64,000 nucleotides of DNA from Alcaligenes faecalis (GTDB lineage Bacteria; Pseudomonadota; Gammaproteobacteria; Burkholderiales; Burkholderiaceae_B): contig NZ_CP168006.1 in NCBI RefSeq assembly GCF_041521385.1, forward strand, positions 1,738,979 through 1,802,978, read 5' to 3'. The position numbers and the translations under genes are program-made. The notes below the pieces were generated by a model, which worked only from the letters and a program-made list of their open reading frames with translations, was not told the origin of the DNA and made no database searches. Positions 1 through 64,000 of the stretch are shown in pieces. The first letter of the stretch is position 1, and each line of letters starts with the position of its first letter.

Positions 1-50
1 GTAGCTATCTCTCGACAAGGGCACCGGTGCACAGCACCGGCAAGTAGTCA

Positions 51-68
51 GCCGCTCCCCTGAGCGGC
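51..68. repeat. Perfect 7-bp stem hairpin
   Basis: GCCGCTC (51-57) and GAGCGGC (62-68) form a perfect stem with a 4-nt loop. There is no T-run on either side, so it is not a convincing intrinsic terminator. No gene is seen in 1-196; the short open frame on the minus strand here consists partly of a hexanucleotide repeat and resembles nothing I know. Confidence 0.4.
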
Positions 69-144
69 GCGTCAGAGTGGCGTCTTACTGAGTCCATCCC
101 CAGCATGAATAAACATGGCCTGTTACCACCAGCGACCAGAAAAC

Positions 145-178
145 CAGACACAGACACAGACACAGACACAGACACAGA
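145..178. repeat. Hexanucleotide tandem repeat, five CAGACA units plus a partial unit
   Basis: Five perfect CAGACA copies occupy 145-174, followed by CAGA. On the minus strand the array reads as alternating Val-Ser codons. It lies just beyond the panC terminator, in sequence without a recognisable gene, so slippage here would not obviously alter a protein. Confidence 0.9.
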
Positions 179-196
179 ATCGAACCACACAGATAT

Positions 197-225
197 AAAA
201 AAAGCACAGTAAAAACTGTGCTTTT
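197..225 (-). terminator. Intrinsic terminator downstream of panC
   Basis: AAAAGCACAGT (200-210) pairs perfectly with ACTGTGCTTTT (215-225) around an AAAA loop. Read on the minus strand the stem is followed by a run of seven T (complement of A at 197-203). It lies 22 bp past the panC stop codon and closes the DUF3460-scpA-panC gene set. Confidence 0.85.
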
Positions 226-246
226 CTCACCAAATAACACAAGAAA

Positions 247-1976
<1,730 letters not shown>

Positions 1977-1994
1977 AGGCGCAGACGTACAGAT

Positions 1995-2186
1995 TTAGTT
2001 GTTTTCGTAGTACACGTATGGTTTTTGAGGCGTACGAGCAGCCTTGTAACCATCTTGCAGTTCCTGATCAATCTGCTTGTCCCACAAACGATAGCGGCCT
2101 TCACGCTGCCGTGCTTCGGTATCCGGGTTCTGATCTTTATATTGTTTAAGAAACTGGGTAATTTCGGATTCGAAATTCTTTGCCAT
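1995..2186 (-). CDS. Small DUF3460 family protein
   Basis: A 63-aa protein starting MAKNFESEITQFLKQYK and ending in PYVYYENN. The pattern of an N-terminal amphipathic helix, the RQREGRYRLWDK segment and a short tyrosine-rich tail matches the DUF3460 family, small proteins of unknown function found mostly in Burkholderiales. The open frame extends 28 codons further upstream, but those residues do not resemble the family, and an AGGT sits just before the ATG chosen. It is the first gene of the scpA-panC set, divergent from the MFS gene with 77 bp between starts. Function unknown. Confidence 0.85.
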   Translation of the reverse strand: MAKNFESEITQFLKQYKDQNPDTEARQREGRYRLWDKQIDQELQDGYKAARTPQKPYVYYENN

Positions 2187-2263
2187 AATACCTGTACGCC
2201 TAAAATAAATTGGATAACAGAAAAGTTTGAGTTTACTGCACCGCACACCAGAGAGTTCGCCGC

Positions 2264-3697
2264 ATGGCATCTGAACAGACTGAAGCCGTCAAACCGGCGA
2301 CCCTGTCCCCTCAAGAGCGTCGAGCCATACGCATTATTCCCTACATTGTGGGATGTGCATTGTTCATGCAAATGCTGGACTCTACGGTTGTCGCCACTGC
2401 CCTGCCCACGATGGCCTTGTCGCTGGATACCAGTGTCATCCGCATGAATACCATCATTACCAGCTACCTGCTGGCCGTGGCTGTATTCGTTCCTATCAGT
2501 GGGTGGGCGGCAGACCGCTTTGGTGCACGCAAGGTGTTCCTAGCCGCCATTCTACTCTTTACCGCCAGTTCTGTTGCATGTGCACTGTCCCAGACCCTGT
2601 CCCAACTGATTATTTCCCGCGTGATACAAGGCATGGCCGGGGCCATGATGGTGCCGGTAGGACGCATTATCTTACTGCGGCGCGTCCCTAAAGATGAGCT
2701 TTTGAGCGCCATGGCGGTGCTGACTTTACCCGCCTTGCTGGGCCCCATCATCGGCCCGCCTGTGGGTGGTTTTTTAGTCACGTATGCCAGCTGGCACTGG
2801 ATTTTCCTGATCAACATCCCCGTGGGGGTGCTGGGCATTGCCCTGGTACTGCGCTATATCCGCGAGGACTACCCCACCGAGCGCCCACCCCTGGACTGGC
2901 TGGGCTTTATCCTGAGCGCCATCTGTCTGGCCACGCTGGTAACCAGTTTCGAGAACGTAGGCCACGGCACCATCAGTTGGGCCACTCTGGGATGGCTGAC
3001 CCTGGCCGGTCTGGTCGCGGGAGCATGGTACATCTGGCATGCACGGCAAGTAGCCTATCCCATTATTGATTTGTCCTTGCTACGCACCAAGACCTTTGCC
3101 ATTTCTGTATTGGGCGGCAATCTGTGCCGCTTCTCGCTAGGGGCCTCGCCATTTCTGTTAGCAATCATGCTGCAAACCAACTTTGGCATGAGTGCATTGT
3201 CGGCGGGTCTGATCACCTTCACCGGCGCGATTGGCGCTCTGGGCATGAAACTGGTGGCTCCACCCATCATCCGGCGCTACGGTTTTCGCAAAGTCCTGAT
3301 CGTCAACGCCTGGCTAACAGGCTTGTTCATCGCCCTGTGCGCCATGTTCCAGGCCACCACCCCCATGTGGCTCATGATTGCCGTCCTGACCGCAGGCGGT
3401 TTCTTCCGCTCCCTGCAGTTCACCGCAGTCAATACCCTGACCTACGCCGACCTGGAATCCGAAGCCATGAGCCAGGCCAGCAGTTTTGCCGCCATGGCGC
3501 AGCAACTGGCCATCAGCCTGGGCGTGGCATGTGCTGCGGTGACGCTCAATGTCAGCATGGCATTGCGCGGGGCCAACAGTGTAGAGACGCAAGATACGAT
3601 CTGGGCCTTTCTGATTCTGGGCGCGATTACCGCAATCTCCAGCCTGTCTTTTGCCCGGCTGTCAGCCAGTGATGGGGAGTCTTTGCAGAAGAAGTAG
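2264..3697 (+). CDS. MFS transporter, DHA2 (EmrB/QacA-like) family
   Basis: Inner-membrane proton-coupled exporter of 477 aa with about 14 predicted hydrophobic segments, the DHA2 topology. Motif A is GWAADRFGARKVF near residues 79-91, and the antiporter-type motif C is present around residues 155-170 (GPIIGPPVGG). The first membrane segment contains MLDSTVVATALPTMA, typical of EmrB/HsrA-like drug exporters. Substrates cannot be told from sequence. No membrane-fusion partner (EmrA) or dedicated regulator adjoins it. It is divergent from the DUF3460 gene and is followed by an AT-richer cassette. Confidence 0.9.
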   Translation: MASEQTEAVKPATLSPQERRAIRIIPYIVGCALFMQMLDSTVVATALPTMALSLDTSVIRMNTIITSYLLAVAVFVPISGWAADRFGARKVFLAAILLFTASSVACALSQTLSQLIISRVIQGMAGAMMVPVGRIILLRRVPKDELLSAMAVLTLPALLGPIIGPPVGGFLVTYASWHWIFLINIPVGVLGIALVLRYIREDYPTERPPLDWLGFILSAICLATLVTSFENVGHGTISWATLGWLTLAGLVAGAWYIWHARQVAYPIIDLSLLRTKTFAISVLGGNLCRFSLGASPFLLAIMLQTNFGMSALSAGLITFTGAIGALGMKLVAPPIIRRYGFRKVLIVNAWLTGLFIALCAMFQATTPMWLMIAVLTAGGFFRSLQFTAVNTLTYADLESEAMSQASSFAAMAQQLAISLGVACAAVTLNVSMALRGANSVETQDTIWAFLILGAITAISSLSFARLSASDGESLQKK

Positions 3698-3723
3698 GCC
3701 CGAACGGTTTTATAGCTCATCAG

Positions 3724-3753
3724 ACATGCTTGCCCCCTCATCAGCCAGCATGT
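3724..3753 (+). terminator. Weak hairpin downstream of the MFS gene
   Basis: ACATGCT (3724-3730) pairs with AGCATGT (3747-3753), loop 16 nt, followed only by TT. It lies between the convergent MFS and B3/4-domain genes. Possible terminator; weak. Confidence 0.3.
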
Positions 3754-3782
3754 TTACAACGGGCTTTAGTCTAGTAATAAAG

Positions 3783-4481
3783 CTACGAAACGAACTCAAA
3801 ACGCCTGTATGACTGACTCAGCATCTCGGCTTTCTGAATAGACACGCCCAGCTCAGCCGCACGTATCGTGATGCGTTCGTGCAAGGCCTCTAGATCCTCA
3901 TGGGCCCGCTCATGTAATGCCTCCGCGACGACCAGCACCGTATCTGACTCTTTGGAGACCACGGACTGAGCCCCCTGCCGGAAAACCCAGCAACGTGAGT
4001 GCGCATGGTTGGCCTCATCGGCAAACACAATCTCGTCTTCTGTTGGATGTTCGACCTCACCCTGAAAGGTTCGGTAAATCTCCGTGCCATAGGCAGGCCG
4101 AACTGTGATGCCTCCAGAAATATGGGCGCAGTCAAATGCCGCAATCGGAATGGCTGCCTGCATAGACTCTGCGTTCAAGGTATCGATCAAAGGATGAAAG
4201 CCAGGCAGGTGTCCGTCTTTACGAAAGCGACGCAGCAATGCTTCAACTGCACAGCGGTATTGGGTCGGCTTCATGCCCATCTGGGAGTAAGCCTGACGCC
4301 AGGCCTGAATAGACGGGAGCTCGCTCTCCGGCCCCTGCTCCAGTAACTGGCTGACCCTCGTGAATGTACTGTTCAGGGCATCGTTTTGTAGCTCGGCTGC
4401 CTTCACCCCTTGTAAAACCAGGACTAATGCCGTCAGCCCCGGAAAGCGGTTCCACACAGTGTCAGAATGATTGAAGTACAT
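3783..4481 (-). CDS. Stand-alone B3/4 (PheRS beta-like) domain protein
   Basis: A 232-aa protein resembling free-standing B3/4 domains, the module that performs editing in the phenylalanyl-tRNA synthetase beta chain. Supporting segments are WRQAYSQMGMKPTQYRCAVE (residues ~62-81), a FHPLIDTLNAESMQAAIPI stretch, and FADEANHAHSRCWVFRQG further on. Free-standing members are often suspected of tRNA proofreading, but their roles are mostly untested. The start MYFNHSD (ATG at 4481) was chosen over an upstream in-frame extension because that extension is antisense-like to the EamA gene; GAGG and AAAGG lie 12-20 nt upstream. It follows the EamA gene by 56 bp, presumably in one operon controlled by the divergent AraC gene. 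Confidence 0.8.
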   Translation of the reverse strand: MYFNHSDTVWNRFPGLTALVLVLQGVKAAELQNDALNSTFTRVSQLLEQGPESELPSIQAWRQAYSQMGMKPTQYRCAVEALLRRFRKDGHLPGFHPLIDTLNAESMQAAIPIAAFDCAHISGGITVRPAYGTEIYRTFQGEVEHPTEDEIVFADEANHAHSRCWVFRQGAQSVVSKESDTVLVVAEALHERAHEDLEALHERITIRAAELGVSIQKAEMLSQSYRRFEFVS

Positions 4482-4537
4482 GGTATGCAAGGCACCTTTC
4501 CTCGATTGAAAATGTGAAATACAGGCAAGCACACTGC

Positions 4538-5428
4538 CTATTGCGTCAGTGCGGTTCGGGCTCGGGCTCGCACCGGGAAGGTCAACACAAAAATGGCAAG
4601 AATGACCGTGGCGACACCCACAATCTGTACCCACCCAATCTGCTCCCCTAAAACCAGCGCTGCCAGGGTGACGGCTGTCAAAGGAGCAACCGCCGTAAAC
4701 ACAGACGCTTCGCTGCCACTGACTCGCGCCGCCCCGCCATACCACAGCAAAAACCCTGCAACAGTAGGGACAAGCGCATACCAAACCACTGCGCCTATCG
4801 CTGCGGCATCTGGCATGGAAGGCGGTAATTCATGAAAAGCAAAGGGCAAGGACACCAGCAGGCCCAGACCTGTCATCGTGGTGGCCTGCAATAAAGGCCG
4901 CAGCGGCACAGGGATGCGTTTGTTCAGCAAAATGAATGCGCTCTCGCAAACCACTGCCCCCAGGATGTACAACATGCCAATCGACGAACTCGGGCCGGTT
5001 CCTTTCCAGGCCACTGCCATGACGCCCAAGGTCGCCAGCACGACGCTGATCAGGAGCCTTAGCCCTGGCCGTTCACCCAGAACGATCACGGAGAAAAGCG
5101 CAGATACGGCGGGCAATGTGCCTATGATTACACCCGCATCAGCCGCTGACAGATGGGACAAACCGGCTATCAGCAAAGTCGTATAGCCAACACTGCCCGC
5201 CCCGGCCTGGAGCAGTAACAGCACCCAGTCCCGAAACATCAACTTGGGCCACCGCTCTCGCTGCCAGAACACCAGGGCGAGCAAAACCGGCAAGGCAAGC
5301 GCAAAACGAAGCGCTGTTGCCAAAAACGCAGGCATGCTGCCAGCGATCAGTTTGGACGCAATGACAGTCGACCCAACCGTCATCATGGCCAAGGACAACA
5401 ATACATAGCCAAGCGTGCGACTTGACAT
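4538..5428 (-). CDS. DMT superfamily (EamA) transporter
   Basis: Inner-membrane transporter of 296 aa with about ten hydrophobic helices in two EamA repeats. The first repeat includes the VGSTVIASKLIAG segment, the second ends near VWYALVPTVAGFLLWYGGA and VLGEQIGWVQIVGV. EamA proteins of this class usually export amino acids or other metabolites. The start was set at the ATG at 5428 (MSSRTLGYVLLS), which has an AAGGGG six bases upstream; the frame opens 15 codons earlier without a site. It is divergent from the AraC gene and upstream of the B3/4 gene, an arrangement suggesting an exporter with its own sensor. Confidence 0.88.
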   Translation of the reverse strand: MSSRTLGYVLLSLAMMTVGSTVIASKLIAGSMPAFLATALRFALALPVLLALVFWQRERWPKLMFRDWVLLLLQAGAGSVGYTTLLIAGLSHLSAADAGVIIGTLPAVSALFSVIVLGERPGLRLLISVVLATLGVMAVAWKGTGPSSSIGMLYILGAVVCESAFILLNKRIPVPLRPLLQATTMTGLGLLVSLPFAFHELPPSMPDAAAIGAVVWYALVPTVAGFLLWYGGAARVSGSEASVFTAVAPLTAVTLAALVLGEQIGWVQIVGVATVILAIFVLTFPVRARARTALTQ

Positions 5429-5646
5429 CTTTTCCCCTTGGACGCAAATCAATTCAGGTAATAACCTTGGCATTTAATAGCATTGATAAAGAAAAATCTT
5501 GAACGATATTGCAAGGACATAAAAAAGCCGCAGCCTTCAAGACGAAGCACTATATTTTTGATAAAAACAAAAATAGAAAGCGACTAGAATAATAATTTCC
5601 CTATTCATCCAGGAACACGAAGTGTGTTCTTAGACAAGGAAAGGAA
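5429..5646. promoter_or_regulatory. Divergent control region between the EamA and AraC genes
   Basis: A 218-bp AT-rich spacer between two divergent starts. It should hold both promoters and the AraC-type operator. A strong AAGGAAAGGAA ribosome-binding site lies directly before the AraC ATG. Candidate -10 boxes exist (TAGAAT at about 5585 for AraC) but no pair has convincing -35 spacing. Confidence 0.5.
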
Positions 5647-6498
5647 ATGTCCCAGATGAAGGTCAATAAGCAATTTGAAGCAAGGGTATGCGGGCAGACA
5701 GATATCGTCGCCGTTGAGGCGATGTCCAGCCAATCGTTTGGTCGACATACTCACGATCAGTTTGGGATAGGGGTAGTAGTCAGCGGGGCCCAAGACTCAG
5801 CCAGTGGCCGCGGACAGGTACGGGCAACCAACGGCAATATGATTACCGTCAACCCCAATGAAGTTCATGATGGAAGACCCGTCGCAGGCAAGGCAAGAAC
5901 CTGGCGCATGCTGTATCTGGACCCAGAGCTGATCGCTCAATTTGCACAGTCCATGGGGCATAGCGCCGGGGTGGAATTCATCCATCCTGTTCTGAGCGAC
6001 ACCTCCGCAGTTATGGCATTCCAGCGCCTGTACGCGACATTAACCGATCCAAAGCGCGAACCAAAGCCAGGGCTGATCGATGAAATTACGGAGCAGGAGC
6101 TTTTTCAAATTCTGGTGCCACTGCTTGGAAATACTCAGCCCACGGAAGCCGAGATTCTGTCTGCCGAATTGGCCAGAGCGAAGGCTCGTCTTGATGCCCA
6201 CCCAGAAATCCCGGTCTCGCTCAATGAGCTGGCAACGGAAGCCGGTTTAAGCCGATTCCAATTTCTAAGAGCGTTCAAGGCTGTCACGCAATTGCCACCT
6301 CATGCGTATCGGCTACAGCGTCAGCTGCAAATGGCACGCCGCCTGATCATGCAAGGACACACCTTGCTTCAAGCGTCTCTTTTATCGGGTTTTGCAGATC
6401 AAAGCCACTTAACACGCCATTTCGTCTCAAGTTATGGCCTGACGCCCGGCACCCTTTCTCAATCTCGGAAAATGCAGCATTTTCCGGTGCTCAAGTAA
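5647..6498 (+). CDS. AraC family transcriptional regulator
   Basis: A 283-aa regulator with an N-terminal cupin-like ligand-binding domain (residues ~15-150: RHTHDQFGIGVVVSG and VNPNEVHDGRP are typical) and a C-terminal double helix-turn-helix (residues ~180-275: LNELATEAGLSRFQFLRAFK for the first helix pair, then LLSGFADQSHLTRHFVSSYG for the second). The family usually activates an adjacent transporter when a small molecule binds. The start has a strong Shine-Dalgarno sequence. It is divergent from the EamA and B3/4 genes, which are its likely targets. The gene and its flanks are visibly AT-richer than the surrounding DNA, which hints at recent transfer. Confidence 0.92.
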   Translation: MSQMKVNKQFEARVCGQTDIVAVEAMSSQSFGRHTHDQFGIGVVVSGAQDSASGRGQVRATNGNMITVNPNEVHDGRPVAGKARTWRMLYLDPELIAQFAQSMGHSAGVEFIHPVLSDTSAVMAFQRLYATLTDPKREPKPGLIDEITEQELFQILVPLLGNTQPTEAEILSAELARAKARLDAHPEIPVSLNELATEAGLSRFQFLRAFKAVTQLPPHAYRLQRQLQMARRLIMQGHTLLQASLLSGFADQSHLTRHFVSSYGLTPGTLSQSRKMQHFPVLK

Positions 6499-6626
6499 TT
6501 GAAGAGAATCCTAGAATTAATTCAAATCGATAGATAAGCAATCAATAATTTTTATAATTTATTTTATTGAAAAAACCTGATTAGCAGAAAAACCAATCTT
6601 GAAAAATAAATAATAAGGACGCCAAT

Positions 6627-7457
6627 TTAAACCGGCTTATCCTCATCCTCCAGCAACATCACCAGCTTGCAGTCCGGGCGTATTGCCAGGCGAAAGGTAA
6701 ATTGCTGAAAGCGGCGCACGCCTTGGCTGGGGTGTCGAAAATCCCGTAAGCCCCCTTCTCGCTCCACGACGGTCTGACGTCCCCACCAGAAAGCGAATAC
6801 CTGGCTTTGATGCGCCAGTTCCTGGATCAGGGCCTGTACATCGGCTTCATCGGCATGGGCACCTACGTCGGCGCGGAATTCGGCCACGACGCGGCTGGCA
6901 CGCTGTTCCCAGTCCACCACCAGCTCACGCGCGGCGGGGTCCAGGAAGATATAGCGTAATAAATTGGGCTGCTCACTGCGGTCCGGCCAACCATCGAACA
7001 GGCTGAGCAAAGCCTCGTTGCGGGCCAAGACGTTCCAACTGCGATCCAGAATGTAGGCCGGGGCGGAGATGCTATCGACGCATGCGCTCAGGCCTTGCGG
7101 CAAGGGTTGAATATCACCTTGCCAATGCTCGGGGTCGGCGCAGTCGGCCAGTTCAAACAGGTAGTGGCGCTCGGCCCGGGCCAGTTTCAGGACCGTTGCC
7201 AAGCGGGCGCAGACGGTGGGAGACACGGTAACGTCGCGGCCCTGCTCGATCCAGGTGTACCAGGTGGTGCTGATATCGCACAGCTGCGCCACTTCTTCAC
7301 GACGCAAACCAGGAGTGCGACGGCGCACGCCGGGGGCCAGGCCCAGGTCGACAGGCCGGATGCGTTCCCGCGCATGACGCAAGAAACGTCCCAAAGCCTG
7401 ACGCCGGGTTTGGGACGCGCTCTCGGCACCGCCCGGATTAGGCCCCGTCGTTCCCAT
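6627..7457 (-). CDS. XRE-type regulator with MmyB-like ligand-binding domain
   Basis: A 276-aa protein with an N-terminal helix-turn-helix (residues ~20-90; LGRFLRHARERIRP and RRTPGLRREEVAQLCDIST are hallmark segments) and a C-terminal MmyB-type PAS-like domain (residues ~105-270; NVLARNEALLSLF, FRADVGAHADEADVQALIQE, and RRFQQFTFRLA near the end). Members are thought to bind fatty acids or similar ligands and to regulate neighbouring genes, often dehydrogenases. The ATG lies one nucleotide after the metH stop codon, suggesting translational coupling to metH, which is unusual for a regulator of this family. Confidence 0.9.
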   Translation of the reverse strand: MGTTGPNPGGAESASQTRRQALGRFLRHARERIRPVDLGLAPGVRRRTPGLRREEVAQLCDISTTWYTWIEQGRDVTVSPTVCARLATVLKLARAERHYLFELADCADPEHWQGDIQPLPQGLSACVDSISAPAYILDRSWNVLARNEALLSLFDGWPDRSEQPNLLRYIFLDPAARELVVDWEQRASRVVAEFRADVGAHADEADVQALIQELAHQSQVFAFWWGRQTVVEREGGLRDFRHPSQGVRRFQQFTFRLAIRPDCKLVMLLEDEDKPV

Positions 7458-7458
7458 A

Positions 7459-10400
7459 TCAGCCTAGAACGCCCGACAAGGTACGGCGTACGTCTTCTTC
7501 TGTACGGCCACTACGCTGGATGTAGTCTTGCAATTGATCCTCGCCGATATTGCCCACGTTGAAGTACTTGGACTGCGGGTGGCTGAAGTAGAAACCCGAC
7601 ACGCTGGAAGCAGGAATCATGGCGTAGCTGTCGGTGATGAACATATCAATGTCTTCACACTGCAGGACACGGAACATTTCGTGTTTGACTACGTGCTCCG
7701 GGCAGGCTGGGTAGCCGGGTGCGGGGCGAATGCCCTGGTATTTCTCGTCAATCAGCTCTTCGTTGGACAGACGTTCGTCCGTCACATAGCCCCACAAGTC
7801 CGTGCGCACGCGAGCATGCAGACATTCTGCAAAGCCTTCTGCAAAACGGTCGCCCAGTGCTTTGATCATCAGGTCGGAGTAATCGTCACCAGCGGCCTGG
7901 AAACGCTCGGACAGTTTGTCTACGCCGATCCCACCGGTGACGGCAAACATACCGATGTAATCCGCCACGCCGCTTTCTTTAGGGGCGATGTAGTCGGCCA
8001 GACACTTGCTGTCCACACCTTCACGCTTGACGCCTTGCTGGCGCAGGTTGCGCCAGGTGAACAGAACTTCGCTGCGCGATTCGTCCGAATAGACCTCGAT
8101 ATCTTCACCATTGACGGTATTGGCGGGGTAGAACGCAATCACACCGTTTGCCGTCAACCAGCGACCTTCAATGACTTTCTTCAACATAGCCTGCCCTTCG
8201 GCAAACAAGGTCTTGGCCTGCTCGCCCACCACCTTGTCTTCCAGAATGGCCGGGTACTTGCCGAATAGGCTCCAGGTCTGGAAGAACGGTGTCCAGTCGA
8301 TGAACTGGGCAATATCGGCCAGGTCGTAATTTTTGAAGGTACGGCGACCAATGAATTTAGGGCGTGGCGGCACGTAGGTGGTCCAGTCAATGGCAGGCTT
8401 GTCTTGGCGCGCTTTTTCCAGCGAGATCAACGGTGTGGCTTTACGATTGGCATGACGCTGGCGCACTTGTTCGTACTCCTGGCGCACTTCGGCCAAAAAC
8501 TCGTCCACGTTATCTGACACCAACTGAGTAGCCACACCCACGCAGCGGCTGGCATCCGGCGTGTAGATAACCGGGCCGTCGTAATGCGGTGCGATTTTTA
8601 CGGCTGTGTGCACACGACTGGTGGTCGCGCCGCCAATCATCAAGGGAATATTGCGCTCTCGGAAGTAGGGGTCGCGCTGCATCTCGGACGCAACGTAGGC
8701 CATTTCTTCCAGGCTAGGCGTGATCAGGCCGGACAAGCCCACAATATCGGCATCCACTTCTTTGGCCTTGGCGAGGATCTCGGCACACGGCACCATCACG
8801 CCCATATTCACCACTTCAAAGTTATTGCACTGCATCACCACGGACACAATGTTCTTGCCAATGTCGTGTACATCGCCCTTCACCGTGGCAATCACCATGC
8901 GGCCTTTGGAGCGCACGTCCCCACCTGCAGCCTCAATCTGGCGTTTTTCTTCTTCGATAAAAGGAATCAGGTGGGCCACGGCCTGTTTCATCACACGCGC
9001 GGATTTCACCACCTGCGGCAGGAACATCTTGCCCTGACCGAACAAGTCACCCACCACGTTCATGCCGTCCATCAAGGGGCCTTCAATGACACTGATGGGG
9101 CGACCGCCCTGGGCGTCAATTTTCTGCCGGACTTCTTCGGTGTCTTCCACGATGAAGCTGGTGATGCCATGCACCAAAGAGTGGATCAGACGCTGCTCAA
9201 CCGTGGTTTCGCGCCAGCTCAGGTCTTCCTCTTTCTTGGCGCCCGAGCCTTTGACGCTCTCGGCCATTTCTACCAGGCGCTCGGTAGGGGTGCGTTCGTC
9301 CGCCGGATCAGTTTTGCCTTTAGGCTCGGCCCTGTTCAGAACCACGTCTTCGATCAGATCACGCAGATGCGGTTCGATATTGGCGTACACGCCCAACTGA
9401 CCGGCATTCACAATACCCATGGTCAGTCCTTCCTGAATGGCGTAGTACAGGAAAACCGTGTGAATCGCCTCGCGCATGGCTTCATTGCCACGGAAGGAGA
9501 AGCTGACGTTGGAAATACCGCCGGACAAGCGCGCGTGCGGCAGATTCTTGTGAATCCAGCTAACGCCGCGAATGAAGTCCAGGCCGTAGTTGGCGTGCTC
9601 GTCCATGCCGGTTGCCACGGCAAAGACGTTGGGGTCAAAAATAATGTCTTCTGGCGGGAAACCAACTTCATCTACCAGCAGGCGGTAAGCGCGTTCGCAA
9701 ATTTCTACCCGACGCTCGTAGTTGTCAGCCTGACCCTGCTCATCAAAGGCCATCACAACAATAGCGGCACCGTATTTGCGGCACAAACGGGCATGTTCCA
9801 GGAAAGGCTCAATACCTTCCTTCATGGAAATCGAGTTCACGATGGCCTTGCCTTGCACACAGCGCAAACCCGTTTCGATCACGTCCCATTTGGAACTGTC
9901 GATCATGATGGGCACGCGGGCAATATCCGGCTCGGAGGCAATCAGGTTCAGGAAGCGGTGCATACAGGCTGCTGAGTCCAGCATGCCTTCGTCCATATTG
10001 ATGTCGATAATCTGGGCGCCGTTTTCCACCTGCTGACGCGCCACCGACAAAGCTTCTTCATAATTTTCTTGCTGAATCAGGCGCAAGAACGCTTTACTGC
10101 CCGTGACGTTGGTCCGTTCGCCCACGTTCACAAACAAGGTATCTTCGTCAATATTCAGTGGCTCCAGACCCGACAAACGGGTTTTGACAGGAACCTCGGG
10201 AACAGCGCGTGGAGGCAGCTTACGGCACAGCTCGGCAATGGCGGCGATGTGCTCCGGCGTCGTACCACAGCAGCCACCCACCATATTCACCAAGCCAGCT
10301 TGCGTGAACTCTTGCAGCAAGCTGGACGTATCAGCAGGCGTTTCGTCAAAGCCGGTTTCTGCCATGGGGTTAGGCAAACCAGCGTTGGGGTAGACACACA

Positions 10401-11232
10401 CATAGGTGTCACAAATTTTGGACAGCTCGGCCACGTATGGGCGCATCAAGGCGGCGCCCAAGGCACAGTTCAGGCCAATCGTAATCGGACGGGCATGACG
10501 CATGGAGTTCCAGAAGGCCTCCACAGTCTGGCCAGACAAGATGCGGCCAGAGGCGTCCGTGACCGTGCCCGATACCATCACTGGAACACGTTCACCGCGC
10601 TCATCAAAGACCGTTTCCAGCGCAAAAACAGCCGCCTTGGCGTTCAGCGTGTCAAAAACGGTTTCGATCAACAGAATATCGACGCCACCATCGAGCAAGG
10701 CACGAACCTGCTCCGTATAGGCCACGCGCAACTGCTCAAAGGTGACGTTACGAGCAGCCGGGTCATTCACATCCGGGGAAATAGAAGCCGTCTTGGGCTG
10801 CGGGCCCAAGGCACCAGCCACAAAGCGCGGCCAGTCAGGTGTGCTGAAGGCATCACGTGCCTGACAGGCCAGTTGAGCCGAAGCCAGGTTCAGGTCATAG
10901 CTGATGCCCTGCAAATCGTAGTCACCCTGGGCCACATCGGTTGCACCAAAGGTATTGGTCGTAATTACATCGGCTCCGGCCGCCAGGTACTTCTCGTGAA
11001 TTTCACGAATAATGTCGGGTCGCACCAGCGACAGCAATTCGTTATTGCCCTTTACATCCTTGTGATGATCCGCAAAACGATCGCCCCGAAAATCAGCCTC
11101 GCCCAATTTGTAACGCTGAATCATGGTGCCCATCGCACCGTCCAGAATCAGAATTTGCTGCCCCAAACGGTGCGCAAACTCAGCACCACGCGTATAGGCA
11201 GAGATCGGATAAGGCAAAGCAGGATAGGACAC
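7459..11232 (-). CDS. metH: Cobalamin-dependent methionine synthase MetH
   Basis: Transfers the methyl group of 5-methyltetrahydrofolate to homocysteine through methylcobalamin, the last step of methionine synthesis. All four modules are visible in order: homocysteine-binding domain with zinc cysteines (GLNCALGA, then [12 protein letters not shown]), pterin-binding domain ([14 protein letters not shown]), cobalamin domain with axial histidine in [10 protein letters not shown], and the C-terminal AdoMet activation domain. I place the start at a GTG at 11232 because ACGGAGC lies eight bases upstream; this gives 1257 aa, close to the 1227 aa of E. coli MetH. The ATG at 11271 adds 13 residues and has no good site. 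It is divergent from riboswitch-controlled btuB, which supplies its cofactor. Confidence 0.97.
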
Positions 11233-11385
11233 TAAAAAGCTCCGTAGCACGAAACGGGACGTTGACGGCATCTGACAGCAAGAGCCGCGAGAATGGTGGA
11301 TTGGCGCCACAATTGTAGCGCCTTGTACGGCAAATCCGCCCCAAACACTTAACCTTTGCGCCAGCGGCATGTAACATTTTCCGCT
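11233..11385. promoter_or_regulatory. Divergent metH/btuB promoter region
   Basis: A 153-bp spacer between the metH start and the 5' edge of the cobalamin riboswitch. It should contain the metH promoter and the promoter for the btuB leader. I saw no SAH or second cobalamin riboswitch on the metH side and no confident -35/-10 pair. Confidence 0.5.
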
Positions 11386-11535
11386 CGGAAAGAGGTGCTT
11401 TCCGGCCCATGTAGTCTTGGGCCTGGGAAAGTCAAATGGGAAACGTAAGCGGTTCCACCCTGGAACTGCCAGACGTGCTGCCCCCGCAACGGTACCTGCT
11501 ACGCGCAAAGCCCGACACCAGCCTGCTTCTGGACC
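11386..11535 (+). promoter_or_regulatory. Cobalamin (adenosylcobalamin) riboswitch upstream of btuB
   Basis: The leader carries the conserved B12-box GCTGCCCCCGCAACGGTA at 11477-11494, preceded by AGGTGC (about 11393), a GGCCCATG...TGGGCC stem and the GGGAAACGTAAGCGG-type core (about 11434-11449), and followed by the CCGACACCAGCCTGC element near 11511-11526. These appear in the order found in class I cobalamin riboswitches. The class normally lowers expression of B12 uptake genes when intracellular cobalamin is high. Edges are approximate. Confidence 0.93.
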
Positions 11536-11576
11536 CTGAATTCATGGCCATCCCACGGTGGGTGGCTTCGCTTATT

Positions 11577-11596
11577 GATGTGCGGGGACGCACATC
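11577..11596 (+). promoter_or_regulatory. Hairpin just upstream of the btuB ribosome-binding site
   Basis: GATGTGC (11577-11583) and GCACATC (11590-11596) form a perfect stem with a six-base loop, ending four bases before the AGGA at 11601-11604. A second imperfect stem covers about 11546-11566. These may be the expression platform through which the riboswitch controls translation of btuB; inference only. Confidence 0.55.
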
Positions 11597-11610
11597 TCAC
11601 AGGAATCTCC

Positions 11611-13455
11611 ATGACACAACTGTCCATCAGACCTTTGATGGTCGCCCTGGCGGGCGCCCTGCCTTTCATCGCCACGGCCCAAACTGCCCCTGTCACCAAG
11701 CTGGAGCAAATTGTTGTTACCCCCAGCCGTCTGGCACAGTCACTGAAAAGCGTGGTGGGTGACGTTACAGTGATTGATCAGGAAACTCTGCAAAAAGCGG
11801 GTCAAAGCAGCGTGGCCGAGATTTTGCAGCGTCAGCCTGGGGTGGAGATTTACAGCAGCGGGGGTCCGCAAACCACGACCGGCATTTACCTGCGCGGCAC
11901 CAATCCACAACATACCCGCGTCATGATCAACGGGATGCGCATCAACAGTTCCACCAGTGGTTCGGTGAACTGGCAAGCCATTGACCCTGCCCTGATCGAG
12001 CGCATTGAAATTGTGCGTGGCGCGGGCAGCAGCCTGTATGGCTCGGATGCGATTGGTGGTGTGGTGAACATCATCACCAAAAAAGGCGGCGGCGACCGTG
12101 CCTTGAGCGCCTGGGGGAATGTGGGCATAGGCTCCCAAGACACCTTCAAAGCCAGCGCCGGTTTTTCAGGTGCGGCCCAAGGTTGGGACTACAGCCTGGC
12201 CTCCAGCTACGGTACCAGCGATGGCTTCAACGCCACCAACCCACTGTCTTTCAGCTACAACCCGGACAAGAACGGCTACACCCAGCACGGACTGAACGGC
12301 TCCTTGGGCTACGAATGGGCTCAAGGCCAACACCTCGGTCTGACGGCCATCAACAGCTTTATGGATGGTCAATTCGACAACGGCCTGTTCGAGCGCCGCA
12401 CCCCTAGCACACAAACACGTCAGCAAGCCTACGGTCTGACCAGCACCAACAAGCTATCTGAATTGTGGACTAGCCGTCTGAGCGCCTCGCTAAGCAAAGA
12501 AACAGTCGAAAACCGCGCTTTTGCCTCTCGCTATTCCACCCTGCAACGTCAATACAGTTGGCAAAACGACCTGACATTTGCCCAAGGCCATACGGTGTCC
12601 TTGCTGGCCGAGCGTCTGGAAGAGCGCATGACACACACGACCGTACACAAGGATGACAAGCGCAACACCAATGCCTTTGCCCTGATTTACCGTGGCGACA
12701 TCAATCAACACCACCTGCAAGCCAGCCTGCGTAATGACAACATCAGCGGCTATGGCAACAAAGTAACGGGTGGCCTGGGCTATGACCTGGACATCACCCG
12801 CAACTGGACCGTGGGTGTGGCCGCCAACACGGGCTTTCGTGCACCTACATTCGCCGACTTGTACTCACCATATAGCTGGGGTTTTCAGGGCAACCCTGAT
12901 CTGAAACCGGAAAAGTCTCGCAACGTGGAAGCCCATATCCGCTATACGGACGACACGACCGAACTGGGCCTGGTGGTCTACCAGAACCGCATCCGCGACA
13001 TGATCAACCCCTATGTGTGTGACGCCAACTTCGAGTGCACAACCAGCAACACCGAACAAGCACGCATCACGGGCGTGACCTTGACGGCCATGAAGCAACT
13101 GGGGGACACCACACTGACCGCCAGTGCCGACTTCACCAACCCCAAGGATAGAAACACCGACAAACAGTTGGTGCGTCGTGCCAAGCAAAACTACAAGGTG
13201 GCTGTTGATCACAAGTTTGGTGACCTGAAAGCCGGGGCTGAGTACCTGTTCGCCTCCCATCGCTATGAAGATGCGAAGAACGAACAGCGTCTGGGCAGCT
13301 ACGGCTTGTTGAACCTGACCGCCAGCTACCCGCTGACCTCCAGCCTGGAAGCCCAACTGCGCTGGAACAATGTGTTCGACAAGGACTACACCTTGGCGCG
13401 TGGCTATAACAATGCCGGCTCCAGCGTGTTCCTGAACTTTGCCTGGCGCATGTAA
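11611..13455 (+). CDS. btuB: TonB-dependent vitamin B12 receptor BtuB
   Basis: Outer-membrane 22-strand beta-barrel that imports cobalamin using TonB energy. The 614-aa product starts with a signal peptide (MTQLSIRPLMVALAGALPF, cleavage near ATAQTA), then a TonB box (EQIVVTPSR, residues ~32-40), a plug domain (residues ~50-155, with GIYLRGTNPQHTRVMINGMR and RIEIVRGAGSSLYGSDAIGG) and a barrel ending in an aromatic-basic C-terminus (FLNFAWRM). The ATG at 11611 has AGGA seven bases upstream; an earlier in-frame ATG lies inside the regulatory leader. The preceding cobalamin riboswitch makes the substrate assignment firm. Confidence 0.95.
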   Translation: MTQLSIRPLMVALAGALPFIATAQTAPVTKLEQIVVTPSRLAQSLKSVVGDVTVIDQETLQKAGQSSVAEILQRQPGVEIYSSGGPQTTTGIYLRGTNPQHTRVMINGMRINSSTSGSVNWQAIDPALIERIEIVRGAGSSLYGSDAIGGVVNIITKKGGGDRALSAWGNVGIGSQDTFKASAGFSGAAQGWDYSLASSYGTSDGFNATNPLSFSYNPDKNGYTQHGLNGSLGYEWAQGQHLGLTAINSFMDGQFDNGLFERRTPSTQTRQQAYGLTSTNKLSELWTSRLSASLSKETVENRAFASRYSTLQRQYSWQNDLTFAQGHTVSLLAERLEERMTHTTVHKDDKRNTNAFALIYRGDINQHHLQASLRNDNISGYGNKVTGGLGYDLDITRNWTVGVAANTGFRAPTFADLYSPYSWGFQGNPDLKPEKSRNVEAHIRYTDDTTELGLVVYQNRIRDMINPYVCDANFECTTSNTEQARITGVTLTAMKQLGDTTLTASADFTNPKDRNTDKQLVRRAKQNYKVAVDHKFGDLKAGAEYLFASHRYEDAKNEQRLGSYGLLNLTASYPLTSSLEAQLRWNNVFDKDYTLARGYNNAGSSVFLNFAWRM

Positions 13456-13481
13456 GCAGTAAAATCAGCTTTGCTTGATTC

Positions 13482-13505
13482 TGGCGCGGCTATTGAGCCG
13501 CGCCA
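13482..13505 (+). promoter_or_regulatory. Intercistronic hairpin between btuB and the btuF-like gene
   Basis: TGGCGCGGCT (13482-13491) pairs perfectly with AGCCGCGCCA (13496-13505) around ATTG. No T-run follows, so complete termination is unlikely; it may lower expression of the downstream gene or protect btuB mRNA. Confidence 0.55.
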
Positions 13506-13520
13506 TTGACTTAAAGGCGC

Positions 13521-14453
13521 ATGATGCCCCCTTTGCCTGCGACTTATCGTCTTCAACACCCGAAGGTCTCTGTCTGGAGCGAATTGGAGCTATGGGGATT
13601 GCTTTGCCTGTTCGCCCTGCTGTTGGGATTGCCCATCCTGACGCAAGCGCAGGAACAAGACGCCCCACCCACACCCACTGTCGCTCCAGCCCGCGCGATC
13701 AGTCTGGCCCCTCACATCACTGAGATCCTGTTTGCCGCGGGTGCTCAAGACCATTTGATCGCCGTAGACAGTTCCAGTGACTACCCCCCTGCCGCCAAGG
13801 ATCTGCCCCGCATTGGGGACGCCTTGCGCGTGAACCCCGAACGGCTGCTGGAGCTGAAACCCGATCAAGTCTGGGCCTGGCAAGCCAACCAAATCGGGCC
13901 TGAATTACAGCACCAGCTACAGCAGACCCAGATCAGCCTGATCTTTGCCGCCCCTGAGAAACTGGACGATATTTCCGCTTTTATCCGTCTGGCAGGTGAC
14001 AGCCTGGATACCGCTGATGTCGCTGTTCCAATGGCTGCCCTGTTGGACAATCAGATTGCTGCCCTGCGTCAGAACAGCCTCTTGGGCGAGACTGTCAGCG
14101 TGTTTCTGGAAATCGGCTCCGAGCCTTTGTACACCTTGGCACGTGACCCCTTAATGCAAGATGTCCTGACCACCTGCAAGGCGCAAAACATCTATGCTCA
14201 CCATGCCGCCGTCGCCCCCACCATCAGTCTGGAAGACGTGCTGCACAAGCGCCCGCAAGTGGTCATCATGGCCTACCGTGATCCGGCCCAACTGCGCGCC
14301 CGCCATCTGTTCTGGGAAAAGCATCTGGGGCTCAGCCCCCACGCTTTGCTGAACCTGAACCCGGATGCCTTGTACCGCCCCGGCCCCAGGCTGATAGAGG
14401 CGACTCGCGAACTATGTGAGCAGTTGGATCGCTATCGCAACCTGACGTTTTAA
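13521..14453 (+). CDS. btuF: Probable periplasmic cobalamin-binding protein (BtuF-like)
   Basis: A 310-aa class III solute-binding protein. A cytoplasmic N-terminus of ~25 residues is followed by a hydrophobic segment (LLCLFALLLGLPIL) and a likely cleavage site near TQAQEQ. The mature part begins with the BtuF/FhuD pattern ISLAPHITEILFAAGA and DSSSDYPP, then RIGDALRVNPERLLELKPD. It lies 65 bp after btuB and presumably captures B12 delivered by BtuB. Genes for the BtuC permease and BtuD ATPase are not in this window. A heme or siderophore substrate is possible from the family alone, but the riboswitch context favours B12. AAAGG is close to the first of two consecutive ATG codons. Confidence 0.85.
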   Translation: MMPPLPATYRLQHPKVSVWSELELWGLLCLFALLLGLPILTQAQEQDAPPTPTVAPARAISLAPHITEILFAAGAQDHLIAVDSSSDYPPAAKDLPRIGDALRVNPERLLELKPDQVWAWQANQIGPELQHQLQQTQISLIFAAPEKLDDISAFIRLAGDSLDTADVAVPMAALLDNQIAALRQNSLLGETVSVFLEIGSEPLYTLARDPLMQDVLTTCKAQNIYAHHAAVAPTISLEDVLHKRPQVVIMAYRDPAQLRARHLFWEKHLGLSPHALLNLNPDALYRPGPRLIEATRELCEQLDRYRNLTF

Positions 14454-14463
14454 GCACAGACGA

Positions 14464-14498
14464 TCAAGCCCCTGCGCCGATCACGAGCAGGGGCTTGA
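14464..14498. terminator. Convergent hairpin between the btuF-like gene and the 105-aa gene
   Basis: TCAAGCCCCTGC (14464-14475) is a perfect inverted match of GCAGGGGCTTGA (14487-14498), loop 11 nt. There is no T-run on either side, but the 12-bp GC-rich stem between convergent genes suggests a shared terminator. Confidence 0.6.
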
Positions 14499-14514
14499 AT
14501 CACCAACAGAGCCC

Positions 14515-14832
14515 TTACCTCACAAAGGAGGGCAAGGTCAGCACGGCATGATTGGGTTGACAGCGCAAGCCTTCTACATCGTTCAGACGGGCTTTGGCAT
14601 GACGGGACAGATGCTTGAGGACTTGGCTGCGTTGCACTGCCGGCAGTGTGGACAGTGCGTTTTCAATAGTGCGACCAGACAGGTCGTTGAGTGCGTAAGC
14701 AAACTGACGCGCACCGTGTGTATGCAGCAGCTCCAGCAGGTAGCCTTGACGCTGGCGGGATGCGGCCAGACGCAGAGCATCTTGCAAAGCGTGGTTGTGT
14801 GGGGCGGAACGGAACAGGTTGAGGCGGAACAT
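14515..14832 (-). CDS. Hypothetical basic helical protein, 105 aa
   Basis: I do not recognise this protein. It is arginine- and histidine-rich, mostly predicted helical (ALQDALRLAASRQRQGYLLE, then ARQFAYALNDLSGRTIENAL and VLKHLSRHAKARLNDVEGL) and has no signal peptide or membrane segment. It is probably real because the ATG at 14832 is preceded by AAGGAGA with a spacing of 5, the strongest Shine-Dalgarno sequence in this part of the window, and because it is a free-standing gene with a hairpin after it. It could be a small nucleic-acid-binding or regulatory protein, but nothing in the sequence fixes that. Confidence 0.7.
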   Translation of the reverse strand: MFRLNLFRSAPHNHALQDALRLAASRQRQGYLLELLHTHGARQFAYALNDLSGRTIENALSTLPAVQRSQVLKHLSRHAKARLNDVEGLRCQPNHAVLTLPSFVR

Positions 14833-15322
14833 AGCATTCTCCTTCGGACACGAGGGCCCAGAAAGAGTGCTCACCTCATCAGAGGGGCCCGCTTTGTGGT
14901 CCAGCGTCCAATTGACTGGTCATTAAGAAGGTTTGCCCTTTACAGGAACAAAGCCATAAAAAAGGATCAGGGTCCATTTACTTTTAAACGTGAGTAGTTA
15001 AAAAAAGGGGCAAGGTTTTTTGCACCAACGATATTTTCGCATCTGGCCCAAGGCTTGTCTGTCAGGTATTGGCACACTTTCCATCACCTTGTGGACATCA
15101 AATTTATACTTAGGGATATGTGATTTTGCAGGGTACCCACAAGCCCCCGAATGAAGAGGCTTTCCAGCCTGCTGCTCACGCGCCCTTCACCCCGAACACC
15201 AGCAAGCCTGTATACGGGTTTTCCTGCGAGCACTGGCCAAATGGATTATTCTTGCAGTGTTTGCCCAGCAAAAACCACTTATCTATCCGTCGCCAAAGAC
15301 GGACAAGCAACAAAGCACCACC
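14833..15322. other. Long intergenic region before thiG
   Basis: A 490-bp spacer between the divergent 105-aa gene and thiG. It contains A/T-rich stretches near 14950-15020 and must carry both promoters. I looked for a TPP riboswitch (CTGAGA and the ACC-TGATCTGG elements) and for a thiS gene and saw neither. Nothing else is recognisable. Confidence 0.6.
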
Positions 15323-16129
15323 ATGACCCAAACAGTGAACAACGACCCCTTTATCCTGGCCGGAACCAGCTACCAATCCCGGCTGCTGGTAGGCACCGGT
15401 AAATACAAAGATTTTGATGAAACTCGTCTGGCTATTGAAGCTAGCGGCGCTGAAATTGTGACCGTGGCCATTCGCCGCACCAATATCGGCCAGAACGCCA
15501 ACGAGCCCAATCTGCTCGATTACCTGCCCCCTTCCAAATACACCCTGCTGCCCAACACCGCGGGTTGCTACACCGCCGATGACGCCGTACGTACCTTGCG
15601 TCTGGCTCGCGAGCTGCTGGACGGTCACAAGCTGGTCAAACTGGAAGTGCTGGGCGACTCCGGCAATCTGTTCCCCAATATGCCCGAAACCCTGAAAGCC
15701 GCCAAAACCCTGGTGGATGAAGGCTTTGATGTGATGGTGTATTGTGCCGACGACCCTATCCAGGCCCGCATGCTGGAAGACATGGGCTGTGTGGCCATCA
15801 TGCCTTTGGCCTCGCTGATTGGCTCGGGCATGGGCATCATCAACCCCTGGAACCTGCGCCTGATTATTGATCAGAGCAAGGTGCCGGTGCTGGTGGATGC
15901 CGGTGTGGGTACCGCCTCGGATGCGGCCATTGCCATGGAACTGGGTTGCGATGGCGTCCTGATGAACACCGCCATTGCCGGTGCCCGTCAGCCTGTGATG
16001 ATGGCCAGCGCCATGAATCTGGCGGTACAAGCCGGTCGCCAGGCATATCTGGCAGGCCGCGTGCCCCGCAAATACTACGATGCCGACCCCAGCTCCCCCA
16101 CCGAAGGGCTGATTCACTCCCGTACCTGA
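15323..16129 (+). CDS. thiG: Thiazole synthase ThiG
   Basis: Cytoplasmic TIM-barrel enzyme that builds the thiazole phosphate of thiamine from deoxyxylulose phosphate, dehydroglycine and ThiS-thiocarboxylate. Family segments are [13 protein letters not shown] (residues ~18-30), [29 protein letters not shown], the Schiff-base lysine region [10 protein letters not shown], and the phosphate-binding [19 protein letters not shown] near the end. The 268-aa length is normal. MTQTVNN was chosen as start because the upstream in-frame residues do not match the family. It is followed at 7 bp by thiD. ThiS, ThiE and ThiO/ThiH genes are absent nearby. Confidence 0.96.
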
Positions 16130-16136
16130 TCGAGAC

Positions 16137-16955
16137 ATGATTCCCAATACGCTGACCATTGCCGGAGTTGACCCCTCCGGCGGCGCCGGTATTCTGGCTG
16201 ATGTCAAAGCCATGAGCGCCCTGGGTGCTTATGCCACCGCTGTGATTGCCGCGTTGACGGCACAAAATACCCAAGGGGTCACCGGGATCAGCCCCGTTCC
16301 TGCCGACTTTGTGCGCCAGCAAATTGACACGCTGTTTGCCGATGTGCGCATTGATGGCGTCAAGATCGGCATGTTGGGCCAGGAGGCCGTCACCACCGTG
16401 GTGGCCGAACGCATGGCCCACTTCAAGCCCACGCACCTGGTGCTGGACCCGGTAATGATCGCCAAAAGCGGCGATCACCTGCTGGAAAAGTCGGCTGTCC
16501 ATGCCTTGCGCGAGCAACTGGTGCCCCAGTGCACCATGATCACGCCCAATCTACCCGAAGCTGGTGTCCTGCTGGACGCCCGCCCGGTAGAAACCGTCAA
16601 GGAAATGCGTCAGGCTGCCGAGCGCCTGCGTCGCCTGATGAATCACAGCGATCAGCGTTGGGTGTTTCTGAAAGGTGGCCACCTACCCGGCTCGGACTGC
16701 ATAGACCTGTTGCACGATGGTGACAAGATGATCGAAATGCCCGCCAAACGTATTGATACGGCCAATACGCACGGCACCGGCTGCACCTTGTCGGCTGCGC
16801 TGGCCGCCCTGCTGCCCCAATACAGCAATGTGCCTGATGCTGCCCTGGCTGCCAAAAAGTACCTGTACGAAGCCATTGCCCGTTCGGGTGAACTGACAGT
16901 GGGCAGCGGACACGGTCCAGTGCATCACTTCCATAAACTGTGGCCATCGTCCTGA
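16137..16955 (+). CDS. thiD: Hydroxymethylpyrimidine/phosphomethylpyrimidine kinase ThiD
   Basis: Ribokinase-fold enzyme that phosphorylates hydroxymethylpyrimidine twice to give HMP-PP, the pyrimidine half of thiamine. The 272-aa protein shows the N-terminal substrate motif TIAGVDPSGGAGILADVK (residues 6-23), the VLDPVMIAKSGDHLL segment, and the C-terminal ATP and anion-hole motif TANTHGTGCTLSAALAA (near residues 203-219). It lies 7 bp after thiG, so the two probably form one operon supplying both halves of thiamine. Confidence 0.96.
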   Translation: MIPNTLTIAGVDPSGGAGILADVKAMSALGAYATAVIAALTAQNTQGVTGISPVPADFVRQQIDTLFADVRIDGVKIGMLGQEAVTTVVAERMAHFKPTHLVLDPVMIAKSGDHLLEKSAVHALREQLVPQCTMITPNLPEAGVLLDARPVETVKEMRQAAERLRRLMNHSDQRWVFLKGGHLPGSDCIDLLHDGDKMIEMPAKRIDTANTHGTGCTLSAALAALLPQYSNVPDAALAAKKYLYEAIARSGELTVGSGHGPVHHFHKLWPSS

Positions 16956-16995
16956 TACGTGCCCTTTGATCGGGCCGCTTGAAGGCCCCTGTCTT

Positions 16996-17691
16996 ATGCC
17001 TACACTTGGAATTATTGTCGCCATGCGCGAGGAGCTGGAGATTGTGCTGGAACGCTTGCAAGAGCCCCAGACCATCCAGCGCGCCGGCATGGACTTTCAT
17101 CGCGGCAGCTATCTGGGCAAGCCCGTTGTGGCCGTGGTCTGTGGCGTAGGCAAGGTCAATGCCGCAGCTTGCACCCAGATGCTGATCTCGGAATTTGCCG
17201 TGGGCAGCATCATCAATATCGGCATTGCCGGTGCAGTTGAGCCCAGCATCCGGCCAGGCGATATCGTCATTGCCGATACCCTGGTCCAGCACGATGTAGA
17301 GCTCAAAGCCCTGGGCCTGACGCCGGGACAGGTTTTCCGCCTGGACACTTTTGATTTTCCGACTGACCCCACTTTGCTGGCGATCGCTCAAACTGCCGCC
17401 CAACAGATTGAAGGGCATCAGGTCCATACGGGCCGCATTGTTACCGGCGACCAATTTATCGCCTGTAACGATAAAATACAGTGGTTAAGCGCCACCTTTA
17501 ATGCCTTAGCCTGCGAAATGGAAAGTGGCGCCATTGCCCAGGTGTGCTATCTGAATACTGTACCTTTTGTCTGTATACGCAGCATTTCAGACAATGCCAA
17601 CAACGAAGCACACATGGACTTTGACACCTTTTTGCCCATCGCTGTCAATAACGCCAGCACCTTGCTCCATGCAATGGTGCCGTCTTGCTAA
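16996..17691 (+). CDS. mtnN: 5'-methylthioadenosine/S-adenosylhomocysteine nucleosidase
   Basis: Cytoplasmic nucleosidase that removes adenine from methylthioadenosine, S-adenosylhomocysteine and 5'-deoxyadenosine, clearing by-products of AdoMet-using enzymes. The product is 231 aa, matching the family. Visible are the N-terminal GIIVAMREELE with the catalytic glutamate region, VVCGVGKVNAAACTQ, NIGIAGAV, and the C-terminal SISDNANNEAHMDF, which holds the catalytic aspartate. The start MPTLGI gives the usual N-terminus; ten extra in-frame residues upstream do not fit. It follows thiD by 40 bp. Its removal of 5'-deoxyadenosine is relevant to radical-SAM thiamine steps, though that link is inferred. 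Confidence 0.94.
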   Translation: MPTLGIIVAMREELEIVLERLQEPQTIQRAGMDFHRGSYLGKPVVAVVCGVGKVNAAACTQMLISEFAVGSIINIGIAGAVEPSIRPGDIVIADTLVQHDVELKALGLTPGQVFRLDTFDFPTDPTLLAIAQTAAQQIEGHQVHTGRIVTGDQFIACNDKIQWLSATFNALACEMESGAIAQVCYLNTVPFVCIRSISDNANNEAHMDFDTFLPIAVNNASTLLHAMVPSC

Positions 17692-17724
17692 GCCCAACTG
17701 CGCCTCTTTATCGATGCGCTGGCT

Positions 17725-17730
17725 TATAAT
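17725..17730 (+). promoter_or_regulatory. Candidate -10 box for the pcm-like gene
   Basis: A perfect TATAAT at 17725-17730 lies 35 bp upstream of the ATG at 17766. No good -35 hexamer is seen at 16-18 bp, so the promoter call is tentative. Confidence 0.4.
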
Positions 17731-17765
17731 CGGCTCTTTCCCAAGCCTTTAGTTTTCTGGAAGCT

Positions 17766-18446
17766 ATGAACCATATTGCGCTGTCTGAACTCGAACGTGC
17801 CCGTTACTACATGGTGGAACAACAGATCCGTCCCTGGAACGTATCCGACGAAAACGTGCTGCAAGCATTGGTCGAGGTCCAGCGCGAACGCTTTGTTCCC
17901 TCGTCTTTGCGCTCTTCGGCCTTTTCGGACACCGAGCTGCCACTGATCATCAATGCCGTGGACACGCACGAAACCATGCTTTCGCCCAAAGTGGAAGCTC
18001 GACTGGCTCAAGAGCTGCTTTTGCAACCAAGCGACGGTGTGCTGGAAATTGGTACCGGCTCGGGCTATCAGGCCGCTTTGCTGGCGCACCTGGCCCAACA
18101 AGTCACCTCCATCGAGATTGACAGCAAACTGGCCGCTTTTGCCCAGGAAAACCTGCAGCGCAACAATGTGCGCAATGTCAAAGTTGAAGTGGGCGATGCG
18201 CATGCCGGCTGGGGCACCACCGAGTACGACGCCATTCTGGTCACCGGCTCCGTGCCCACCATTCCTGATGCCTTGAAGTACCAACTCTGTATCGGGGGCC
18301 GTCTGGTGGTGGTGGTCGGTCAAAACCCGGTTATGACAGCGGTACGTATCACACGCACCAGCGCGGCCAGCTTCGAGACCACGCCCCTGTTCGACACCTG
18401 GATCAAACCTTTGCGCGGCACCGCCGTTTCGCAATTCCGTTTTTAA
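17766..18446 (+). CDS. Protein-L-isoaspartate O-methyltransferase family protein
   Basis: A 226-aa class I AdoMet-dependent methyltransferase of the PCMT family. The AdoMet-binding motif I is VLEIGTGSGYQAALLAHLA (residues ~93-111), followed by IEIDSKLAAFAQENL and a YDAILVTGSVP strand. Classical Pcm repairs isoaspartyl residues and carries a TISxPxM-like substrate segment; here that region reads NAVDTHETMLSPKVEARL (residues ~59-76), so the substrate may differ. It ends directly at the start of the TolC-family gene (no gap), a pairing I recall from related Alcaligenaceae, which suggests co-expression rather than shared function. Confidence 0.88.
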   Translation: MNHIALSELERARYYMVEQQIRPWNVSDENVLQALVEVQRERFVPSSLRSSAFSDTELPLIINAVDTHETMLSPKVEARLAQELLLQPSDGVLEIGTGSGYQAALLAHLAQQVTSIEIDSKLAAFAQENLQRNNVRNVKVEVGDAHAGWGTTEYDAILVTGSVPTIPDALKYQLCIGGRLVVVVGQNPVMTAVRITRTSAASFETTPLFDTWIKPLRGTAVSQFRF

Positions 18447-19784
18447 GTGCCTGTGCAGTTCATGACCTCCTTGCGCCTGGCGCTGCTCTGCCTATTTGCC
18501 TTAAGCAGCACCGCCCAGTCGCAAGATCTGCTGCAAGCCTGGAACCAAGCCCTGGCACGTGAACCGCAATTTGGCGCAGCGCAGGCTGCACAGCAAGCCG
18601 ATCAAGAACAAGTGCCTCAAAGTCGGGCACCATTGTTGCCACAGATCAGCGCCATCGGCACAGTTGAACGGCAAGAGCGCCGTCAAACCAGCCAGTTATC
18701 CAATCAGCACTCCAGCGACCGAGCCGCCTGGACGCTCACGCTGAGCCAAGCGGTTTACAACCGCAATGCCTGGGCCCGTTACGAACGCGCCCAATTACTG
18801 GCGCAGGGTGCCGATGTTCAACTGGCACTGGACCGACAAGATTTGATGCTACGCGTCAGCCAACGCTATTTTGATGTGCTGGCAGCACAAGATACGCTAT
18901 CCACCCTGAAAGCCCAGCAAGCTGCCATTGACGAGCAACTGCGCGCCGCTGACCTGAACTTTCAACTGGGTGGCACCACGATTACCGATGCCTACGAAGC
19001 CAAGTCGCGCCTGGACCTAACTCGAGCCAGCGTCTTGCAGGCTGAAAATACCCTGCAGGTGGCCCAGGACAAGCTGGCTGCACTGACGCTGGAGCGGTAT
19101 GACACTCTGGCTCGCCTGCGGGAGCCTTTACGTCTACCCGCCCCACAGCCTGCGAATCTGCAAGACTGGCTGGATCAGTCCAGCCAATCTGGTTTACGCG
19201 TGGTGCTGGCCGATATCAAGGCCCGCGCCGCCCAGGAGCAACTGAAAAGCACCCAGGCCCTGCACGAGCCAACCCTGGCCCTGAAAGCCCAAACCGGCAG
19301 CGGTAGCGACCAGACTTTGTTTGGCCAGGCGGGCGGTGGCCCACGTTCGCTGAACAGCGCGTTGGGTCTGGAACTAAGCATCCCGATTTTCCGTGGCGGC
19401 GAAACCAGCTCGCAAGTTCGTGAACAAAGCTCGCGCCTGCAACAAGCCCGCTACGATCATCAATTCGCCATTCAGCAATCCATCCAGCAGACGCGTCAGT
19501 ACTTCTCTGGCGTCACCACGGGTCTGGACCGTGTGCAAGCCCTGGAAGCAGCCACCAAGTCCAGCCAGGATGCTCTGGAGGCCAACAAGCTGGCCTACGA
19601 AGTCGGTGTGCGTGTCAATATCGACGTGCTCAATGCCCAGCAGCAGCTTTACGAAGCACAACGCAGCTTGGCTCAGGCCCGTTATGAGGTTCTGATGAAC
19701 AGCCTGCGCTTGAAAGCAGCCAGCGGCACACTGAGCGAAAACGACCTGCGTGCTGTCAACGATCTGCTTGAACCGGCATCCTGA
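18447..19784 (+). CDS. TolC family outer-membrane efflux protein
   Basis: A 445-aa outer-membrane factor that would form the trimeric channel of a tripartite exporter or type I secretion system. It begins with a signal peptide (LRLALLCLFALSSTAQSQ), followed by DLLQAWNQALAREPQF and two alpha-helical/beta repeats typical of TolC (paired LTLSQAVYNRNAWARYERA and LELSIPIFRGGETSSQVRE segments, residues ~93 and ~308). The frame opens with GTG at 18447 directly after the preceding stop; an ATG at 18462 would give a shorter signal peptide and is equally possible. No adaptor or inner-membrane pump gene adjoins it, so it may serve several systems. Confidence 0.92.
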   Translation: MPVQFMTSLRLALLCLFALSSTAQSQDLLQAWNQALAREPQFGAAQAAQQADQEQVPQSRAPLLPQISAIGTVERQERRQTSQLSNQHSSDRAAWTLTLSQAVYNRNAWARYERAQLLAQGADVQLALDRQDLMLRVSQRYFDVLAAQDTLSTLKAQQAAIDEQLRAADLNFQLGGTTITDAYEAKSRLDLTRASVLQAENTLQVAQDKLAALTLERYDTLARLREPLRLPAPQPANLQDWLDQSSQSGLRVVLADIKARAAQEQLKSTQALHEPTLALKAQTGSGSDQTLFGQAGGGPRSLNSALGLELSIPIFRGGETSSQVREQSSRLQQARYDHQFAIQQSIQQTRQYFSGVTTGLDRVQALEAATKSSQDALEANKLAYEVGVRVNIDVLNAQQQLYEAQRSLAQARYEVLMNSLRLKAASGTLSENDLRAVNDLLEPAS

Positions 19785-20109
19785 AGCCTGCGCTGGCAAA
19801 AAACACAGACCAGGCGCCGCAATCTGACCTTTAAAGCGAGACCTCTCCAGCCAGCTTTAATATCTCCCAAATACGCTCAATATCTGCCTCTAAGACAGAC
19901 ACGCCAAGCAAACAAGATCACGTACAAGGACCACATCAAACCTTGTTCAGCCACTGACAGTGGCAGTAGCAACCCGGTCTGGCTTTAATCCCATTACCGT
20001 GCAGACCTCAAACACCAGACGATCCTGGGTGTCAGCCCCCCCCCAAATTCCCTTCAAAAAAAACCCCGGACCAAGCCGGGATTCATCACATCAATCTGTA
20101 CTTCGCTTT
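19785..20109. other. Intergenic region between the convergent tolC-like gene and rfaE2
   Basis: A 325-bp spacer holding a run of nine C (20036-20044) and the rfaE2 terminator. No coding potential, hairpin or known RNA motif was recognised in 19785-20030. Confidence 0.55.
20056..20083 (-). terminator. Intrinsic terminator of rfaE2
   Basis: Read on the minus strand, CCCGG (complement of 20076-20080) and CCGGG (complement of 20065-20069) form a GC stem around a short loop, followed by eight T (complement of A at 20056-20063). It lies 27 bp past the rfaE2 stop. Confidence 0.75.
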
Positions 20110-20592
20110 TTAGTCGCGCAGCTTCTGGACCAGTGCTGTCGTGGAACGCTGGAACTCAAAAGGAATGGCGACCGCATCGCCCCCCCAGCTACGCACCAAA
20201 GCCGTTTCGGGCAAGGCTTCCATATCGTAGTCGCCGCCCTTGACGATCAGGTCTGGACGCAGTGCCGCGATCAAGGCTTCGGGTGTGTCTTCGTCAAACA
20301 AGACCACCGCATCCACACAAGCCAGCGCAGCCAGCAAAGCGGCACGATCCTGTTCAGGGTTGATGGGGCGTTCCGGCCCCTTGTTCAGACGTCGCACCGA
20401 GGCATCAGTATTCACACCCACAATCAGCGAAGCGCCTAACTGAGCCGCCTCGTCCAGATAGCTGACATGCCCACGGTGCAAGATATCAAATACACCGTTG
20501 GTAAAGACCAGCGGGCGCGCCACGCGCCCCTGCTGCACCGCTTCACGCAAGGCATCCAGGCCCAATACCTTGGCCTCGAAACGTGCGCTCAT
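20110..20592 (-). CDS. rfaE2: D-glycero-beta-D-manno-heptose 1-phosphate adenylyltransferase
   Basis: Nucleotidyltransferase that activates heptose 1-phosphate to ADP-heptose for the LPS inner core; the stand-alone equivalent of the C-terminal domain of E. coli HldE. The 160-aa protein shows the cytidylyltransferase-type motif FTNGVFDILHRGHVSYLDEA (residues ~30-49), GVNTDASVRRLNKGPERPIN, and the ISSTTE-type end region here reading PFEFQRSTTALVQKLRD. It starts 1 nt after the ferritin-like gene, so the two are coupled. The kinase half (RfaE1) is not in the window; the isomerase GmhA is at 58488. Confidence 0.93.
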   Translation of the reverse strand: MSARFEAKVLGLDALREAVQQGRVARPLVFTNGVFDILHRGHVSYLDEAAQLGASLIVGVNTDASVRRLNKGPERPINPEQDRAALLAALACVDAVVLFDEDTPEALIAALRPDLIVKGGDYDMEALPETALVRSWGGDAVAIPFEFQRSTTALVQKLRD

Positions 20593-20593
20593 A

Positions 20594-21463
20594 TCAAGCC
20601 TGCACCAGCGTCGAATCAGAACCGACCTGACGGGCCAGATCCTTGCGGTAGCGGTTCAATTCCTGCACGGTTTCAAAGGAGCTGCCCATCAGCAGCGACA
20701 TATTGTGCAAGATGCGCGAGCTGACCTTGTGCTCCCATTCCTTGTCGAAGCAAATCTGCGTATCCAGCCAGTTTTCCAGCCAGCCGGGCGATGGCAGCTT
20801 GGACTGCACCGTATCATCCGGGAACATGGCTTTGTTCACGTGCAAGTTGGTGGGGTGCAAGGCCTGAGCGGTACGATGCGCCGAGGCCATCAGAACACCG
20901 ATCTTGGAGAAAGCCAAACGGGCTTGCAGGCCAAATTCCTGACCCTTGTGCACCAGAGCACGCTTCATGTAGCGCAGGTAAGCACCGGCGTGACGGGCCT
21001 CGTCCTGAGCCACGATCTTATAGATGGCCTTGATCACAGGCTCGGTGTGCCAGTCAGCAGCGCGGCGGTACCAGTGGTTCAGACGCACTTCGCCGCAAAA
21101 GTGCAGCATCAGCGTTTCCATGGCGGGGGCCGGATCAAAGTCAAAGCGCACTTTATGCAGCTCTTCTTCGGTAGGCATCAGTTCGGGGCGGAAGCGGCGC
21201 AGGTATTCGATCAGAACCAACGAGTGCTTTTGCTCTTCAAAGAACCACACGGACATAAAGGCGCAAAAGTCGCTGTCATCTTTATTGTCACGCAGGAACA
21301 TTTCGGTAGCCGGCAAGGCGGCCCACTCGGTAATGGCGTTCATTTTGATGGTGTAGGCTTGCTCGTCTGTGAGCTTGCTGCCATCAAAGTCATCCCACGG
21401 TATGTCATGCGCAAAATTCCAGCGCACCGCTTCCATGGATTTAAATAAGTCATGGTAAAGCAT
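20594..21463 (-). CDS. Ferritin-like di-iron protein (acyl-ACP desaturase-like fold)
   Basis: A 289-aa helical protein with ligand patterns of the ferritin/desaturase superfamily: ITEWAALPATEMF (residues ~43-55), FFEEQKHSLVL (EXXH type, ~74-84), CGEVRLNHWY and VAQDEARHAGAYL (second EXXH, ~151-163). Such proteins bind two irons and reduce oxygen, as desaturases, oxygenases or ferroxidases. There is no membrane segment. The product and substrate are unknown. It lies between ubiB, 174 bp upstream, and rfaE2, 1 nt downstream. A role in lipid or quinone hydroxylation is conceivable from the neighbours but unsupported. Confidence 0.75.
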   Translation of the reverse strand: MLYHDLFKSMEAVRWNFAHDIPWDDFDGSKLTDEQAYTIKMNAITEWAALPATEMFLRDNKDDSDFCAFMSVWFFEEQKHSLVLIEYLRRFRPELMPTEEELHKVRFDFDPAPAMETLMLHFCGEVRLNHWYRRAADWHTEPVIKAIYKIVAQDEARHAGAYLRYMKRALVHKGQEFGLQARLAFSKIGVLMASAHRTAQALHPTNLHVNKAMFPDDTVQSKLPSPGWLENWLDTQICFDKEWEHKVSSRILHNMSLLMGSSFETVQELNRYRKDLARQVGSDSTLVQA

Positions 21464-21637
21464 AACGATTCCTAAAAAGAATCAAGCGGTTCCTTGAGGG
21501 CGGCCATTTACCGTCCGGAAGGCGCCGGAAAGCACCAGCTTAACAACTCGCTGGCGGACCTGCGTCTATCGTAGAACCTGCAGTTATCAGAAATATGTCA
21601 GCCACAAAAAAACTGACGCGTTGCGGAGAGATCACAC

Positions 21638-23194
21638 TTATCGCCCCACCAAAGCCCAGATGGCCACCCCGACCGCAAGCGCCAATACCGCGCACAAGGC
21701 CGTCAGCAATCGGTTGGTCTGCTGCTGCGACTGGCGCAACAGCTTAAGTTCCTGGTTCAACGCCTGCCCTGTCTCCGGTCTATTCAAGCTGGAATAAACC
21801 AGACGCGGAAGCTGCGGCATGATCTGGGCCCACTGCCCGGCTTCCTGTTTCAAACGCGAGTAAAAGCCCGATGGACCAATACGCTGGTACATCCACTTTT
21901 CCAGATACGGTTTGGCGGTATCCCACAGATCCAGTTCCGGATCCAGGTCCCGCCCCATCCCTTCCACATTCAGAAGGGTTTTCTGCAGCAGCACCAACTG
22001 CGGCTGAATTTCCACATTGAACCGGCGCGAAGTCTGAAACAGGCGCAAAAGCACTTGCCCCAGGGAGATCTCGGACAAGGGCCGGTCAAAATACGGTTCA
22101 CATACCGCGCGTACCGAGCCTTCCAGCTCCTCTTCGCGGGTTTCAGGTGGCACCCAGCCAGACTCGATATGCAATTGAGCCACACGGCGGTAATCTCGCC
22201 GGAAAAAAGCCAGGAAGTTTTGCGCCAGGTAATTCTTGTCGAACTCGGACAGCGACCCCACAATGCCAAAGTCCAGAGCAATATAGCGCCCCAGCGTTTC
22301 AGGGGCGTCCGAGACGTAAATATTGCCGGGGTGCATATCGGCATGGAAAAAGCCGTCGGTAAACACCTGGGTGAAAAAAATCTCCACCCCTTTGCGGGCC
22401 AGATCCTTCAAGTCCACATTGGCCGCACGCAAGCGGTCAATCTGGTTGACCGGGATGCCCTTCATACGGTCCATGGTGAACACGGTCGAGGCGCAATAAT
22501 CCCAATGCACTTCGGGCACGATCAGCAACTCAGTCCGCTCTACATCTTTGGTGAAATTGCGGCGCAACTGGCTGCAATTGGAGGCTTCGCGGATCAGATC
22601 CAGCTCGTCATTCAAGTACTTGTCGAACTCGGCGACTACCTCGCGCGGTTTCAGGCGACGGGCATCAGGACCCAGGCGTTCCATAAACCCGGCCAGCACA
22701 CGCATCAAACGCAGGTCTTTATGGATAACCTCGCGCATGCCAGGGCGTAATACCTTCACGGCTACTTCGCGGCCATTATGCAGCTCGGCAAAGTGGACCT
22801 GGGCAATCGACGCCGAGGCGATAGGCTCACGATCAAACGTCTTGAACAACTCGTAAGGCGACGCACCCAAGGCCTTCAGAATCGTGGCCTCGGCCACCTC
22901 GGAAGGAAATGGAGGCACACGATCTTGCAACAAAGCCAGTTGCTCGGCAATATCCAGCGGAATCAGATCCCGGCGGGTAGAGAGCACCTGACCGAACTTG
23001 ACGAAGATAGGCCCCAGACTTTCCAGGGCCAAACGCAAACGCACACCACGCGGCAGCTTGGGCTTGCGGCCCAGGCGCACAATACGCAACAGGCGGGAAG
23101 CCCAGGGATGGCGGATGCTCGATAGCACCAGTTCGTCCAGGCGATAACGGAATACAACCAGCAAAATGGTCAGCAAACGGCACAAGGAGAACAT
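21638..23194 (-). CDS. ubiB: Ubiquinone biosynthesis ATPase/kinase-like protein UbiB
   Basis: ABC1/ADCK-family atypical kinase needed for ubiquinone synthesis, thought to use ATPase activity to handle membrane-embedded intermediates. The 518-aa protein has the family KxGQ signature in [16 protein letters not shown] (residues ~65-80), the alanine-rich nucleotide loop [13 protein letters not shown] (near 126), the HADMHPGNI catalytic loop (near 282), and a C-terminal hydrophobic anchor ([22 protein letters not shown]). It lies 2 bp after ubiJ and both belong to the same run as ubiE. Confidence 0.95.
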
Positions 23195-23196
23195 GC

Positions 23197-23826
23197 TCAG
23201 GACTCCCGCCGACGCGTATCAAGACGATTCAAACGCTGGTCCAATTTGTCCAGGCGCTGAGCCAACACAGCGGATTGTTCACGCAGCCGATCAAGTTCGG
23301 GACGCGTCACCAGCAAGGCACTTTCTTCAGTCAAGTATTCGCTGGCATTGCCTGCCAGACGCTGGCCCAGATCCCGCAAGCCGGAAAAGGCTCGGCGTGC
23401 GCCACTCAACAAGCGCACCGCCATGACATCACCGACGATTTGAGCCAGATCGTGCTCGGCATCCCAGCGTAGATTGGCGGCCAGATCCGACACCAGATTG
23501 GCCAGGCCAGCTTCACCTTGTACATGCATTAACTGCGTGACTCGGCTGAAATCGCCGTCTTGCAGAATTTGAGGTAATTCGGGCAGCTTGTCCTGGGGCA
23601 GTGTCAGCGTGACGTCCGGCACCACGGCAGGATGGCCTTGCTCCAGTTTTCCCTGGGAACTGATGGTGTAGACCAGTTGCAAACGGCCCACAATCAGCGA
23701 GACGGTTTTACCTGCATAGCTACGCAAACGCTCACGCGCCCAATCCTCACGATCAAGCAAGGCATTGAGCAAACGCACGCCCACGGCGCCAGGTTCTAGG
23801 AATGAAGGGATACCAAGCATGTCCAT
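23197..23826 (-). CDS. ubiJ: Ubiquinone biosynthesis accessory factor UbiJ (SCP2 domain)
   Basis: A 209-aa SCP2-type lipid-binding protein that in enterobacteria scaffolds the soluble Ubi complex with UbiK and binds ubiquinone intermediates. The N-terminal SCP2 region spans residues ~15-110 ([36 protein letters not shown]), followed by an amphipathic part and a C-terminal coiled coil ([20 protein letters not shown] and beyond). It lies between the Tim44-like gene and ubiB, matching the ubiE-ubiJ-ubiB order common in proteobacteria apart from the inserted Tim44-like gene. Confidence 0.9.
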
Positions 23827-23962
23827 GCAAGTCTACTGCCGGGGCAAGTAAACCAGTCCAATTAAAACAGCCAGTTTAACCCGACACAGACACGGCCGGA
23901 TGCACAGGGCGACAGGAACACGGGCAGATGGAATCACAGAGAAACGGGAGCACTCATAACAG

Positions 23963-23992
23963 AACAGCCGCCTGGATTAGAAGGCGGCTGTT
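23963..23992 (-). terminator. Hairpin downstream of the Tim44-like gene
   Basis: AACAGCCGCC (23963-23972) is a perfect inverted match of GGCGGCTGTT (23983-23992) with a 10-nt loop, 14 bp past the stop codon. No T-run follows on the minus strand, so termination may be partial, allowing read-through to ubiJ. Confidence 0.6.
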
Positions 23993-24006
23993 TGTATCGA
24001 TAAAGA

Positions 24007-24999
24007 TCAAGCGTTGGGGTCAACCGGGATCTGCTGAATACCTGCCAGCAGCCAGCCTGCACCGTCGGCCTTGAACAGATTCCAGACTTCTTCAAAGCGG
24101 AAGGCTTCTGCACCCGCTTCCTCACGCAACATACCGGAGTAGCGCACGCTGGCCAGGTGGCCGTCGGCCACTTTCTCGATACCCAGCAATTCGGCATTGA
24201 GCAGGACCACTTCAGTCACGTTCTCGCCTTGGCGCTGGGCAATTTGAGGAGCGGCTTCCTTGAGCAGATCGTCGGTCAGGAAGGTACGCAGTTGTTCCAC
24301 ATCACCCTTGTCCCACAGCTTCTGGATTTCCACGAACTGAGTCTTGGCATTGGCCAGGAAAGTAGGTGTGTCGAAATCACCAGGGATGAACCAGCTCTCG
24401 TCGACTGGAGGCGCTGGAACAGCGGCAGCAGCAGCGGGCTGAGCAGCAGCAGCGGCTGCCGGTGTAGGAGCGGGCGCAGCCTGTGGTTGTTGCCATGGGC
24501 TAGGTGCCGGATCGGCATTGCGCATCATGGACTGACCACCGGCCTGTTGCATGGCAGGGCGAGCCGCCGAACCACGGAAACGACGCACAATGAACAGAAC
24601 AGCGAAGATGACCAGACCAATCAACAAGAGGCTGGACATCATTTCCAGGAAAGCACCGCCCAGACCCATGCTGGACAACAAGGCAGCAATACCCAAACCA
24701 GCAGCGATACCGGCGATCGGACCCAGGAAGCGGGACATGCCCGACTTGGCAGCCGTGCTTGCTGCGGCCGTACCGGCAGCAGCAGCGCCAGCGGCTGGAG
24801 CAGCCGAACGAGTGGCGTTATTTGCAGCAGCAGGAGGAGTCACTGCCGAGCGATTGCTGGTGATGTTGGAGGATTGGCGGCCAAAGCTGGAGCCACCACC
24901 CATGCGACGTGCTTCCGCATCATACGAAACGGTCAACAAAGCGCCGGTGCTAAAGGCCAGTACAGCAGCCATGAAGTAACGAGAAAGCCGTCCAGACAT
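24007..24999 (-). CDS. Tim44-like domain membrane protein
   Basis: A 330-aa protein with an N-terminal signal or anchor (RYFMAAVLAFSTGALLTVSY), a low-complexity Gly/Ser/Ala-rich stretch with MGGGSSFGRQ, a second hydrophobic segment (MMSSLLLIGLVIFAVLFIV), another Ala/Pro-rich linker, and a C-terminal Tim44-like domain (residues ~225-330; WDKGDVEQLRTFLTDDLLKE is diagnostic). In mitochondria the Tim44 domain binds membranes; bacterial members of this layout are poorly characterised. AGGAG lies nine bases before the ATG. It sits between ubiE and ubiJ, which suggests but does not show a link to ubiquinone synthesis. Confidence 0.85.
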   Translation of the reverse strand: MSGRLSRYFMAAVLAFSTGALLTVSYDAEARRMGGGSSFGRQSSNITSNRSAVTPPAAANNATRSAAPAAGAAAAGTAAASTAAKSGMSRFLGPIAGIAAGLGIAALLSSMGLGGAFLEMMSSLLLIGLVIFAVLFIVRRFRGSAARPAMQQAGGQSMMRNADPAPSPWQQPQAAPAPTPAAAAAAQPAAAAAVPAPPVDESWFIPGDFDTPTFLANAKTQFVEIQKLWDKGDVEQLRTFLTDDLLKEAAPQIAQRQGENVTEVVLLNAELLGIEKVADGHLASVRYSGMLREEAGAEAFRFEEVWNLFKADGAGWLLAGIQQIPVDPNA

Positions 25000-25156
25000 A
25001 GTCACAAACTCCTGACCAGAACAAGCGTTTAAGACACAGGGCTTTAAAGCCCGCGACCATGCCATCCCAGTCGAATATTCAAGAAAACTTACGATAAGCT
25101 GAACATTAACATGACAAGTTCCCATGCACCATATTTTTTTTACCGTGAATGACAAG

Positions 25157-25185
25157 CAAAAAACGAACGGCACCCAAAGGTGCCG
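25157..25185 (-). terminator. Intrinsic terminator of ubiE
   Basis: On the minus strand a perfect CGGCACC/GGTGCCG stem (25168-25174 with 2579-25185 side at 25179-25185, CAAA loop) is followed by GTTCG and a T-run (complement of A at 25157-25163). It lies 34 bp past the ubiE stop. Confidence 0.8.
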
Positions 25186-25218
25186 CTACATATAGAGAGA
25201 GGGAAGAGAGGCCAGGCA

Positions 25219-25989
25219 TCAATCCAGACGGATGCCTTCATGCAGCGCAGCAACACCGGCTGTCAGATTGAAATACTGCACGCGCTCCAGGCCCACTTCG
25301 CGCATCATGTCGGCCAAGGTGTTCTGATCAGGATGCATACGAATGGATTCAGCCAGATAACGGTAGCTTTCCTCGTCCTTGGCAACGAACTTGCCAATGC
25401 GAGGCAGGATGTTGAAGGAATACCAGTCATACGGGGCCTGCAAAGGCTTGGCCACACGGGAAAATTCCAGCACCAGTAGTTTGCCGCCTGGACGCAACAC
25501 CCGCTTCATTTCAGCCAGTGCACGATCCTTATGCGTCATATTGCGCAGCCCAAAGGCCACCGAGACGCGATCAAAATAGCCATCCGGGAAAGGCAGGTGC
25601 TCGGCATCACAGACCGCAACCGGTGTGATGAGGCCCTTGTCTTGCAAACGATCACGTCCCACACGCAGCATGGAGCTATTGATATCGGTATGCCAAACCT
25701 CGCCGTCTGCACCAGCCTGACGTGCAAAGGTTTTGGTCAAATCGCCCGTTCCTGCCGCAATATCCAGCACTTTCATGCCAGGGCGTACCGCCGCTCGACC
25801 GATGGTGAAGGCTTTCCAGATACGATGCAGACCACCCGACATCAGATCATTCATGATGTCGTAATTGTTAGCTACCGAATGAAAAACCTGGGCGACTTTG
25901 CCTGCTTTTTCGCTTTCAGCGACGGTTTGAAAGCCAAAATGCGTATCGGTGTGCTGGGCACTAGGGTGTTGAGGACGCTGTTTTTCCAT
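25219..25989 (-). CDS. ubiE: Ubiquinone/menaquinone C-methyltransferase UbiE
   Basis: AdoMet-dependent methyltransferase that adds the C-methyl group in ubiquinone (and menaquinone) synthesis. The 256-aa product contains family markers [20 protein letters not shown] (residues ~19-38), [19 protein letters not shown], AdoMet motif [12 protein letters not shown] (near residue 75), [16 protein letters not shown], and the C-terminal [12 protein letters not shown]. The ATG at 25989 gives a normal N-terminus; 26 more upstream in-frame residues do not match the family. No Shine-Dalgarno sequence is visible. It is divergent from phoB and heads the ubi gene run. Confidence 0.95.
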
Positions 25990-26087
25990 AATGGCATAAT
26001 CGTAACGCAGATTTCCCGGTACAGAAACGAAAATCCAGCTCGCTGAGCGCCGCCCTTTTTGACACATTCACAAACCTGAAACATTAA

Positions 26088-26102
26088 CGCCATATGATGG
26101 CG
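26088..26102. repeat. Inverted repeat in the ubiE/phoB divergent region
   Basis: CGCCAT (26088-26093) and ATGGCG (26097-26102) flank ATG. It lies in the 245-bp spacer between divergent ubiE and phoB and could be an operator, but no known regulator site matches it. Confidence 0.3.
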
Positions 26103-26234
26103 CTATTACGTGCAGTCAGGGATTGAAGCGCCCCTGTGTTTCTCTTGAGCCACCGTACTACCTGTCACTCAAGTGCAATACAAACAGCCAGCCTGACCTC
26201 TTTTATTTTTTATCGGACCAGCCTGAAGCTAACA

Positions 26235-26945
26235 ATGAGTACAAGCATATTAGTCGTGGAAGATGAGCCTGCAATCCAGGAACTGATCTCCGTCAATCTG
26301 TCCTTTGCCGGCCATAAAGTGCTGCGCGCCTTCGATGCCGAACAAGCCCAGATCCTCATTCGCGCCGAACTGCCTGATTTGATTCTGGTGGACTGGATGC
26401 TACCCGGCTCCTCGGGCATCAACCTGGCCCGCAAACTGCGCTCGGACGAACGTACCCGACACATCCCGGTCATCATGCTGACAGCAAAAGGCTCGGAGCA
26501 AGACAAGGTCGATGGCCTGGAAGCCGGTGCGGACGACTACATCACCAAGCCCTTCTCGCCCAAAGAGCTGATTGCCCGCATCAAGGCCGTGTTGCGCCGC
26601 CGCGCGCCTCAACTGACGGATGACGTAATCTCCATTGGCAACCTGCAACTGGACCCCAGCACACACCGCTTGTCCAGCCAGGGCATGGCACTGACCATTG
26701 GGCCCACCGAATTTCGCCTGCTGCATTTCTTCATGACCCACACCGAGCGTGTCTTCACCCGCTCCCAACTTCTGGATCAAGTCTGGGGCGATCACGTATT
26801 TGTGGAAGAGCGCACGGTAGACGTCCATATTCGTCGCTTGCGCAAGGCGCTGGAGCCTAGCGGACACGACAAACATATTGAAACGATTCGTGGCTCAGGC
26901 TATCGTTTTGCCCTTTCCCCACTGGAAAAGGCTCCCAACGCCTGA
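26235..26945 (+). CDS. phoB: Phosphate regulon response regulator PhoB
   Basis: OmpR-class response regulator controlling genes for phosphate starvation. The 236-aa protein has a receiver domain (residues 1-120; VVEDEPAIQELI acidic pocket, phospho-acceptor in LILVDWMLPGSSGINLAR, KPFSPKELIARIKAVLRR) and a C-terminal winged helix (residues ~130-232; GPTEFRLLHFFMTHTERVF, VDVHIRRLRKALEP, IRGSGYRF). The IR-G-GYRF end and the PhoR partner 4 bp downstream identify it. The ATG at 26235 matches the family N-terminus. The pst transport genes and phoU are not in this window. Confidence 0.95.
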   Translation: MSTSILVVEDEPAIQELISVNLSFAGHKVLRAFDAEQAQILIRAELPDLILVDWMLPGSSGINLARKLRSDERTRHIPVIMLTAKGSEQDKVDGLEAGADDYITKPFSPKELIARIKAVLRRRAPQLTDDVISIGNLQLDPSTHRLSSQGMALTIGPTEFRLLHFFMTHTERVFTRSQLLDQVWGDHVFVEERTVDVHIRRLRKALEPSGHDKHIETIRGSGYRFALSPLEKAPNA

Positions 26946-26949
26946 TCCC

Positions 26950-28248
26950 ATGTTCAGCATATTTACGTCTATTGTTATCTGGGCCCTGCTAGGCAGCCTG
27001 ATCGGCTGGTGGCTCGGGCCATTCGTCGGCCTGGCCTTGTTTTGCGGTGGCCTGTTGATGCTGGTTTTCATCAGCACCTTGCAGTTGTCCCGCGTTGAGC
27101 GTTGGACCCGTAACCTGAGTGATCCCCCACCGCCCGCCATTGGCCCCTGGGACGCCATTCTGGCTCCCATCTATCGCCAATTACGCCGTGATCGACAGGA
27201 AATTCAGGATCTGAATCGCTACGTGGATGGCATCATGATGGCCGCCGAGGCCCTGCCCGACGGTGCCATTACCCTTAACGGGGAAATGGAGCTGCAATGG
27301 TGCAACCAAACCGCCTGTGAGCACATCGGCCTGAATCTGGCTACAGACCGTCATCACAGCATCTTCAACATCCTGCGCGAACCCCAGTTCTCCCGTTATG
27401 CCCGCCAACCTCAGTGGGACGGCCCATTGCTGCTGCACCTGAGCAAAGACGGACGCGAACGCTCCTTGCTACTGCAGTTAACACCCTATGGTCTGGGCCA
27501 GTTCCTGATTGTGACCCGCGATGTCACCCAGGTTGAAATGCTGGAGACCACCCGCAAAGACTTTGTGGCCAATGTCTCCCATGAACTGCGTACCCCCTTG
27601 ACGGTATTGCTGGGGTTTCTGGAAACCCTGCAGGACATGCCAGCCGAGAGCCTGCCATTGGAGCAGCGCCAGCGTTACGAACAAATGATGCTGGAGCAGA
27701 CCCGTCACATGCAGTCGATTGTGTCCGACTTATTGACCCTATCGACCCTGGAATCCTCACCCACGGTGGAAGGGGAAACGGTGCAGCTCAGCCAATTGAT
27801 TGAAAGCGCGCTGAAACAAGGCGAGGCCATCTCCGGCGGACAACACAGTTTTGTCACGGACATTGATCCACGTATTGCCATTCAGGGTATGGAAACTGAA
27901 CTAAGCTCGGCCGTCTCCAACCTGATTACCAATGCGGTGCGCTATACCCCCAAGGACGGCACCATCACCGTACGCTGGTATCTGAATGACAATGGCGAAG
28001 CCTGTTATTCCGTTCAGGACACCGGCATCGGTATCGCCGCCCAGGATATTCCCCGCCTGACCGAACGTTTTTACCGTGTGGACAAGGGCCGCTCCCGCTC
28101 CACGGGTGGCACCGGCCTGGGCCTGGCCATTACCAAACACATCATCGTGCGACATAACGCCGAGCTGCAAATTCAAAGCCGTCTGGGCGTGGGCAGCGTG
28201 TTTATGTTGCGTTTCCCCAAGAGTCGGGTTCGACTGCAGGACAGCTAG
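26950..28248 (+). CDS. phoR: Phosphate regulon sensor histidine kinase PhoR
   Basis: Membrane sensor kinase that phosphorylates PhoB under phosphate limitation. The 432-aa protein has two adjacent N-terminal hydrophobic segments with almost no periplasmic loop (residues ~3-40), typical of PhoR, then a PAS-like region (residues ~85-190), a HisKA domain with the phospho-acceptor in FVANVSHELRTPLT (near residue 205) and an HATPase domain (NLITNAVRYTP as N box, DTGIGIAAQDIPRLTERFYR as G1/F box, GGTGLGLAI as G2). It follows phoB by 4 bp. The upstream in-frame extension overlaps phoB and was left out. Confidence 0.95.
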   Translation: MFSIFTSIVIWALLGSLIGWWLGPFVGLALFCGGLLMLVFISTLQLSRVERWTRNLSDPPPPAIGPWDAILAPIYRQLRRDRQEIQDLNRYVDGIMMAAEALPDGAITLNGEMELQWCNQTACEHIGLNLATDRHHSIFNILREPQFSRYARQPQWDGPLLLHLSKDGRERSLLLQLTPYGLGQFLIVTRDVTQVEMLETTRKDFVANVSHELRTPLTVLLGFLETLQDMPAESLPLEQRQRYEQMMLEQTRHMQSIVSDLLTLSTLESSPTVEGETVQLSQLIESALKQGEAISGGQHSFVTDIDPRIAIQGMETELSSAVSNLITNAVRYTPKDGTITVRWYLNDNGEACYSVQDTGIGIAAQDIPRLTERFYRVDKGRSRSTGGTGLGLAITKHIIVRHNAELQIQSRLGVGSVFMLRFPKSRVRLQDS

Positions 28249-28328
28249 AACATGTGGGGCCATATTGGTCCTACAATAAACGGCTCTGAAGACCACATTG
28301 GCGGATTCATGCCGCACAGGAGCCAAGC

Positions 28329-28760
28329 ATGTCCAATACCCATGAGCTGCGCCCTTTCCACCTTGCTTTTCCGGTCCATGATCTGGCCGTTGCACGCCAG
28401 TTCTACGGACAGACACTGGGCTGTCCCGAAGGCCGATCCTCTGACCAATGGATTGATTTCAACTTCTACGGCCACCAGATTGTGGCTCATCTGGCTCCTT
28501 CAGAATGCGGCAGCAATGCCACCAGTGCCGTCGATGCTCACAACGTGCCCGTGCGCCACTTTGGCGTCGTGCTGGACATGCCCACCTGGCAAACCCTGGC
28601 TGACAAGCTGATTGCCGCTGGCACCCAGTTCGTGATCGAACCCTATATCCGCTTCAAGGGCGAGCCCGGCGAGCAGGCCACCATGTTCTTCATGGACCCG
28701 TCAGGCAACGCCCTGGAATTCAAAGCATTCAACAACCTGGATTCCCTTTTCGCCAAATAA
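28329..28760 (+). CDS. VOC (glyoxalase/bleomycin-resistance/dioxygenase fold) family protein
   Basis: A 143-aa vicinal-oxygen-chelate protein. [20 protein letters not shown] (residues ~7-26) gives the first metal-ligand histidine, [18 protein letters not shown] the second half, and [15 protein letters not shown] the ligand glutamate. These folds include glyoxalases, dioxygenases and resistance proteins, so the reaction cannot be fixed. It precedes pxpB by 2 bp and is probably in that operon, which hints at amide or amino-acid-related metabolism. Confidence 0.85.
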
Positions 28761-28762
28761 AG

Positions 28763-29461
28763 ATGCATAAAACCTGGCTACTTACCGAGCAAGGCGACCG
28801 CTGTCTGCTCGTGCAGTTCAGTGGATCGCTTTCTTTGGAGACCGGTTTACGCTGTACCCGCGCCGCACGCTTGCTGCGCGATCATGCGCCACCCTGTGTC
28901 CGTGATCTGGTCCCCAGCTTTACCGCGGTTGCGATCCACTTTTATCCAGATGGCAGCAGCGACCAGCTTGCCCGTTTGCAGGACTATGTTCACCAGGCAC
29001 TGGCCGAGCTGGACACCAGCCAGGATCAGATCGCTACCGGCACCCTGGTGGATATTCCCGTTTGCTATGGCGGCCCTTTCGGACCCGATCTGCCCGCCAT
29101 TGCCGAGCAGTTGGGACTAAGCCAGGACCAAGTCATTGAACTGCATAGCAGCCAGGTACAACTGGTATTCATGGTGGGCTTTGCCCCCGGTGCTCCCTAT
29201 GTGGGCATCTTGCCCGAGCCGTTGAATGTGCCACGTCGCGCCACCCCGCGCACTGTGCTGCCCAAAGGCTCGGTGGCCATTGCCAACCAGCAAACCATTA
29301 TTTACCCCAACGAATCTCCCGGCGGCTGGCATCTGATAGGCCGCTCGCCCGTTAATTTGTTCGATGCCCGGCGCTCGCCCGCCGCCCTGCTCGCCCCCGG
29401 CGACCAAGTACGCTTTGTGCCTCTGCCCCACGAGCAGTTTGATCACTGGACACCTGCATGA
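28763..29461 (+). CDS. pxpB: 5-oxoprolinase subunit PxpB (KipI-like)
   Basis: One subunit of the ATP-dependent bacterial 5-oxoprolinase PxpABC, which opens 5-oxoproline to glutamate. The 232-aa protein carries the allophanate-hydrolase subunit 1 domain with FMVGFAPGAPYVGILPE (near residue 133), PRRATPRTVLPKGSVAIAN and NESPGGWHLIGRSP (near 177), all family signatures. It lies 2 bp after the VOC gene and overlaps pxpC by 4 bp. In other bacteria the same family includes KipI, an inhibitor of the sporulation kinase KinA; that role is not relevant here. Confidence 0.92.
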   Translation: MHKTWLLTEQGDRCLLVQFSGSLSLETGLRCTRAARLLRDHAPPCVRDLVPSFTAVAIHFYPDGSSDQLARLQDYVHQALAELDTSQDQIATGTLVDIPVCYGGPFGPDLPAIAEQLGLSQDQVIELHSSQVQLVFMVGFAPGAPYVGILPEPLNVPRRATPRTVLPKGSVAIANQQTIIYPNESPGGWHLIGRSPVNLFDARRSPAALLAPGDQVRFVPLPHEQFDHWTPA

Positions 29462-30471
29462 CGGTACATATCCTCAAACCCGGCATGATGAGCAGCCTGC
29501 AAGACCGAGGCCGTTATGGACACCAACACCTGGGAGTCTCGCCCAGCGGTGCCATGGATGAACGCGCCCACCGACTGGCCCATTTTCTGGCAGGTAATAC
29601 CGCCGAGCAGGATCTGGCCAGCCTGGAAATTACCGTCCAGGGCCCAAGCCTGCGTTTTGACGCACCTGCCCTGTTTGCCCTGACCGGCGCGGATATGAAT
29701 GCCAGCCTGGACGGCCAGCCCGTGGCAGTCCTGCGCCCTACCCTGGCACGTGCCGGGCAGACCCTGACAATGCAGTCCGCCAAACCCGGCCAAGGAGCAC
29801 GTAGCTACCTGTCTGTTTACGGCGGTTTTCAGGTTGAGTCCTTGCTGGGTAGTCAAAGCACTCATATGCGCGTTGGCCTGGGTGGTTTTAAAGGCCGCGC
29901 CTTGAAAAAAGGTGACCAGATTCAACTGGCCCAAGCCCTGCCCAATCAGGAGGATGCGCTGAACAAGCTGCAAGCCCTGCTGGATGAGCTACGGATTTAT
30001 ATGCCGGCAGCCCTGGCCCTGGCGCCACGGGACCGCCTGCGCATCATGCTGGATCAAGCCGACTTGTTTACTGACGAATCACTAGAACTGTTCCAAAGCC
30101 AAAGCTACCGCATCAGCCCAGCGTCGGAACGCATGGGCTATCGCCTGGAAGGTCAACCCTTGCAGCGCAAGACGCCAAAAGAACTGCTGTCCGCGCCCAC
30201 CTGCTTTGGAACGATTCAAGTTCCGAACGACGGCCAACCCATTGTTCTCATGGCAGATCGACAAACCACCGGGGGTTATCCGCGTATCGGACAAGTCGCC
30301 AGCGTGGATCTGGCTCAAGTGGCACAACGCCTGCCAGGTCAGAGTCTGGGCTTTGAAGTGGTGACGGTAGAACAGGCCCATGCGCTGTCTGCCCGTCAGG
30401 AACAGGCTTTTACGCGTCTGAATGACGGCCTGGAGCCTTTGCGACAGGCTTTGAAACAGTGTGTGGCGTAG
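29458..30471 (+). CDS. pxpC: 5-oxoprolinase subunit PxpC (KipA-like)
   Basis: Partner of PxpB; the 337-aa protein matches the allophanate-hydrolase subunit 2 or biotin-dependent carboxyltransferase family: GMMSSLQDRGRYGHQHLGVS (residues ~9-28), GAMDERAHRLAHFLAGN, SYLSVYGGFQVESLLGSQST, SERMGYRLEGQPL, and ADRQTTGGYPRIGQV near residue 267. It overlaps pxpB by four bases (ATGA). The third subunit, PxpA (LamB/YcsF family), is usually next to these genes but is not present here and must lie elsewhere if the enzyme is complete. Confidence 0.92.
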   Translation: MTVHILKPGMMSSLQDRGRYGHQHLGVSPSGAMDERAHRLAHFLAGNTAEQDLASLEITVQGPSLRFDAPALFALTGADMNASLDGQPVAVLRPTLARAGQTLTMQSAKPGQGARSYLSVYGGFQVESLLGSQSTHMRVGLGGFKGRALKKGDQIQLAQALPNQEDALNKLQALLDELRIYMPAALALAPRDRLRIMLDQADLFTDESLELFQSQSYRISPASERMGYRLEGQPLQRKTPKELLSAPTCFGTIQVPNDGQPIVLMADRQTTGGYPRIGQVASVDLAQVAQRLPGQSLGFEVVTVEQAHALSARQEQAFTRLNDGLEPLRQALKQCVA

Positions 30472-30666
30472 AAGTCTATTAAGACAGCACCAGTACAGGC
30501 AGAACGGCTGACGCTGTCTCGCATTCGTATGCCCTAACTGGCCCATCCGATCGCAAGAAGATAAGACAGCTTGCCCCCCCCTGACAAGCCCAGGAGCAAA
30601 CACCCACTACTCTTTGCTCCCAAGTTCAATACGGCTCCAACGACAGCCACCACATTCACGCACCTA

Positions 30667-30705
30667 TAAAAAACACCTCGCTTGGGAAGGCGAGGTGTTT
30701 TCATT
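30667..30705. terminator. Bidirectional intrinsic terminator between pxpC and ilvA
   Basis: AAAACACCTCGC (30670-30681) is a perfect inverted match of GCGAGGTGTTTT (30690-30701), loop 8 nt. A-rich sequence precedes it (30667-30673) and T-rich sequence follows, so it works in both directions for the convergent genes. Confidence 0.9.
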
Positions 30706-30748
30706 TTGTCTGGTGCAAGACAGCGACTGCCTTGCGCCCTGCACAGAC

Positions 30749-32257
30749 TTACAGGAACAGCTTGTACGCCGGGTTATCTGTTTCGTCCCAATGCGGATAG
30801 CCCAGATTACCCAGGAAAGCCTTGAACTCTTTTTTGTCCGACGGTGGCACCTGGATACCGATCAGGATACGGCCATAGTCATCGCCCTGATTACGGTAGT
30901 GGAACAAGCTGATATTCCAGTCCTGGTTCATGCTGGACAAAAATTTACGCAAGGCACCAGGGCGCTCTGGAAACTCGAAACGCAACAGAACTTCGTTCGT
31001 AGCCTGACTGGACACGCCCCCCACCATATGACGCACATGGGTTTTGGCCAGCTCGTTGCCAGTCAGATTCAGGGTGCCAAACCCTTTCTTGACGAAACGC
31101 TCTTCCAGCTTTTCGATCTCCGCTTCGGAGGAAATCGACATACCCACAAAGACATGTGCCTTTTCAAGGTTGGACATGCGGTAGTTGAACTCCGTCACCG
31201 AGCGAGTACCCAGGGCATCGCACAGGCGGCGGAAGCTGCCTTTGGCCTCGGGGATCGTCAAGGCAAACAAAGCTTCACGAGCCTGCCCCACATCCGCACG
31301 GTCTGCCACCATGCGCATACGGTCAAAGTTCATGTTCGCACCGGACGTCACCGCAATCAGAGTCTTGTTCTTGAGCTTGTTTTGAGCAGCGTAGCGCTTG
31401 GCACCGGCCAAAGCCAGGGCACCAGCCGGTTCCAGCACGCTACGCGAGTCCTGGAACACATCTTTGATAGCCGCACAAATCGCATCCGTATCCACGATGA
31501 CAAAGTCATCCACGTACTGACGCACCAGACGAAAGGTTTCCGACCCCACTTGCTTGACCGCCGTGCCATCGGAGAACAAACCCACGTCCGACAAATTTAC
31601 GCGTCGGCCCGCCTTGATACTACGCACCATGGCACAGGAGTCTTCGGTCTGCACGCCAATCACTTTGATTTCGGGGCGCAAGGCCTTGATATATGTTGCG
31701 ACACCCGCTGCCAACCCACCCCCGCCAATCGCTACAAATACCGCTTCAATCGGACCGGGATGCTGTTGCAAGATTTCCATGGCCACTGTGCCCTGCCCGG
31801 CGATCACATCAGGATCGTCAAAGGGATGAACAAAGGTCAGACCTTCGCTCTTTTGCAGTTCCACAGCATGCTGGTAGGAGTCCGAATAGCTCTCGCCCGC
31901 CAGGACCACTTCACCGCCCAGATTGCGCACGCCATCAATCTTCACTTGCGGGGTGGTAGTTGGCATCACGATAACGGCACGGCAGCCCAGCTTGCGCGCG
32001 GCCATGGCCACGCCCTGAGCGTGGTTGCCCGCCGAAGCCGCCAGTACACCCCGTTTTAATTCTGCGGCCGACAAATTGGCCATTTTGTTATAGGCACCGC
32101 GCAGCTTGAAGCTAAAAACAGGCTGATAATCTTCGCGCTTGAGCAGCACCGTGTTACTAATTCGTGCCGATACCTGGGGAGCGGGTTCAAGTGGTGTTTC
32201 GATGGCGACATCGTACACTTTCGAGGTCAGAATTCGCTTTAGGTAATCGTTCGACAT
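30749..32257 (-). CDS. ilvA: Threonine ammonia-lyase, biosynthetic (IlvA)
   Basis: PLP enzyme turning threonine into 2-oxobutanoate, the first committed step of isoleucine synthesis, feedback-inhibited by isoleucine. The 502-aa protein has the catalytic domain with the PLP lysine in FSFKLRGAYNKM (near residue 53), SAGNHAQGVA (near 79), the phosphate-binding GGGGLAAGVA (near 178), and two C-terminal ACT-like regulatory domains (residues ~320-500), the long allosteric form. Convergent with pxpC through a shared terminator and divergent from the YqaA gene. Confidence 0.96.
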   Translation of the reverse strand: MSNDYLKRILTSKVYDVAIETPLEPAPQVSARISNTVLLKREDYQPVFSFKLRGAYNKMANLSAAELKRGVLAASAGNHAQGVAMAARKLGCRAVIVMPTTTPQVKIDGVRNLGGEVVLAGESYSDSYQHAVELQKSEGLTFVHPFDDPDVIAGQGTVAMEILQQHPGPIEAVFVAIGGGGLAAGVATYIKALRPEIKVIGVQTEDSCAMVRSIKAGRRVNLSDVGLFSDGTAVKQVGSETFRLVRQYVDDFVIVDTDAICAAIKDVFQDSRSVLEPAGALALAGAKRYAAQNKLKNKTLIAVTSGANMNFDRMRMVADRADVGQAREALFALTIPEAKGSFRRLCDALGTRSVTEFNYRMSNLEKAHVFVGMSISSEAEIEKLEERFVKKGFGTLNLTGNELAKTHVRHMVGGVSSQATNEVLLRFEFPERPGALRKFLSSMNQDWNISLFHYRNQGDDYGRILIGIQVPPSDKKEFKAFLGNLGYPHWDETDNPAYKLFL

Positions 32258-32408
32258 TTCTCAGGCTTCAATTAACAGCCGGTTTGCCACCAAGGCCAGT
32301 CGCAGGCCCCTGCCTGAGACTGCTCACCGGGAAAGAAAAACAGAATACCATAGGCGGATGCCCTAACTGGCGTCCATTGCTCTCTTCAAACACCCATCCA
32401 CATTACTT

Positions 32409-32951
32409 ATGCAAGCCTGGATCTCTGATCTTATTTCGTGGCTCTTGACCACCCTGTCGCTGCCCGAAATCGGTTTAAGTGCCATTTTCATCGTCAGTCT
32501 GGTCTCGGCCACTCTCCTTCCTCTTGGTTCGGAACCTGCGGTATTCGCGTATATCAACCTGGCCCCGGATATGTTTTGGCCAGCGGTACTGGTCGCCACG
32601 GTGGGCAATACAACAGGTGGGGCAATCAGCTATGCCACTGGCCTGGCTGCCGAGAAAGCCTACGAAGCCTGGCGCGAAAAGCACCCACAGCATCCAGAAG
32701 CGGGGACGACACCCCAAAACAAGGCCGCCGGTCGCTGGCATGAGCTGGGGCAACGCTGGCTGACCCGCATGGGCCCACCCGCCCTGCTCTTGTCCTGGTT
32801 GCCAGTAGTGGGCGACCCCCTGTGCGCCGTAGCGGGTTGGCTGCGCCTGCCGTTTTGGCCCAGCCTGTTTTACATGGCAGTAGGCAAACTGGCGCGCTAC
32901 ATCACCATGACCGCCGGTCTGCTATGGATTTTCCCCAAATTGGGTTGGTAA
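32409..32951 (+). CDS. YqaA family inner-membrane protein
   Basis: A 180-aa small member of the SNARE-associated/DedA-like superfamily with about four hydrophobic segments. Recognisable are SLVSATLLPLGSEPAVFAYI (near residue 31), VGNTTGGAISYATGL (near 65), and WLPVVGDPLCAVAGWLR (near 130), the conserved YqaA core. The charged middle insertion (residues ~80-115) is lineage-specific. DedA-type proteins are linked to lipid flipping and membrane stress; YqaA itself is uncharacterised. It stands alone between ilvA, divergent, and the DUF3683 gene. Confidence 0.88.
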   Translation: MQAWISDLISWLLTTLSLPEIGLSAIFIVSLVSATLLPLGSEPAVFAYINLAPDMFWPAVLVATVGNTTGGAISYATGLAAEKAYEAWREKHPQHPEAGTTPQNKAAGRWHELGQRWLTRMGPPALLLSWLPVVGDPLCAVAGWLRLPFWPSLFYMAVGKLARYITMTAGLLWIFPKLGW

Positions 32952-33097
32952 TTTGCTGCAAACTGGCTGCAAACGACCGCTTATCCCTGATTTGCCCATG
33001 TAGTAAGGGGGCAGCGTGGCTACGATTCGTATACACTTGTCTTTTGCCTATCTGCTCCTCGCTGAGCCGCCCTTGACGGGCCTTGCCAACTATCGCC

Positions 33098-36000
33098 ATG
33101 AACGCCCCCATTGCAAGCAAGCACCTGGCTGCCCAGGCACGCAACACCGACACGCCGCGCCTGCGTGAGATCCCCTACAACTACACCTCCTACTCGGACC
33201 GGGAAATTATCCTGCGACTGCTCGGTGAGGAAGCTTGGGAAAAGCTGTCCGAGCTACGCTCCGAACGCCGCACCGGCCGCTCCGCACGCATGCTGTTTGA
33301 AGTGCTGGGTGACATCTGGGTCGTCAAACGCAACCCTTATTTGCAGGACGACCTGCTGGACAACCCCAAACGTCAGCATCAACTGATCGAAGCCTTGAAC
33401 CATCGTTTGAACGAAATCGACCAGCGCCGCGACAGCGCCGTGCCCGATCGCGATGCCAAGGTTTTGCGTCTGCTGCACGCTGCCCGTGGCGCTGTGGCCG
33501 CATTCGAACAAGAATTTACCGATACCCGCGAACTACGCCAGAAAATCGTACGCTCCCTGTCGCGCCTGACCGCCAAGGACAACATCAAGTTTGATGGCCT
33601 GTCACGCGTCTCGCATGTCACCGATGCCACCGACTGGCGTGTGGAATATCCCTTTGTCGTGCTCACCCCTGACCACGAAAACGAGATGGCCGCGCTGGTC
33701 CGTGCCTGTATCGAATTGAAGCTGACCATCATCCCACGTGGGGGTGGTACGGGTTACACCGGCGGCGCGATTCCGCTTAGCTGGCGCTCGGTGGTGATCA
33801 ACACTGAAAAGCTCGATGCCATTGGCAAGCCTGAACAAACCACACTGCCCGGCATGGACGAGCCCGTCACCACCATCCTGACCGGCGCTGGCGTGGTAAC
33901 ACGCCGTGTGGCCGATGCCGCCGACGCTGCCGGTGCCGTGTTTGCAGTAGACCCCACCTCGGCGGACGCCTCCTGTGTGGGCGGCAATATCGCCATGAAC
34001 GCCGGCGGTAAGAAAGCCGTGCTGTGGGGCACCGCGCTGGATAACCTCGCCTGGTGGCGCATGGTCGATGCCCAGGGAAACTGGCTGGAAGTCACCCGTC
34101 TTGAACACAATATGGGCAAGATCCACGACGTGGAAATGGCTCACTTTGAAGTCAAATGGTTTGATGGCCGTTACGCTCCCGGTGCCCAACTGCTGCGCAG
34201 CGAAACCCTGCATATTGAGGGCCGACGCTTTCGCAAGGAAGGTCTGGGTAAGGACGTTACCGACAAATTCCTGGCTGGCCTGCCCGGCATTCAGAAAGAA
34301 GGCTGTGATGGTCTGATCACGCAGGCCCGCTGGGTCTTGCACCGCATGCCTGCGCATACACGCACTGTCTGTATGGAGTTTTTCGGCCAGGCCAAACAGG
34401 CCGTGCCCTCCATTGTGGAAGTCATTGACTACCTGAACGGTGAAGGCAAGCGTATCGGCGCAATTCTGGCTGGTCTGGAGCACTTGGACGAACGCTATCT
34501 GCGCGCCGTGGGCTATGCCACCAAGAGCAAGCGCGACGGCCTGCCCAAGATGGTCCTGATTGGCGACATCGTGGGCGACGATCCCGATGCCGTGGCAACG
34601 GCTGCTTCGGAAGTCGTACGGCTGGCCAATGGCCGCTCCGGCGAAGGGTTTGTAGCCGTCAGCGCCGAAGCCCGCAAGAAGTTCTGGGCCGACCGTGCCC
34701 GTACCGCTGCCATTGCCCGTCATACCAACGCCTTCAAGATCAACGAAGACGTGGTGATCCCCCTGCGCCGCATGGGTGAATACACCGAAGAAATCGAACG
34801 CATCAATATCGAGCTATCCACGGACAACAAGCTGCGCTTGACGCGTGAACTAGAAGACTTCCTGCAAGGCGATCTTCCCGTGGGCAAGATCGAAGACCAC
34901 AGCGACGCCGAGCACACTCGCGAAGAGATCCTGGACGAGCGCCGTCATGACGCCCTGCAAATCGTACGTGATGTACGCCAGCGTTGGCAGTGGCTGCAGG
35001 ACAATCTGGACAAGCCTCTGAAAGACTCGCAGGCTGATCTGGCCGAGATTGGCGTGCCGCTGGACAACGCCGCTATTGACGCCCGTCTGCAAGAAGACCC
35101 GAACACCTCGATTTTCCAGCTATTGCAGGATCACACGATTCGCACCTCCTGGAAGAGCGAGATTCGTGAAAACCTGGAACACATTTTCCCAGGTGCCGAC
35201 TGCGCGGCCGTACTGACTGAACTGCAAGCCATTCATGACCGCGTGCTGAAAAGCCGTGTGTTCGTGGCACTGCACATGCACGCCGGTGACGGGAATGTAC
35301 ACACCAATATCCCCGTGAACTCGGACGACTACGGCATGCTGCAGCAGGCCAACGTCACCGTGGCCCGCATCATGCAAATTGCACGCGGTCTGGACGGCGT
35401 GATTTCCGGTGAACACGGCATTGGTTTGACCAAATACGAGTTCCTGACACAAGAAGAGCTGGACCCCTTCCAGAACTACAAGCGCGAAGTAGACCCGAAC
35501 AACCACTTCAATGCCGGCAAACTGATGCCCGGTGCGGATTTAAGCGGCGCCTGGACTCCCAGCTTCAACCTGCTGGGCCACGAATCGCTGATCATGCAGC
35601 GCAGCGAAATCGGCTCCATTTCCCACGCCATCAAGGACTGCTTGCGTTGCGGCAAGTGCAAACCGGTCTGTGCCACCCACGTGCCACGCGCCAACCTGCT
35701 GTACTCGCCCCGCAACAAGATTCTGGCCACCTCCCTGCTGATCGAAGCCTTTCTGTACGAAGAGCAAACACGTCGCGGGATCAGCCTGAAACATTGGGAA
35801 GAATTTGAAGACGTAGGCGACCACTGCACCCTGTGCCACAAGTGCTACAACCCCTGTCCGGTGGATATCGACTTTGGCGATGTGTCCATGGAAATGCGTT
35901 CCTTGTTAAAGCGCATGGGCAAGAAGTCCTTTAATCCAGGCTCGGCAGCGGCCATGTTCTTCCTGAACGCCAAGGATCCACGCGTCATCAAGGCCACTCG

Positions 36001-37039
36001 AACCGCCATGATCGAAGTGGGTTATAAAGCCCAGCGTGCCGCCCACAATCTGCTGGCGGCTCCCGCCCGCAAACAGGTCAGCGCCCCGCCTGCCACCATT
36101 GGCAAGGCACCGATCCGCGAACAGGTCATCCACTTCATCAACCGCAAGATGCCGGGCGGCCTGCCCAAGCAGACGGCCCGTAAATTGCTGGATATCGAGA
36201 ACTCGGATTACGTACCTATCATCCGTAACCCTGAAGCCACCTCGGTGGACTCAGAGGCCGTGTTCTACTTCCCCGGCTGTGGTTCGGAGCGTTTGTTCTC
36301 GCAAGTAGGTCTGGCAACCCAGGCCATGCTCTGGCATGTCGGTGTACAAACGGTTCTGCCTCCTGGCTACCTGTGCTGTGGCTACCCGCAGCGCGGTAGC
36401 GGTCAAAGCGACAAGGCCGAGAAGATCATCACCGACAACCGTGTGCTGTTCCACCGCATGGCCACCACCTTGAACTACCTGGACATCAAAACCGTGGTGG
36501 TCAGCTGTGGTACCTGTTACGACCAACTGGCAGGCTATGAATTCGACAAGATCTTCCCCGGTTGTCGCCTGATCGACATCCACGAATACCTGCTGGAAAA
36601 AGGCTTGAAGCTGGAAGATGTGCAAGGCGTGCGCTACATGTACCACGACCCTTGCCACAGCCCCATGAAGCTTCAAGAGCCCATGAAAACGGTCAAATCC
36701 CTGGTGGGCGACAGCACTATCAAGGCAGACCGTTGCTGTGGCGAGTCGGGCACACTGGCCGTATCGCGTCCAGACATCTCCACGCAAATCCGTTTCCGCA
36801 AGCACGAAGAACTGCAGAAGAACCAGGACGCTGTCCGTGCTGATGGCTTCCAGGGCGAAGTCAAAGTACTGACTTCCTGTCCGTCCTGCCTGCAAGGTTT
36901 GTCCCGTTACGAGGACGAAACCAAGATGGATGCGGACTACATTGTGGTGGAAATGGCCAAGCACATGCTGGGCGAGAACTGGATGGCGGACTATGTACGC
37001 CGCGCCAACGACGGTGGTATTGAGCGCGTTCTGGTGTAA
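33098..37039 (+). CDS. DUF3683 FAD-linked oxidase/iron-sulfur fusion protein
   Basis: A very large fused oxidoreductase of 1313 aa. Domains in order: N-terminal DUF3683 (residues ~20-150), FAD-binding type 4 domain ([19 protein letters not shown], near 212), FAD-oxidase C-terminal domain ending with [12 protein letters not shown] and [13 protein letters not shown] (residues ~725-785), a dicluster ferredoxin segment with [11 protein letters not shown] (near 846) and [14 protein letters not shown] (near 908), and two CCG (HdrB-like) domains ([34 protein letters not shown]). This layout joins the equivalents of GlcD and GlcF, so a 2-hydroxyacid (D-lactate or glycolate type) dehydrogenase passing electrons to the quinone pool is likely; the substrate is not known. 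The ATG is preferred to an upstream TTG. Confidence 0.88.
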
Positions 37040-37116
37040 ACCACACGCTTGCATTCCCCTGAACAGGCCGGCTTTATGTCGGCCTGTTTGATAAGTGGTG
37101 TGTGAGTATTTTTTAT

Positions 37117-37326
37117 CGCTGGGCCGATTTCAAGGTAAAAGCGCCCCTCGGGGTGCAGCAAGCCGAAGGCGCAGCATCGGGCTTTTCCCTCGCTGGGCCT
37201 ATTCTCAAAGGTACTCTTGGGATGGCAGCAAAGCGAAGATGCCATGTTGAGCACTTTTCTGCGGGGCACGTCAAACGACGCCCCCTCGGGGTGCATGTCG
37301 TCCAAACGCAGTATGAAAGCTTTTTC
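37117..37326. repeat. Three imperfect ~70-bp direct repeats with palindromic cores
   Basis: The gap between the DUF3683 and HugZ-like genes holds three similar units, starting at 37117 and 37191 with CGCTGGGCC and at about 37259 with a diverged form. Units 1 and 3 share an identical CCCCTCGGGGTGCA (37144-37157 and 37282-37295); unit 2 has TCTTGGGATGGCA instead. Units end in a GC-TTTTC or GC-TTTTTC motif. The palindromic core in each could fold as a hairpin. It resembles a small cluster of intergenic REP-like elements. An open frame on the plus strand spans it with loosely repeated peptides; I do not call it a gene. Confidence 0.7.
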
Positions 37327-37340
37327 AGAATAGGTGTTTT

Positions 37341-37835
37341 ATGTCTATTGATGATCCATTGCTAATCAGCCTGCAAACCCTGCTCCGCAGCGAACGCACT
37401 GCGTCTTTGGGTACACTCAGCAATCAGGGATTGCCGGTAGTTTCCCGTGTCCCCTTTGCGATCTGCCCCGAGCAAGCCAGCATCATCATCCACATCAGCG
37501 AAATGGCGGCTCATACCCGTTATTTGCTGCAACGCCCCGATGCCAGCCTGATGATCAGCCAAAGCGAGCATGGCCAGGATGCCGTCCATGACCTGCCCCG
37601 CGTCACCTTTCAAATGCAGGCTCGCCAACTGGAGCGCGAGCAGCCCGACTGGGAACAGGCCAAGCAAGCCTATACGGCCCGCTTTCCCGATATGGAATTT
37701 CTAAGCAGCTTTACCGACTTCCATTTCTTTGCACTGGATCTGGTCAGGGTGCGCCATATCGCGGGGTTTGCAGCGGCACGGACCTTGAAACCTGAGCTGG
37801 TACGCGCTTTGCTGGCGGAGCCTGTGGACAATTAA
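37341..37835 (+). CDS. HugZ/pyridoxamine 5'-phosphate oxidase-like protein
   Basis: A 164-aa split-barrel flavin-binding fold protein. LLRSERTASLGTLSNQGLPV (residues ~14-33) and VSRVPFAICPEQASIIIHIS (strand pair), then AAHTRYLLQRPDASLMISQ, match the heme-utilisation HugZ/pyridoxamine oxidase group; FHFFALDLVRVRHIAGFAAAR (near residue 132) is the C-terminal HugZ-like part. Related proteins bind or degrade heme. The usual extra C-terminal DUF2470 domain is absent. It stands alone after the repeat cluster; no heme uptake genes adjoin it. Confidence 0.82.
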   Translation: MSIDDPLLISLQTLLRSERTASLGTLSNQGLPVVSRVPFAICPEQASIIIHISEMAAHTRYLLQRPDASLMISQSEHGQDAVHDLPRVTFQMQARQLEREQPDWEQAKQAYTARFPDMEFLSSFTDFHFFALDLVRVRHIAGFAAARTLKPELVRALLAEPVDN

Positions 37836-38252
37836 AGCCCCAGAGCCTGCTATCGCCACAAACCTGGGAAGCGCTGGGTCTGCACTCCAGCCATCACTAC
37901 ATCAAAGCACCTTAAAACAGCGAAGAACTGGGGGGCTGAGCCCCTTGCTGGCTCCGACCCGCATCCCAAATGTTGCGAGCCTTGCAACAAAGTCGTCACT
38001 AACTGATTTCCATATAAGGGAATTAGATTGCCCATTAAACGCCTTTCTCACCAGAGAAATCGCCATTTCCCCTTCCTGCCCTATCGATGCAATCGTCCAT
38101 TTTCGCCTGCTTCAAACGCCAGGCATGACAAAACGTAAATTGGGTCGCTATAAGATTCAACGGCGATGGCGTTAAATGATTCGCAAGTCACTCGACGACG
38201 CAAGCTCACAACGAGTTGCCGCTACACATAGAAAAACCCAAGAGAGGAAGAG
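37836..38252. other. Intergenic region before the subtilase autotransporter
   Basis: A 417-bp spacer. It holds a GGGGC-TGA-GCCCC hairpin at 37932-37944 with only TT following, and further on TATAAG at about 38149-38154, a possible -10 for the autotransporter. AGAGAGGAAGAG lies directly before its ATG. No further feature is recognisable. Confidence 0.5.
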
Positions 38253-41021
38253 ATGTCGAACAAGAAACGCCCTATCTATCTGCTGGTGCAGATGGCCTTG
38301 CTAAGCCTTTCCCTACCGGGTATCGCCCATGCAGAACCCGATAACACACTGGAGCAATGGCGCACAAAAGAGTACAAGCGCCAATCTGGCCTGGACATGA
38401 TCAATGCGGCTAAAGCCTACTCGCTGGGCTTTACGGGCAAGGGCGTGACAGTCGGCTATCTGGACTCGGGAATTGAAGCCAAACACCCAGAGTTTGCGGG
38501 TGCCATTGCGGGCGGCTTTGACTTCACCACCAATACTCCCTACACCAATACCCAAGGGGTGGACTCAGACGACGACATACCCGGCCATGGCTCTCATGTT
38601 GCTGGAATTATCGGTGCACGTCGCGATGGCGTCGGCATGCACGGTGTTGCCTTCAACAGCCAGCTCTTTGCCGTTGCTTACGCCGAAAACAAGAATTCCC
38701 TAACCCCCGAAGAAGAAGCCGCGTACGACGACCGTGAGTTTTCCAGAAGCTGGAATTATCTTGCTCAGTTCAAACTGCCCATTATCAATAACAGCCTAGG
38801 ACTCAATGACTGCAGTGACTCCTATGACCCACCTTGCCATATCCTGGAGTATGGCTCAGCACAAGGTGCTCTGGACTGGCAGCCCTTGATTATTGATTCC
38901 TTCAGGAACAGCGTAGAAGCGGGCACCTTGATGGTGTTTGCCACCGGTAATGAGCAACAAGACCACCCCGATTTCATGGCTGGCTCTCCTCACTGGTTTC
39001 CCGAACTTAAAGACAATTGGCTGGCCGTCACAGCCCTGGATGAACACGGCAATCTAGCCTCCTATGCCAATAAATGCGGCGTCGCTGCTGAATGGTGTTT
39101 GTCCGCCCCCGGTGGCGAGAATCCCGGTATCTACTCCGTCAACTCTGATGGTGGCTATGCCTATGCGGGCGGCACCTCCATGGCATCCCCACACGTCGCA
39201 GGCGGTGCTGCCCTGGTGAAAGAAGCCTTTCCCTATTTCACGGCGTATCACCTGCAGCAAACCTTGCTAACGACCGCAACGCCTCTGGGTGACCCAAGCA
39301 TTTACGGTTGGGGCCTGATGAATGTGGGCAAGGCAGTCCAAGGGCCAGCGCAATTCACCCGTCTGTTCGATGTAGACACGCTGGGCTACCACTCCACCTT
39401 CGCCAATGACATCAGCGGCACAGGCGGCCTGCATAAGCGCGGCTCCGGCTCCCTGGAGCTGACGGGCAATAACAGCTATACCGGCGACACCACCGTCAGC
39501 GGAGGGCGTCTGGCCGTCAATGGCACACTGGCTTCTTCCGTGACTGTTGAACGTGAAGGAACACTGGGCGGTTCCGGTACAGTCGCTCAAGTCGATAACT
39601 ACGGCACACTGGCTCCGGGCAACTCGGTTGGCACGCTGACCGTCAGCGGCGACTACACCGCCCATGCCGGTTCAGTGCATGAATTGGAAGTTGGCCCTGC
39701 AGGTGCCACCGATCGTTTAGTAGTAGGTGGTGCCGCCCATATCGACGGCACACTAAAGCTGGCCGGTGGCCCTTTCCGCCAGAACGTGGCCTATGCCTTT
39801 CTGGATGCGGCCAATGGGGTGACGGGTCAGTACAGCCACATCACTTATGACATGGCCTTCCTGTCGCCCACCCTGCTCTACGGCCCCAGCCTGTCCTTGC
39901 TGATCAAACGCAATGACACGCCGTTTGCTGCGTTTGCCAATACAAGTAACCAGAAAGCCGTAGCCACGGCCTTGGATACTGGCTCGGATCAACCGCCCGC
40001 TGCAATGGCTGAACTGTATAACACCGTACTCAATGCGCAGTCCGGGCAGGTTGCAGGCTATATGGAGCAACTACAAGGCCAAATCCATGCAGGCACCACC
40101 TCGGCACTGCTCAGCAATGGCGACCTGCTGCCCCGCACCTTGGGCAAACAAGCCTCGGGCGCACGTAATACAACCGGCAAAAAGACCGTCCTGTGGGCAG
40201 AGGTGATCCACCAACAGCGTGATCTGGACGGTGACGACAACAGCCAGGATGTTCGTCATAAAGTCGGGGGTCTGTTCCTCGGTGGTGATACCGCCATCGG
40301 TGAGCAAGGCTGGCGCATGGGGGCCGCTCTGGGCTATCTGGAAAACCGCATCAAGCTGGATGATCGCCGTCAGACATCACGCAGCAATAGCTACAGCGCA
40401 GCCCTGTACGGAACACAGGCTTGGGACATGGGTTCGGGTAGCCTGAACCTGCTGGCCGGTGGCGCTTACACCCGCCATAGCCTGGACAGCGAGCGTTCTA
40501 TCTCTGTTCACCAAAGCGAAACACTAAAAGCGGACTACAAAGCACACAGCATTCAAGCCTTTGCCCAGTTGGGTTACCGCATGCCCGTCAGCCCCCGCTC
40601 CAGCGTCGAGCCCTATGCCAGTATCAATTGGCACCAACTGCGTCACGGCGCCTTTAGCGAATCAGGCGGTCAGGCGGCATTGCGAGGCGACTCCCAACGT
40701 CAGAACCTGAGCACTGTCACGCTGGGACTGCGGGGTAGCACGGAGCTGGACTTGTCTAAAACCACCTTATCCCTAAGCGCCGGTTTAGGCTGGCGTCATG
40801 CCCTGGGCGACACCACACCCGAACGTGAACTGGCCTTTGCCGCCCTGCCCGGCAGCAACTTCCGTATCAGCGGCGCACCTATCGCCAAAAATGCCGCTGT
40901 TGCCGAGTTGGGCGCAGAGCTGAAAGCAGGCAAGAGCACATCCTTCGGCCTGAACTACCAGGGGCAGTTTGGCCGCAATCAGGATCATGCCGGCTCCTTG
41001 TTCATGAAAGTGCGTTTCTAA
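38253..41021 (+). CDS. Subtilisin-like serine protease autotransporter
   Basis: A type Va secreted protease of 922 aa. Signal peptide at residues 1-27 (LLSLSLPGIAHA before the cleavage site). Peptidase S8 domain at ~45-350 with catalytic D71 (GYLDSGIEAKHPE), H112 (PGHGSHVAG) and S309 (GGTSMASPHVAGG), plus the oxyanion asparagine region ATGNEQQ. Next comes a passenger-associated repeat (LTGNNSYTGDTTVSGGRL, then GTLAPGNSVGTLTVSGDYT), and the C-terminal autotransporter beta-barrel (~640-922) ending in the outer-membrane signature LFMKVRF. It resembles SphB1 or similar surface proteases of Bordetella. The ATG has AGAGAGGAAGAG just upstream. Confidence 0.93.
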   Translation: MSNKKRPIYLLVQMALLSLSLPGIAHAEPDNTLEQWRTKEYKRQSGLDMINAAKAYSLGFTGKGVTVGYLDSGIEAKHPEFAGAIAGGFDFTTNTPYTNTQGVDSDDDIPGHGSHVAGIIGARRDGVGMHGVAFNSQLFAVAYAENKNSLTPEEEAAYDDREFSRSWNYLAQFKLPIINNSLGLNDCSDSYDPPCHILEYGSAQGALDWQPLIIDSFRNSVEAGTLMVFATGNEQQDHPDFMAGSPHWFPELKDNWLAVTALDEHGNLASYANKCGVAAEWCLSAPGGENPGIYSVNSDGGYAYAGGTSMASPHVAGGAALVKEAFPYFTAYHLQQTLLTTATPLGDPSIYGWGLMNVGKAVQGPAQFTRLFDVDTLGYHSTFANDISGTGGLHKRGSGSLELTGNNSYTGDTTVSGGRLAVNGTLASSVTVEREGTLGGSGTVAQVDNYGTLAPGNSVGTLTVSGDYTAHAGSVHELEVGPAGATDRLVVGGAAHIDGTLKLAGGPFRQNVAYAFLDAANGVTGQYSHITYDMAFLSPTLLYGPSLSLLIKRNDTPFAAFANTSNQKAVATALDTGSDQPPAAMAELYNTVLNAQSGQVAGYMEQLQGQIHAGTTSALLSNGDLLPRTLGKQASGARNTTGKKTVLWAEVIHQQRDLDGDDNSQDVRHKVGGLFLGGDTAIGEQGWRMGAALGYLENRIKLDDRRQTSRSNSYSAALYGTQAWDMGSGSLNLLAGGAYTRHSLDSERSISVHQSETLKADYKAHSIQAFAQLGYRMPVSPRSSVEPYASINWHQLRHGAFSESGGQAALRGDSQRQNLSTVTLGLRGSTELDLSKTTLSLSAGLGWRHALGDTTPERELAFAALPGSNFRISGAPIAKNAAVAELGAELKAGKSTSFGLNYQGQFGRNQDHAGSLFMKVRF

Positions 41022-41032
41022 TCAGGACAAAA

Positions 41033-41065
41033 GACACGGGCCTGACAGTACGTCAGCTCCGTGTC
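41033..41065 (+). terminator. Hairpin downstream of the autotransporter
   Basis: GACACGG plus CTGAC (41033-41039, 41042-41046) pair with GTCAG plus CCGTGTC (41052-41056, 41059-41065), with one 2-nt internal mismatch. No T-run follows. It is 12 bp past the stop and likely ends transcription or protects the mRNA end. Confidence 0.55.
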
Positions 41066-41084
41066 TGATCAAGCAGACAGGCAT

Positions 41085-41120
41085 GAAAAAACCCTGCGAT
41101 GCTCAGAAGGCATGGCAGGG
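41085..41120 (-). terminator. Intrinsic terminator of apt
   Basis: On the minus strand CCCTGC and GCAGGG (complements of 41115-41120 and 41092-41097), with an inner ATGC/GCAT pairing, are followed by a T-run (complement of A at 41085-41091). It lies 41 bp past the apt stop. Confidence 0.8.
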
Positions 41121-41161
41121 ACTCAGGCTACAAACCCAAACCGGCTACGGCCGGTTAAGCA

Positions 41162-41713
41162 TTAGCGATCAGATTCGTTAAAGCTACAGACAGTGTAAAC
41201 CGACAGGCCAGAATCCTTAACGGCTTGGGAACCGCCCAACTCGGGTAGATCGATAATCGCGGCAGCTTCCACCACGTTGGCACCCAGGCGCTGCAGCAAA
41301 CGAGCCGCCGCCAGCAATGTACCACCGGTCGCAATCAGGTCGTCAATCAGCAGGACGCGCTGACCAGGACGCACGGAATCGGTGTGCATCTCGACGCTGG
41401 CATTGCCATATTCCAGGGAATATTCTTCGGCCACGGTATTGAAAGGCAGCTTGCCCTTTTTACGCACTGGCACAAAACCCAGGTTCAACTCATAGGCCAG
41501 AACCGAACCCACGATAAAGCCGCGTGCATCCACACCCGCCACCAGATCCAGTTTTTGTCCCATATAACGGTAGACAAACAGGTCAATCAGCACGCGGAAG
41601 GAGCGTGGGTCCTGCAAGACGGTGGTGATATCGCGGAACGTCACCCCTGGCTTGGGCCAATCCGGCACATTGCGAATGATTTGACGGATGTACTGGGTGG
41701 GATCAATTTGCAT
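41162..41713 (-). CDS. apt: Adenine phosphoribosyltransferase Apt
   Basis: Purine-salvage enzyme converting adenine and PRPP to AMP in the cytoplasm. The 183-aa protein has the type I PRTase layout: [20 protein letters not shown] (near residue 14), [30 protein letters not shown] and the PRPP-binding loop [20 protein letters not shown] (near 121). The start MQIDPTQ matches the family; upstream in-frame residues do not. It follows cydC by 170 bp on the same strand and probably has its own promoter. Confidence 0.95.
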
Positions 41714-41883
41714 GTCAAAGCTTCTACAACAAAAAATCCGGGCGCGAAGGGCGCTCTTGGATACGTTGCAAGTGTACACAATTGGTCAGCCGCAACAAGG
41801 GCTCACCCGGCTTGTGCCCGTAAGTTGTACTAATACGACGCGATTGATCCAAAATCCCGGCAGACTTGACCCGAAGCATCCTT

Positions 41884-43578
41884 TTAGTTTGGCCCTAAAG
41901 TATTTATTAGTGTGCCGGGTTTACGCTGCAAACGACCCGCTTCAAACTGATAAACGCTATCGACCAAAGGCAGTAAACGGGTGTCGTGGGTGGCCATGAT
42001 CACGGTTTTCCCACGCGCCGCGGCCAGAATATCCTGCATCAAAGCCTGACTGGTTGGGCCATCCAGGCTGGCCGTAGGCTCATCCAGAAACCAGATATGA
42101 GCGGACGACAAAAGCACACGCGCCAGACACAGGCGGCGCTGCTGCCCCAAGGATAATTGCTGCCCACCCTCGCCCAGCCAGGTATCCAGTCCTTGGGGCA
42201 AATCACGTACCATACTGTCCAGTTGAGCATCGTGAAGAACCTGCCAGATTTGTTGCTCCGAAGCTGTCGGTTCTGCCAGCAATAGGTTATCGCGCACCGA
42301 GCCAAGAAACAGCGGTGAGTCCTGTGCCAGCAAGGCGCAGTGATCAAACCAGCTAGCGCGACTCCAGTCCTGGGCCACCTCACCCTCTACCAAATACTGC
42401 TGGCCCGAGGCAGGCAACAAGCGCATCAGCACACTCAGCAAGGTGGACTTGCCCGAACCGCTAGGCCCAAAAATGGCAATATGCTCACCGGGCCTAACCT
42501 GTAGCGACAACTGATCCAGCACCGGTTGCGAACCGTAGGCAAAGCTCAGATCTTTAATTTCCAGAGAGGCCGGCTTATCCAGCACAATCGCCTGCCCTTG
42601 CTCCGGATCGGTTTCCTCGGGTTCATCCAGAATCGTCAGCAAACGATGACTGGCCGCCTGCACTTCTCCCAAACGGGACGCGCCGCGCATCATCGGGGCC
42701 ATGATCTCAAACAAACCCAACAATGCCAAAACCAAACCAACCCATAAAGGGCCGCTCATCGTCTCCAAATTGACCTGCTGGGCGCCTACCAACAAGCAGG
42801 TCATCAGGGCCACCCCCATCAACACCTGTTGGGAAAACTGCCCGACAATGCCCCAGCCATTGCTGCGCAAACGGGCCTGCCCCAACTCTTGATTAAGCTT
42901 GTCCACTTGCTCCTGCACGGTACCCGCAGCGGCAAACACCTGAATATCGGCATAGGCACGAATGGCCTGATGCACCAGAACACGTTGGCGATTTTCCAGC
43001 TGATGCACGCGTTGGGCCGCACGGCCAGCACCACGGGCACAGATATACGGAATTAAACAGGCGGCGATCAGCAGGCAGGCCAAAATCAACCAGGCCCACC
43101 AAAACAGCCAGGTTTGCAGCACCGCGCTAAAGACCAGACCGGCCACCACCGCCGTAGTCAGCGGCACCAGAATCAGCAGGAGCACCAAATCCAGCACAGC
43201 GATATCAGCGGTCAGGGTAGAAGCCAACTCCCCATCCCGAAATTGGGCCAAGCGCGACTGACTGAACCGGCTCAACCGTCCAAAAACCAGAGTCCGAATG
43301 CGTACTTGCAAATCCAGGGTCAGGGCATGCCCCACCACCCGTTCCAGGTACCGGGAGGCAATACGCCAGAAAGACAGGCCACGGATCATGGCCGAGGGGC
43401 CAAACAGATTGAATACGACGCCTAGAGCCGCCAGGAAAGCACTGCTTAGGAACCAACCCGCCACCCCCAGAAGGCTCACACCTGCAGCCACCGTACTGAT
43501 CGCCAACAGAACCGTAAACAAGACGGCACCGCGTCGCGCGCGCAAGCTGGAACCTAAAAGACGAAACCACGCTTTCAT
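41884..43578 (-). CDS. cydC: Heterodimeric ABC exporter subunit CydC
   Basis: Half-transporter that pairs with CydD to export glutathione and cysteine (or, by newer work, heme-related substrates) to the periplasm, needed for cytochrome bd assembly. The 564-aa protein has an N-terminal six-helix membrane domain and a C-terminal ATPase with Walker A GPSGSGKSTLL, Walker B WFLDEPTASLDG, and the signature LSLGQQRRLCLARV (LSLGQ rather than the usual LSGGQ, common in such half-transporters). The ATG overlaps the cydD stop as ATGA, so the two are translationally coupled. The 14 further in-frame residues upstream overlap cydD and were excluded. Confidence 0.95.
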   Translation of the reverse strand: MKAWFRLLGSSLRARRGAVLFTVLLAISTVAAGVSLLGVAGWFLSSAFLAALGVVFNLFGPSAMIRGLSFWRIASRYLERVVGHALTLDLQVRIRTLVFGRLSRFSQSRLAQFRDGELASTLTADIAVLDLVLLLILVPLTTAVVAGLVFSAVLQTWLFWWAWLILACLLIAACLIPYICARGAGRAAQRVHQLENRQRVLVHQAIRAYADIQVFAAAGTVQEQVDKLNQELGQARLRSNGWGIVGQFSQQVLMGVALMTCLLVGAQQVNLETMSGPLWVGLVLALLGLFEIMAPMMRGASRLGEVQAASHRLLTILDEPEETDPEQGQAIVLDKPASLEIKDLSFAYGSQPVLDQLSLQVRPGEHIAIFGPSGSGKSTLLSVLMRLLPASGQQYLVEGEVAQDWSRASWFDHCALLAQDSPLFLGSVRDNLLLAEPTASEQQIWQVLHDAQLDSMVRDLPQGLDTWLGEGGQQLSLGQQRRLCLARVLLSSAHIWFLDEPTASLDGPTSQALMQDILAAARGKTVIMATHDTRLLPLVDSVYQFEAGRLQRKPGTLINTLGPN

Positions 43579-45275
43579 GCCGTCAGAACTCCTTGGGCAA
43601 TGTGTAACTGGTTCGAGCACATGGCCGCCAGCTCCTGATCATGCGTGGCTACGACCAGACAGCGTCCCTGACAAAAACGCAGAATGTTACCCATAACACG
43701 ATCCCGTGTCGCCGCATCCAGCCTGGAGCTGGGCTCATCCAGCAGCACGACATGGGGATTGGTCAAGAACAGGCGAGCCAGAGCCAGGCGCTGAATCTGC
43801 CCCCCGGACAGGCCAAAGCCCCCTTCGCCCAGCTCGGTTTGCAAACCTTGAGGCAAAGCTTGTACGAACTCGGCCGCACAGGCTTGTTCCAAGGCTTGCC
43901 ACAATTGCTCATCACTGGCTTGTGGCGCTGCCAAACGCAGGCCGTCAGCAATCGTACCCATGGCTAAAAAAGCTTGTTGAGAAATCAGCACAACCCCATC
44001 GTGACGCGTCAACAAACGCCCGGCTGTATCACTGTTACGCAGCAGGATTTCGCCCTGCGCCAAAGGGCGCAAACCAATCAGGCTTTCCAGCAAACTGGTT
44101 TTGCCCGAGCCACTGGCCCCCAACACCGCATAAGACTGATTGATATAGAGTTGCAGACTGGGCACTTCCAGCAAGGTCCCCTGCCCGCCCAACTGTGGTA
44201 AATGCAGACGTCGCAACACCAAGACCGGCAAGTTCGGAAAAACAGTTTCAACGTCTGCACGAGCAGAAGCAGCGGGAATCAAGTCTTGACCCAGACTCGC
44301 CCACAGTCTGTCGACCTCTACCGCAGCCGCACGTGCCGCTGCCCGGTCATGATAATTGGCAGCTAATTGGCGCAAGGGCTGATACGCCTCTGGAGCCAGA
44401 AGCAAGCAGAACAAGCCCTGCTGCAAGCTGACACCGGCAAAGGATTCACCCAGATAGCCCAGATAACCCAAACCAATATAAACAGCGATCCCGGCCACAC
44501 CCAATGCCGCAAAGAACTCCAGCACCGCCGATGACAAGAACGCGATGCGTAGCACTTTCATGGTGCGTGTGCGCAGCTCCTGACTGGCCAGCTCCACACG
44601 CTGCAACTCGTCCTGCCCCCGCCCCATCAGGCTCAAGGTAAAAATTCCGCGCAGACGGTCTGCAAAAAAGCCTGACAGGCGCAAGGTTGTTTGTTGTTGC
44701 TCTCGGCTGGCAGCCTCCGCGCCCCAACCCACCAGGGCCATGAACAAAGGAATCAGAGGCGTGCTCAACAAAAGAATCAAGGAGACAATGCCATCGACCG
44801 GCAAGACTGCCAGCACCAGTGCCAAAGGCACCAGGGCCGCCGCCGCCATACAAGGGATGTAGCGTGTCACAAAGCCATCCAGGGCTTCGATTTGCGTGAT
44901 CAAACTAGTAGAAAGCTCGCCGCTATTGCTGGCCCGCAAACGCGGCATCGTACTGCGGAACAGTCGGGCAAACAGCTCGGAGCGTAACCCTTGCTTCAGT
45001 TGTTCTGAAACCTTTTGCGCACGGCGCTCGCCCAAAGCGGAAATAGCAGCACGCAGCAGTAAGAGTGCGGCCACCATCAAGATAGAGAAAAGCTGCCCTG
45101 TCCAGGGCAGGCCATCGACCACAATTGCCTGCACGATCTTTGCCAGCAACCAGGCCTGGGGAATCAGTAAGGCGCCGGCCAGCACGGGGGCCAGCATGGA
45201 AGCCCGCAAAGCCGTGCGGGCGCGGCTGGAGAATTGCCCCAGCCATTGTTGCGCCGTTGGACTCTGTAGTGTCAA
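43575..45275 (-). CDS. cydD: Heterodimeric ABC exporter subunit CydD
   Basis: CydC partner, 566 aa, with a six-helix transmembrane domain (residues ~20-320; LAKIVQAIVVDGLPW and NSGELSTSLITQIEALDGFVTRY are recognisable) and a nucleotide-binding domain with Walker A LGASGSGKTSLLESL, signature LSGGQIQRLALARLF and Walker B VVLLDEPSSRLDA. The order cydA-cydB-cydX-cydD-cydC on one strand means the enzyme and its assembly factor are made together. Its start lies directly after the cydX stop without a gap. Confidence 0.95.
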   Translation of the reverse strand: MTLQSPTAQQWLGQFSSRARTALRASMLAPVLAGALLIPQAWLLAKIVQAIVVDGLPWTGQLFSILMVAALLLLRAAISALGERRAQKVSEQLKQGLRSELFARLFRSTMPRLRASNSGELSTSLITQIEALDGFVTRYIPCMAAAALVPLALVLAVLPVDGIVSLILLLSTPLIPLFMALVGWGAEAASREQQQTTLRLSGFFADRLRGIFTLSLMGRGQDELQRVELASQELRTRTMKVLRIAFLSSAVLEFFAALGVAGIAVYIGLGYLGYLGESFAGVSLQQGLFCLLLAPEAYQPLRQLAANYHDRAAARAAAVEVDRLWASLGQDLIPAASARADVETVFPNLPVLVLRRLHLPQLGGQGTLLEVPSLQLYINQSYAVLGASGSGKTSLLESLIGLRPLAQGEILLRNSDTAGRLLTRHDGVVLISQQAFLAMGTIADGLRLAAPQASDEQLWQALEQACAAEFVQALPQGLQTELGEGGFGLSGGQIQRLALARLFLTNPHVVLLDEPSSRLDAATRDRVMGNILRFCQGRCLVVATHDQELAAMCSNQLHIAQGVLTA

Positions 45276-45416
45276 TCAGACCTCGATATCTGCTTTAGCC
45301 TTGGAGGCGGCTGCATTTTGCAACGCCGTGTTTTCACGCAGCTCGAACCACATCGCATTCAGGATGGAGAATGCGCAGGCCAGACCCAAACCTAGAACCC
45401 AAGAGAAGTACCACAT
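45276..45416 (-). CDS. cydX: Cytochrome bd small subunit CydX
   Basis: A 46-aa single-pass membrane protein (MWYFSWVLGLGLACAFSILN then AMWFELRE) of the CydX/YbgT family, needed for stability of cytochrome bd oxidase. The characteristic MWYFSWxLG start and the helix of about 20 hydrophobic residues are clear. It is too short for routine gene finding but well supported by AGGAGG a few bases upstream of its ATG and by its place between cydB and cydD. The tail of ~20 charged and alanine-rich residues is longer than in E. coli CydX. Confidence 0.95.
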   Translation of the reverse strand: MWYFSWVLGLGLACAFSILNAMWFELRENTALQNAAASKAKADIEV

Positions 45417-45430
45417 ATGCGCTGGCCTCC

Positions 45431-46582
45431 TTAATAAGAATGAGAAGAGTCTTTCATGCTGGCAACCGACACCTTGCCACGCATTACGCTGTATACCCAG
45501 GAGGTATAGAGCACGATGATCGGCAAGAACACCAAAGTCACCAGCAACATGATCCACAAAGTCAGATGACTGGCTGAGGCATCAAACAAGGTCAGGCTGG
45601 AGCCTGGGTTCAAGGACGAAGGCAAGAGGAAGGGGAAAACCGCAAAGCCAAAGGTCAGAATGATGCCGGCCAGCGCCAGGGACGAGAACAGCAGGGCCAG
45701 CAAACCACGGCCACGACCAGCCAGCAATGCGCCCAGCAGCAGACCTGCGAAACCGACAATCGGTGCTGCCCACAAAGCAGGCCAGGTCCGGTAATTGGCC
45801 AGCCAGGCGCCTTCCACCATCTCGACCGTCTTTCCAATGGGGTTGGACATGGCGTGAGCCACTTCGGGCCAAGGCATGCTGTAGCCATTCATGGCGCTAA
45901 TCCACCAGCCACCGGCAGCAAAAGCTACGATGGACAACAACCCCAAAGGCATGGCCCAGGCACGCGCACGACGAGCCACATGATCACTTCCCTTCCAAGC
46001 GACCACCACCGCTCCTTGGAATGCCAACATCAAGACACTGAGCAAACCACACAGGATAGCGAAAGGCTGGAACAGACCGAAGAAGTTGCCTTCGTACATC
46101 GGGCGCAACGTCGTTTCGTCAAAGCCGAACGGAACGCCCAGCATGACGTTGCCAATGGCTACCCCGAACACCAGGGCACAAACCAGACCGGAAGCGGTCC
46201 AGATCGCGTCCCAGTTGCGACGCCAACGTGACGAGCTAAGCTTGCTACGGTACTTGATGGCCACCGGGCGCACGATCAAGGCCACCAAAAGCAGCATCAT
46301 GGCCAAGTAAAAGCCCGAGAAAGCCATGGCATACAACAGGGGCCAGGCCGCAAAAGCGACCCCTCCAGCCACGATCAACCAGACCTGGTTACCTTCCCAG
46401 ACCGGGCCAATCACGTTGTACAGCGTGCGCCGTTCGTCATCACTGCGGGCAACCAGTGGCAACACCATGGCCACCCCAAGGTCAGCCCCGTCCATGATGG
46501 CAAATGCCGCCAACAAAACGCCCAGCAGCAACCACCAGATGATGCGCAAGGTGTCGTAATCGAGAAGAATCAAGTTATCCAT
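45431..46582 (-). CDS. cydB: Cytochrome bd ubiquinol oxidase subunit II (CydB)
   Basis: The second structural subunit of the bd-type quinol oxidase, a microaerobic, high-affinity terminal oxidase. The 383-aa protein starts with DYDTLRIIWWLLLGVLLAAF and the marker FAIMDGADLGVAMVLPLV (near residue 27), followed by GPVWEGNQVWLIVAGGVAFAAWP (in ~57-79), all hallmark CydB segments; eight to nine hydrophobic helices follow. It follows cydA by 15 bp, and cydX comes 14 bp after it. Confidence 0.97.
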   Translation of the reverse strand: MDNLILLDYDTLRIIWWLLLGVLLAAFAIMDGADLGVAMVLPLVARSDDERRTLYNVIGPVWEGNQVWLIVAGGVAFAAWPLLYAMAFSGFYLAMMLLLVALIVRPVAIKYRSKLSSSRWRRNWDAIWTASGLVCALVFGVAIGNVMLGVPFGFDETTLRPMYEGNFFGLFQPFAILCGLLSVLMLAFQGAVVVAWKGSDHVARRARAWAMPLGLLSIVAFAAGGWWISAMNGYSMPWPEVAHAMSNPIGKTVEMVEGAWLANYRTWPALWAAPIVGFAGLLLGALLAGRGRGLLALLFSSLALAGIILTFGFAVFPFLLPSSLNPGSSLTLFDASASHLTLWIMLLVTLVFLPIIVLYTSWVYSVMRGKVSVASMKDSSHSY

Positions 46583-46597
46583 GATGGTTCCCCCTCC

Positions 46598-48181
46598 TTA
46601 ACCGCGCAGCAACGGAGCGTTGCGCGAACCATAAGACAAAGCGGAAGGTGTGACGGTCTCGCCAGCCTCGTCCGGACCTTTGCGAATTGAATGCAGCATG
46701 ACCTTGATACCAATCACCGCCAGGGTGCCGTAGAGCAACAGGAAGATCGTCATACTGATCATCAAGTCTACAAAGGACAAGCCAGAGGCCGCGTAGTAAG
46801 TCGGCAAGACACCTTCGATCGCCCAGGGCTGGCGTCCGAATTCAGCCACAAACCAGCCGCACTCGATCGCAATCCAAGGCAGGGGAATGCTCCAGACTGC
46901 TGCTTTAAGCAAGCGCGGGTGACGTTGCAGACGATCACGCGATGCCAGGAAGAAGGCCACACCAAAGAACAGAATGAAGTACAGACCCAAAGCCACCATG
47001 ACGCGGAAGCTCCAGAACAAAGGCGCAACCTGCGGCACCGTATCCCAAGCCGCCTGTGCGATGGTATCGGTATCGGCCTTGGTGATGTCGTCCGTATAAC
47101 GCTTGAGCAGCAAGGCATAGCCCAAGTCTTTCCAGTTATTGTCAAAGACGCGACGGGCCTCGAGATTGCCCGCATCAGCACGCACCAACTGAAGAGCCTC
47201 ATAGGCGCGCAAGCCATTGGCAATGCGGATCTTGGCATGCTCGACCAGCTCATTGATTCCCAGCATGGGAGTACTGACTGAGCGCGTCCCGATTAAACCC
47301 ATCACCCATGGAATTTCCACAGCGAAGCGGTTTTCACGGGCCTCCTGATCAGGCCAGGCCAGAAGATTGAAACTGGCCGGGGCCTCCTCGGTTTCCCACA
47401 TGGATTCCATGGCGGCAATCTTCATTTGCTGATGCTCAGTGGTCAGATAACCACTTTCATCACCCAGCACCACCACGGACAGGGATGCCGCCAAGCCGAA
47501 ACTGGCCGCTACCGTCATCGAACGCTTGGCCAGATCAATGTGACGGCCGCGCAGCAGGTACCACGCACTGATGCCCATGATGAACATGGCACCCAGAACG
47601 TAACCGGCACTGACAGTATGAACAACTTTGGCTTGTGCGACAGGATTGAGAATGACCTCGGCAAAGTCGGTCATTTCCATACGCATGGTGTGGGGGTTAA
47701 AGATGGCACCGACCGGGTTCTGCATCCAACCATTGGCGACCAGAATCCACAAGGCCGATAGATTGGTACCGATGGCAACCAGCCAGGTAACGATCAGGTG
47801 TCCCAGTTTGGAGAGGCGATCCCAGCCGAAAAAAAACAGGCCGACAAAGGTAGCTTCCAGGAAGAAAGCCATCAATCCTTCAATGGCAAGCGGCGCTCCG
47901 AAAATATCGCCTACATAGTGACTGTAATAGGCCCAGTTCATGCCGAACTGAAACTCCATCACAATCCCGGTGGCAACACCCAGGGCAAAGTTAATGCCAA
48001 AGAGCACGCCCCAGAACTTGGTCATGCGGCGCCAGATGGCTTTGCCCGTCATGACATAGACGCTTTCCATGATGGCCAGCAAAAAAGACAGGCCCAGCGT
48101 CAAGGGTACAAACAAAAAGTGAAACATCGCGGTGGAAGCAAATTGCAACCGCGATAAGGTAACGACATCCAGATCAATCAT
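46598..48181 (-). CDS. cydA: Cytochrome bd ubiquinol oxidase subunit I (CydA)
   Basis: Catalytic subunit with hemes b558, b595 and d, oxidising ubiquinol and reducing oxygen without pumping protons. The 527-aa length corresponds to the long-Q-loop (E. coli-like) type. Visible are [20 protein letters not shown] (residues ~9-28, with heme ligand His), [20 protein letters not shown] (near 75; the frame reads EFQFGMNW), the quinone-binding region near residues 245-260 and the [13 protein letters not shown] signature (near 440). The first codons overlap the end of the GbsR-type regulator by 8 bp, so the two are in one transcription unit. Confidence 0.97.
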
Positions 48182-48740
48182 GACGATCCCCAGTTTGATC
48201 AGCTTTGCGAATCTTTCCGGCGAAACCCAGCACTTTCTGAACTTTGCTACCTAAACGCATCAGATTTTGCAGGGTCTCAGGCGGTAAGTGATGAACCTCG
48301 TCAAACCAACCACAAGCCAACTCGATCAATTCCAGCATTTCATTAATGCGTTGCTGCCCATATGCTTCTTCGTCATTGACGGGCGCTTCCATAAGGATAC
48401 TTCGCAATAAGGTCAATGTGGGATCAATCTCGCGCTTGCGCTTTTCTTCCACCAAAGTACGAAAAATCTCCCACACATCACTGGGAGATTCAAAGTACTC
48501 GCGGCGCTCGCCGATCTTGTGTGTCATGTTGACCAGTCGCCAGGACTGCAATTCACGCAAGCTCATGCTGACATTGGAACGGGAGATGCCAAGCGTTTCA
48601 GCGATCTCGTCGGCGTGGAGGGCTTCGGGGGAAATGAACAACAAGGCATAGATCTGGCCCACCGTTCGGTTGACCCCCCAGCGCCCGCCCATCTCCCCGA
48701 AGTGCAGAACAAAACGCTCTGCCTGTGGTCCTAAATTCAT
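48174..48740 (-). CDS. GbsR/MarR-type transcriptional regulator at the head of the cyd operon
   Basis: A 188-aa winged-helix protein of the GbsR subgroup of MarR regulators. GEMGGRWGVNRTVGQIYALLF (residues ~14-34) and the recognition-helix segment ADEIAETLGISRSNVSMSLRE (near 40-60) followed by NMTHKIGERREYFES identify it. GbsR of Bacillus senses choline; this branch is not characterised. Its stop overlaps the cydA start by 8 bp, and an 18-bp perfect palindrome lies 12 bp before its own ATG. It likely controls the cyd operon and itself. AGGA precedes the start by six bases. Confidence 0.9.
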   Translation of the reverse strand: MNLGPQAERFVLHFGEMGGRWGVNRTVGQIYALLFISPEALHADEIAETLGISRSNVSMSLRELQSWRLVNMTHKIGERREYFESPSDVWEIFRTLVEEKRKREIDPTLTLLRSILMEAPVNDEEAYGQQRINEMLELIELACGWFDEVHHLPPETLQNLMRLGSKVQKVLGFAGKIRKADQTGDRHD

Positions 48741-48752
48741 GGCTTCCTGAAT

Positions 48753-48770
48753 TTTCAGTAATTACTGAAA
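48753..48770. promoter_or_regulatory. Perfect 18-bp palindrome upstream of the GbsR-cyd operon
   Basis: TTTCAGTAATTACTGAAA at 48753-48770 is a perfect inverted repeat ending 12 bp from the GbsR start codon on the minus strand. A possible TGTAAT -10 box overlaps its distal edge. Position and symmetry suit a dimeric winged-helix operator, probably for autorepression. It does not resemble an FNR or ArcA site. Confidence 0.75.
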
Positions 48771-48885
48771 TTACAAAACAAGACGTATCTTAACCCTAAA
48801 CTAATCTGTCTGCCACTGGTCCAAGGGCATCTGGCCTTACAATTTGCCTCCTGCAAATCTACATGCCAAGCACACACTTCACGTT

Positions 48886-48891
48886 TACAAT
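48886..48891 (+). promoter_or_regulatory. Candidate -10 box directly upstream of kdsD
   Basis: TACAAT ends about six bases before the kdsD ATG at 48898 and no Shine-Dalgarno sequence precedes that ATG. The same TTACAATTTG-type motif occurs again near 48838. No strong -35 hexamer is visible. If used, the mRNA would start at or next to the start codon. Confidence 0.35.
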
Positions 48892-48897
48892 TTCGCC

Positions 48898-49887
48898 ATG
48901 AATACATCGGCACTTTTAGATCCAGCACCTATCCTGTCCTCGGCACAACGCACCTTTGCCATTGAAATGGACGCGTTACAAGCACTGGGCAAACGTCTGG
49001 ACCAAAGTTTTGTAGAAGCCACCAAGCTGCTCGTGCACTGTCAGGGCCGCGTGGTGGTGACGGGCATCGGCAAGTCCGGCCATGTAGCCCGCAAGATTGC
49101 CGCTACGCTGGCCTCAACCGGCACCCCCGCTTTTTTCATGCACGCCGCCGAAGCCCTGCACGGGGATCTGGGCATGATCACCAAGCAGGATGTCGTGATT
49201 GCCATCTCCTACTCCGGTCAGGCCCAGGAACTGGTCACGGTGCTGACTGTGCTGCGTCGCATGGGTGCCAAGCTGATTGCCATTACTGGCAACGCCCAGT
49301 CCGAGCTGGCCCAAAATGCGGACCTGCATCTGGATGCCCATGTGGAACATGAAGCCTGCCCGCTCAACCTGGCCCCTACGGCCAGCACCACGGCCGCCTT
49401 AGTACTAGGCGATGCACTGGCCGTTGCCTGCCTGGAAGCACGCGGCTTTAGCCGTGAAGATTTCGCCCGCTCCCACCCCGGTGGTGCGCTAGGCCGTCAA
49501 TTACTGACGTTTGTGCGTGACATCATGCGCAGCGGCGAACAACTGCCCTTGGTAAGCCCCGAGACCTTGATCCCTGACGCTTTGATGGAGATGTCCAGCA
49601 AAGGCATGGGCATGACCATTGTCACTGACTCGCACGGCCATCCCGTTGGCATGTTCACCGATGGCGACCTGCGCCGTTTAATTGCACGTGTTGGTGATAT
49701 CCGCAAAGTGCCAGTGTCCGAGGGCATGTCGCGCGAACCACGCAGCATTGGTGCCGAAGCCCTGGCCATTGAAGCGGCCGAACAAATGGATGCCCTGCGT
49801 ATCAGCCAAATGCTGGTATTGGACACAAACGGGCTACTATTGGGAGCTCTGCACATGCACGACCTGTTGGCTGCAAAGGTAATCTAA
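48898..49887 (+). CDS. kdsD: Arabinose-5-phosphate isomerase KdsD (KpsF/GutQ family)
   Basis: Cytoplasmic isomerase making D-arabinose 5-phosphate from ribulose 5-phosphate, the first step towards Kdo of LPS. The 329-aa protein has a SIS domain (residues ~45-185; VVTGIGKSGHVARKIAATLA, FMHAAEALHGDLGMI, SYSGQAQELVTVL) followed by two CBS domains (from residue ~205; SPETLIPDALMEMSSKGMGM and so on). The ATG at 48898 gives the family N-terminus; 18 in-frame upstream residues do not fit. It leads a run with kdsC and lptCAB. Confidence 0.93.
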   Translation: MNTSALLDPAPILSSAQRTFAIEMDALQALGKRLDQSFVEATKLLVHCQGRVVVTGIGKSGHVARKIAATLASTGTPAFFMHAAEALHGDLGMITKQDVVIAISYSGQAQELVTVLTVLRRMGAKLIAITGNAQSELAQNADLHLDAHVEHEACPLNLAPTASTTAALVLGDALAVACLEARGFSREDFARSHPGGALGRQLLTFVRDIMRSGEQLPLVSPETLIPDALMEMSSKGMGMTIVTDSHGHPVGMFTDGDLRRLIARVGDIRKVPVSEGMSREPRSIGAEALAIEAAEQMDALRISQMLVLDTNGLLLGALHMHDLLAAKVI

Positions 49888-49889
49888 TC

Positions 49890-50495
49890 ATGATGAATAC
49901 GCCCACCCCACCGCTCCACCCCGCTGAAGCTCAAATCCTGGCCAAGTTGCCCGAGAACATACGCAACCAGTTACGTCAGTTGCGCATGATGGTATTTGAC
50001 GTGGACGGCGTACTGACCGACGGACGCCTGTGGTACAGCGCGAACGGCGAGGAATTCAAGAGTTTTCACGCTCTGGACGGCCATGGTTTGCGCATGCTGG
50101 GGGAAAGTGGCATTCATGTCGCCCTGATTACCGGACGCGAAAGCGGTATCGTTTCACGCCGGGCAGCCGAACTGGGCATTCCTTTTGTCCACCAGGGCGT
50201 ACGTGACAAAATGGCTGTGTTGACCCAATTGGCCCAGGAAAACGGCATATCTTTAAGCGAAATGGGTTATATGGGCGACGATTTGATCGATTTGCCGGCC
50301 ATGCAGCGCGTGGGTTTCTCCGCCAGCGTGCCTGAAGCCCCCTTCTATATCAGTCAAATTGCCAGTTGGGTAGCCACACAGCCCGCCGGCCACGGCGCAG
50401 TGCGCGAATGCTGTGATGCCATCCTGGCCTCCCAGGGTCGCCTTGCCTCCTTTATTACAGGTGGTCCCTTGAAGACCACGGGAGTCATTCAGTAA
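49890..50495 (+). CDS. kdsC: 3-deoxy-D-manno-octulosonate 8-phosphate phosphatase KdsC
   Basis: HAD-family phosphatase releasing Kdo from Kdo-8-phosphate. The 201-aa protein has the core motif MMVFDVDGVLTDGRLWYS (residues ~31-48, nucleophile Asp and general acid Asp), HALDGHGLRMLGESGIHVALITGRE (in ~61-85, with motif II), the motif III lysine in GVRDKMAVLTQLAQ and YMGDDLIDLPAMQRVGFS (near 130-147). It has an N-terminal 25-residue extension relative to many relatives. It begins 2 bp after kdsD and ends 2 bp before lptC. Confidence 0.94.
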   Translation: MMNTPTPPLHPAEAQILAKLPENIRNQLRQLRMMVFDVDGVLTDGRLWYSANGEEFKSFHALDGHGLRMLGESGIHVALITGRESGIVSRRAAELGIPFVHQGVRDKMAVLTQLAQENGISLSEMGYMGDDLIDLPAMQRVGFSASVPEAPFYISQIASWVATQPAGHGAVRECCDAILASQGRLASFITGGPLKTTGVIQ

Positions 50496-50497
50496 TC

Positions 50498-51118
50498 ATG
50501 CGTGACCGTCTACCCACCGTTATTTCCCTGTTATTGCTGACCTTGCTGGTACTGGCAACCTTGTGGGCGGTCGACTACACCCAACGCTCGGTTGCCATTG
50601 ATCCGCCGCGCCGTGTTACCCATGAGCCCGACTCCTGGGCGCGCAATTTCACCATGATCAGCTCTGACCAAAGCGGGATGGCCATCAGCCGGCTGGACGG
50701 CAAGATTGCCTACCACTACCCGGATGACGACTCACACGAAATTACCTCCCCGCGCGCGGTCAGCAACCGGGTGAACTCGCCGTTGACCATTGCCACCTCC
50801 GACACCGCGCATATGAATGCAGACGGAGATGTGATCACGATGAAGGGCAATGCCCACATCCACCGCCAGGCCACACCCGAGGACGAGGCCATGGATGTGC
50901 GTAGCGAAGTACTGATCATCCTGCCCGAAGAGGACGTGGTGTACACCAACGAACCGGCCTTGGTCGTCAATGGCCAGTCCACCATGCGCGGTACCGGTAT
51001 GCGTTACGATAATCGCGTTCGCCAATTGAACGTCATGTCGGAATCCGACGTTAAAATCTCGGGCCAACAAACACAAAAAGCGCGTTCTTCCAATAGCTCT
51101 AAGGATTCCCCTCCATGA
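50498..51118 (+). CDS. lptC: LPS export system protein LptC
   Basis: Bitopic inner-membrane protein that receives LPS from LptB2FG and passes it to LptA. The 206-aa product has one N-terminal helix (ISLLLLTLLVLATLWAVDYT, residues ~9-28) and a periplasmic beta-jellyroll with alternating short strands (residues ~45-190). It lies 2 bp after kdsC and overlaps lptA by four bases (ATGA). It carries a C-terminal Ser/Lys-rich tail. The conserved position between kdsC and lptA supports the call as much as the sequence does. Confidence 0.9.
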   Translation: MRDRLPTVISLLLLTLLVLATLWAVDYTQRSVAIDPPRRVTHEPDSWARNFTMISSDQSGMAISRLDGKIAYHYPDDDSHEITSPRAVSNRVNSPLTIATSDTAHMNADGDVITMKGNAHIHRQATPEDEAMDVRSEVLIILPEEDVVYTNEPALVVNGQSTMRGTGMRYDNRVRQLNVMSESDVKISGQQTQKARSSNSSKDSPP

Positions 51119-51765
51119 CCACGCCTGACAGCGCCCGCCTGGGCCACAAGCCCATGCTCTCTTTTAGCCTTTTGTGTGGTGCCCTGGCCCTGTGCCTGAG
51201 CACTGCAAGCCTGGCTTTGCTGCCTACGGCTCCGGCTCTGGCTCAAACGGCTGACTCCGCTGCCGCTGAACCGGACACCTCCGTGCTGTCCGACACCCTG
51301 ACTTACGACGATATTGCCAAGCAAACGATCTACAAAGGCAACATCATCCTGACTCGTGGCACCATGACCTTGATGGCAGACCAATTGGCCATCGAGCAAG
51401 ATGCGGAAGGTTTCCAACACGGCACGGCTACAGTCAGCGAACGCGCCCGCGTCACCATTCGTCAGGAAGACCCTGCCAAATTTGAACTGATGGTCGCCGA
51501 AGGTGTCCGAGCCATCTACAACGGTAAAACCGAAGAGGTCGAGCTGATTGGCAAGGCTGTCGTCAACCGTTATGTCTGCGGCAAGCTGCAAGACTCCGTC
51601 CAGGGTCAGCGCATTATCTATCGCCAGAAAGATGGCACGTACCAGGCCTTTGGTGGCTCTGACTCTGCCACACGTGATGGCCGGGTTCGCTCCGTGGCCC
51701 GCCCACGTGCCAATGCCGACGCAGCTCTGGCTGAATGCCAACGCAAGTCTTCCCCCCGCAAATAG
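51115..51765 (+). CDS. lptA: LPS periplasmic transport protein LptA
   Basis: Periplasmic bridge of the Lpt machine, forming the LPS slide between LptC and LptD. The 216-aa protein has a cleavable signal (ALALCLSTASLALLPTAPAL, with a likely cleavage after LAQ) and an OstA/LptA jellyroll (residues ~60-190; LTYDDIAKQTIYKGNIILTR, LMADQLAIEQDAEGFQHGTA, VVNRYVCGKLQDSVQGQRIIY). The N-terminal 16 residues before the hydrophobic part are longer than usual. It overlaps lptC by four bases and is 18 bp from lptB. Confidence 0.92.
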   Translation: MTTPDSARLGHKPMLSFSLLCGALALCLSTASLALLPTAPALAQTADSAAAEPDTSVLSDTLTYDDIAKQTIYKGNIILTRGTMTLMADQLAIEQDAEGFQHGTATVSERARVTIRQEDPAKFELMVAEGVRAIYNGKTEEVELIGKAVVNRYVCGKLQDSVQGQRIIYRQKDGTYQAFGGSDSATRDGRVRSVARPRANADAALAECQRKSSPRK

Positions 51766-51783
51766 TCCGGACACCCCTGAATT

Positions 51784-52575
51784 ATGGTTGCTCCTAACAA
51801 CCCGTCTCCCCCTACCCGCGCCAGCCACTCAACCAAAGGCAGCCTGATTGCACAAGGCCTGCGTAAAACCTACGGCAAACGTACGGTCGTGCAGGATGTT
51901 TCTCTGAACGTGGAAAGTGGTGAGGTCGTCGGCCTGCTAGGCCCGAACGGGGCTGGCAAAACTACCAGCTTCTATATGATTGTGGGCATTGTGCCCGCTG
52001 ATGCAGGTCGTATTGAAATTGATGGCACGCCCATTACCGCCATGCCCATGCACAAACGGGCGCGCCTGGGCCTGTCCTACCTGCCTCAGGATGCCTCCGT
52101 CTTTCGACGCCTGACCGTCGAAGAGAACATCCGTGCTGTGCTGGAGCTGCAGCTGGATGATAATGGTCGCCGCATCAGCAAAAACGATATCAACGAGCGC
52201 CTGGAAACCCTGATCAGCGAGCTGCAAATTGCGCACATCCGAAAAAATACCGCCCTATCCCTGTCTGGTGGCGAGCGCCGCCGCGTAGAAATTGCCCGTG
52301 CGCTCGCCAGCAACCCCCGTTTCATTCTGCTGGACGAACCCTTTGCTGGGGTGGACCCGATCGCCGTCATCGAAATTCAGCGCATTGTGCAATTTCTGAA
52401 AGGCCGCAATATTGGCGTGCTGATTACCGACCACAACGTGCGCGAAACGCTGGGCATCTGTGACCGCGCCTACATCATCAGCGAAGGCACGGTACTGACC
52501 AGCGGGCACCCATCCGAAATTATCGACAACGAAGCCGTGCGCAAAGTTTACCTGGGCTCGAACTTCCGAATGTAA
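51784..52575 (+). CDS. lptB: LPS export ABC transporter ATPase LptB
   Basis: Cytoplasmic ATPase that powers extraction of LPS from the inner membrane with LptFG. The 263-aa protein has Walker [18 protein letters not shown], the Q loop [20 protein letters not shown], the signature [17 protein letters not shown] and Walker [17 protein letters not shown], with the H loop [18 protein letters not shown]. The N-terminal ~20 residues are an extension with Ser/Pro. lptF and lptG are not in the window, as usual. rpoN, which often follows lptB in betaproteobacteria, is absent. Confidence 0.95.
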
Positions 52576-52764
52576 GCCGATTTTTGGCCCTGTAACGGGG
52601 CCTGTCGGAGCAAGGGTTTTCCTGCACATCGCAGATTGATCCAGGTCATGTTATCTGACCCACATATAGGTATACTGGAATATCCAGGATCAGTAGTAAG
52701 GAGGCTAAAGACGATCAACCTTCCCCTTCTTGAACACGTTGTTTGACTACTACGGAGAGCCTAT

Positions 52765-53091
52765 ATGAGCCTTAATATCACTGGCCGTAATCTTGACATA
52801 ACTCCTGCCATTCGCGACTACGTCAAAAGCAAAATTGGTCGAATTGAAAAACACTTCGATAACGTGGTTGACTCGCAGGTTATGCTTTCCATTGAACGTC
52901 TGAAGCATAATGCCGAAGTGACCGTCCGCGTTCCCGGCAAAGATATACACTGCGCCTCTTCAGACGAAAACTTGTATGCTGCTATCGATCTGCTGGCCGA
53001 TAAAATCGACCGCCAGATTCTGAAATACAAGGAAAAGGCAAACAGCCATGCGCATGAGCCCGCCAAGCGGCTCGAAGTTCCGGCCGCCTGA
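52765..53091 (+). CDS. hpf: Short ribosome hibernation promoting factor Hpf
   Basis: A 108-aa ribosome-associated factor that inactivates ribosomes in stationary phase. MSLNITGRNLDITPAIRDYV (residues 1-20), KSKIGRIEKHFDNVVDSQVM, then VTVRVPGKDIHCASSDENLY and AAIDLLADKIDRQILKYKEK define the sigma-54 modulation/S30AE family; the lack of a C-terminal dimerisation domain makes it the short form. CGGAGAG lies eight bases before the ATG. It starts 190 bp after lptB and ends before a strong terminator. Its usual neighbour rpoN is missing on the 5' side. Confidence 0.95.
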   Translation: MSLNITGRNLDITPAIRDYVKSKIGRIEKHFDNVVDSQVMLSIERLKHNAEVTVRVPGKDIHCASSDENLYAAIDLLADKIDRQILKYKEKANSHAHEPAKRLEVPAA

Positions 53092-53128
53092 TCTGGCCGA
53101 ACTGTTACAGCAGGTATAGCCTGCCAAC

Positions 53129-53166
53129 AAACCCCGTACTTTCAGAAGTTCGGGGTTTTGTGTTTC
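53129..53166 (+). terminator. Intrinsic terminator of hpf
   Basis: AAACCCCG (53129-53136) pairs with CGGGGTTT (53151-53158), with inner ACTT/AAGT pairing around TCAG, followed by TTTTGTGTTTC. It is one of the clearest terminators in the window and separates hpf from ptsN. Confidence 0.92.
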
Positions 53167-53206
53167 TTGGCACAGTGTCCGCCTGTTGTTAGCCATCCAA
53201 AAAAAG

Positions 53207-53235
53207 TTTAGCTAAAAAACATTCCCCCCTATAAT
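53207..53235 (+). promoter_or_regulatory. Candidate ptsN promoter
   Basis: A perfect TATAAT at 53230-53235 is preceded 17 bp upstream by TTTAGC (53207-53212), a partial -35 match. Only seven bases separate the TATAAT from the ptsN ATG at 53243, which has no Shine-Dalgarno sequence. The hpf terminator upstream makes an independent promoter necessary. Confidence 0.65.
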
Positions 53236-53242
53236 GGCCGTC

Positions 53243-53743
53243 ATGAATCTCTTGTCGCGTATTTTGCCTTTGTCCAACGTGGTTCTGGATCTTGCTGTCA
53301 CCAGCAAGAAGCGCGCTTTTGAACAAGCCGGATTGATTTTCGAGAACCATCACGGCATTGCCCGGACAGCCGTGTTCCATAGCCTGATCGCACGCGAGCG
53401 CCTGGGTTCCACTGCCCTTGGCCACGACGTCGCCGTCCCGCATGGTCGCATCAAGGACTTGAAAGAGCCTTGTGCGGTTTTCATGCGCTTGGCCGAGCCA
53501 GTACGTTTTGACGCCAGTGACGGTCGTACCGCCAGCCTGCTGTTCTTTTTGCTGGTTCCCGAAACAGCGACTCAAATCCACTTGGATCTGCTGGCCGAGA
53601 TTGCTCGTTTGATGGCCGATCAGGATATCCGCCAGGCGCTCGCCCAGGAAACGGACCCTGTTCAAATCCATCAAATCCTGACCCAGACCCCTGATCTCAA
53701 CGCGGAACATCCCGATGCTGACAGTTCAAGAACTGGTCAATAA
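53243..53743 (+). CDS. ptsN: Nitrogen PTS EIIA component PtsN
   Basis: The EIIA-Ntr protein, a phospho-carrier that regulates potassium transport, nitrogen and other processes instead of sugar uptake. The 166-aa protein shows the start MNLLSRILPLSNVVLDLAVT, TSKKRAFEQAGLIFEN, and the phospho-histidine H67 in VAVPHGRIKDLKEPCAVF. An in-frame ATG three codons earlier overlaps the -10 box, so the later one, matching the family N-terminus, was used. It overlaps hprK by 29 bp. A leaderless mRNA is suggested by the position of the promoter. Confidence 0.93.
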   Translation: MNLLSRILPLSNVVLDLAVTSKKRAFEQAGLIFENHHGIARTAVFHSLIARERLGSTALGHDVAVPHGRIKDLKEPCAVFMRLAEPVRFDASDGRTASLLFFLLVPETATQIHLDLLAEIARLMADQDIRQALAQETDPVQIHQILTQTPDLNAEHPDADSSRTGQ

Positions 53744-54641
53744 CAATAATGACAAGCTCGAGGTAAGCTGGGCAGCCGGAAAACACGCTGCTCAACGCCG
53801 TATCCCCGATCTTGGCGCCTCTGCGGCAGACCTGGTCGGACACTTGAACTTGATTCACCCTGGCCGCATTCAGGTTTTCGGCCCGGAAGAGCTCTCTTTC
53901 TACAACCGCTTTGACGTCAAACGTCGCCTGCATCATCTGGATGACCTCAGGCAAGGCGGTGTTCCTGCCCTGTTCATTGCCAACGATGCCGTTGCGCCCG
54001 ATGACTTGATCCAGTTTTGCGAAGAACAAGGGATACCGCTACTTTATACCCCTATCGACGCCGCCCAACTGATTGATCTGCTGCGCATCTATCTAGGCAA
54101 ACGTCTGGCCCCAAAAACAACCATGCACGGCGTGTTCATGGATGTCCTGGGTCTGGGAGTACTGATCACGGGTGAATCCGGTCTGGGCAAAAGCGAATTG
54201 GCGCTAGAGCTGATCTCCCGTGGTCACGGGTTGGTCGCAGACGATGCGGTTGAACTCTCGCGCACCGCGCCCAACATGATTGACGGCCAGTGCCCACCCC
54301 TGCTGCAAAACCTGCTGGAAGTACGCGGACTGGGCTTGCTGGACATTCGCACCATTTTCGGCGAAACCTCCGTTCGTCGTAAAATGAAGCTTAAACTCAT
54401 TGTGCACTTGGTTCGTTCCAACCCGGACAGCTTCGAGCGCCTGCCTACTCAAGACCAGACCCAGGAAGTGCTGGGGGTCGATATCAAACGCGTCATGCTG
54501 CAAGTAGCCGCAGGCCGAAATCTGGCCGTACTGGTAGAGGCCGCTGTGCGCAACACCATCCTCGCCTTTCGCGGCATTGATACCATGGGTGACTTCATCG
54601 AGCGTCAGGCATTGGCTATCATGAATAGTCGCGAAGACTAG
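53715..54641 (+). CDS. hprK: HPr kinase/phosphorylase HprK
   Basis: Bifunctional enzyme that phosphorylates and dephosphorylates HPr on serine, in Gram-negatives as part of the PTS-Ntr circuit. The 308-aa protein has an N-terminal domain (residues ~1-125) and a C-terminal P-loop domain with Walker A GESGLGKS (residues 153-160) and the catalytic region around H138 (MHGVFMDVLGLGVLITGE), LVADDAVELSRTAP and the signature LLEVRGLGLLDIRTIFGE (near 194). It overlaps ptsN by 29 bp on the same strand, so they are probably translated in tandem. Confidence 0.95.
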   Translation: MLTVQELVNNNNDKLEVSWAAGKHAAQRRIPDLGASAADLVGHLNLIHPGRIQVFGPEELSFYNRFDVKRRLHHLDDLRQGGVPALFIANDAVAPDDLIQFCEEQGIPLLYTPIDAAQLIDLLRIYLGKRLAPKTTMHGVFMDVLGLGVLITGESGLGKSELALELISRGHGLVADDAVELSRTAPNMIDGQCPPLLQNLLEVRGLGLLDIRTIFGETSVRRKMKLKLIVHLVRSNPDSFERLPTQDQTQEVLGVDIKRVMLQVAAGRNLAVLVEAAVRNTILAFRGIDTMGDFIERQALAIMNSRED

Positions 54642-54647
54642 GCACTC

Positions 54648-54675
54648 CAGGGCTGGTTAGCACTAAACAGCCCTG
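54648..54675 (+). terminator. Hairpin between hprK and rapZ
   Basis: CAGGGCTG (54648-54655) is an inverted match of CAGCCCTG (54668-54675), loop 12 nt. Only TCAGCTTTG follows, so this may attenuate rather than end transcription into rapZ. Confidence 0.5.
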
Positions 54676-54739
54676 TCAGCTTTGTCCTGTTTCACCTAAC
54701 CGTTGCCCTCTGGACAACGACTCGGAGTCCTTTGCCACG

Positions 54740-55615
54740 ATGCTGAAAGTTGTATTGATTACCGGCATATCCGGTTCGGGAAAATCAGTTGCCTTACGCT
54801 TGTTGGAAGATACTGGCTACCTATGCATCGACAACCTCCCCCCCCGATTTCTGGCCGAATTTGTCGAACGCTCTGCTGAACAAGGGTTGGAGCGGCTAGC
54901 CGTTGCCATTGACGTACGCGGCGCCGGTGATCTGGACATCCTTCCCGGCGTTATCAGCAAACTGAACGAAGAAGGCTACGCCCTGCGCGTCCTGTTTTTG
55001 AACGCCAGCGATCACACCCTGATGCAGCGGTACTCGGAGTCGCGCCGCCGCCATCCGTTGACGGACCGTTTACGTCAGGATGGCCGCTCGCCTTCCTTGC
55101 AGGAATGTATCGAGGTCGAACGCGAAATGACGGCCCCCTTGCGCGAGCTGGGCCACATTATCGACACTACCGACCTGACCCCTGGCCAGCTACGTGCCTG
55201 GATTCGCGATCTGGTACAGGCTGATCGCGCCAGTGTCGTGTTGACTTTCGAGTCCTTTGCCTACAAACGTGGCGTACCGGGCGATGCGGATTTGGTTTTC
55301 GACGTACGTTGCCTACCCAACCCCCACTACGACCCAGAGCTGCGTCCCATGACAGGCCGTGATGAGCCGGTTGCAAAGTGGCTGGCTCAGTTCGGCTCTG
55401 TCGAAACCATGGTGGATGACATTGCGGGCTTTGTACGTCGCTGGTTACCTTTATATATGCAGGACACCCGCAACTACCTGACGGTCGCCATTGGATGCAC
55501 GGGTGGCCAGCATCGCTCCGTATACGTTACCGAACAACTGGCGTTACGCTTTGCGGATTACGCCCCGTTGCTGGTACGCCATCGCAACCAACCTCCCATC
55601 AATCCTGTGCCATGA
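54740..55615 (+). CDS. rapZ: RNase adapter protein RapZ
   Basis: RNA-binding P-loop protein; in E. coli it controls GlmS by delivering a small RNA to RNase E. The 291-aa protein has Walker A GISGSGKS (residues 9-16), NLPPRFLAEFVERSAEQ, DVRGAGDLDILPGVIS, and a C-terminal RNA-binding part with VTEQLALRF, TVAIGCTGGQHRSVYV (near 250). The conserved VAIGCTGGxHRSV motif is diagnostic. It lies 98 bp after hprK and overlaps rlpA by four bases. Whether it acts on glmS in this lineage is not known. Confidence 0.95.
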   Translation: MLKVVLITGISGSGKSVALRLLEDTGYLCIDNLPPRFLAEFVERSAEQGLERLAVAIDVRGAGDLDILPGVISKLNEEGYALRVLFLNASDHTLMQRYSESRRRHPLTDRLRQDGRSPSLQECIEVEREMTAPLRELGHIIDTTDLTPGQLRAWIRDLVQADRASVVLTFESFAYKRGVPGDADLVFDVRCLPNPHYDPELRPMTGRDEPVAKWLAQFGSVETMVDDIAGFVRRWLPLYMQDTRNYLTVAIGCTGGQHRSVYVTEQLALRFADYAPLLVRHRNQPPINPVP

Positions 55616-56703
55616 GCCATCCAACTTTAGTGAAATTAGGCGCTGCCTTGAGCATCCTGGCTCTATTGGCTGGATGCGCCTCCAGCCCCAAGCGAACCAA
55701 AGCCAAAGCCAAACCAGGGGCGACGGTTTCAGCGCCGCGCGGGGGAGGCTATTACAAAGACGACGGCCCCCACGATCGAATACCCGTCAATCTCCAGGCC
55801 ACCCCCGACGCCGTTCCCCGAATAGAACCTATCGCCCGCAGCAATACCCGCCCCTACACCGTGCTCGGCAAAAGCTTTGTTCCGCACAAATCACACAAAG
55901 CCTTTACCCAGACCGGCACGGCATCCTGGTACGGACGCAAATTTCACGGCAAAAAAACAGCCAATGGCGAAACCTACGATATGTACGCCATGACGGCGGC
56001 CCATCCCACCTTGCCTATTCCCAGCTACGCCCGTGTCACCCGCCCTAAAACCGGCAAATCAGTGATCGTGCGCATTAACGACCGCGGGCCCTTTCATAGC
56101 TCGCGCATCATCGACTTGTCCTACGTTGCCGCCGCCAAGCTGGACTTGATTGCACCTGGCAGCGGCACCGTGGTGGTTGAATCCATCACACAGGAAGAAA
56201 TACGCAGTGGCAGCTTTAATCGTGACGAGGTCAATGTGGCTGAAACACCCGCTGCCCGCACGGCGCCGGCTCCTGCGGCACCTAAACCCAGCCTGACCAT
56301 CACGGAAACGCTGGAACCCACCCCTGACGCCCTCGCTGCTTTGCCCCCGGAGGAGCTGACCGTTGAGCTGGACGATACACCCAGCTGGAGCAGCGATGCG
56401 AACGATCAGCAACTGATCGTGCAATCATCACCCACAACAGCCCGCCCACCCCAGGCCCCTTCAGGCCAGAACCGGGTCTATCTACAATTCGGTGCTTTTT
56501 CCGCACGCGAAAACGCCGCCGCATTGGCGCGGCAACTGAACCAGCAGATCTCACAAGTAGAGTACCGAGACGCCCAGGTTCAAATGCACAACGACTTGTA
56601 CCGTGTGCAAATTGGTCCGTATCAAAATCGGACTGAGGCCATCAATGCCGCTTACCGCATTCAGCAAAAAACCGGCTTGAGCCCCTCGGTTGCCGTCCGC
56701 TAA
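55612..56703 (+). CDS. rlpA: Septal/endolytic peptidoglycan transglycosylase RlpA
   Basis: Outer-membrane lipoprotein with lytic-transglycosylase activity on denuded peptidoglycan at the septum. The 363-aa protein has a lipobox LALLAGCASSP (residues ~16-26; acylated cysteine), the double-psi beta-barrel domain (residues ~105-200; GTASWYGRKFHGKKTANGE with catalytic Glu, NDRGPFHSSRIIDLS with catalytic Asp region), a variable Pro-rich linker and a C-terminal SPOR domain (residues ~275-363; VYLQFGAFSARENAAALARQ). It overlaps rapZ by 4 bp, an unusual partner. The frame extends upstream into rapZ and was trimmed to the ATG at 55612. Confidence 0.93.
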   Translation: MSHPTLVKLGAALSILALLAGCASSPKRTKAKAKPGATVSAPRGGGYYKDDGPHDRIPVNLQATPDAVPRIEPIARSNTRPYTVLGKSFVPHKSHKAFTQTGTASWYGRKFHGKKTANGETYDMYAMTAAHPTLPIPSYARVTRPKTGKSVIVRINDRGPFHSSRIIDLSYVAAAKLDLIAPGSGTVVVESITQEEIRSGSFNRDEVNVAETPAARTAPAPAAPKPSLTITETLEPTPDALAALPPEELTVELDDTPSWSSDANDQQLIVQSSPTTARPPQAPSGQNRVYLQFGAFSARENAAALARQLNQQISQVEYRDAQVQMHNDLYRVQIGPYQNRTEAINAAYRIQQKTGLSPSVAVR

Positions 56704-56750
56704 GCCACACCCAGCCCACCACAACAAAACATCCCCTTCATGAACTGCAG

Positions 56751-56789
56751 CCCAAACGTTGAACATTGATCCAACCTTTGGGGTGTTTT
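56751..56789 (+). terminator. Intrinsic terminator of rlpA
   Basis: CCCAAA-c-GTTG (56751-56761) pairs with CAAC-c-TTTGGG (56772-56782), followed by GTGTTTTC. It separates convergent rlpA and rsmI. Confidence 0.8.
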
Positions 56790-56875
56790 CGTGGCGAAAT
56801 ACGATAGCCAGTTCAAGCTGTCCGTTGTTCATCGTGATCTATCGGAGCAACATGAAGGCCTGAAACCCGAACATC

Positions 56876-57814
56876 CTAGTCCTTGGGCGAATTTGCCAAA
56901 CCCCAGGCATACAGAACATCACGAGCAATCCCGGTCGCCTGACTGGCGATCCGGGCTGCATCGCGCAGCGAGACCTGCTCCAACAAGGCTTTCATCCAAC
57001 GTTCTGTGGTGGCATCCAACGCAGGCGCATCCTCATCCACTTCGCGCCCAGCGTCATGCAGGATCAGGACAAACTCACCCTGCTCGCGGTGGCTGTCCTC
57101 GTCCAGCCAGGCCAGAGCCTGTCCCAAAGGCACGGTATGAATCTGCTCGAAACGCTTGCTTAGCTCACGCGCAAAAGTCAGTTCACGCTGCGGCCCACAC
57201 ACCTCCTCTATATCGCGCAAGGCGGCTCGCAAGCGGTGAGGGGACTCAAACATCAATACTGGCATCCCCAGGCTGGACCAATGCTGTAGCCACTTGCGAC
57301 GCGCCACGGTTTTGGGCGGCATGAAACCGGCAAAGGCAAAAGCGGGGTTTTCGTCACTGGTTGCACCACTGCCCATCAAGGCAGTAATGACCGCCGAGGC
57401 ACCGGGCAAAGGCACCACCTGAAAGCCTGCTTCCCGCACCGAGCGCACAACGCGGGCACCTGGATCACTGACGGCGGGTGCGCCTGCATCCGACACCAAT
57501 GCCACTCGCTGCCCTTGCTCCAGACGCTCGATAATCGCCTGAGCTGCCTGCGCCTCGTTATGGCGATGGGCCGCCATCAAAGGCGTTTGTATACCCCAGG
57601 CTTGCAAGAAAGGACGCGTGGCCCGTGTATCCTCTGCCGCAATAATGTCGCACAGTTCCAGCGCCTGCCAGCCACGCAGGCTAAGGTCTCCCATATTGCC
57701 AATGGGCGTGGCCACTACATACAGGCAAGACTGCGGCCAGACCTGGCCCTGCACCTTGTCCATCATGCCTTGCCAAACGCCAGCATTCCCGGTTCGGTTT
57801 TCGGTATCGCTCAT
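56876..57814 (-). CDS. rsmI: 16S rRNA (cytidine(1402)-2'-O)-methyltransferase RsmI
   Basis: AdoMet-dependent methyltransferase adding the 2'-O-methyl to C1402 in the 30S P site. The 312-aa protein has the tetrapyrrole-methylase fold: LYVVATPIGNMGDLSLRGW (near residue 31), ALELCDIIAAEDTRATRPFL, VALVSDAGAPAVSDPGARVV (near 105), LPGASAVITALMGSG and GFMPPKTVARRKWLQ. The start MSDTENR (ATG at 57814) has AGGAT nine bases upstream. The frame stays open far upstream (to 58369), but that part is antisense to yraN and is not coding. It diverges from yraN with 33 bp between starts. Confidence 0.94.
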   Translation of the reverse strand: MSDTENRTGNAGVWQGMMDKVQGQVWPQSCLYVVATPIGNMGDLSLRGWQALELCDIIAAEDTRATRPFLQAWGIQTPLMAAHRHNEAQAAQAIIERLEQGQRVALVSDAGAPAVSDPGARVVRSVREAGFQVVPLPGASAVITALMGSGATSDENPAFAFAGFMPPKTVARRKWLQHWSSLGMPVLMFESPHRLRAALRDIEEVCGPQRELTFARELSKRFEQIHTVPLGQALAWLDEDSHREQGEFVLILHDAGREVDEDAPALDATTERWMKALLEQVSLRDAARIASQATGIARDVLYAWGLANSPKD

Positions 57815-57847
57815 GCTCGATCCTGCTTGTTTATTTTCATGTGTTCT

Positions 57848-58306
57848 ATGAATCCCTTTGAATACGCTCGCCAGGCTCAAAACCGGCAACTTCGTCGCAA
57901 ACAGCGCAGTCGTCCTGCAGCCAAAAAGGAAACACCACAACGCTCCCCCAGCCAAGCAAGAGGCGATCAGGCTGAACAACGGGCCTGCGACTATGTCACC
58001 GCCCACGGCGCCCGCGTTCTGGCTCGTCAACTGGGTACTCGCTTTGGGGAGATTGATCTGGTTCTGTGGCACCAGGATCATCTTGTCTTTCTGGAAGTGC
58101 GCCAGCGTAATCACAAGAGCTACGGAGGGGCGCTTGCCAGTGTAAACCGGGACAAGCAACGGCGCTTGATCCTGACGGCCCAACAATGGCTGCCGACTCT
58201 GCGCCAGCGTTATTTCCAGGGCAATCTGCCCGCCTGCCGTTTTGACGTCATTGCCATTGAAGGAGACACGCTGATCTGGATCCAGAATGCCTTCGAGCAA
58301 AGCTAA
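57848..58306 (+). CDS. yraN: UPF0102 family endonuclease-like protein YraN
   Basis: A 152-aa protein of the YraN family, with the PD-(D/E)xK nuclease-type fold: RGDQAEQRACDYVTAHGARVLARQL (residues ~46-70), GEIDLVLWHQDHLVFLEVRQR (the catalytic acids and the E-V-R in place of E-V-K, near 77-97) and the ILTAQQWLPTLRQRYF helix. Its cell role is unknown; a DNA repair or transformation role is suspected in the family. It lies between rsmI and gmhA as in enterobacterial rsmI-yraN-diaA-dolP order. An alternative start three codons upstream at 57839 exists. Confidence 0.88.
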   Translation: MNPFEYARQAQNRQLRRKQRSRPAAKKETPQRSPSQARGDQAEQRACDYVTAHGARVLARQLGTRFGEIDLVLWHQDHLVFLEVRQRNHKSYGGALASVNRDKQRRLILTAQQWLPTLRQRYFQGNLPACRFDVIAIEGDTLIWIQNAFEQS

Positions 58307-58474
58307 GCGACAGGACATGAGGCTGGCCTTCCTGCAAGGCTCCGAAAGACACAGCGCCTCACACAACAAACCGCCACTTCCTAATCCGGCTTGCTGACAG
58401 CATCTGGTTTCAATACCGTGGCGTTTTTTTCAACATGACACGATCTGCCTGCCCCACAGAGAAATTCTCCGTGC

Positions 58475-58480
58475 GATAAT
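58475..58480 (+). promoter_or_regulatory. Candidate extended -10 promoter of gmhA
   Basis: TGC-GATAAT (58472-58480) is an extended -10 element ending seven bases before the ATG at 58488, the same spacing as at ptsN. There is no clear -35 hexamer or Shine-Dalgarno sequence. If real, the gmhA transcript would start at its initiation codon. Confidence 0.5.
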
Positions 58481-58487
58481 GCGCGCT

Positions 58488-59081
58488 ATGGACCTTATCG
58501 CCTTAATGACTTCGCATTTCGACGATTCCGTCGATACTCTCAAAGCCAGCACACGCGAACTGGCCGAACCGTTGGCCGCCGCTGTCGAGCTGTTGTTTGC
58601 CACCCTGGCCAACGACGGCAAGATTCTGGCTTGCGGAAACGGCGGATCAGCAGCCGATGCTCAGCACTTTATTGCAGAGCTGGTGGGCCGCTTTGAGCGC
58701 GACCGTTTGCCCTTGGCTGGCATCGCCTTGAACACCGACACCTCCATCATGACGGCGGTGGGTAATGACTATGGCTTTGACAGCATCTTTGAACGTCAGG
58801 TCAGTGCCTTGGGACAAACTGGCGACATTCTGGTCGCCATCTCAACCAGCGGTAATTCGCCAAACGTCATCCGTGCCATTGAAGCAGCTCGTGAACGCGA
58901 TATGGTCATTATTGCCTTGACCGGTAAAGGCGGTGGACAAATCGCTGAACTGCTCTCGGATACCGACATCCATCTGTGCGTTCCGCACGATCGAACCATG
59001 CGCATTCAGGAAGTACATATTGTTCTGTTGCACGCCATGTGCGATGGCATTGATGCGCTGCTGCTCGGAGATCCACTATGA
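58488..59081 (+). CDS. gmhA: Sedoheptulose 7-phosphate isomerase GmhA, at the diaA locus
   Basis: SIS-domain protein of 197 aa. ACGNGGSAADAQHFIAELVG (residues ~49-68) and ISTSGNSPNVIRAIEAARER give the sugar-phosphate site. The residues I recall as catalytic in E. coli GmhA (Glu65 in the AEEL segment, His180 in the EIHIKVIH segment) are kept here (IAEL and EVHIVLLH), whereas E. coli DiaA lacks them. So phosphoheptose isomerase activity for ADP-heptose synthesis is likely, although the gene stands where diaA stands in E. coli (yraN upstream, dolP downstream). An earlier in-frame ATG at 58479 overlaps the putative -10 box. Confidence 0.85.
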   Translation: MDLIALMTSHFDDSVDTLKASTRELAEPLAAAVELLFATLANDGKILACGNGGSAADAQHFIAELVGRFERDRLPLAGIALNTDTSIMTAVGNDYGFDSIFERQVSALGQTGDILVAISTSGNSPNVIRAIEAARERDMVIIALTGKGGGQIAELLSDTDIHLCVPHDRTMRIQEVHIVLLHAMCDGIDALLLGDPL

Positions 59082-59767
59082 AACATCGTTTGATTCTGGC
59101 CGCCTTGCTGGCCAGCACCACCCTGACCGGTTGCGGCCTGTTGGTAGTGGGTGGCGCTGCTGCCACTACCGCCGTTGTCGCTACCGACCGCCGTACCACA
59201 GGTGAGCAGGTCGAAGACAAAGCGATTGTCATGAAAGCGGGCGTAGAAACACGCCGCCTGCTGGAAAACAAGGAAGGCCGCATCAACACGACGTCTTACG
59301 CCGGCGTTGCCCTGCTGACCGGTGATGTCCCCACCCAGGCAGACAAGGAAGAAGCCGCCCGTCTGGTTTCCAAGGTCGATAAAGTGACACGTGTCGTCAA
59401 CGAGCTACGTGTAGGCGAACCGACCCCGCTGAGCGTACGCTCGAACGACTCCTGGATCACTACCCGTGTCAGCACAGCATTGCTGAATGCCAAAGATGTG
59501 CCCAGTCGCACGATTTCCACCACCACCGAGCGTGGCGTCGTCTACCTGCTGGGCCGTGTCACACGCGAAGAAGGTGAGCGCGCTGCGATTGCCGCCTCCA
59601 GCGTGCCTGGCGTGAACAAAGTCGCCAAGCTCTTTGACTACATCAGTGCTGAAAGCCTGGCACAGCCTTTGAGCACCAATACGCAACCAAGCACTAACTC
59701 TGGCACAGCAGCCTCTGAAACGGCCCCTGCACCCGCCTCTTCTGTAGAAGTTATGCCTGTCCAATGA
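59078..59767 (+). CDS. dolP: BON-domain lipoprotein DolP (YraP-like)
   Basis: Outer-membrane lipoprotein with two BON domains that supports envelope integrity and division in E. coli. The 229-aa product has a lipobox (LASTTLTGCGLL, acylated cysteine near residue 19), a glycine-rich stretch, then BON1 (residues ~55-115; LENKEGRINTTSYAGVALL and GDVPTQADKEEAARLV) and BON2 (~125-190; ITTRVSTALLNAKDVPSRT, GVVYLLGRVTREEGERAAIA), ending in a Ser/Thr/Ala-rich tail. It overlaps gmhA by four bases and the following gene by four bases, so these are translationally coupled. Confidence 0.92.
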   Translation: MKHRLILAALLASTTLTGCGLLVVGGAAATTAVVATDRRTTGEQVEDKAIVMKAGVETRRLLENKEGRINTTSYAGVALLTGDVPTQADKEEAARLVSKVDKVTRVVNELRVGEPTPLSVRSNDSWITTRVSTALLNAKDVPSRTISTTTERGVVYLLGRVTREEGERAAIAASSVPGVNKVAKLFDYISAESLAQPLSTNTQPSTNSGTAASETAPAPASSVEVMPVQ

Positions 59768-60267
59768 AAAAAGTCGTCATCATTGCCTTTGTAGTTGCCA
59801 TCGCCGTAGGGTTGGGCGTCTGGACCATGTCCGGCAGCCACTCCAAGGCCAGCGCCCCCAATGTCGCCTTTACCGACTTGAATGGCAAGCACTTTGAAAC
59901 CAAAGACTTGCAGGGCAAGGTCGTCCTCGTAAAATTCTGGGCCACAGACTGCACGACCTGCGTGGCACAAATGCCCGACAACATTGAGAACTTCAATGCT
60001 TTGTCCAGTAAAGGCTTTGATATTGTGGCTGTCGCCATGAAGCACGATCCCATCAATTATGTGCGTAACTTCACCCAATCCCGCCAACTGCCGTTCACGG
60101 TTGTCCATGACGACAAGGGCGAAATCGCCAAGGCTTTTGGGGACGTCCGTTTGACGCCCACAGCCTTTTTACTCGACAAACAGGGCCACATCATCAAACG
60201 CTACCTGGGCAACTACGACAAGCAGGAATTCATTGCCACCGTCGAAAAAGCCCTGGCCAGCAGCTAA
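59764..60267 (+). CDS. TlpA/thioredoxin-like periplasmic redox protein
   Basis: A 167-aa protein with one N-terminal hydrophobic segment (VVIIAFVVAIAVGLGVWTM), probably membrane-anchored with the thioredoxin-fold domain in the periplasm (residues ~33-165; NVAFTDLNGKHFETKDLQGK, VVLVKFWATDCTTC). The redox motif is C63-T-T-C66, preceded by Asp rather than the tryptophan usual in TlpA or ResA proteins. PTAFLLDKQGHI gives the cis-proline strand. Partners are unknown. It overlaps dolP by four bases. Confidence 0.87.
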   Translation: MKKVVIIAFVVAIAVGLGVWTMSGSHSKASAPNVAFTDLNGKHFETKDLQGKVVLVKFWATDCTTCVAQMPDNIENFNALSSKGFDIVAVAMKHDPINYVRNFTQSRQLPFTVVHDDKGEIAKAFGDVRLTPTAFLLDKQGHIIKRYLGNYDKQEFIATVEKALASS

Positions 60268-60293
60268 AAGCCTGTTTCTGCCCCCAGCCACAT

Positions 60294-61240
<947 letters not shown>

Positions 61241-61243
61241 TCC

Positions 61244-61969
61244 GTGCGCGCTCCTATCCGTGCCCATGCCTGGGCACGGCCTTTGTCAGCCTGCCAGCCA
61301 GATGAAACCATCTGGCTGTTTGATCTGGATAACACCCTGCACAATGCCTCCAAAGGCATTTTCCAGGCGATTGATGGACGCATGCGCATCGGCGTAGCGC
61401 AAACGCTGGGTGTAAATATGGACGAGGCCGACCGGCTACGTCTGGAGTACTGGAAGCGTTACGGCGCTACCATGATTGGTCTGCAACGCCATCATGGTGC
61501 GGACCCAGCAACATTCCTGAAACACGCACACGATTTTGATGTGCCGTCCCTGATCAGCGCCGAACCCGGTCTTGCCCATCAATTGCGTCGTTTACCTGGC
61601 TATAAGCTGCTGCTGACCAACGCACCGCTGGACTACGCACAACGTGTCTTAAAAGCCTTGAATCTGCTGCCTGTTTTTGACGGGCTATGGGCCATTGAGC
61701 ATATGCAGCTACAAGGCCGCTATCGACCCAAGCCCTCACAGGCGCTGATGAAACAGGCTTTGGCCGTGCTGAAATCCCAGGCCCGTGACATCGTGTTGGT
61801 CGAAGATACGCTACGCAATCTGAAAAGTGCCCGCCAGCTAGGGATGCAAACCATCCATATCTATAACGCAGGCACCCCGTTCAGCGCCTTGTATCACGGA
61901 CGCAGCCCATATGTTGACCACCGCATTAACCGCATCGCGCAACTGGTCAAGAACTGGCCACGTCCCTAG
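61244..61969 (+). CDS. HAD-type pyrimidine 5'-nucleotidase-like protein
   Basis: A 241-aa HAD hydrolase. IWLFDLDNTLHNASKGIFQA (near residue 23) is the nucleophile motif I, KLLLTNAPLDYAQRVL contains motif II, RYRPKPSQALMKQALA supplies the motif III lysine, and DIVLVEDTLRNLKSARQLGM motif IV. It is closest to the pyrimidine 5'-nucleotidase (SDT1-like) group often found after argB in Burkholderiales. It starts with GTG and lies 3 bp after argB. The slmA gene that usually follows in relatives is not here; a regulatory-gene remnant is found instead. Confidence 0.88.
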   Translation: MRAPIRAHAWARPLSACQPDETIWLFDLDNTLHNASKGIFQAIDGRMRIGVAQTLGVNMDEADRLRLEYWKRYGATMIGLQRHHGADPATFLKHAHDFDVPSLISAEPGLAHQLRRLPGYKLLLTNAPLDYAQRVLKALNLLPVFDGLWAIEHMQLQGRYRPKPSQALMKQALAVLKSQARDIVLVEDTLRNLKSARQLGMQTIHIYNAGTPFSALYHGRSPYVDHRINRIAQLVKNWPRP

Positions 61970-62030
61970 GGCGCCTTGGAACGCCAGTTGGTGCTCCCCT
62001 TGCTGGATCGTGACCCACTTCAATTCGCTT

Positions 62031-62186
62031 ATGTCTGCACGGTTGCTGCGCCAGACATCATCCAGCACGGTGGCGCAAGTTGCCTATTCAGTGGGACTTT
62101 CGGATCTATCCTACTTCCACTGTCCGTTTCGACGGCGCTTTGACATCACGCCAGGCGATTTTTATAGTCATGACCTGGAGTCGTGA
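62031..62186 (+). pseudogene. C-terminal remnant of an AraC-family regulator
   Basis: This stretch translates to ARLLRQTSSSTVAQVAYSVG then LSDLSYFHCPFRRRFDITPG, a clear match to the second helix-turn-helix of AraC-type regulators (usual pattern A-LL----S--EIA---GFSD-SYF-R-F---G-TP). The ligand-binding half, the first helix-turn-helix and any start signal are missing, so only the tail of a once longer gene is left. The 60 bp between the HAD gene and this point have no readable relative. It ends with TGA at 62186. Confidence 0.75.
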
Positions 62187-62205
62187 AGCAGCGATCAAAA
62201 ACAGA

Positions 62206-62979
62206 TCAAGTGTGATCGGCGTGTTCAGCCGCCGCTGAACCACATACCGGGCAAGCCGGGTCTTTGCGGAAACGCACGGTATGCCAATTCATATTGAAAG
62301 CATCCACGCTTAACAAACGGCCCACCAAGGGCTCTCCAAAGCCACCTAACAGCTTCAAGGCCTCCACTGCTTGCGCACTCCCCACCATACCCAACAAAGG
62401 TGACAGAACACCTGTAGTGGCGCAACGCAGTTCCTCGACATCATCCGCTTCAGGGAACAGACAGTGGTAGCAAGGAGCCTCGGGCTGACGCAAGTCATAG
62501 GTACTGACCTGGCCCGAAAAACGAATCGCCGCACCGGACACCAACGGTTTACGCAATGCCACGCAGGCACGGTTGATGGCATGGCGAGTGGCGAAGTTGT
62601 CGCAGCAATCGAGCACCAAGTCCACTTGCTGAACCCAATGCATCAAGCCCGCCTCGTCCAGACGTTGAACGACAGGCGTGACCCTCACTTCCGGATTGAG
62701 CTGCTCGATATGCAGCTTGGCAGATTCAACCTTGTCCCAGCCCAGACGATCGGTGGTGTGAGCAATCTGACGCTGCAGATTGCTCAGCTCCACCTGATCA
62801 TCGTCCACCAGAATGATGGCGCCGACACCCGAGGCCGCCAGATAAGCCACCACGGGGGACCCCAGTCCCCCGGCTCCAACGACCAGGATGCGGGAAGCCA
62901 GAATCCGCTCCTGCGCTTCTACCCCGAATTCATCGAGCAGAATATGCCGCGCATAGCGCAGTAATTGCTGATCTTCCAC
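62206..62979 (-). CDS. ThiF/MoeB/HesA family E1-like adenylyltransferase
   Basis: A 257-aa enzyme that adenylates the C-terminus of a sulfur-carrier protein (ThiS or MoaD). The nucleotide motif is ILVVGAGGLGSPVVAYLAAS (near residue 31), followed by VDDDQVELSNLQRQIAHTTD, VDLVLDCCDNFATRHAINRA, and zinc ligands CYHC (near residue 172) and CPVC (near 246). The lack of a C-terminal rhodanese domain fits ThiF or MoeB. Substrate choice cannot be made; the thiG-thiD pair far upstream makes ThiF possible. It lies 15 bp after the S41 peptidase gene. Confidence 0.9.
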   Translation of the reverse strand: MEDQQLLRYARHILLDEFGVEAQERILASRILVVGAGGLGSPVVAYLAASGVGAIILVDDDQVELSNLQRQIAHTTDRLGWDKVESAKLHIEQLNPEVRVTPVVQRLDEAGLMHWVQQVDLVLDCCDNFATRHAINRACVALRKPLVSGAAIRFSGQVSTYDLRQPEAPCYHCLFPEADDVEELRCATTGVLSPLLGMVGSAQAVEALKLLGGFGEPLVGRLLSVDAFNMNWHTVRFRKDPACPVCGSAAAEHADHT

Positions 62980-62994
62980 GTCAAGAACCTGTTT

Positions 62995-64000
62995 TTACGG
63001 TTTTACCGGTTCGAGACCCTGGGGGGTGATTCGGAACCGCTCAACGCTGGGTTGCTGATTCAGGGGACTTTTTTTTTCTGGCGACTCGGACTCTACTTCC
63101 TTTTCGCGCTTGGCAGCAGCTTCCTTGGCCGCAGCTACTTTCGCTGGATCATTTTTGATCACAGGACGGCCAGCCAGATGATTCAGTGCTTGCTGCAACT
63201 GGAAGTCGTCATCCCCACCAAATTCAAACATTTTGAACTCTGGGCTCATGCCCAGATCAGACTGCTCAACTTCGGCGCTTTCGTCCACCTTGCTGTTGAG
63301 CAGGTGCCGCTTCAAGTCCACTTCACGCGGCAGACGGAACAAATTACCCTGAGCGGTATCATCCACCACCACATCTGGCTGTACGCCCGTTACCTGAATC
63401 GACGTTCCGTTAGGTGTGTAATAGAGGGCAGTCGTCAGTTTCAGGCCGGACTCCTCGGACAGAGGAACAACGCTTTGTACCGAGCCCTTGCCGAAAGTGC
63501 GATTACCAATAATGGTGGCGCGTTTGTGGTCTTGCAACGCCCCAGCCACAATTTCCGATGCAGAGGCCGAACCTACATTCACCAGAACCACAATAGGCAC
63601 GTTCTTGAGCCAATCCAGTTTCTTCAGAACATCCGCGTCCGTATCTAGCTCGCCCAGCACAGACTGCATGGATTTAACGTAGTACTCGCGATTGGACGAA
63701 GGAATGCGACCCTTGGTCGACACCACCAGATCACCCGAGTCCAGGAAAGCGGAAGACACGCCAATGGCGCTTTCCAGCAAACCACCGGGGTCGTTACGCA
63801 GGTCGATCACCAAGCCTTTCGGTGCGCCTGGGCCCTTGTGGACTTCGGACAATTGCTTGATCAGATCCGCAGCGGTGCGTTCCTGGAACTGGGCAATGCG
63901 CACATAGGCTACGTCGTCAGCCAACATCTTGGAGCGCACGCTGCGCACCTTGATGATATCGCGCACCAGGGTGATTTCCAGTGGCTTGTCACGGCCAGCA
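62995..64000 (-). CDS. S41 family C-terminal processing peptidase, partial
   Basis: The C-terminal part of a periplasmic tail-specific protease (CtpA/Prc type); its 5' end lies beyond the window. The visible part begins in the PDZ-linked strand (RDIIKVRSVRSKMLADDVAY), followed by GLVIDLRNDPGGLLESAIGV, the catalytic serine region VLVNVGSASASEIVAGALQD and the lysine region TFGKGSVQSVVPLSE. The C-terminal ~100 residues are Lys/Glu-rich and not conserved. It probably forms an operon with the ThiF-like gene 15 bp downstream. Confidence 0.9.
   Translation of the reverse strand, partial: AGRDKPLEITLVRDIIKVRSVRSKMLADDVAYVRIAQFQERTAADLIKQLSEVHKGPGAPKGLVIDLRNDPGGLLESAIGVSSAFLDSGDLVVSTKGRIPSSNREYYVKSMQSVLGELDTDADVLKKLDWLKNVPIVVLVNVGSASASEIVAGALQDHKRATIIGNRTFGKGSVQSVVPLSEESGLKLTTALYYTPNGTSIQVTGVQPDVVVDDTAQGNLFRLPREVDLKRHLLNSKVDESAEVEQSDLGMSPEFKMFEFGGDDDFQLQQALNHLAGRPVIKNDPAKVAAAKEAAAKREKEVESESPEKKSPLNQQPSVERFRITPQGLEPVKP

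Follow-up and report, generated by a model that had tools for sequence, protein, structure and literature searches.

A GbsR-type regulator of the CydE/CioR kind heads the cytochrome bd genes of Alcaligenes faecalis and is preceded by a predicted palindromic self-operator

GbsR-type regulators that act on cytochrome bd genes are already on record. The accessible part of a 2018 report on Alishewanella sp. WH16-1 describes CydE, a GbsR-type protein that is co-transcribed with cydAB and represses these genes directly, with footprints on TATTTCAGAAATTTCTGAAAGTTCA and on a second, unrelated site, and with sulfate, tested at 1–100 mM in vitro, as the reported inducer (PMC6096048). In Chromobacterium violaceum, CioR directly represses cioRAB; induction of the operon by cyanide depends on CioR, in vitro DNA binding is disrupted by Zn or Fe and not by cyanide, and Zn/Fe release has been proposed as the input (2025; PMC11837568). 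The available text of the same source also reports quorum sensing for the CioR-controlled CioAB, as well as the action of a second MarR-family repressor, OsbR, on cioRAB (PMC11837568). Moreover, in a survey from 2018, 34 of 179 gbsR-type genes were neighbours of cyd genes; its accessible sections also state that choline is a ligand of both GbsR and OpuAR of Bacillus, and glycine betaine a further one of OpuAR, via a proposed aromatic cage, the residues of which are missing from CydE (PMC6207618). A GbsR-class regulator within a cyd operon, as pointed out in the preliminary description of the present locus, is an arrangement that these three reports had already described.

The window, i.e. the whole stretch of 64,000 nt from Alcaligenes faecalis that was analysed, carries on its minus strand the genes cydE-cydA-cydB-cydX-cydD-cydC in this order (Table 1), so that the genes linked to the regulator are cyd genes. 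The regulator gene sits directly upstream of cydAB and, as read earlier from the same sequence, overlaps cydA by 8 bp (positions 48174–48181 are common to both ORFs); a single operon is predicted, and a promoter scan of the minus strand returned none. On the other side, a divergent kdsD/kpsF-type gene starts at 48898 (+), followed by genes resembling a lipopolysaccharide-export cluster. With its Pfam match above the cut-off, the cydE product is a winged-helix protein of the GbsR/MarR type, and the NCBIfam CudC model for a choline regulator matches it far under the cut-off. The nearest named relative among the matches listed is the regulator of Alcaligenes pakistanensis (97 % identity), and the closest solved structure by sequence, though distant, is Mj223 of Methanocaldococcus jannaschii (PDB 1ku9; profile E 5e-20), the available description of which mentions no cyd link. 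Window CydA is apparently of the long Q-loop type. Its residues 4–504 of 527 align, under the model cut-off, to NF011677, which we take to be the E. coli CydA model, and for 23 of the 35 short-type relatives a stretch after about residue 311–319 of the window protein is left uncovered by the two best alignment pieces.

Table 1. The cyd genes of the window and the predicted operator upstream of them
Feature	Position	Strand	Basis
Predicted CydE operator, perfect 18-bp palindrome TTTCAGTAATTACTGAAA	48753..48770	.	Conservation and likeness to footprinted CydE site 1
cydE (cioR-type), GbsR/MarR-family regulator, putative autorepressor	48174..48740	-	188 aa; Pfam MarR_2, profile match to 1ku9
cydA, cytochrome bd subunit I, apparently long Q-loop (L) type	46598..48181	-	527 aa; NF011677 match under cut-off
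cydB, cytochrome bd subunit II	45431..46582	-	TIGR00203 above cut-off
cydX, small subunit, 46 aa	45276..45416	-	PF08173 (YbgT_YccB) above cut-off
cydD, thiol-reductant ABC exporter subunit	43575..45275 (longest ORF, TTG start)	-	TIGR02857 above cut-off
cydC, thiol-reductant ABC exporter subunit	41884..43620 (longest ORF, GTG start)	-	TIGR02868 above cut-off

Compared with the described systems, as far as their accessible texts go, the locus shares with Alishewanella a GbsR-type regulator at the head of cydAB, but the Alishewanella operon is cydEAB, whereas the window adds cydX and cydDC. CioR resembles the predicted unit of the window in that a GbsR-type protein represses the operon it shares with cytochrome bd genes, although the target of CioR is a short-Q-loop CioAB. 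Bacillus GbsR, OpuAR, OpcR and YvaV belong to the same GbsR branch of the MarR family, yet they adjoin osmoprotectant genes and not cyd genes. Judged by gene order and homology, both of which can be read from the DNA itself, the window regulator is a real unit of the published CydE/CioR kind, and the case is largely ordinary, since this type of switch is already known in other bacteria. For Alcaligenes, a literature text search for cydE together with the genus name found nothing, with most subscription papers outside its coverage.

The candidate operator is a perfect palindrome, as first described, and is separated by 12 bases (48741–48752) from the cydE ATG at 48740. TTTCAGTAATTACTGAAA occurs without mismatch only once in the genome of 4.15 Mb and is the sole site in the window with three or fewer mismatches, the mean expected by chance being 0.01. 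It is identical at 16 of 18 positions to TTTCAGAAATTTCTGAAA, which lies within the footprinted Alishewanella CydE site 1; the second site footprinted there was not found in the window. This near-match to a footprinted CydE site, together with the presence of the box upstream of homologues, supports TTTCAGTAATTACTGAAA as a predicted self-operator, and the earlier suggestion of a dedicated GbsR-class regulator acting on its own operon is thereby well supported at the level of sequence. A text search of the literature with three letter strings of the palindrome returned only the Alishewanella paper (PMC6096048), most subscription papers again falling outside coverage.

Further targets of CydE in the host genome are not supported. 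Two other places match TTTCAGTAATTACTGAAA with three mismatches, i.e. one that is weak (L002) and one that falls within an ORF, LysR-like by eye (L003). The genome also holds a second cydA-family gene, shorter and CIO-like by eye (L086; G000:C1:1477628-1478905), upstream of which both a CydE box (best, eight mismatches) and an FNR-like site (four mismatches) are absent.

The preliminary description had made its reading depend on conservation of the palindrome upstream of orthologous operons, and the box is indeed kept there. Among the named loci, i.e. the best 80 of at least 569 confirmed homologues, in which near relatives are over-represented, the best box in the 250 nt upstream had 0–2 mismatches of 18 in 71 cases, the remaining nine carrying poor boxes with 3–6 mismatches, while only 0.075 % of 4000 randomised upstream regions reached four mismatches or fewer. 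All 10 genomes of the host genus have the exact palindrome directly before cydE, standing inside more variable flanks. Across the host family, the exact box TTTCAGNAATTNCTGAAA is present in 32 of 151 genomes, and in 30 of these, i.e. all but G063 and G013, it stands immediately before cydE. When two tables are read together, it occurs in 31 of 51 genomes with a protein match versus 1 of 100 without; 20 of these 51 lack it, some of them having no match outside the sister clade treated further on (G077 and G100 among those examined). As no family genome searched has more than one exact box and the sites are nearly all at cydE, CydE looks like a single-target autoregulator in the host family.

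This linkage extends beyond the family. cydA follows cydE in 79 of the 80 named loci; in 44 of them (L004–L047) the match to window CydA covers almost its full length, and in the other 35 it falls in the 30–41 % identity range, like short-Q-loop types. The box type is identical for long- and short-Q-loop operons, and such a common box for L-type and S-type oxidase operons is possibly new. In five other Chromobacterium species (L049, L050, L054, L065 and L076) the box, with one or two mismatches, stands 12 bp before the cydE match, so that it can well be predicted as the CioR operator. The only named CydE locus without a cydA hit (L077) has the box ATTCAATAATTACTGAAA and, divergent from cydE (L077:956-2494, minus strand), a gene whose product spans the membrane with several helices and ends in a cytochrome c domain (a match to PF13442 only); by eye, this protein looks like a distant CydA relative.

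A profile search at the phylum level (398 genomes) gave 71 matches in 66 genomes, 61 of the matches being examined. The 33 best (L122–L154, with the window as L122) were linked to cydA in 26 cases, to cydB without a clear cydA in the fetched DNA in three, to cydD in three and, at a contig end, to nothing in one; in L127 and L129 the regulator and oxidase genes lie on opposite strands, and in L128 and L140 the oxidase gene is upstream. In a tree of 90 sequences, which held 58 of the 116 cyd-clade members and other Chromobacterium species, the published CydE and CioR sequences being left out, the window regulator groups among cyd-linked Alcaligenaceae.

Considering these data, it is very probable that CydE binds the palindrome, represses its own cyd operon and releases it under conditions that disable other oxidases. 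A CydE dimer would occupy the 18-bp palindrome immediately in front of cydE and thereby repress the whole cydE-cydABX-cydDC transcript, i.e. by negative autoregulation. Once the heme-copper oxidases are disabled by cyanide, sulfide, NO or hydroxylamine, either this state or the ensuing metal release or metabolite change would cause CydE to leave the DNA, and the poison-resistant oxidase would be produced along with its assembly exporter. Binding, repression and derepression have been demonstrated in homologues; binding of window CydE to TTTCAGTAATTACTGAAA, a single transcript and the nature of the signal are what we infer for A. faecalis.

The same site may additionally serve the opposite direction, i.e. 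CydE may also control the divergent kdsD/lipopolysaccharide-export genes, which start 157 bp away, through one common switch. The palindrome does lie inside this 157-bp intergenic region (48741–48897), and the divergent ORF matches KpsF/GutQ above and KdsD under the cut-off; however, the box keeps near the cydE start in relatives, and shared control is rather improbable. We consider it more doubtful still that the palindrome serves another regulator, be it of the FNR/ANR class or osmolyte-responsive, with CydE acting elsewhere. A+T-rich palindromes are frequent targets of MarR-type regulators in general, a second repressor of this family, OsbR, also controls cioRAB in C. violaceum, and an FNR-like site with one mismatch at most is found upstream of cydE in 23 of the 80 related loci, against 0.25 % of 1600 shuffles. 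Yet the 300 nt upstream of window cydE hold no such site, the best candidate having four mismatches over 10 positions, and an assignment of the operon to the FNR/ANR/CydR-controlled class was dropped. Moreover, the box tracks the regulator gene across the family genomes, and the published footprint on a nearly identical site is that of CydE itself, which makes this reading very unlikely. Finally, although A+T-rich intergenic DNA yields short palindromes by chance, a chance palindrome without function is rejected with near certainty by its rarity in the window and by a conservation in genus, family and named loci and a linkage to cydE that are far above chance.

With CydE as the probable occupant of the palindrome, the signal remains to be considered. 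In the host genome, ccoN is preceded at a distance of about 75 bp by an exact FNR-type site (L192:1501-1514). Since cydE has none, it is the cbb3 oxidase and not cyd that bears the FNR-type signature in Alcaligenes. The earlier suggestion of a different input signal stands in so far as an input other than FNR is plausible; the arrangement itself is not new. A second FNR-type site occurs about 1.3 kb further on from the ccoN site. Choline, also proposed at the outset, is unlikely as the signal, given that CydE lacks the aromatic-cage residues according to the accessible sections of the survey (PMC6207618).

Regarding the protein itself, 90 of 107 cyd-linked sequences (nine unclear ones excluded) are devoid of any cysteine, and thiol sensing as a family property is ruled out by the lack of a conserved Cys. 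In the same set, His13 is kept in all 107 and His74 in 104. As 29 of 32 sequences without cyd linkage have His13 as well, it need not be an effector residue. This residue pattern is suggestive of metal sensing, as reported for CioR, rather than of thiol chemistry. The reported inducers conflict: CydE is said to respond to sulfate, whereas for CioR the effect was seen with cyanide in vivo and with Zn/Fe in vitro, as given in the accessible texts. The likeliest input is a consequence of respiratory inhibition, e.g. Zn/Fe release, over oxygen via FNR or choline. According to the available part of one report, A. faecalis makes hydroxylamine and NO (PMC11160463), and both compounds would be natural candidates for the stresses that require the bd oxidase.

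A further group of regulators bears on how the operator may be read. Thirty fetched relatives (L155–L186 minus L179 and L180), sharing 38–53 % identity with whichever of four CydE queries matched best, form a monophyletic sister clade (support, 100/100), the placement of which among the cyd-linked sequences is not firm (92/67). Neither cydA nor cydB was found in the fetched DNA near these genes (flanks of about 2 kb), L173 and L185 giving weak ABC-transporter hits only, and NAD-epimerase/DoxX-like, DUF4166 or small membrane genes are nearby in 21 of the 30 loci versus 0 of 116 in the cyd clade. The upstream palindrome differs as well: TTTCTG...CAGAAA precedes 25 of the 30 genes, each within one mismatch of 12 arm positions (four ties; one TTTCAG), whereas TTTCAG...CTGAAA precedes 105 of the 116 cyd-clade genes (100 with one mismatch at most; seven ties; four with no box). 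Of shuffled 150-nt upstream regions, 0.07 % reach one mismatch or fewer and 9.3 % three or fewer, so boxes with two or three arm mismatches carry little weight.

Residue 53, at the start of the recognition helix, is Ala in all 30 sister-clade proteins and Ser in 115 of 116 cyd-clade proteins. The sole exception in the cyd clade, L188, is cyd-linked, has Ala53 and shows a hybrid box, TTTCAGAAATTACAGAAA, with one arm of each kind; it represents a natural test of a residue-53 code. In the sister clade, L166 breaks the code by combining Ala53 with a TTTCAG box. Since it reflects a single main change in evolution, with one partial instance besides, the code is a lead and not proof. Residue 60 was dropped as a specificity residue, since the window protein has Ser60, like many sister-clade members, yet a TTTCAG box. 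The pairing of mostly TTTCTG...CAGAAA with Ala53, in a clade with no cydAB in the fetched flanks, is possibly new. One may tentatively picture, at somewhat less than even confidence, CydE as one half of a wider pair of proteobacterial sister repressors whose DNA code can be read (Ser53 with TTTCAG...CTGAAA; Ala53 with mostly TTTCTG...CAGAAA), both perhaps reporting inhibition of heme-copper respiration via a site around His13.

As far as sequence comparison goes, the operator prediction is strong, and its type is common to CydE-like genes and Chromobacterium CioR-like genes, the regulators of which have been studied separately. Because this same operator type precedes both regulators and both Q-loop types of oxidase, one biochemical answer on the signal should apply widely. 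For Alcaligenes, the prediction is that low-oxygen control, with its FNR-type site at ccoN, would be wired apart from poison-resistant respiration, i.e. CydE and cyd, a separation that is relevant in a species that itself produces hydroxylamine and NO.
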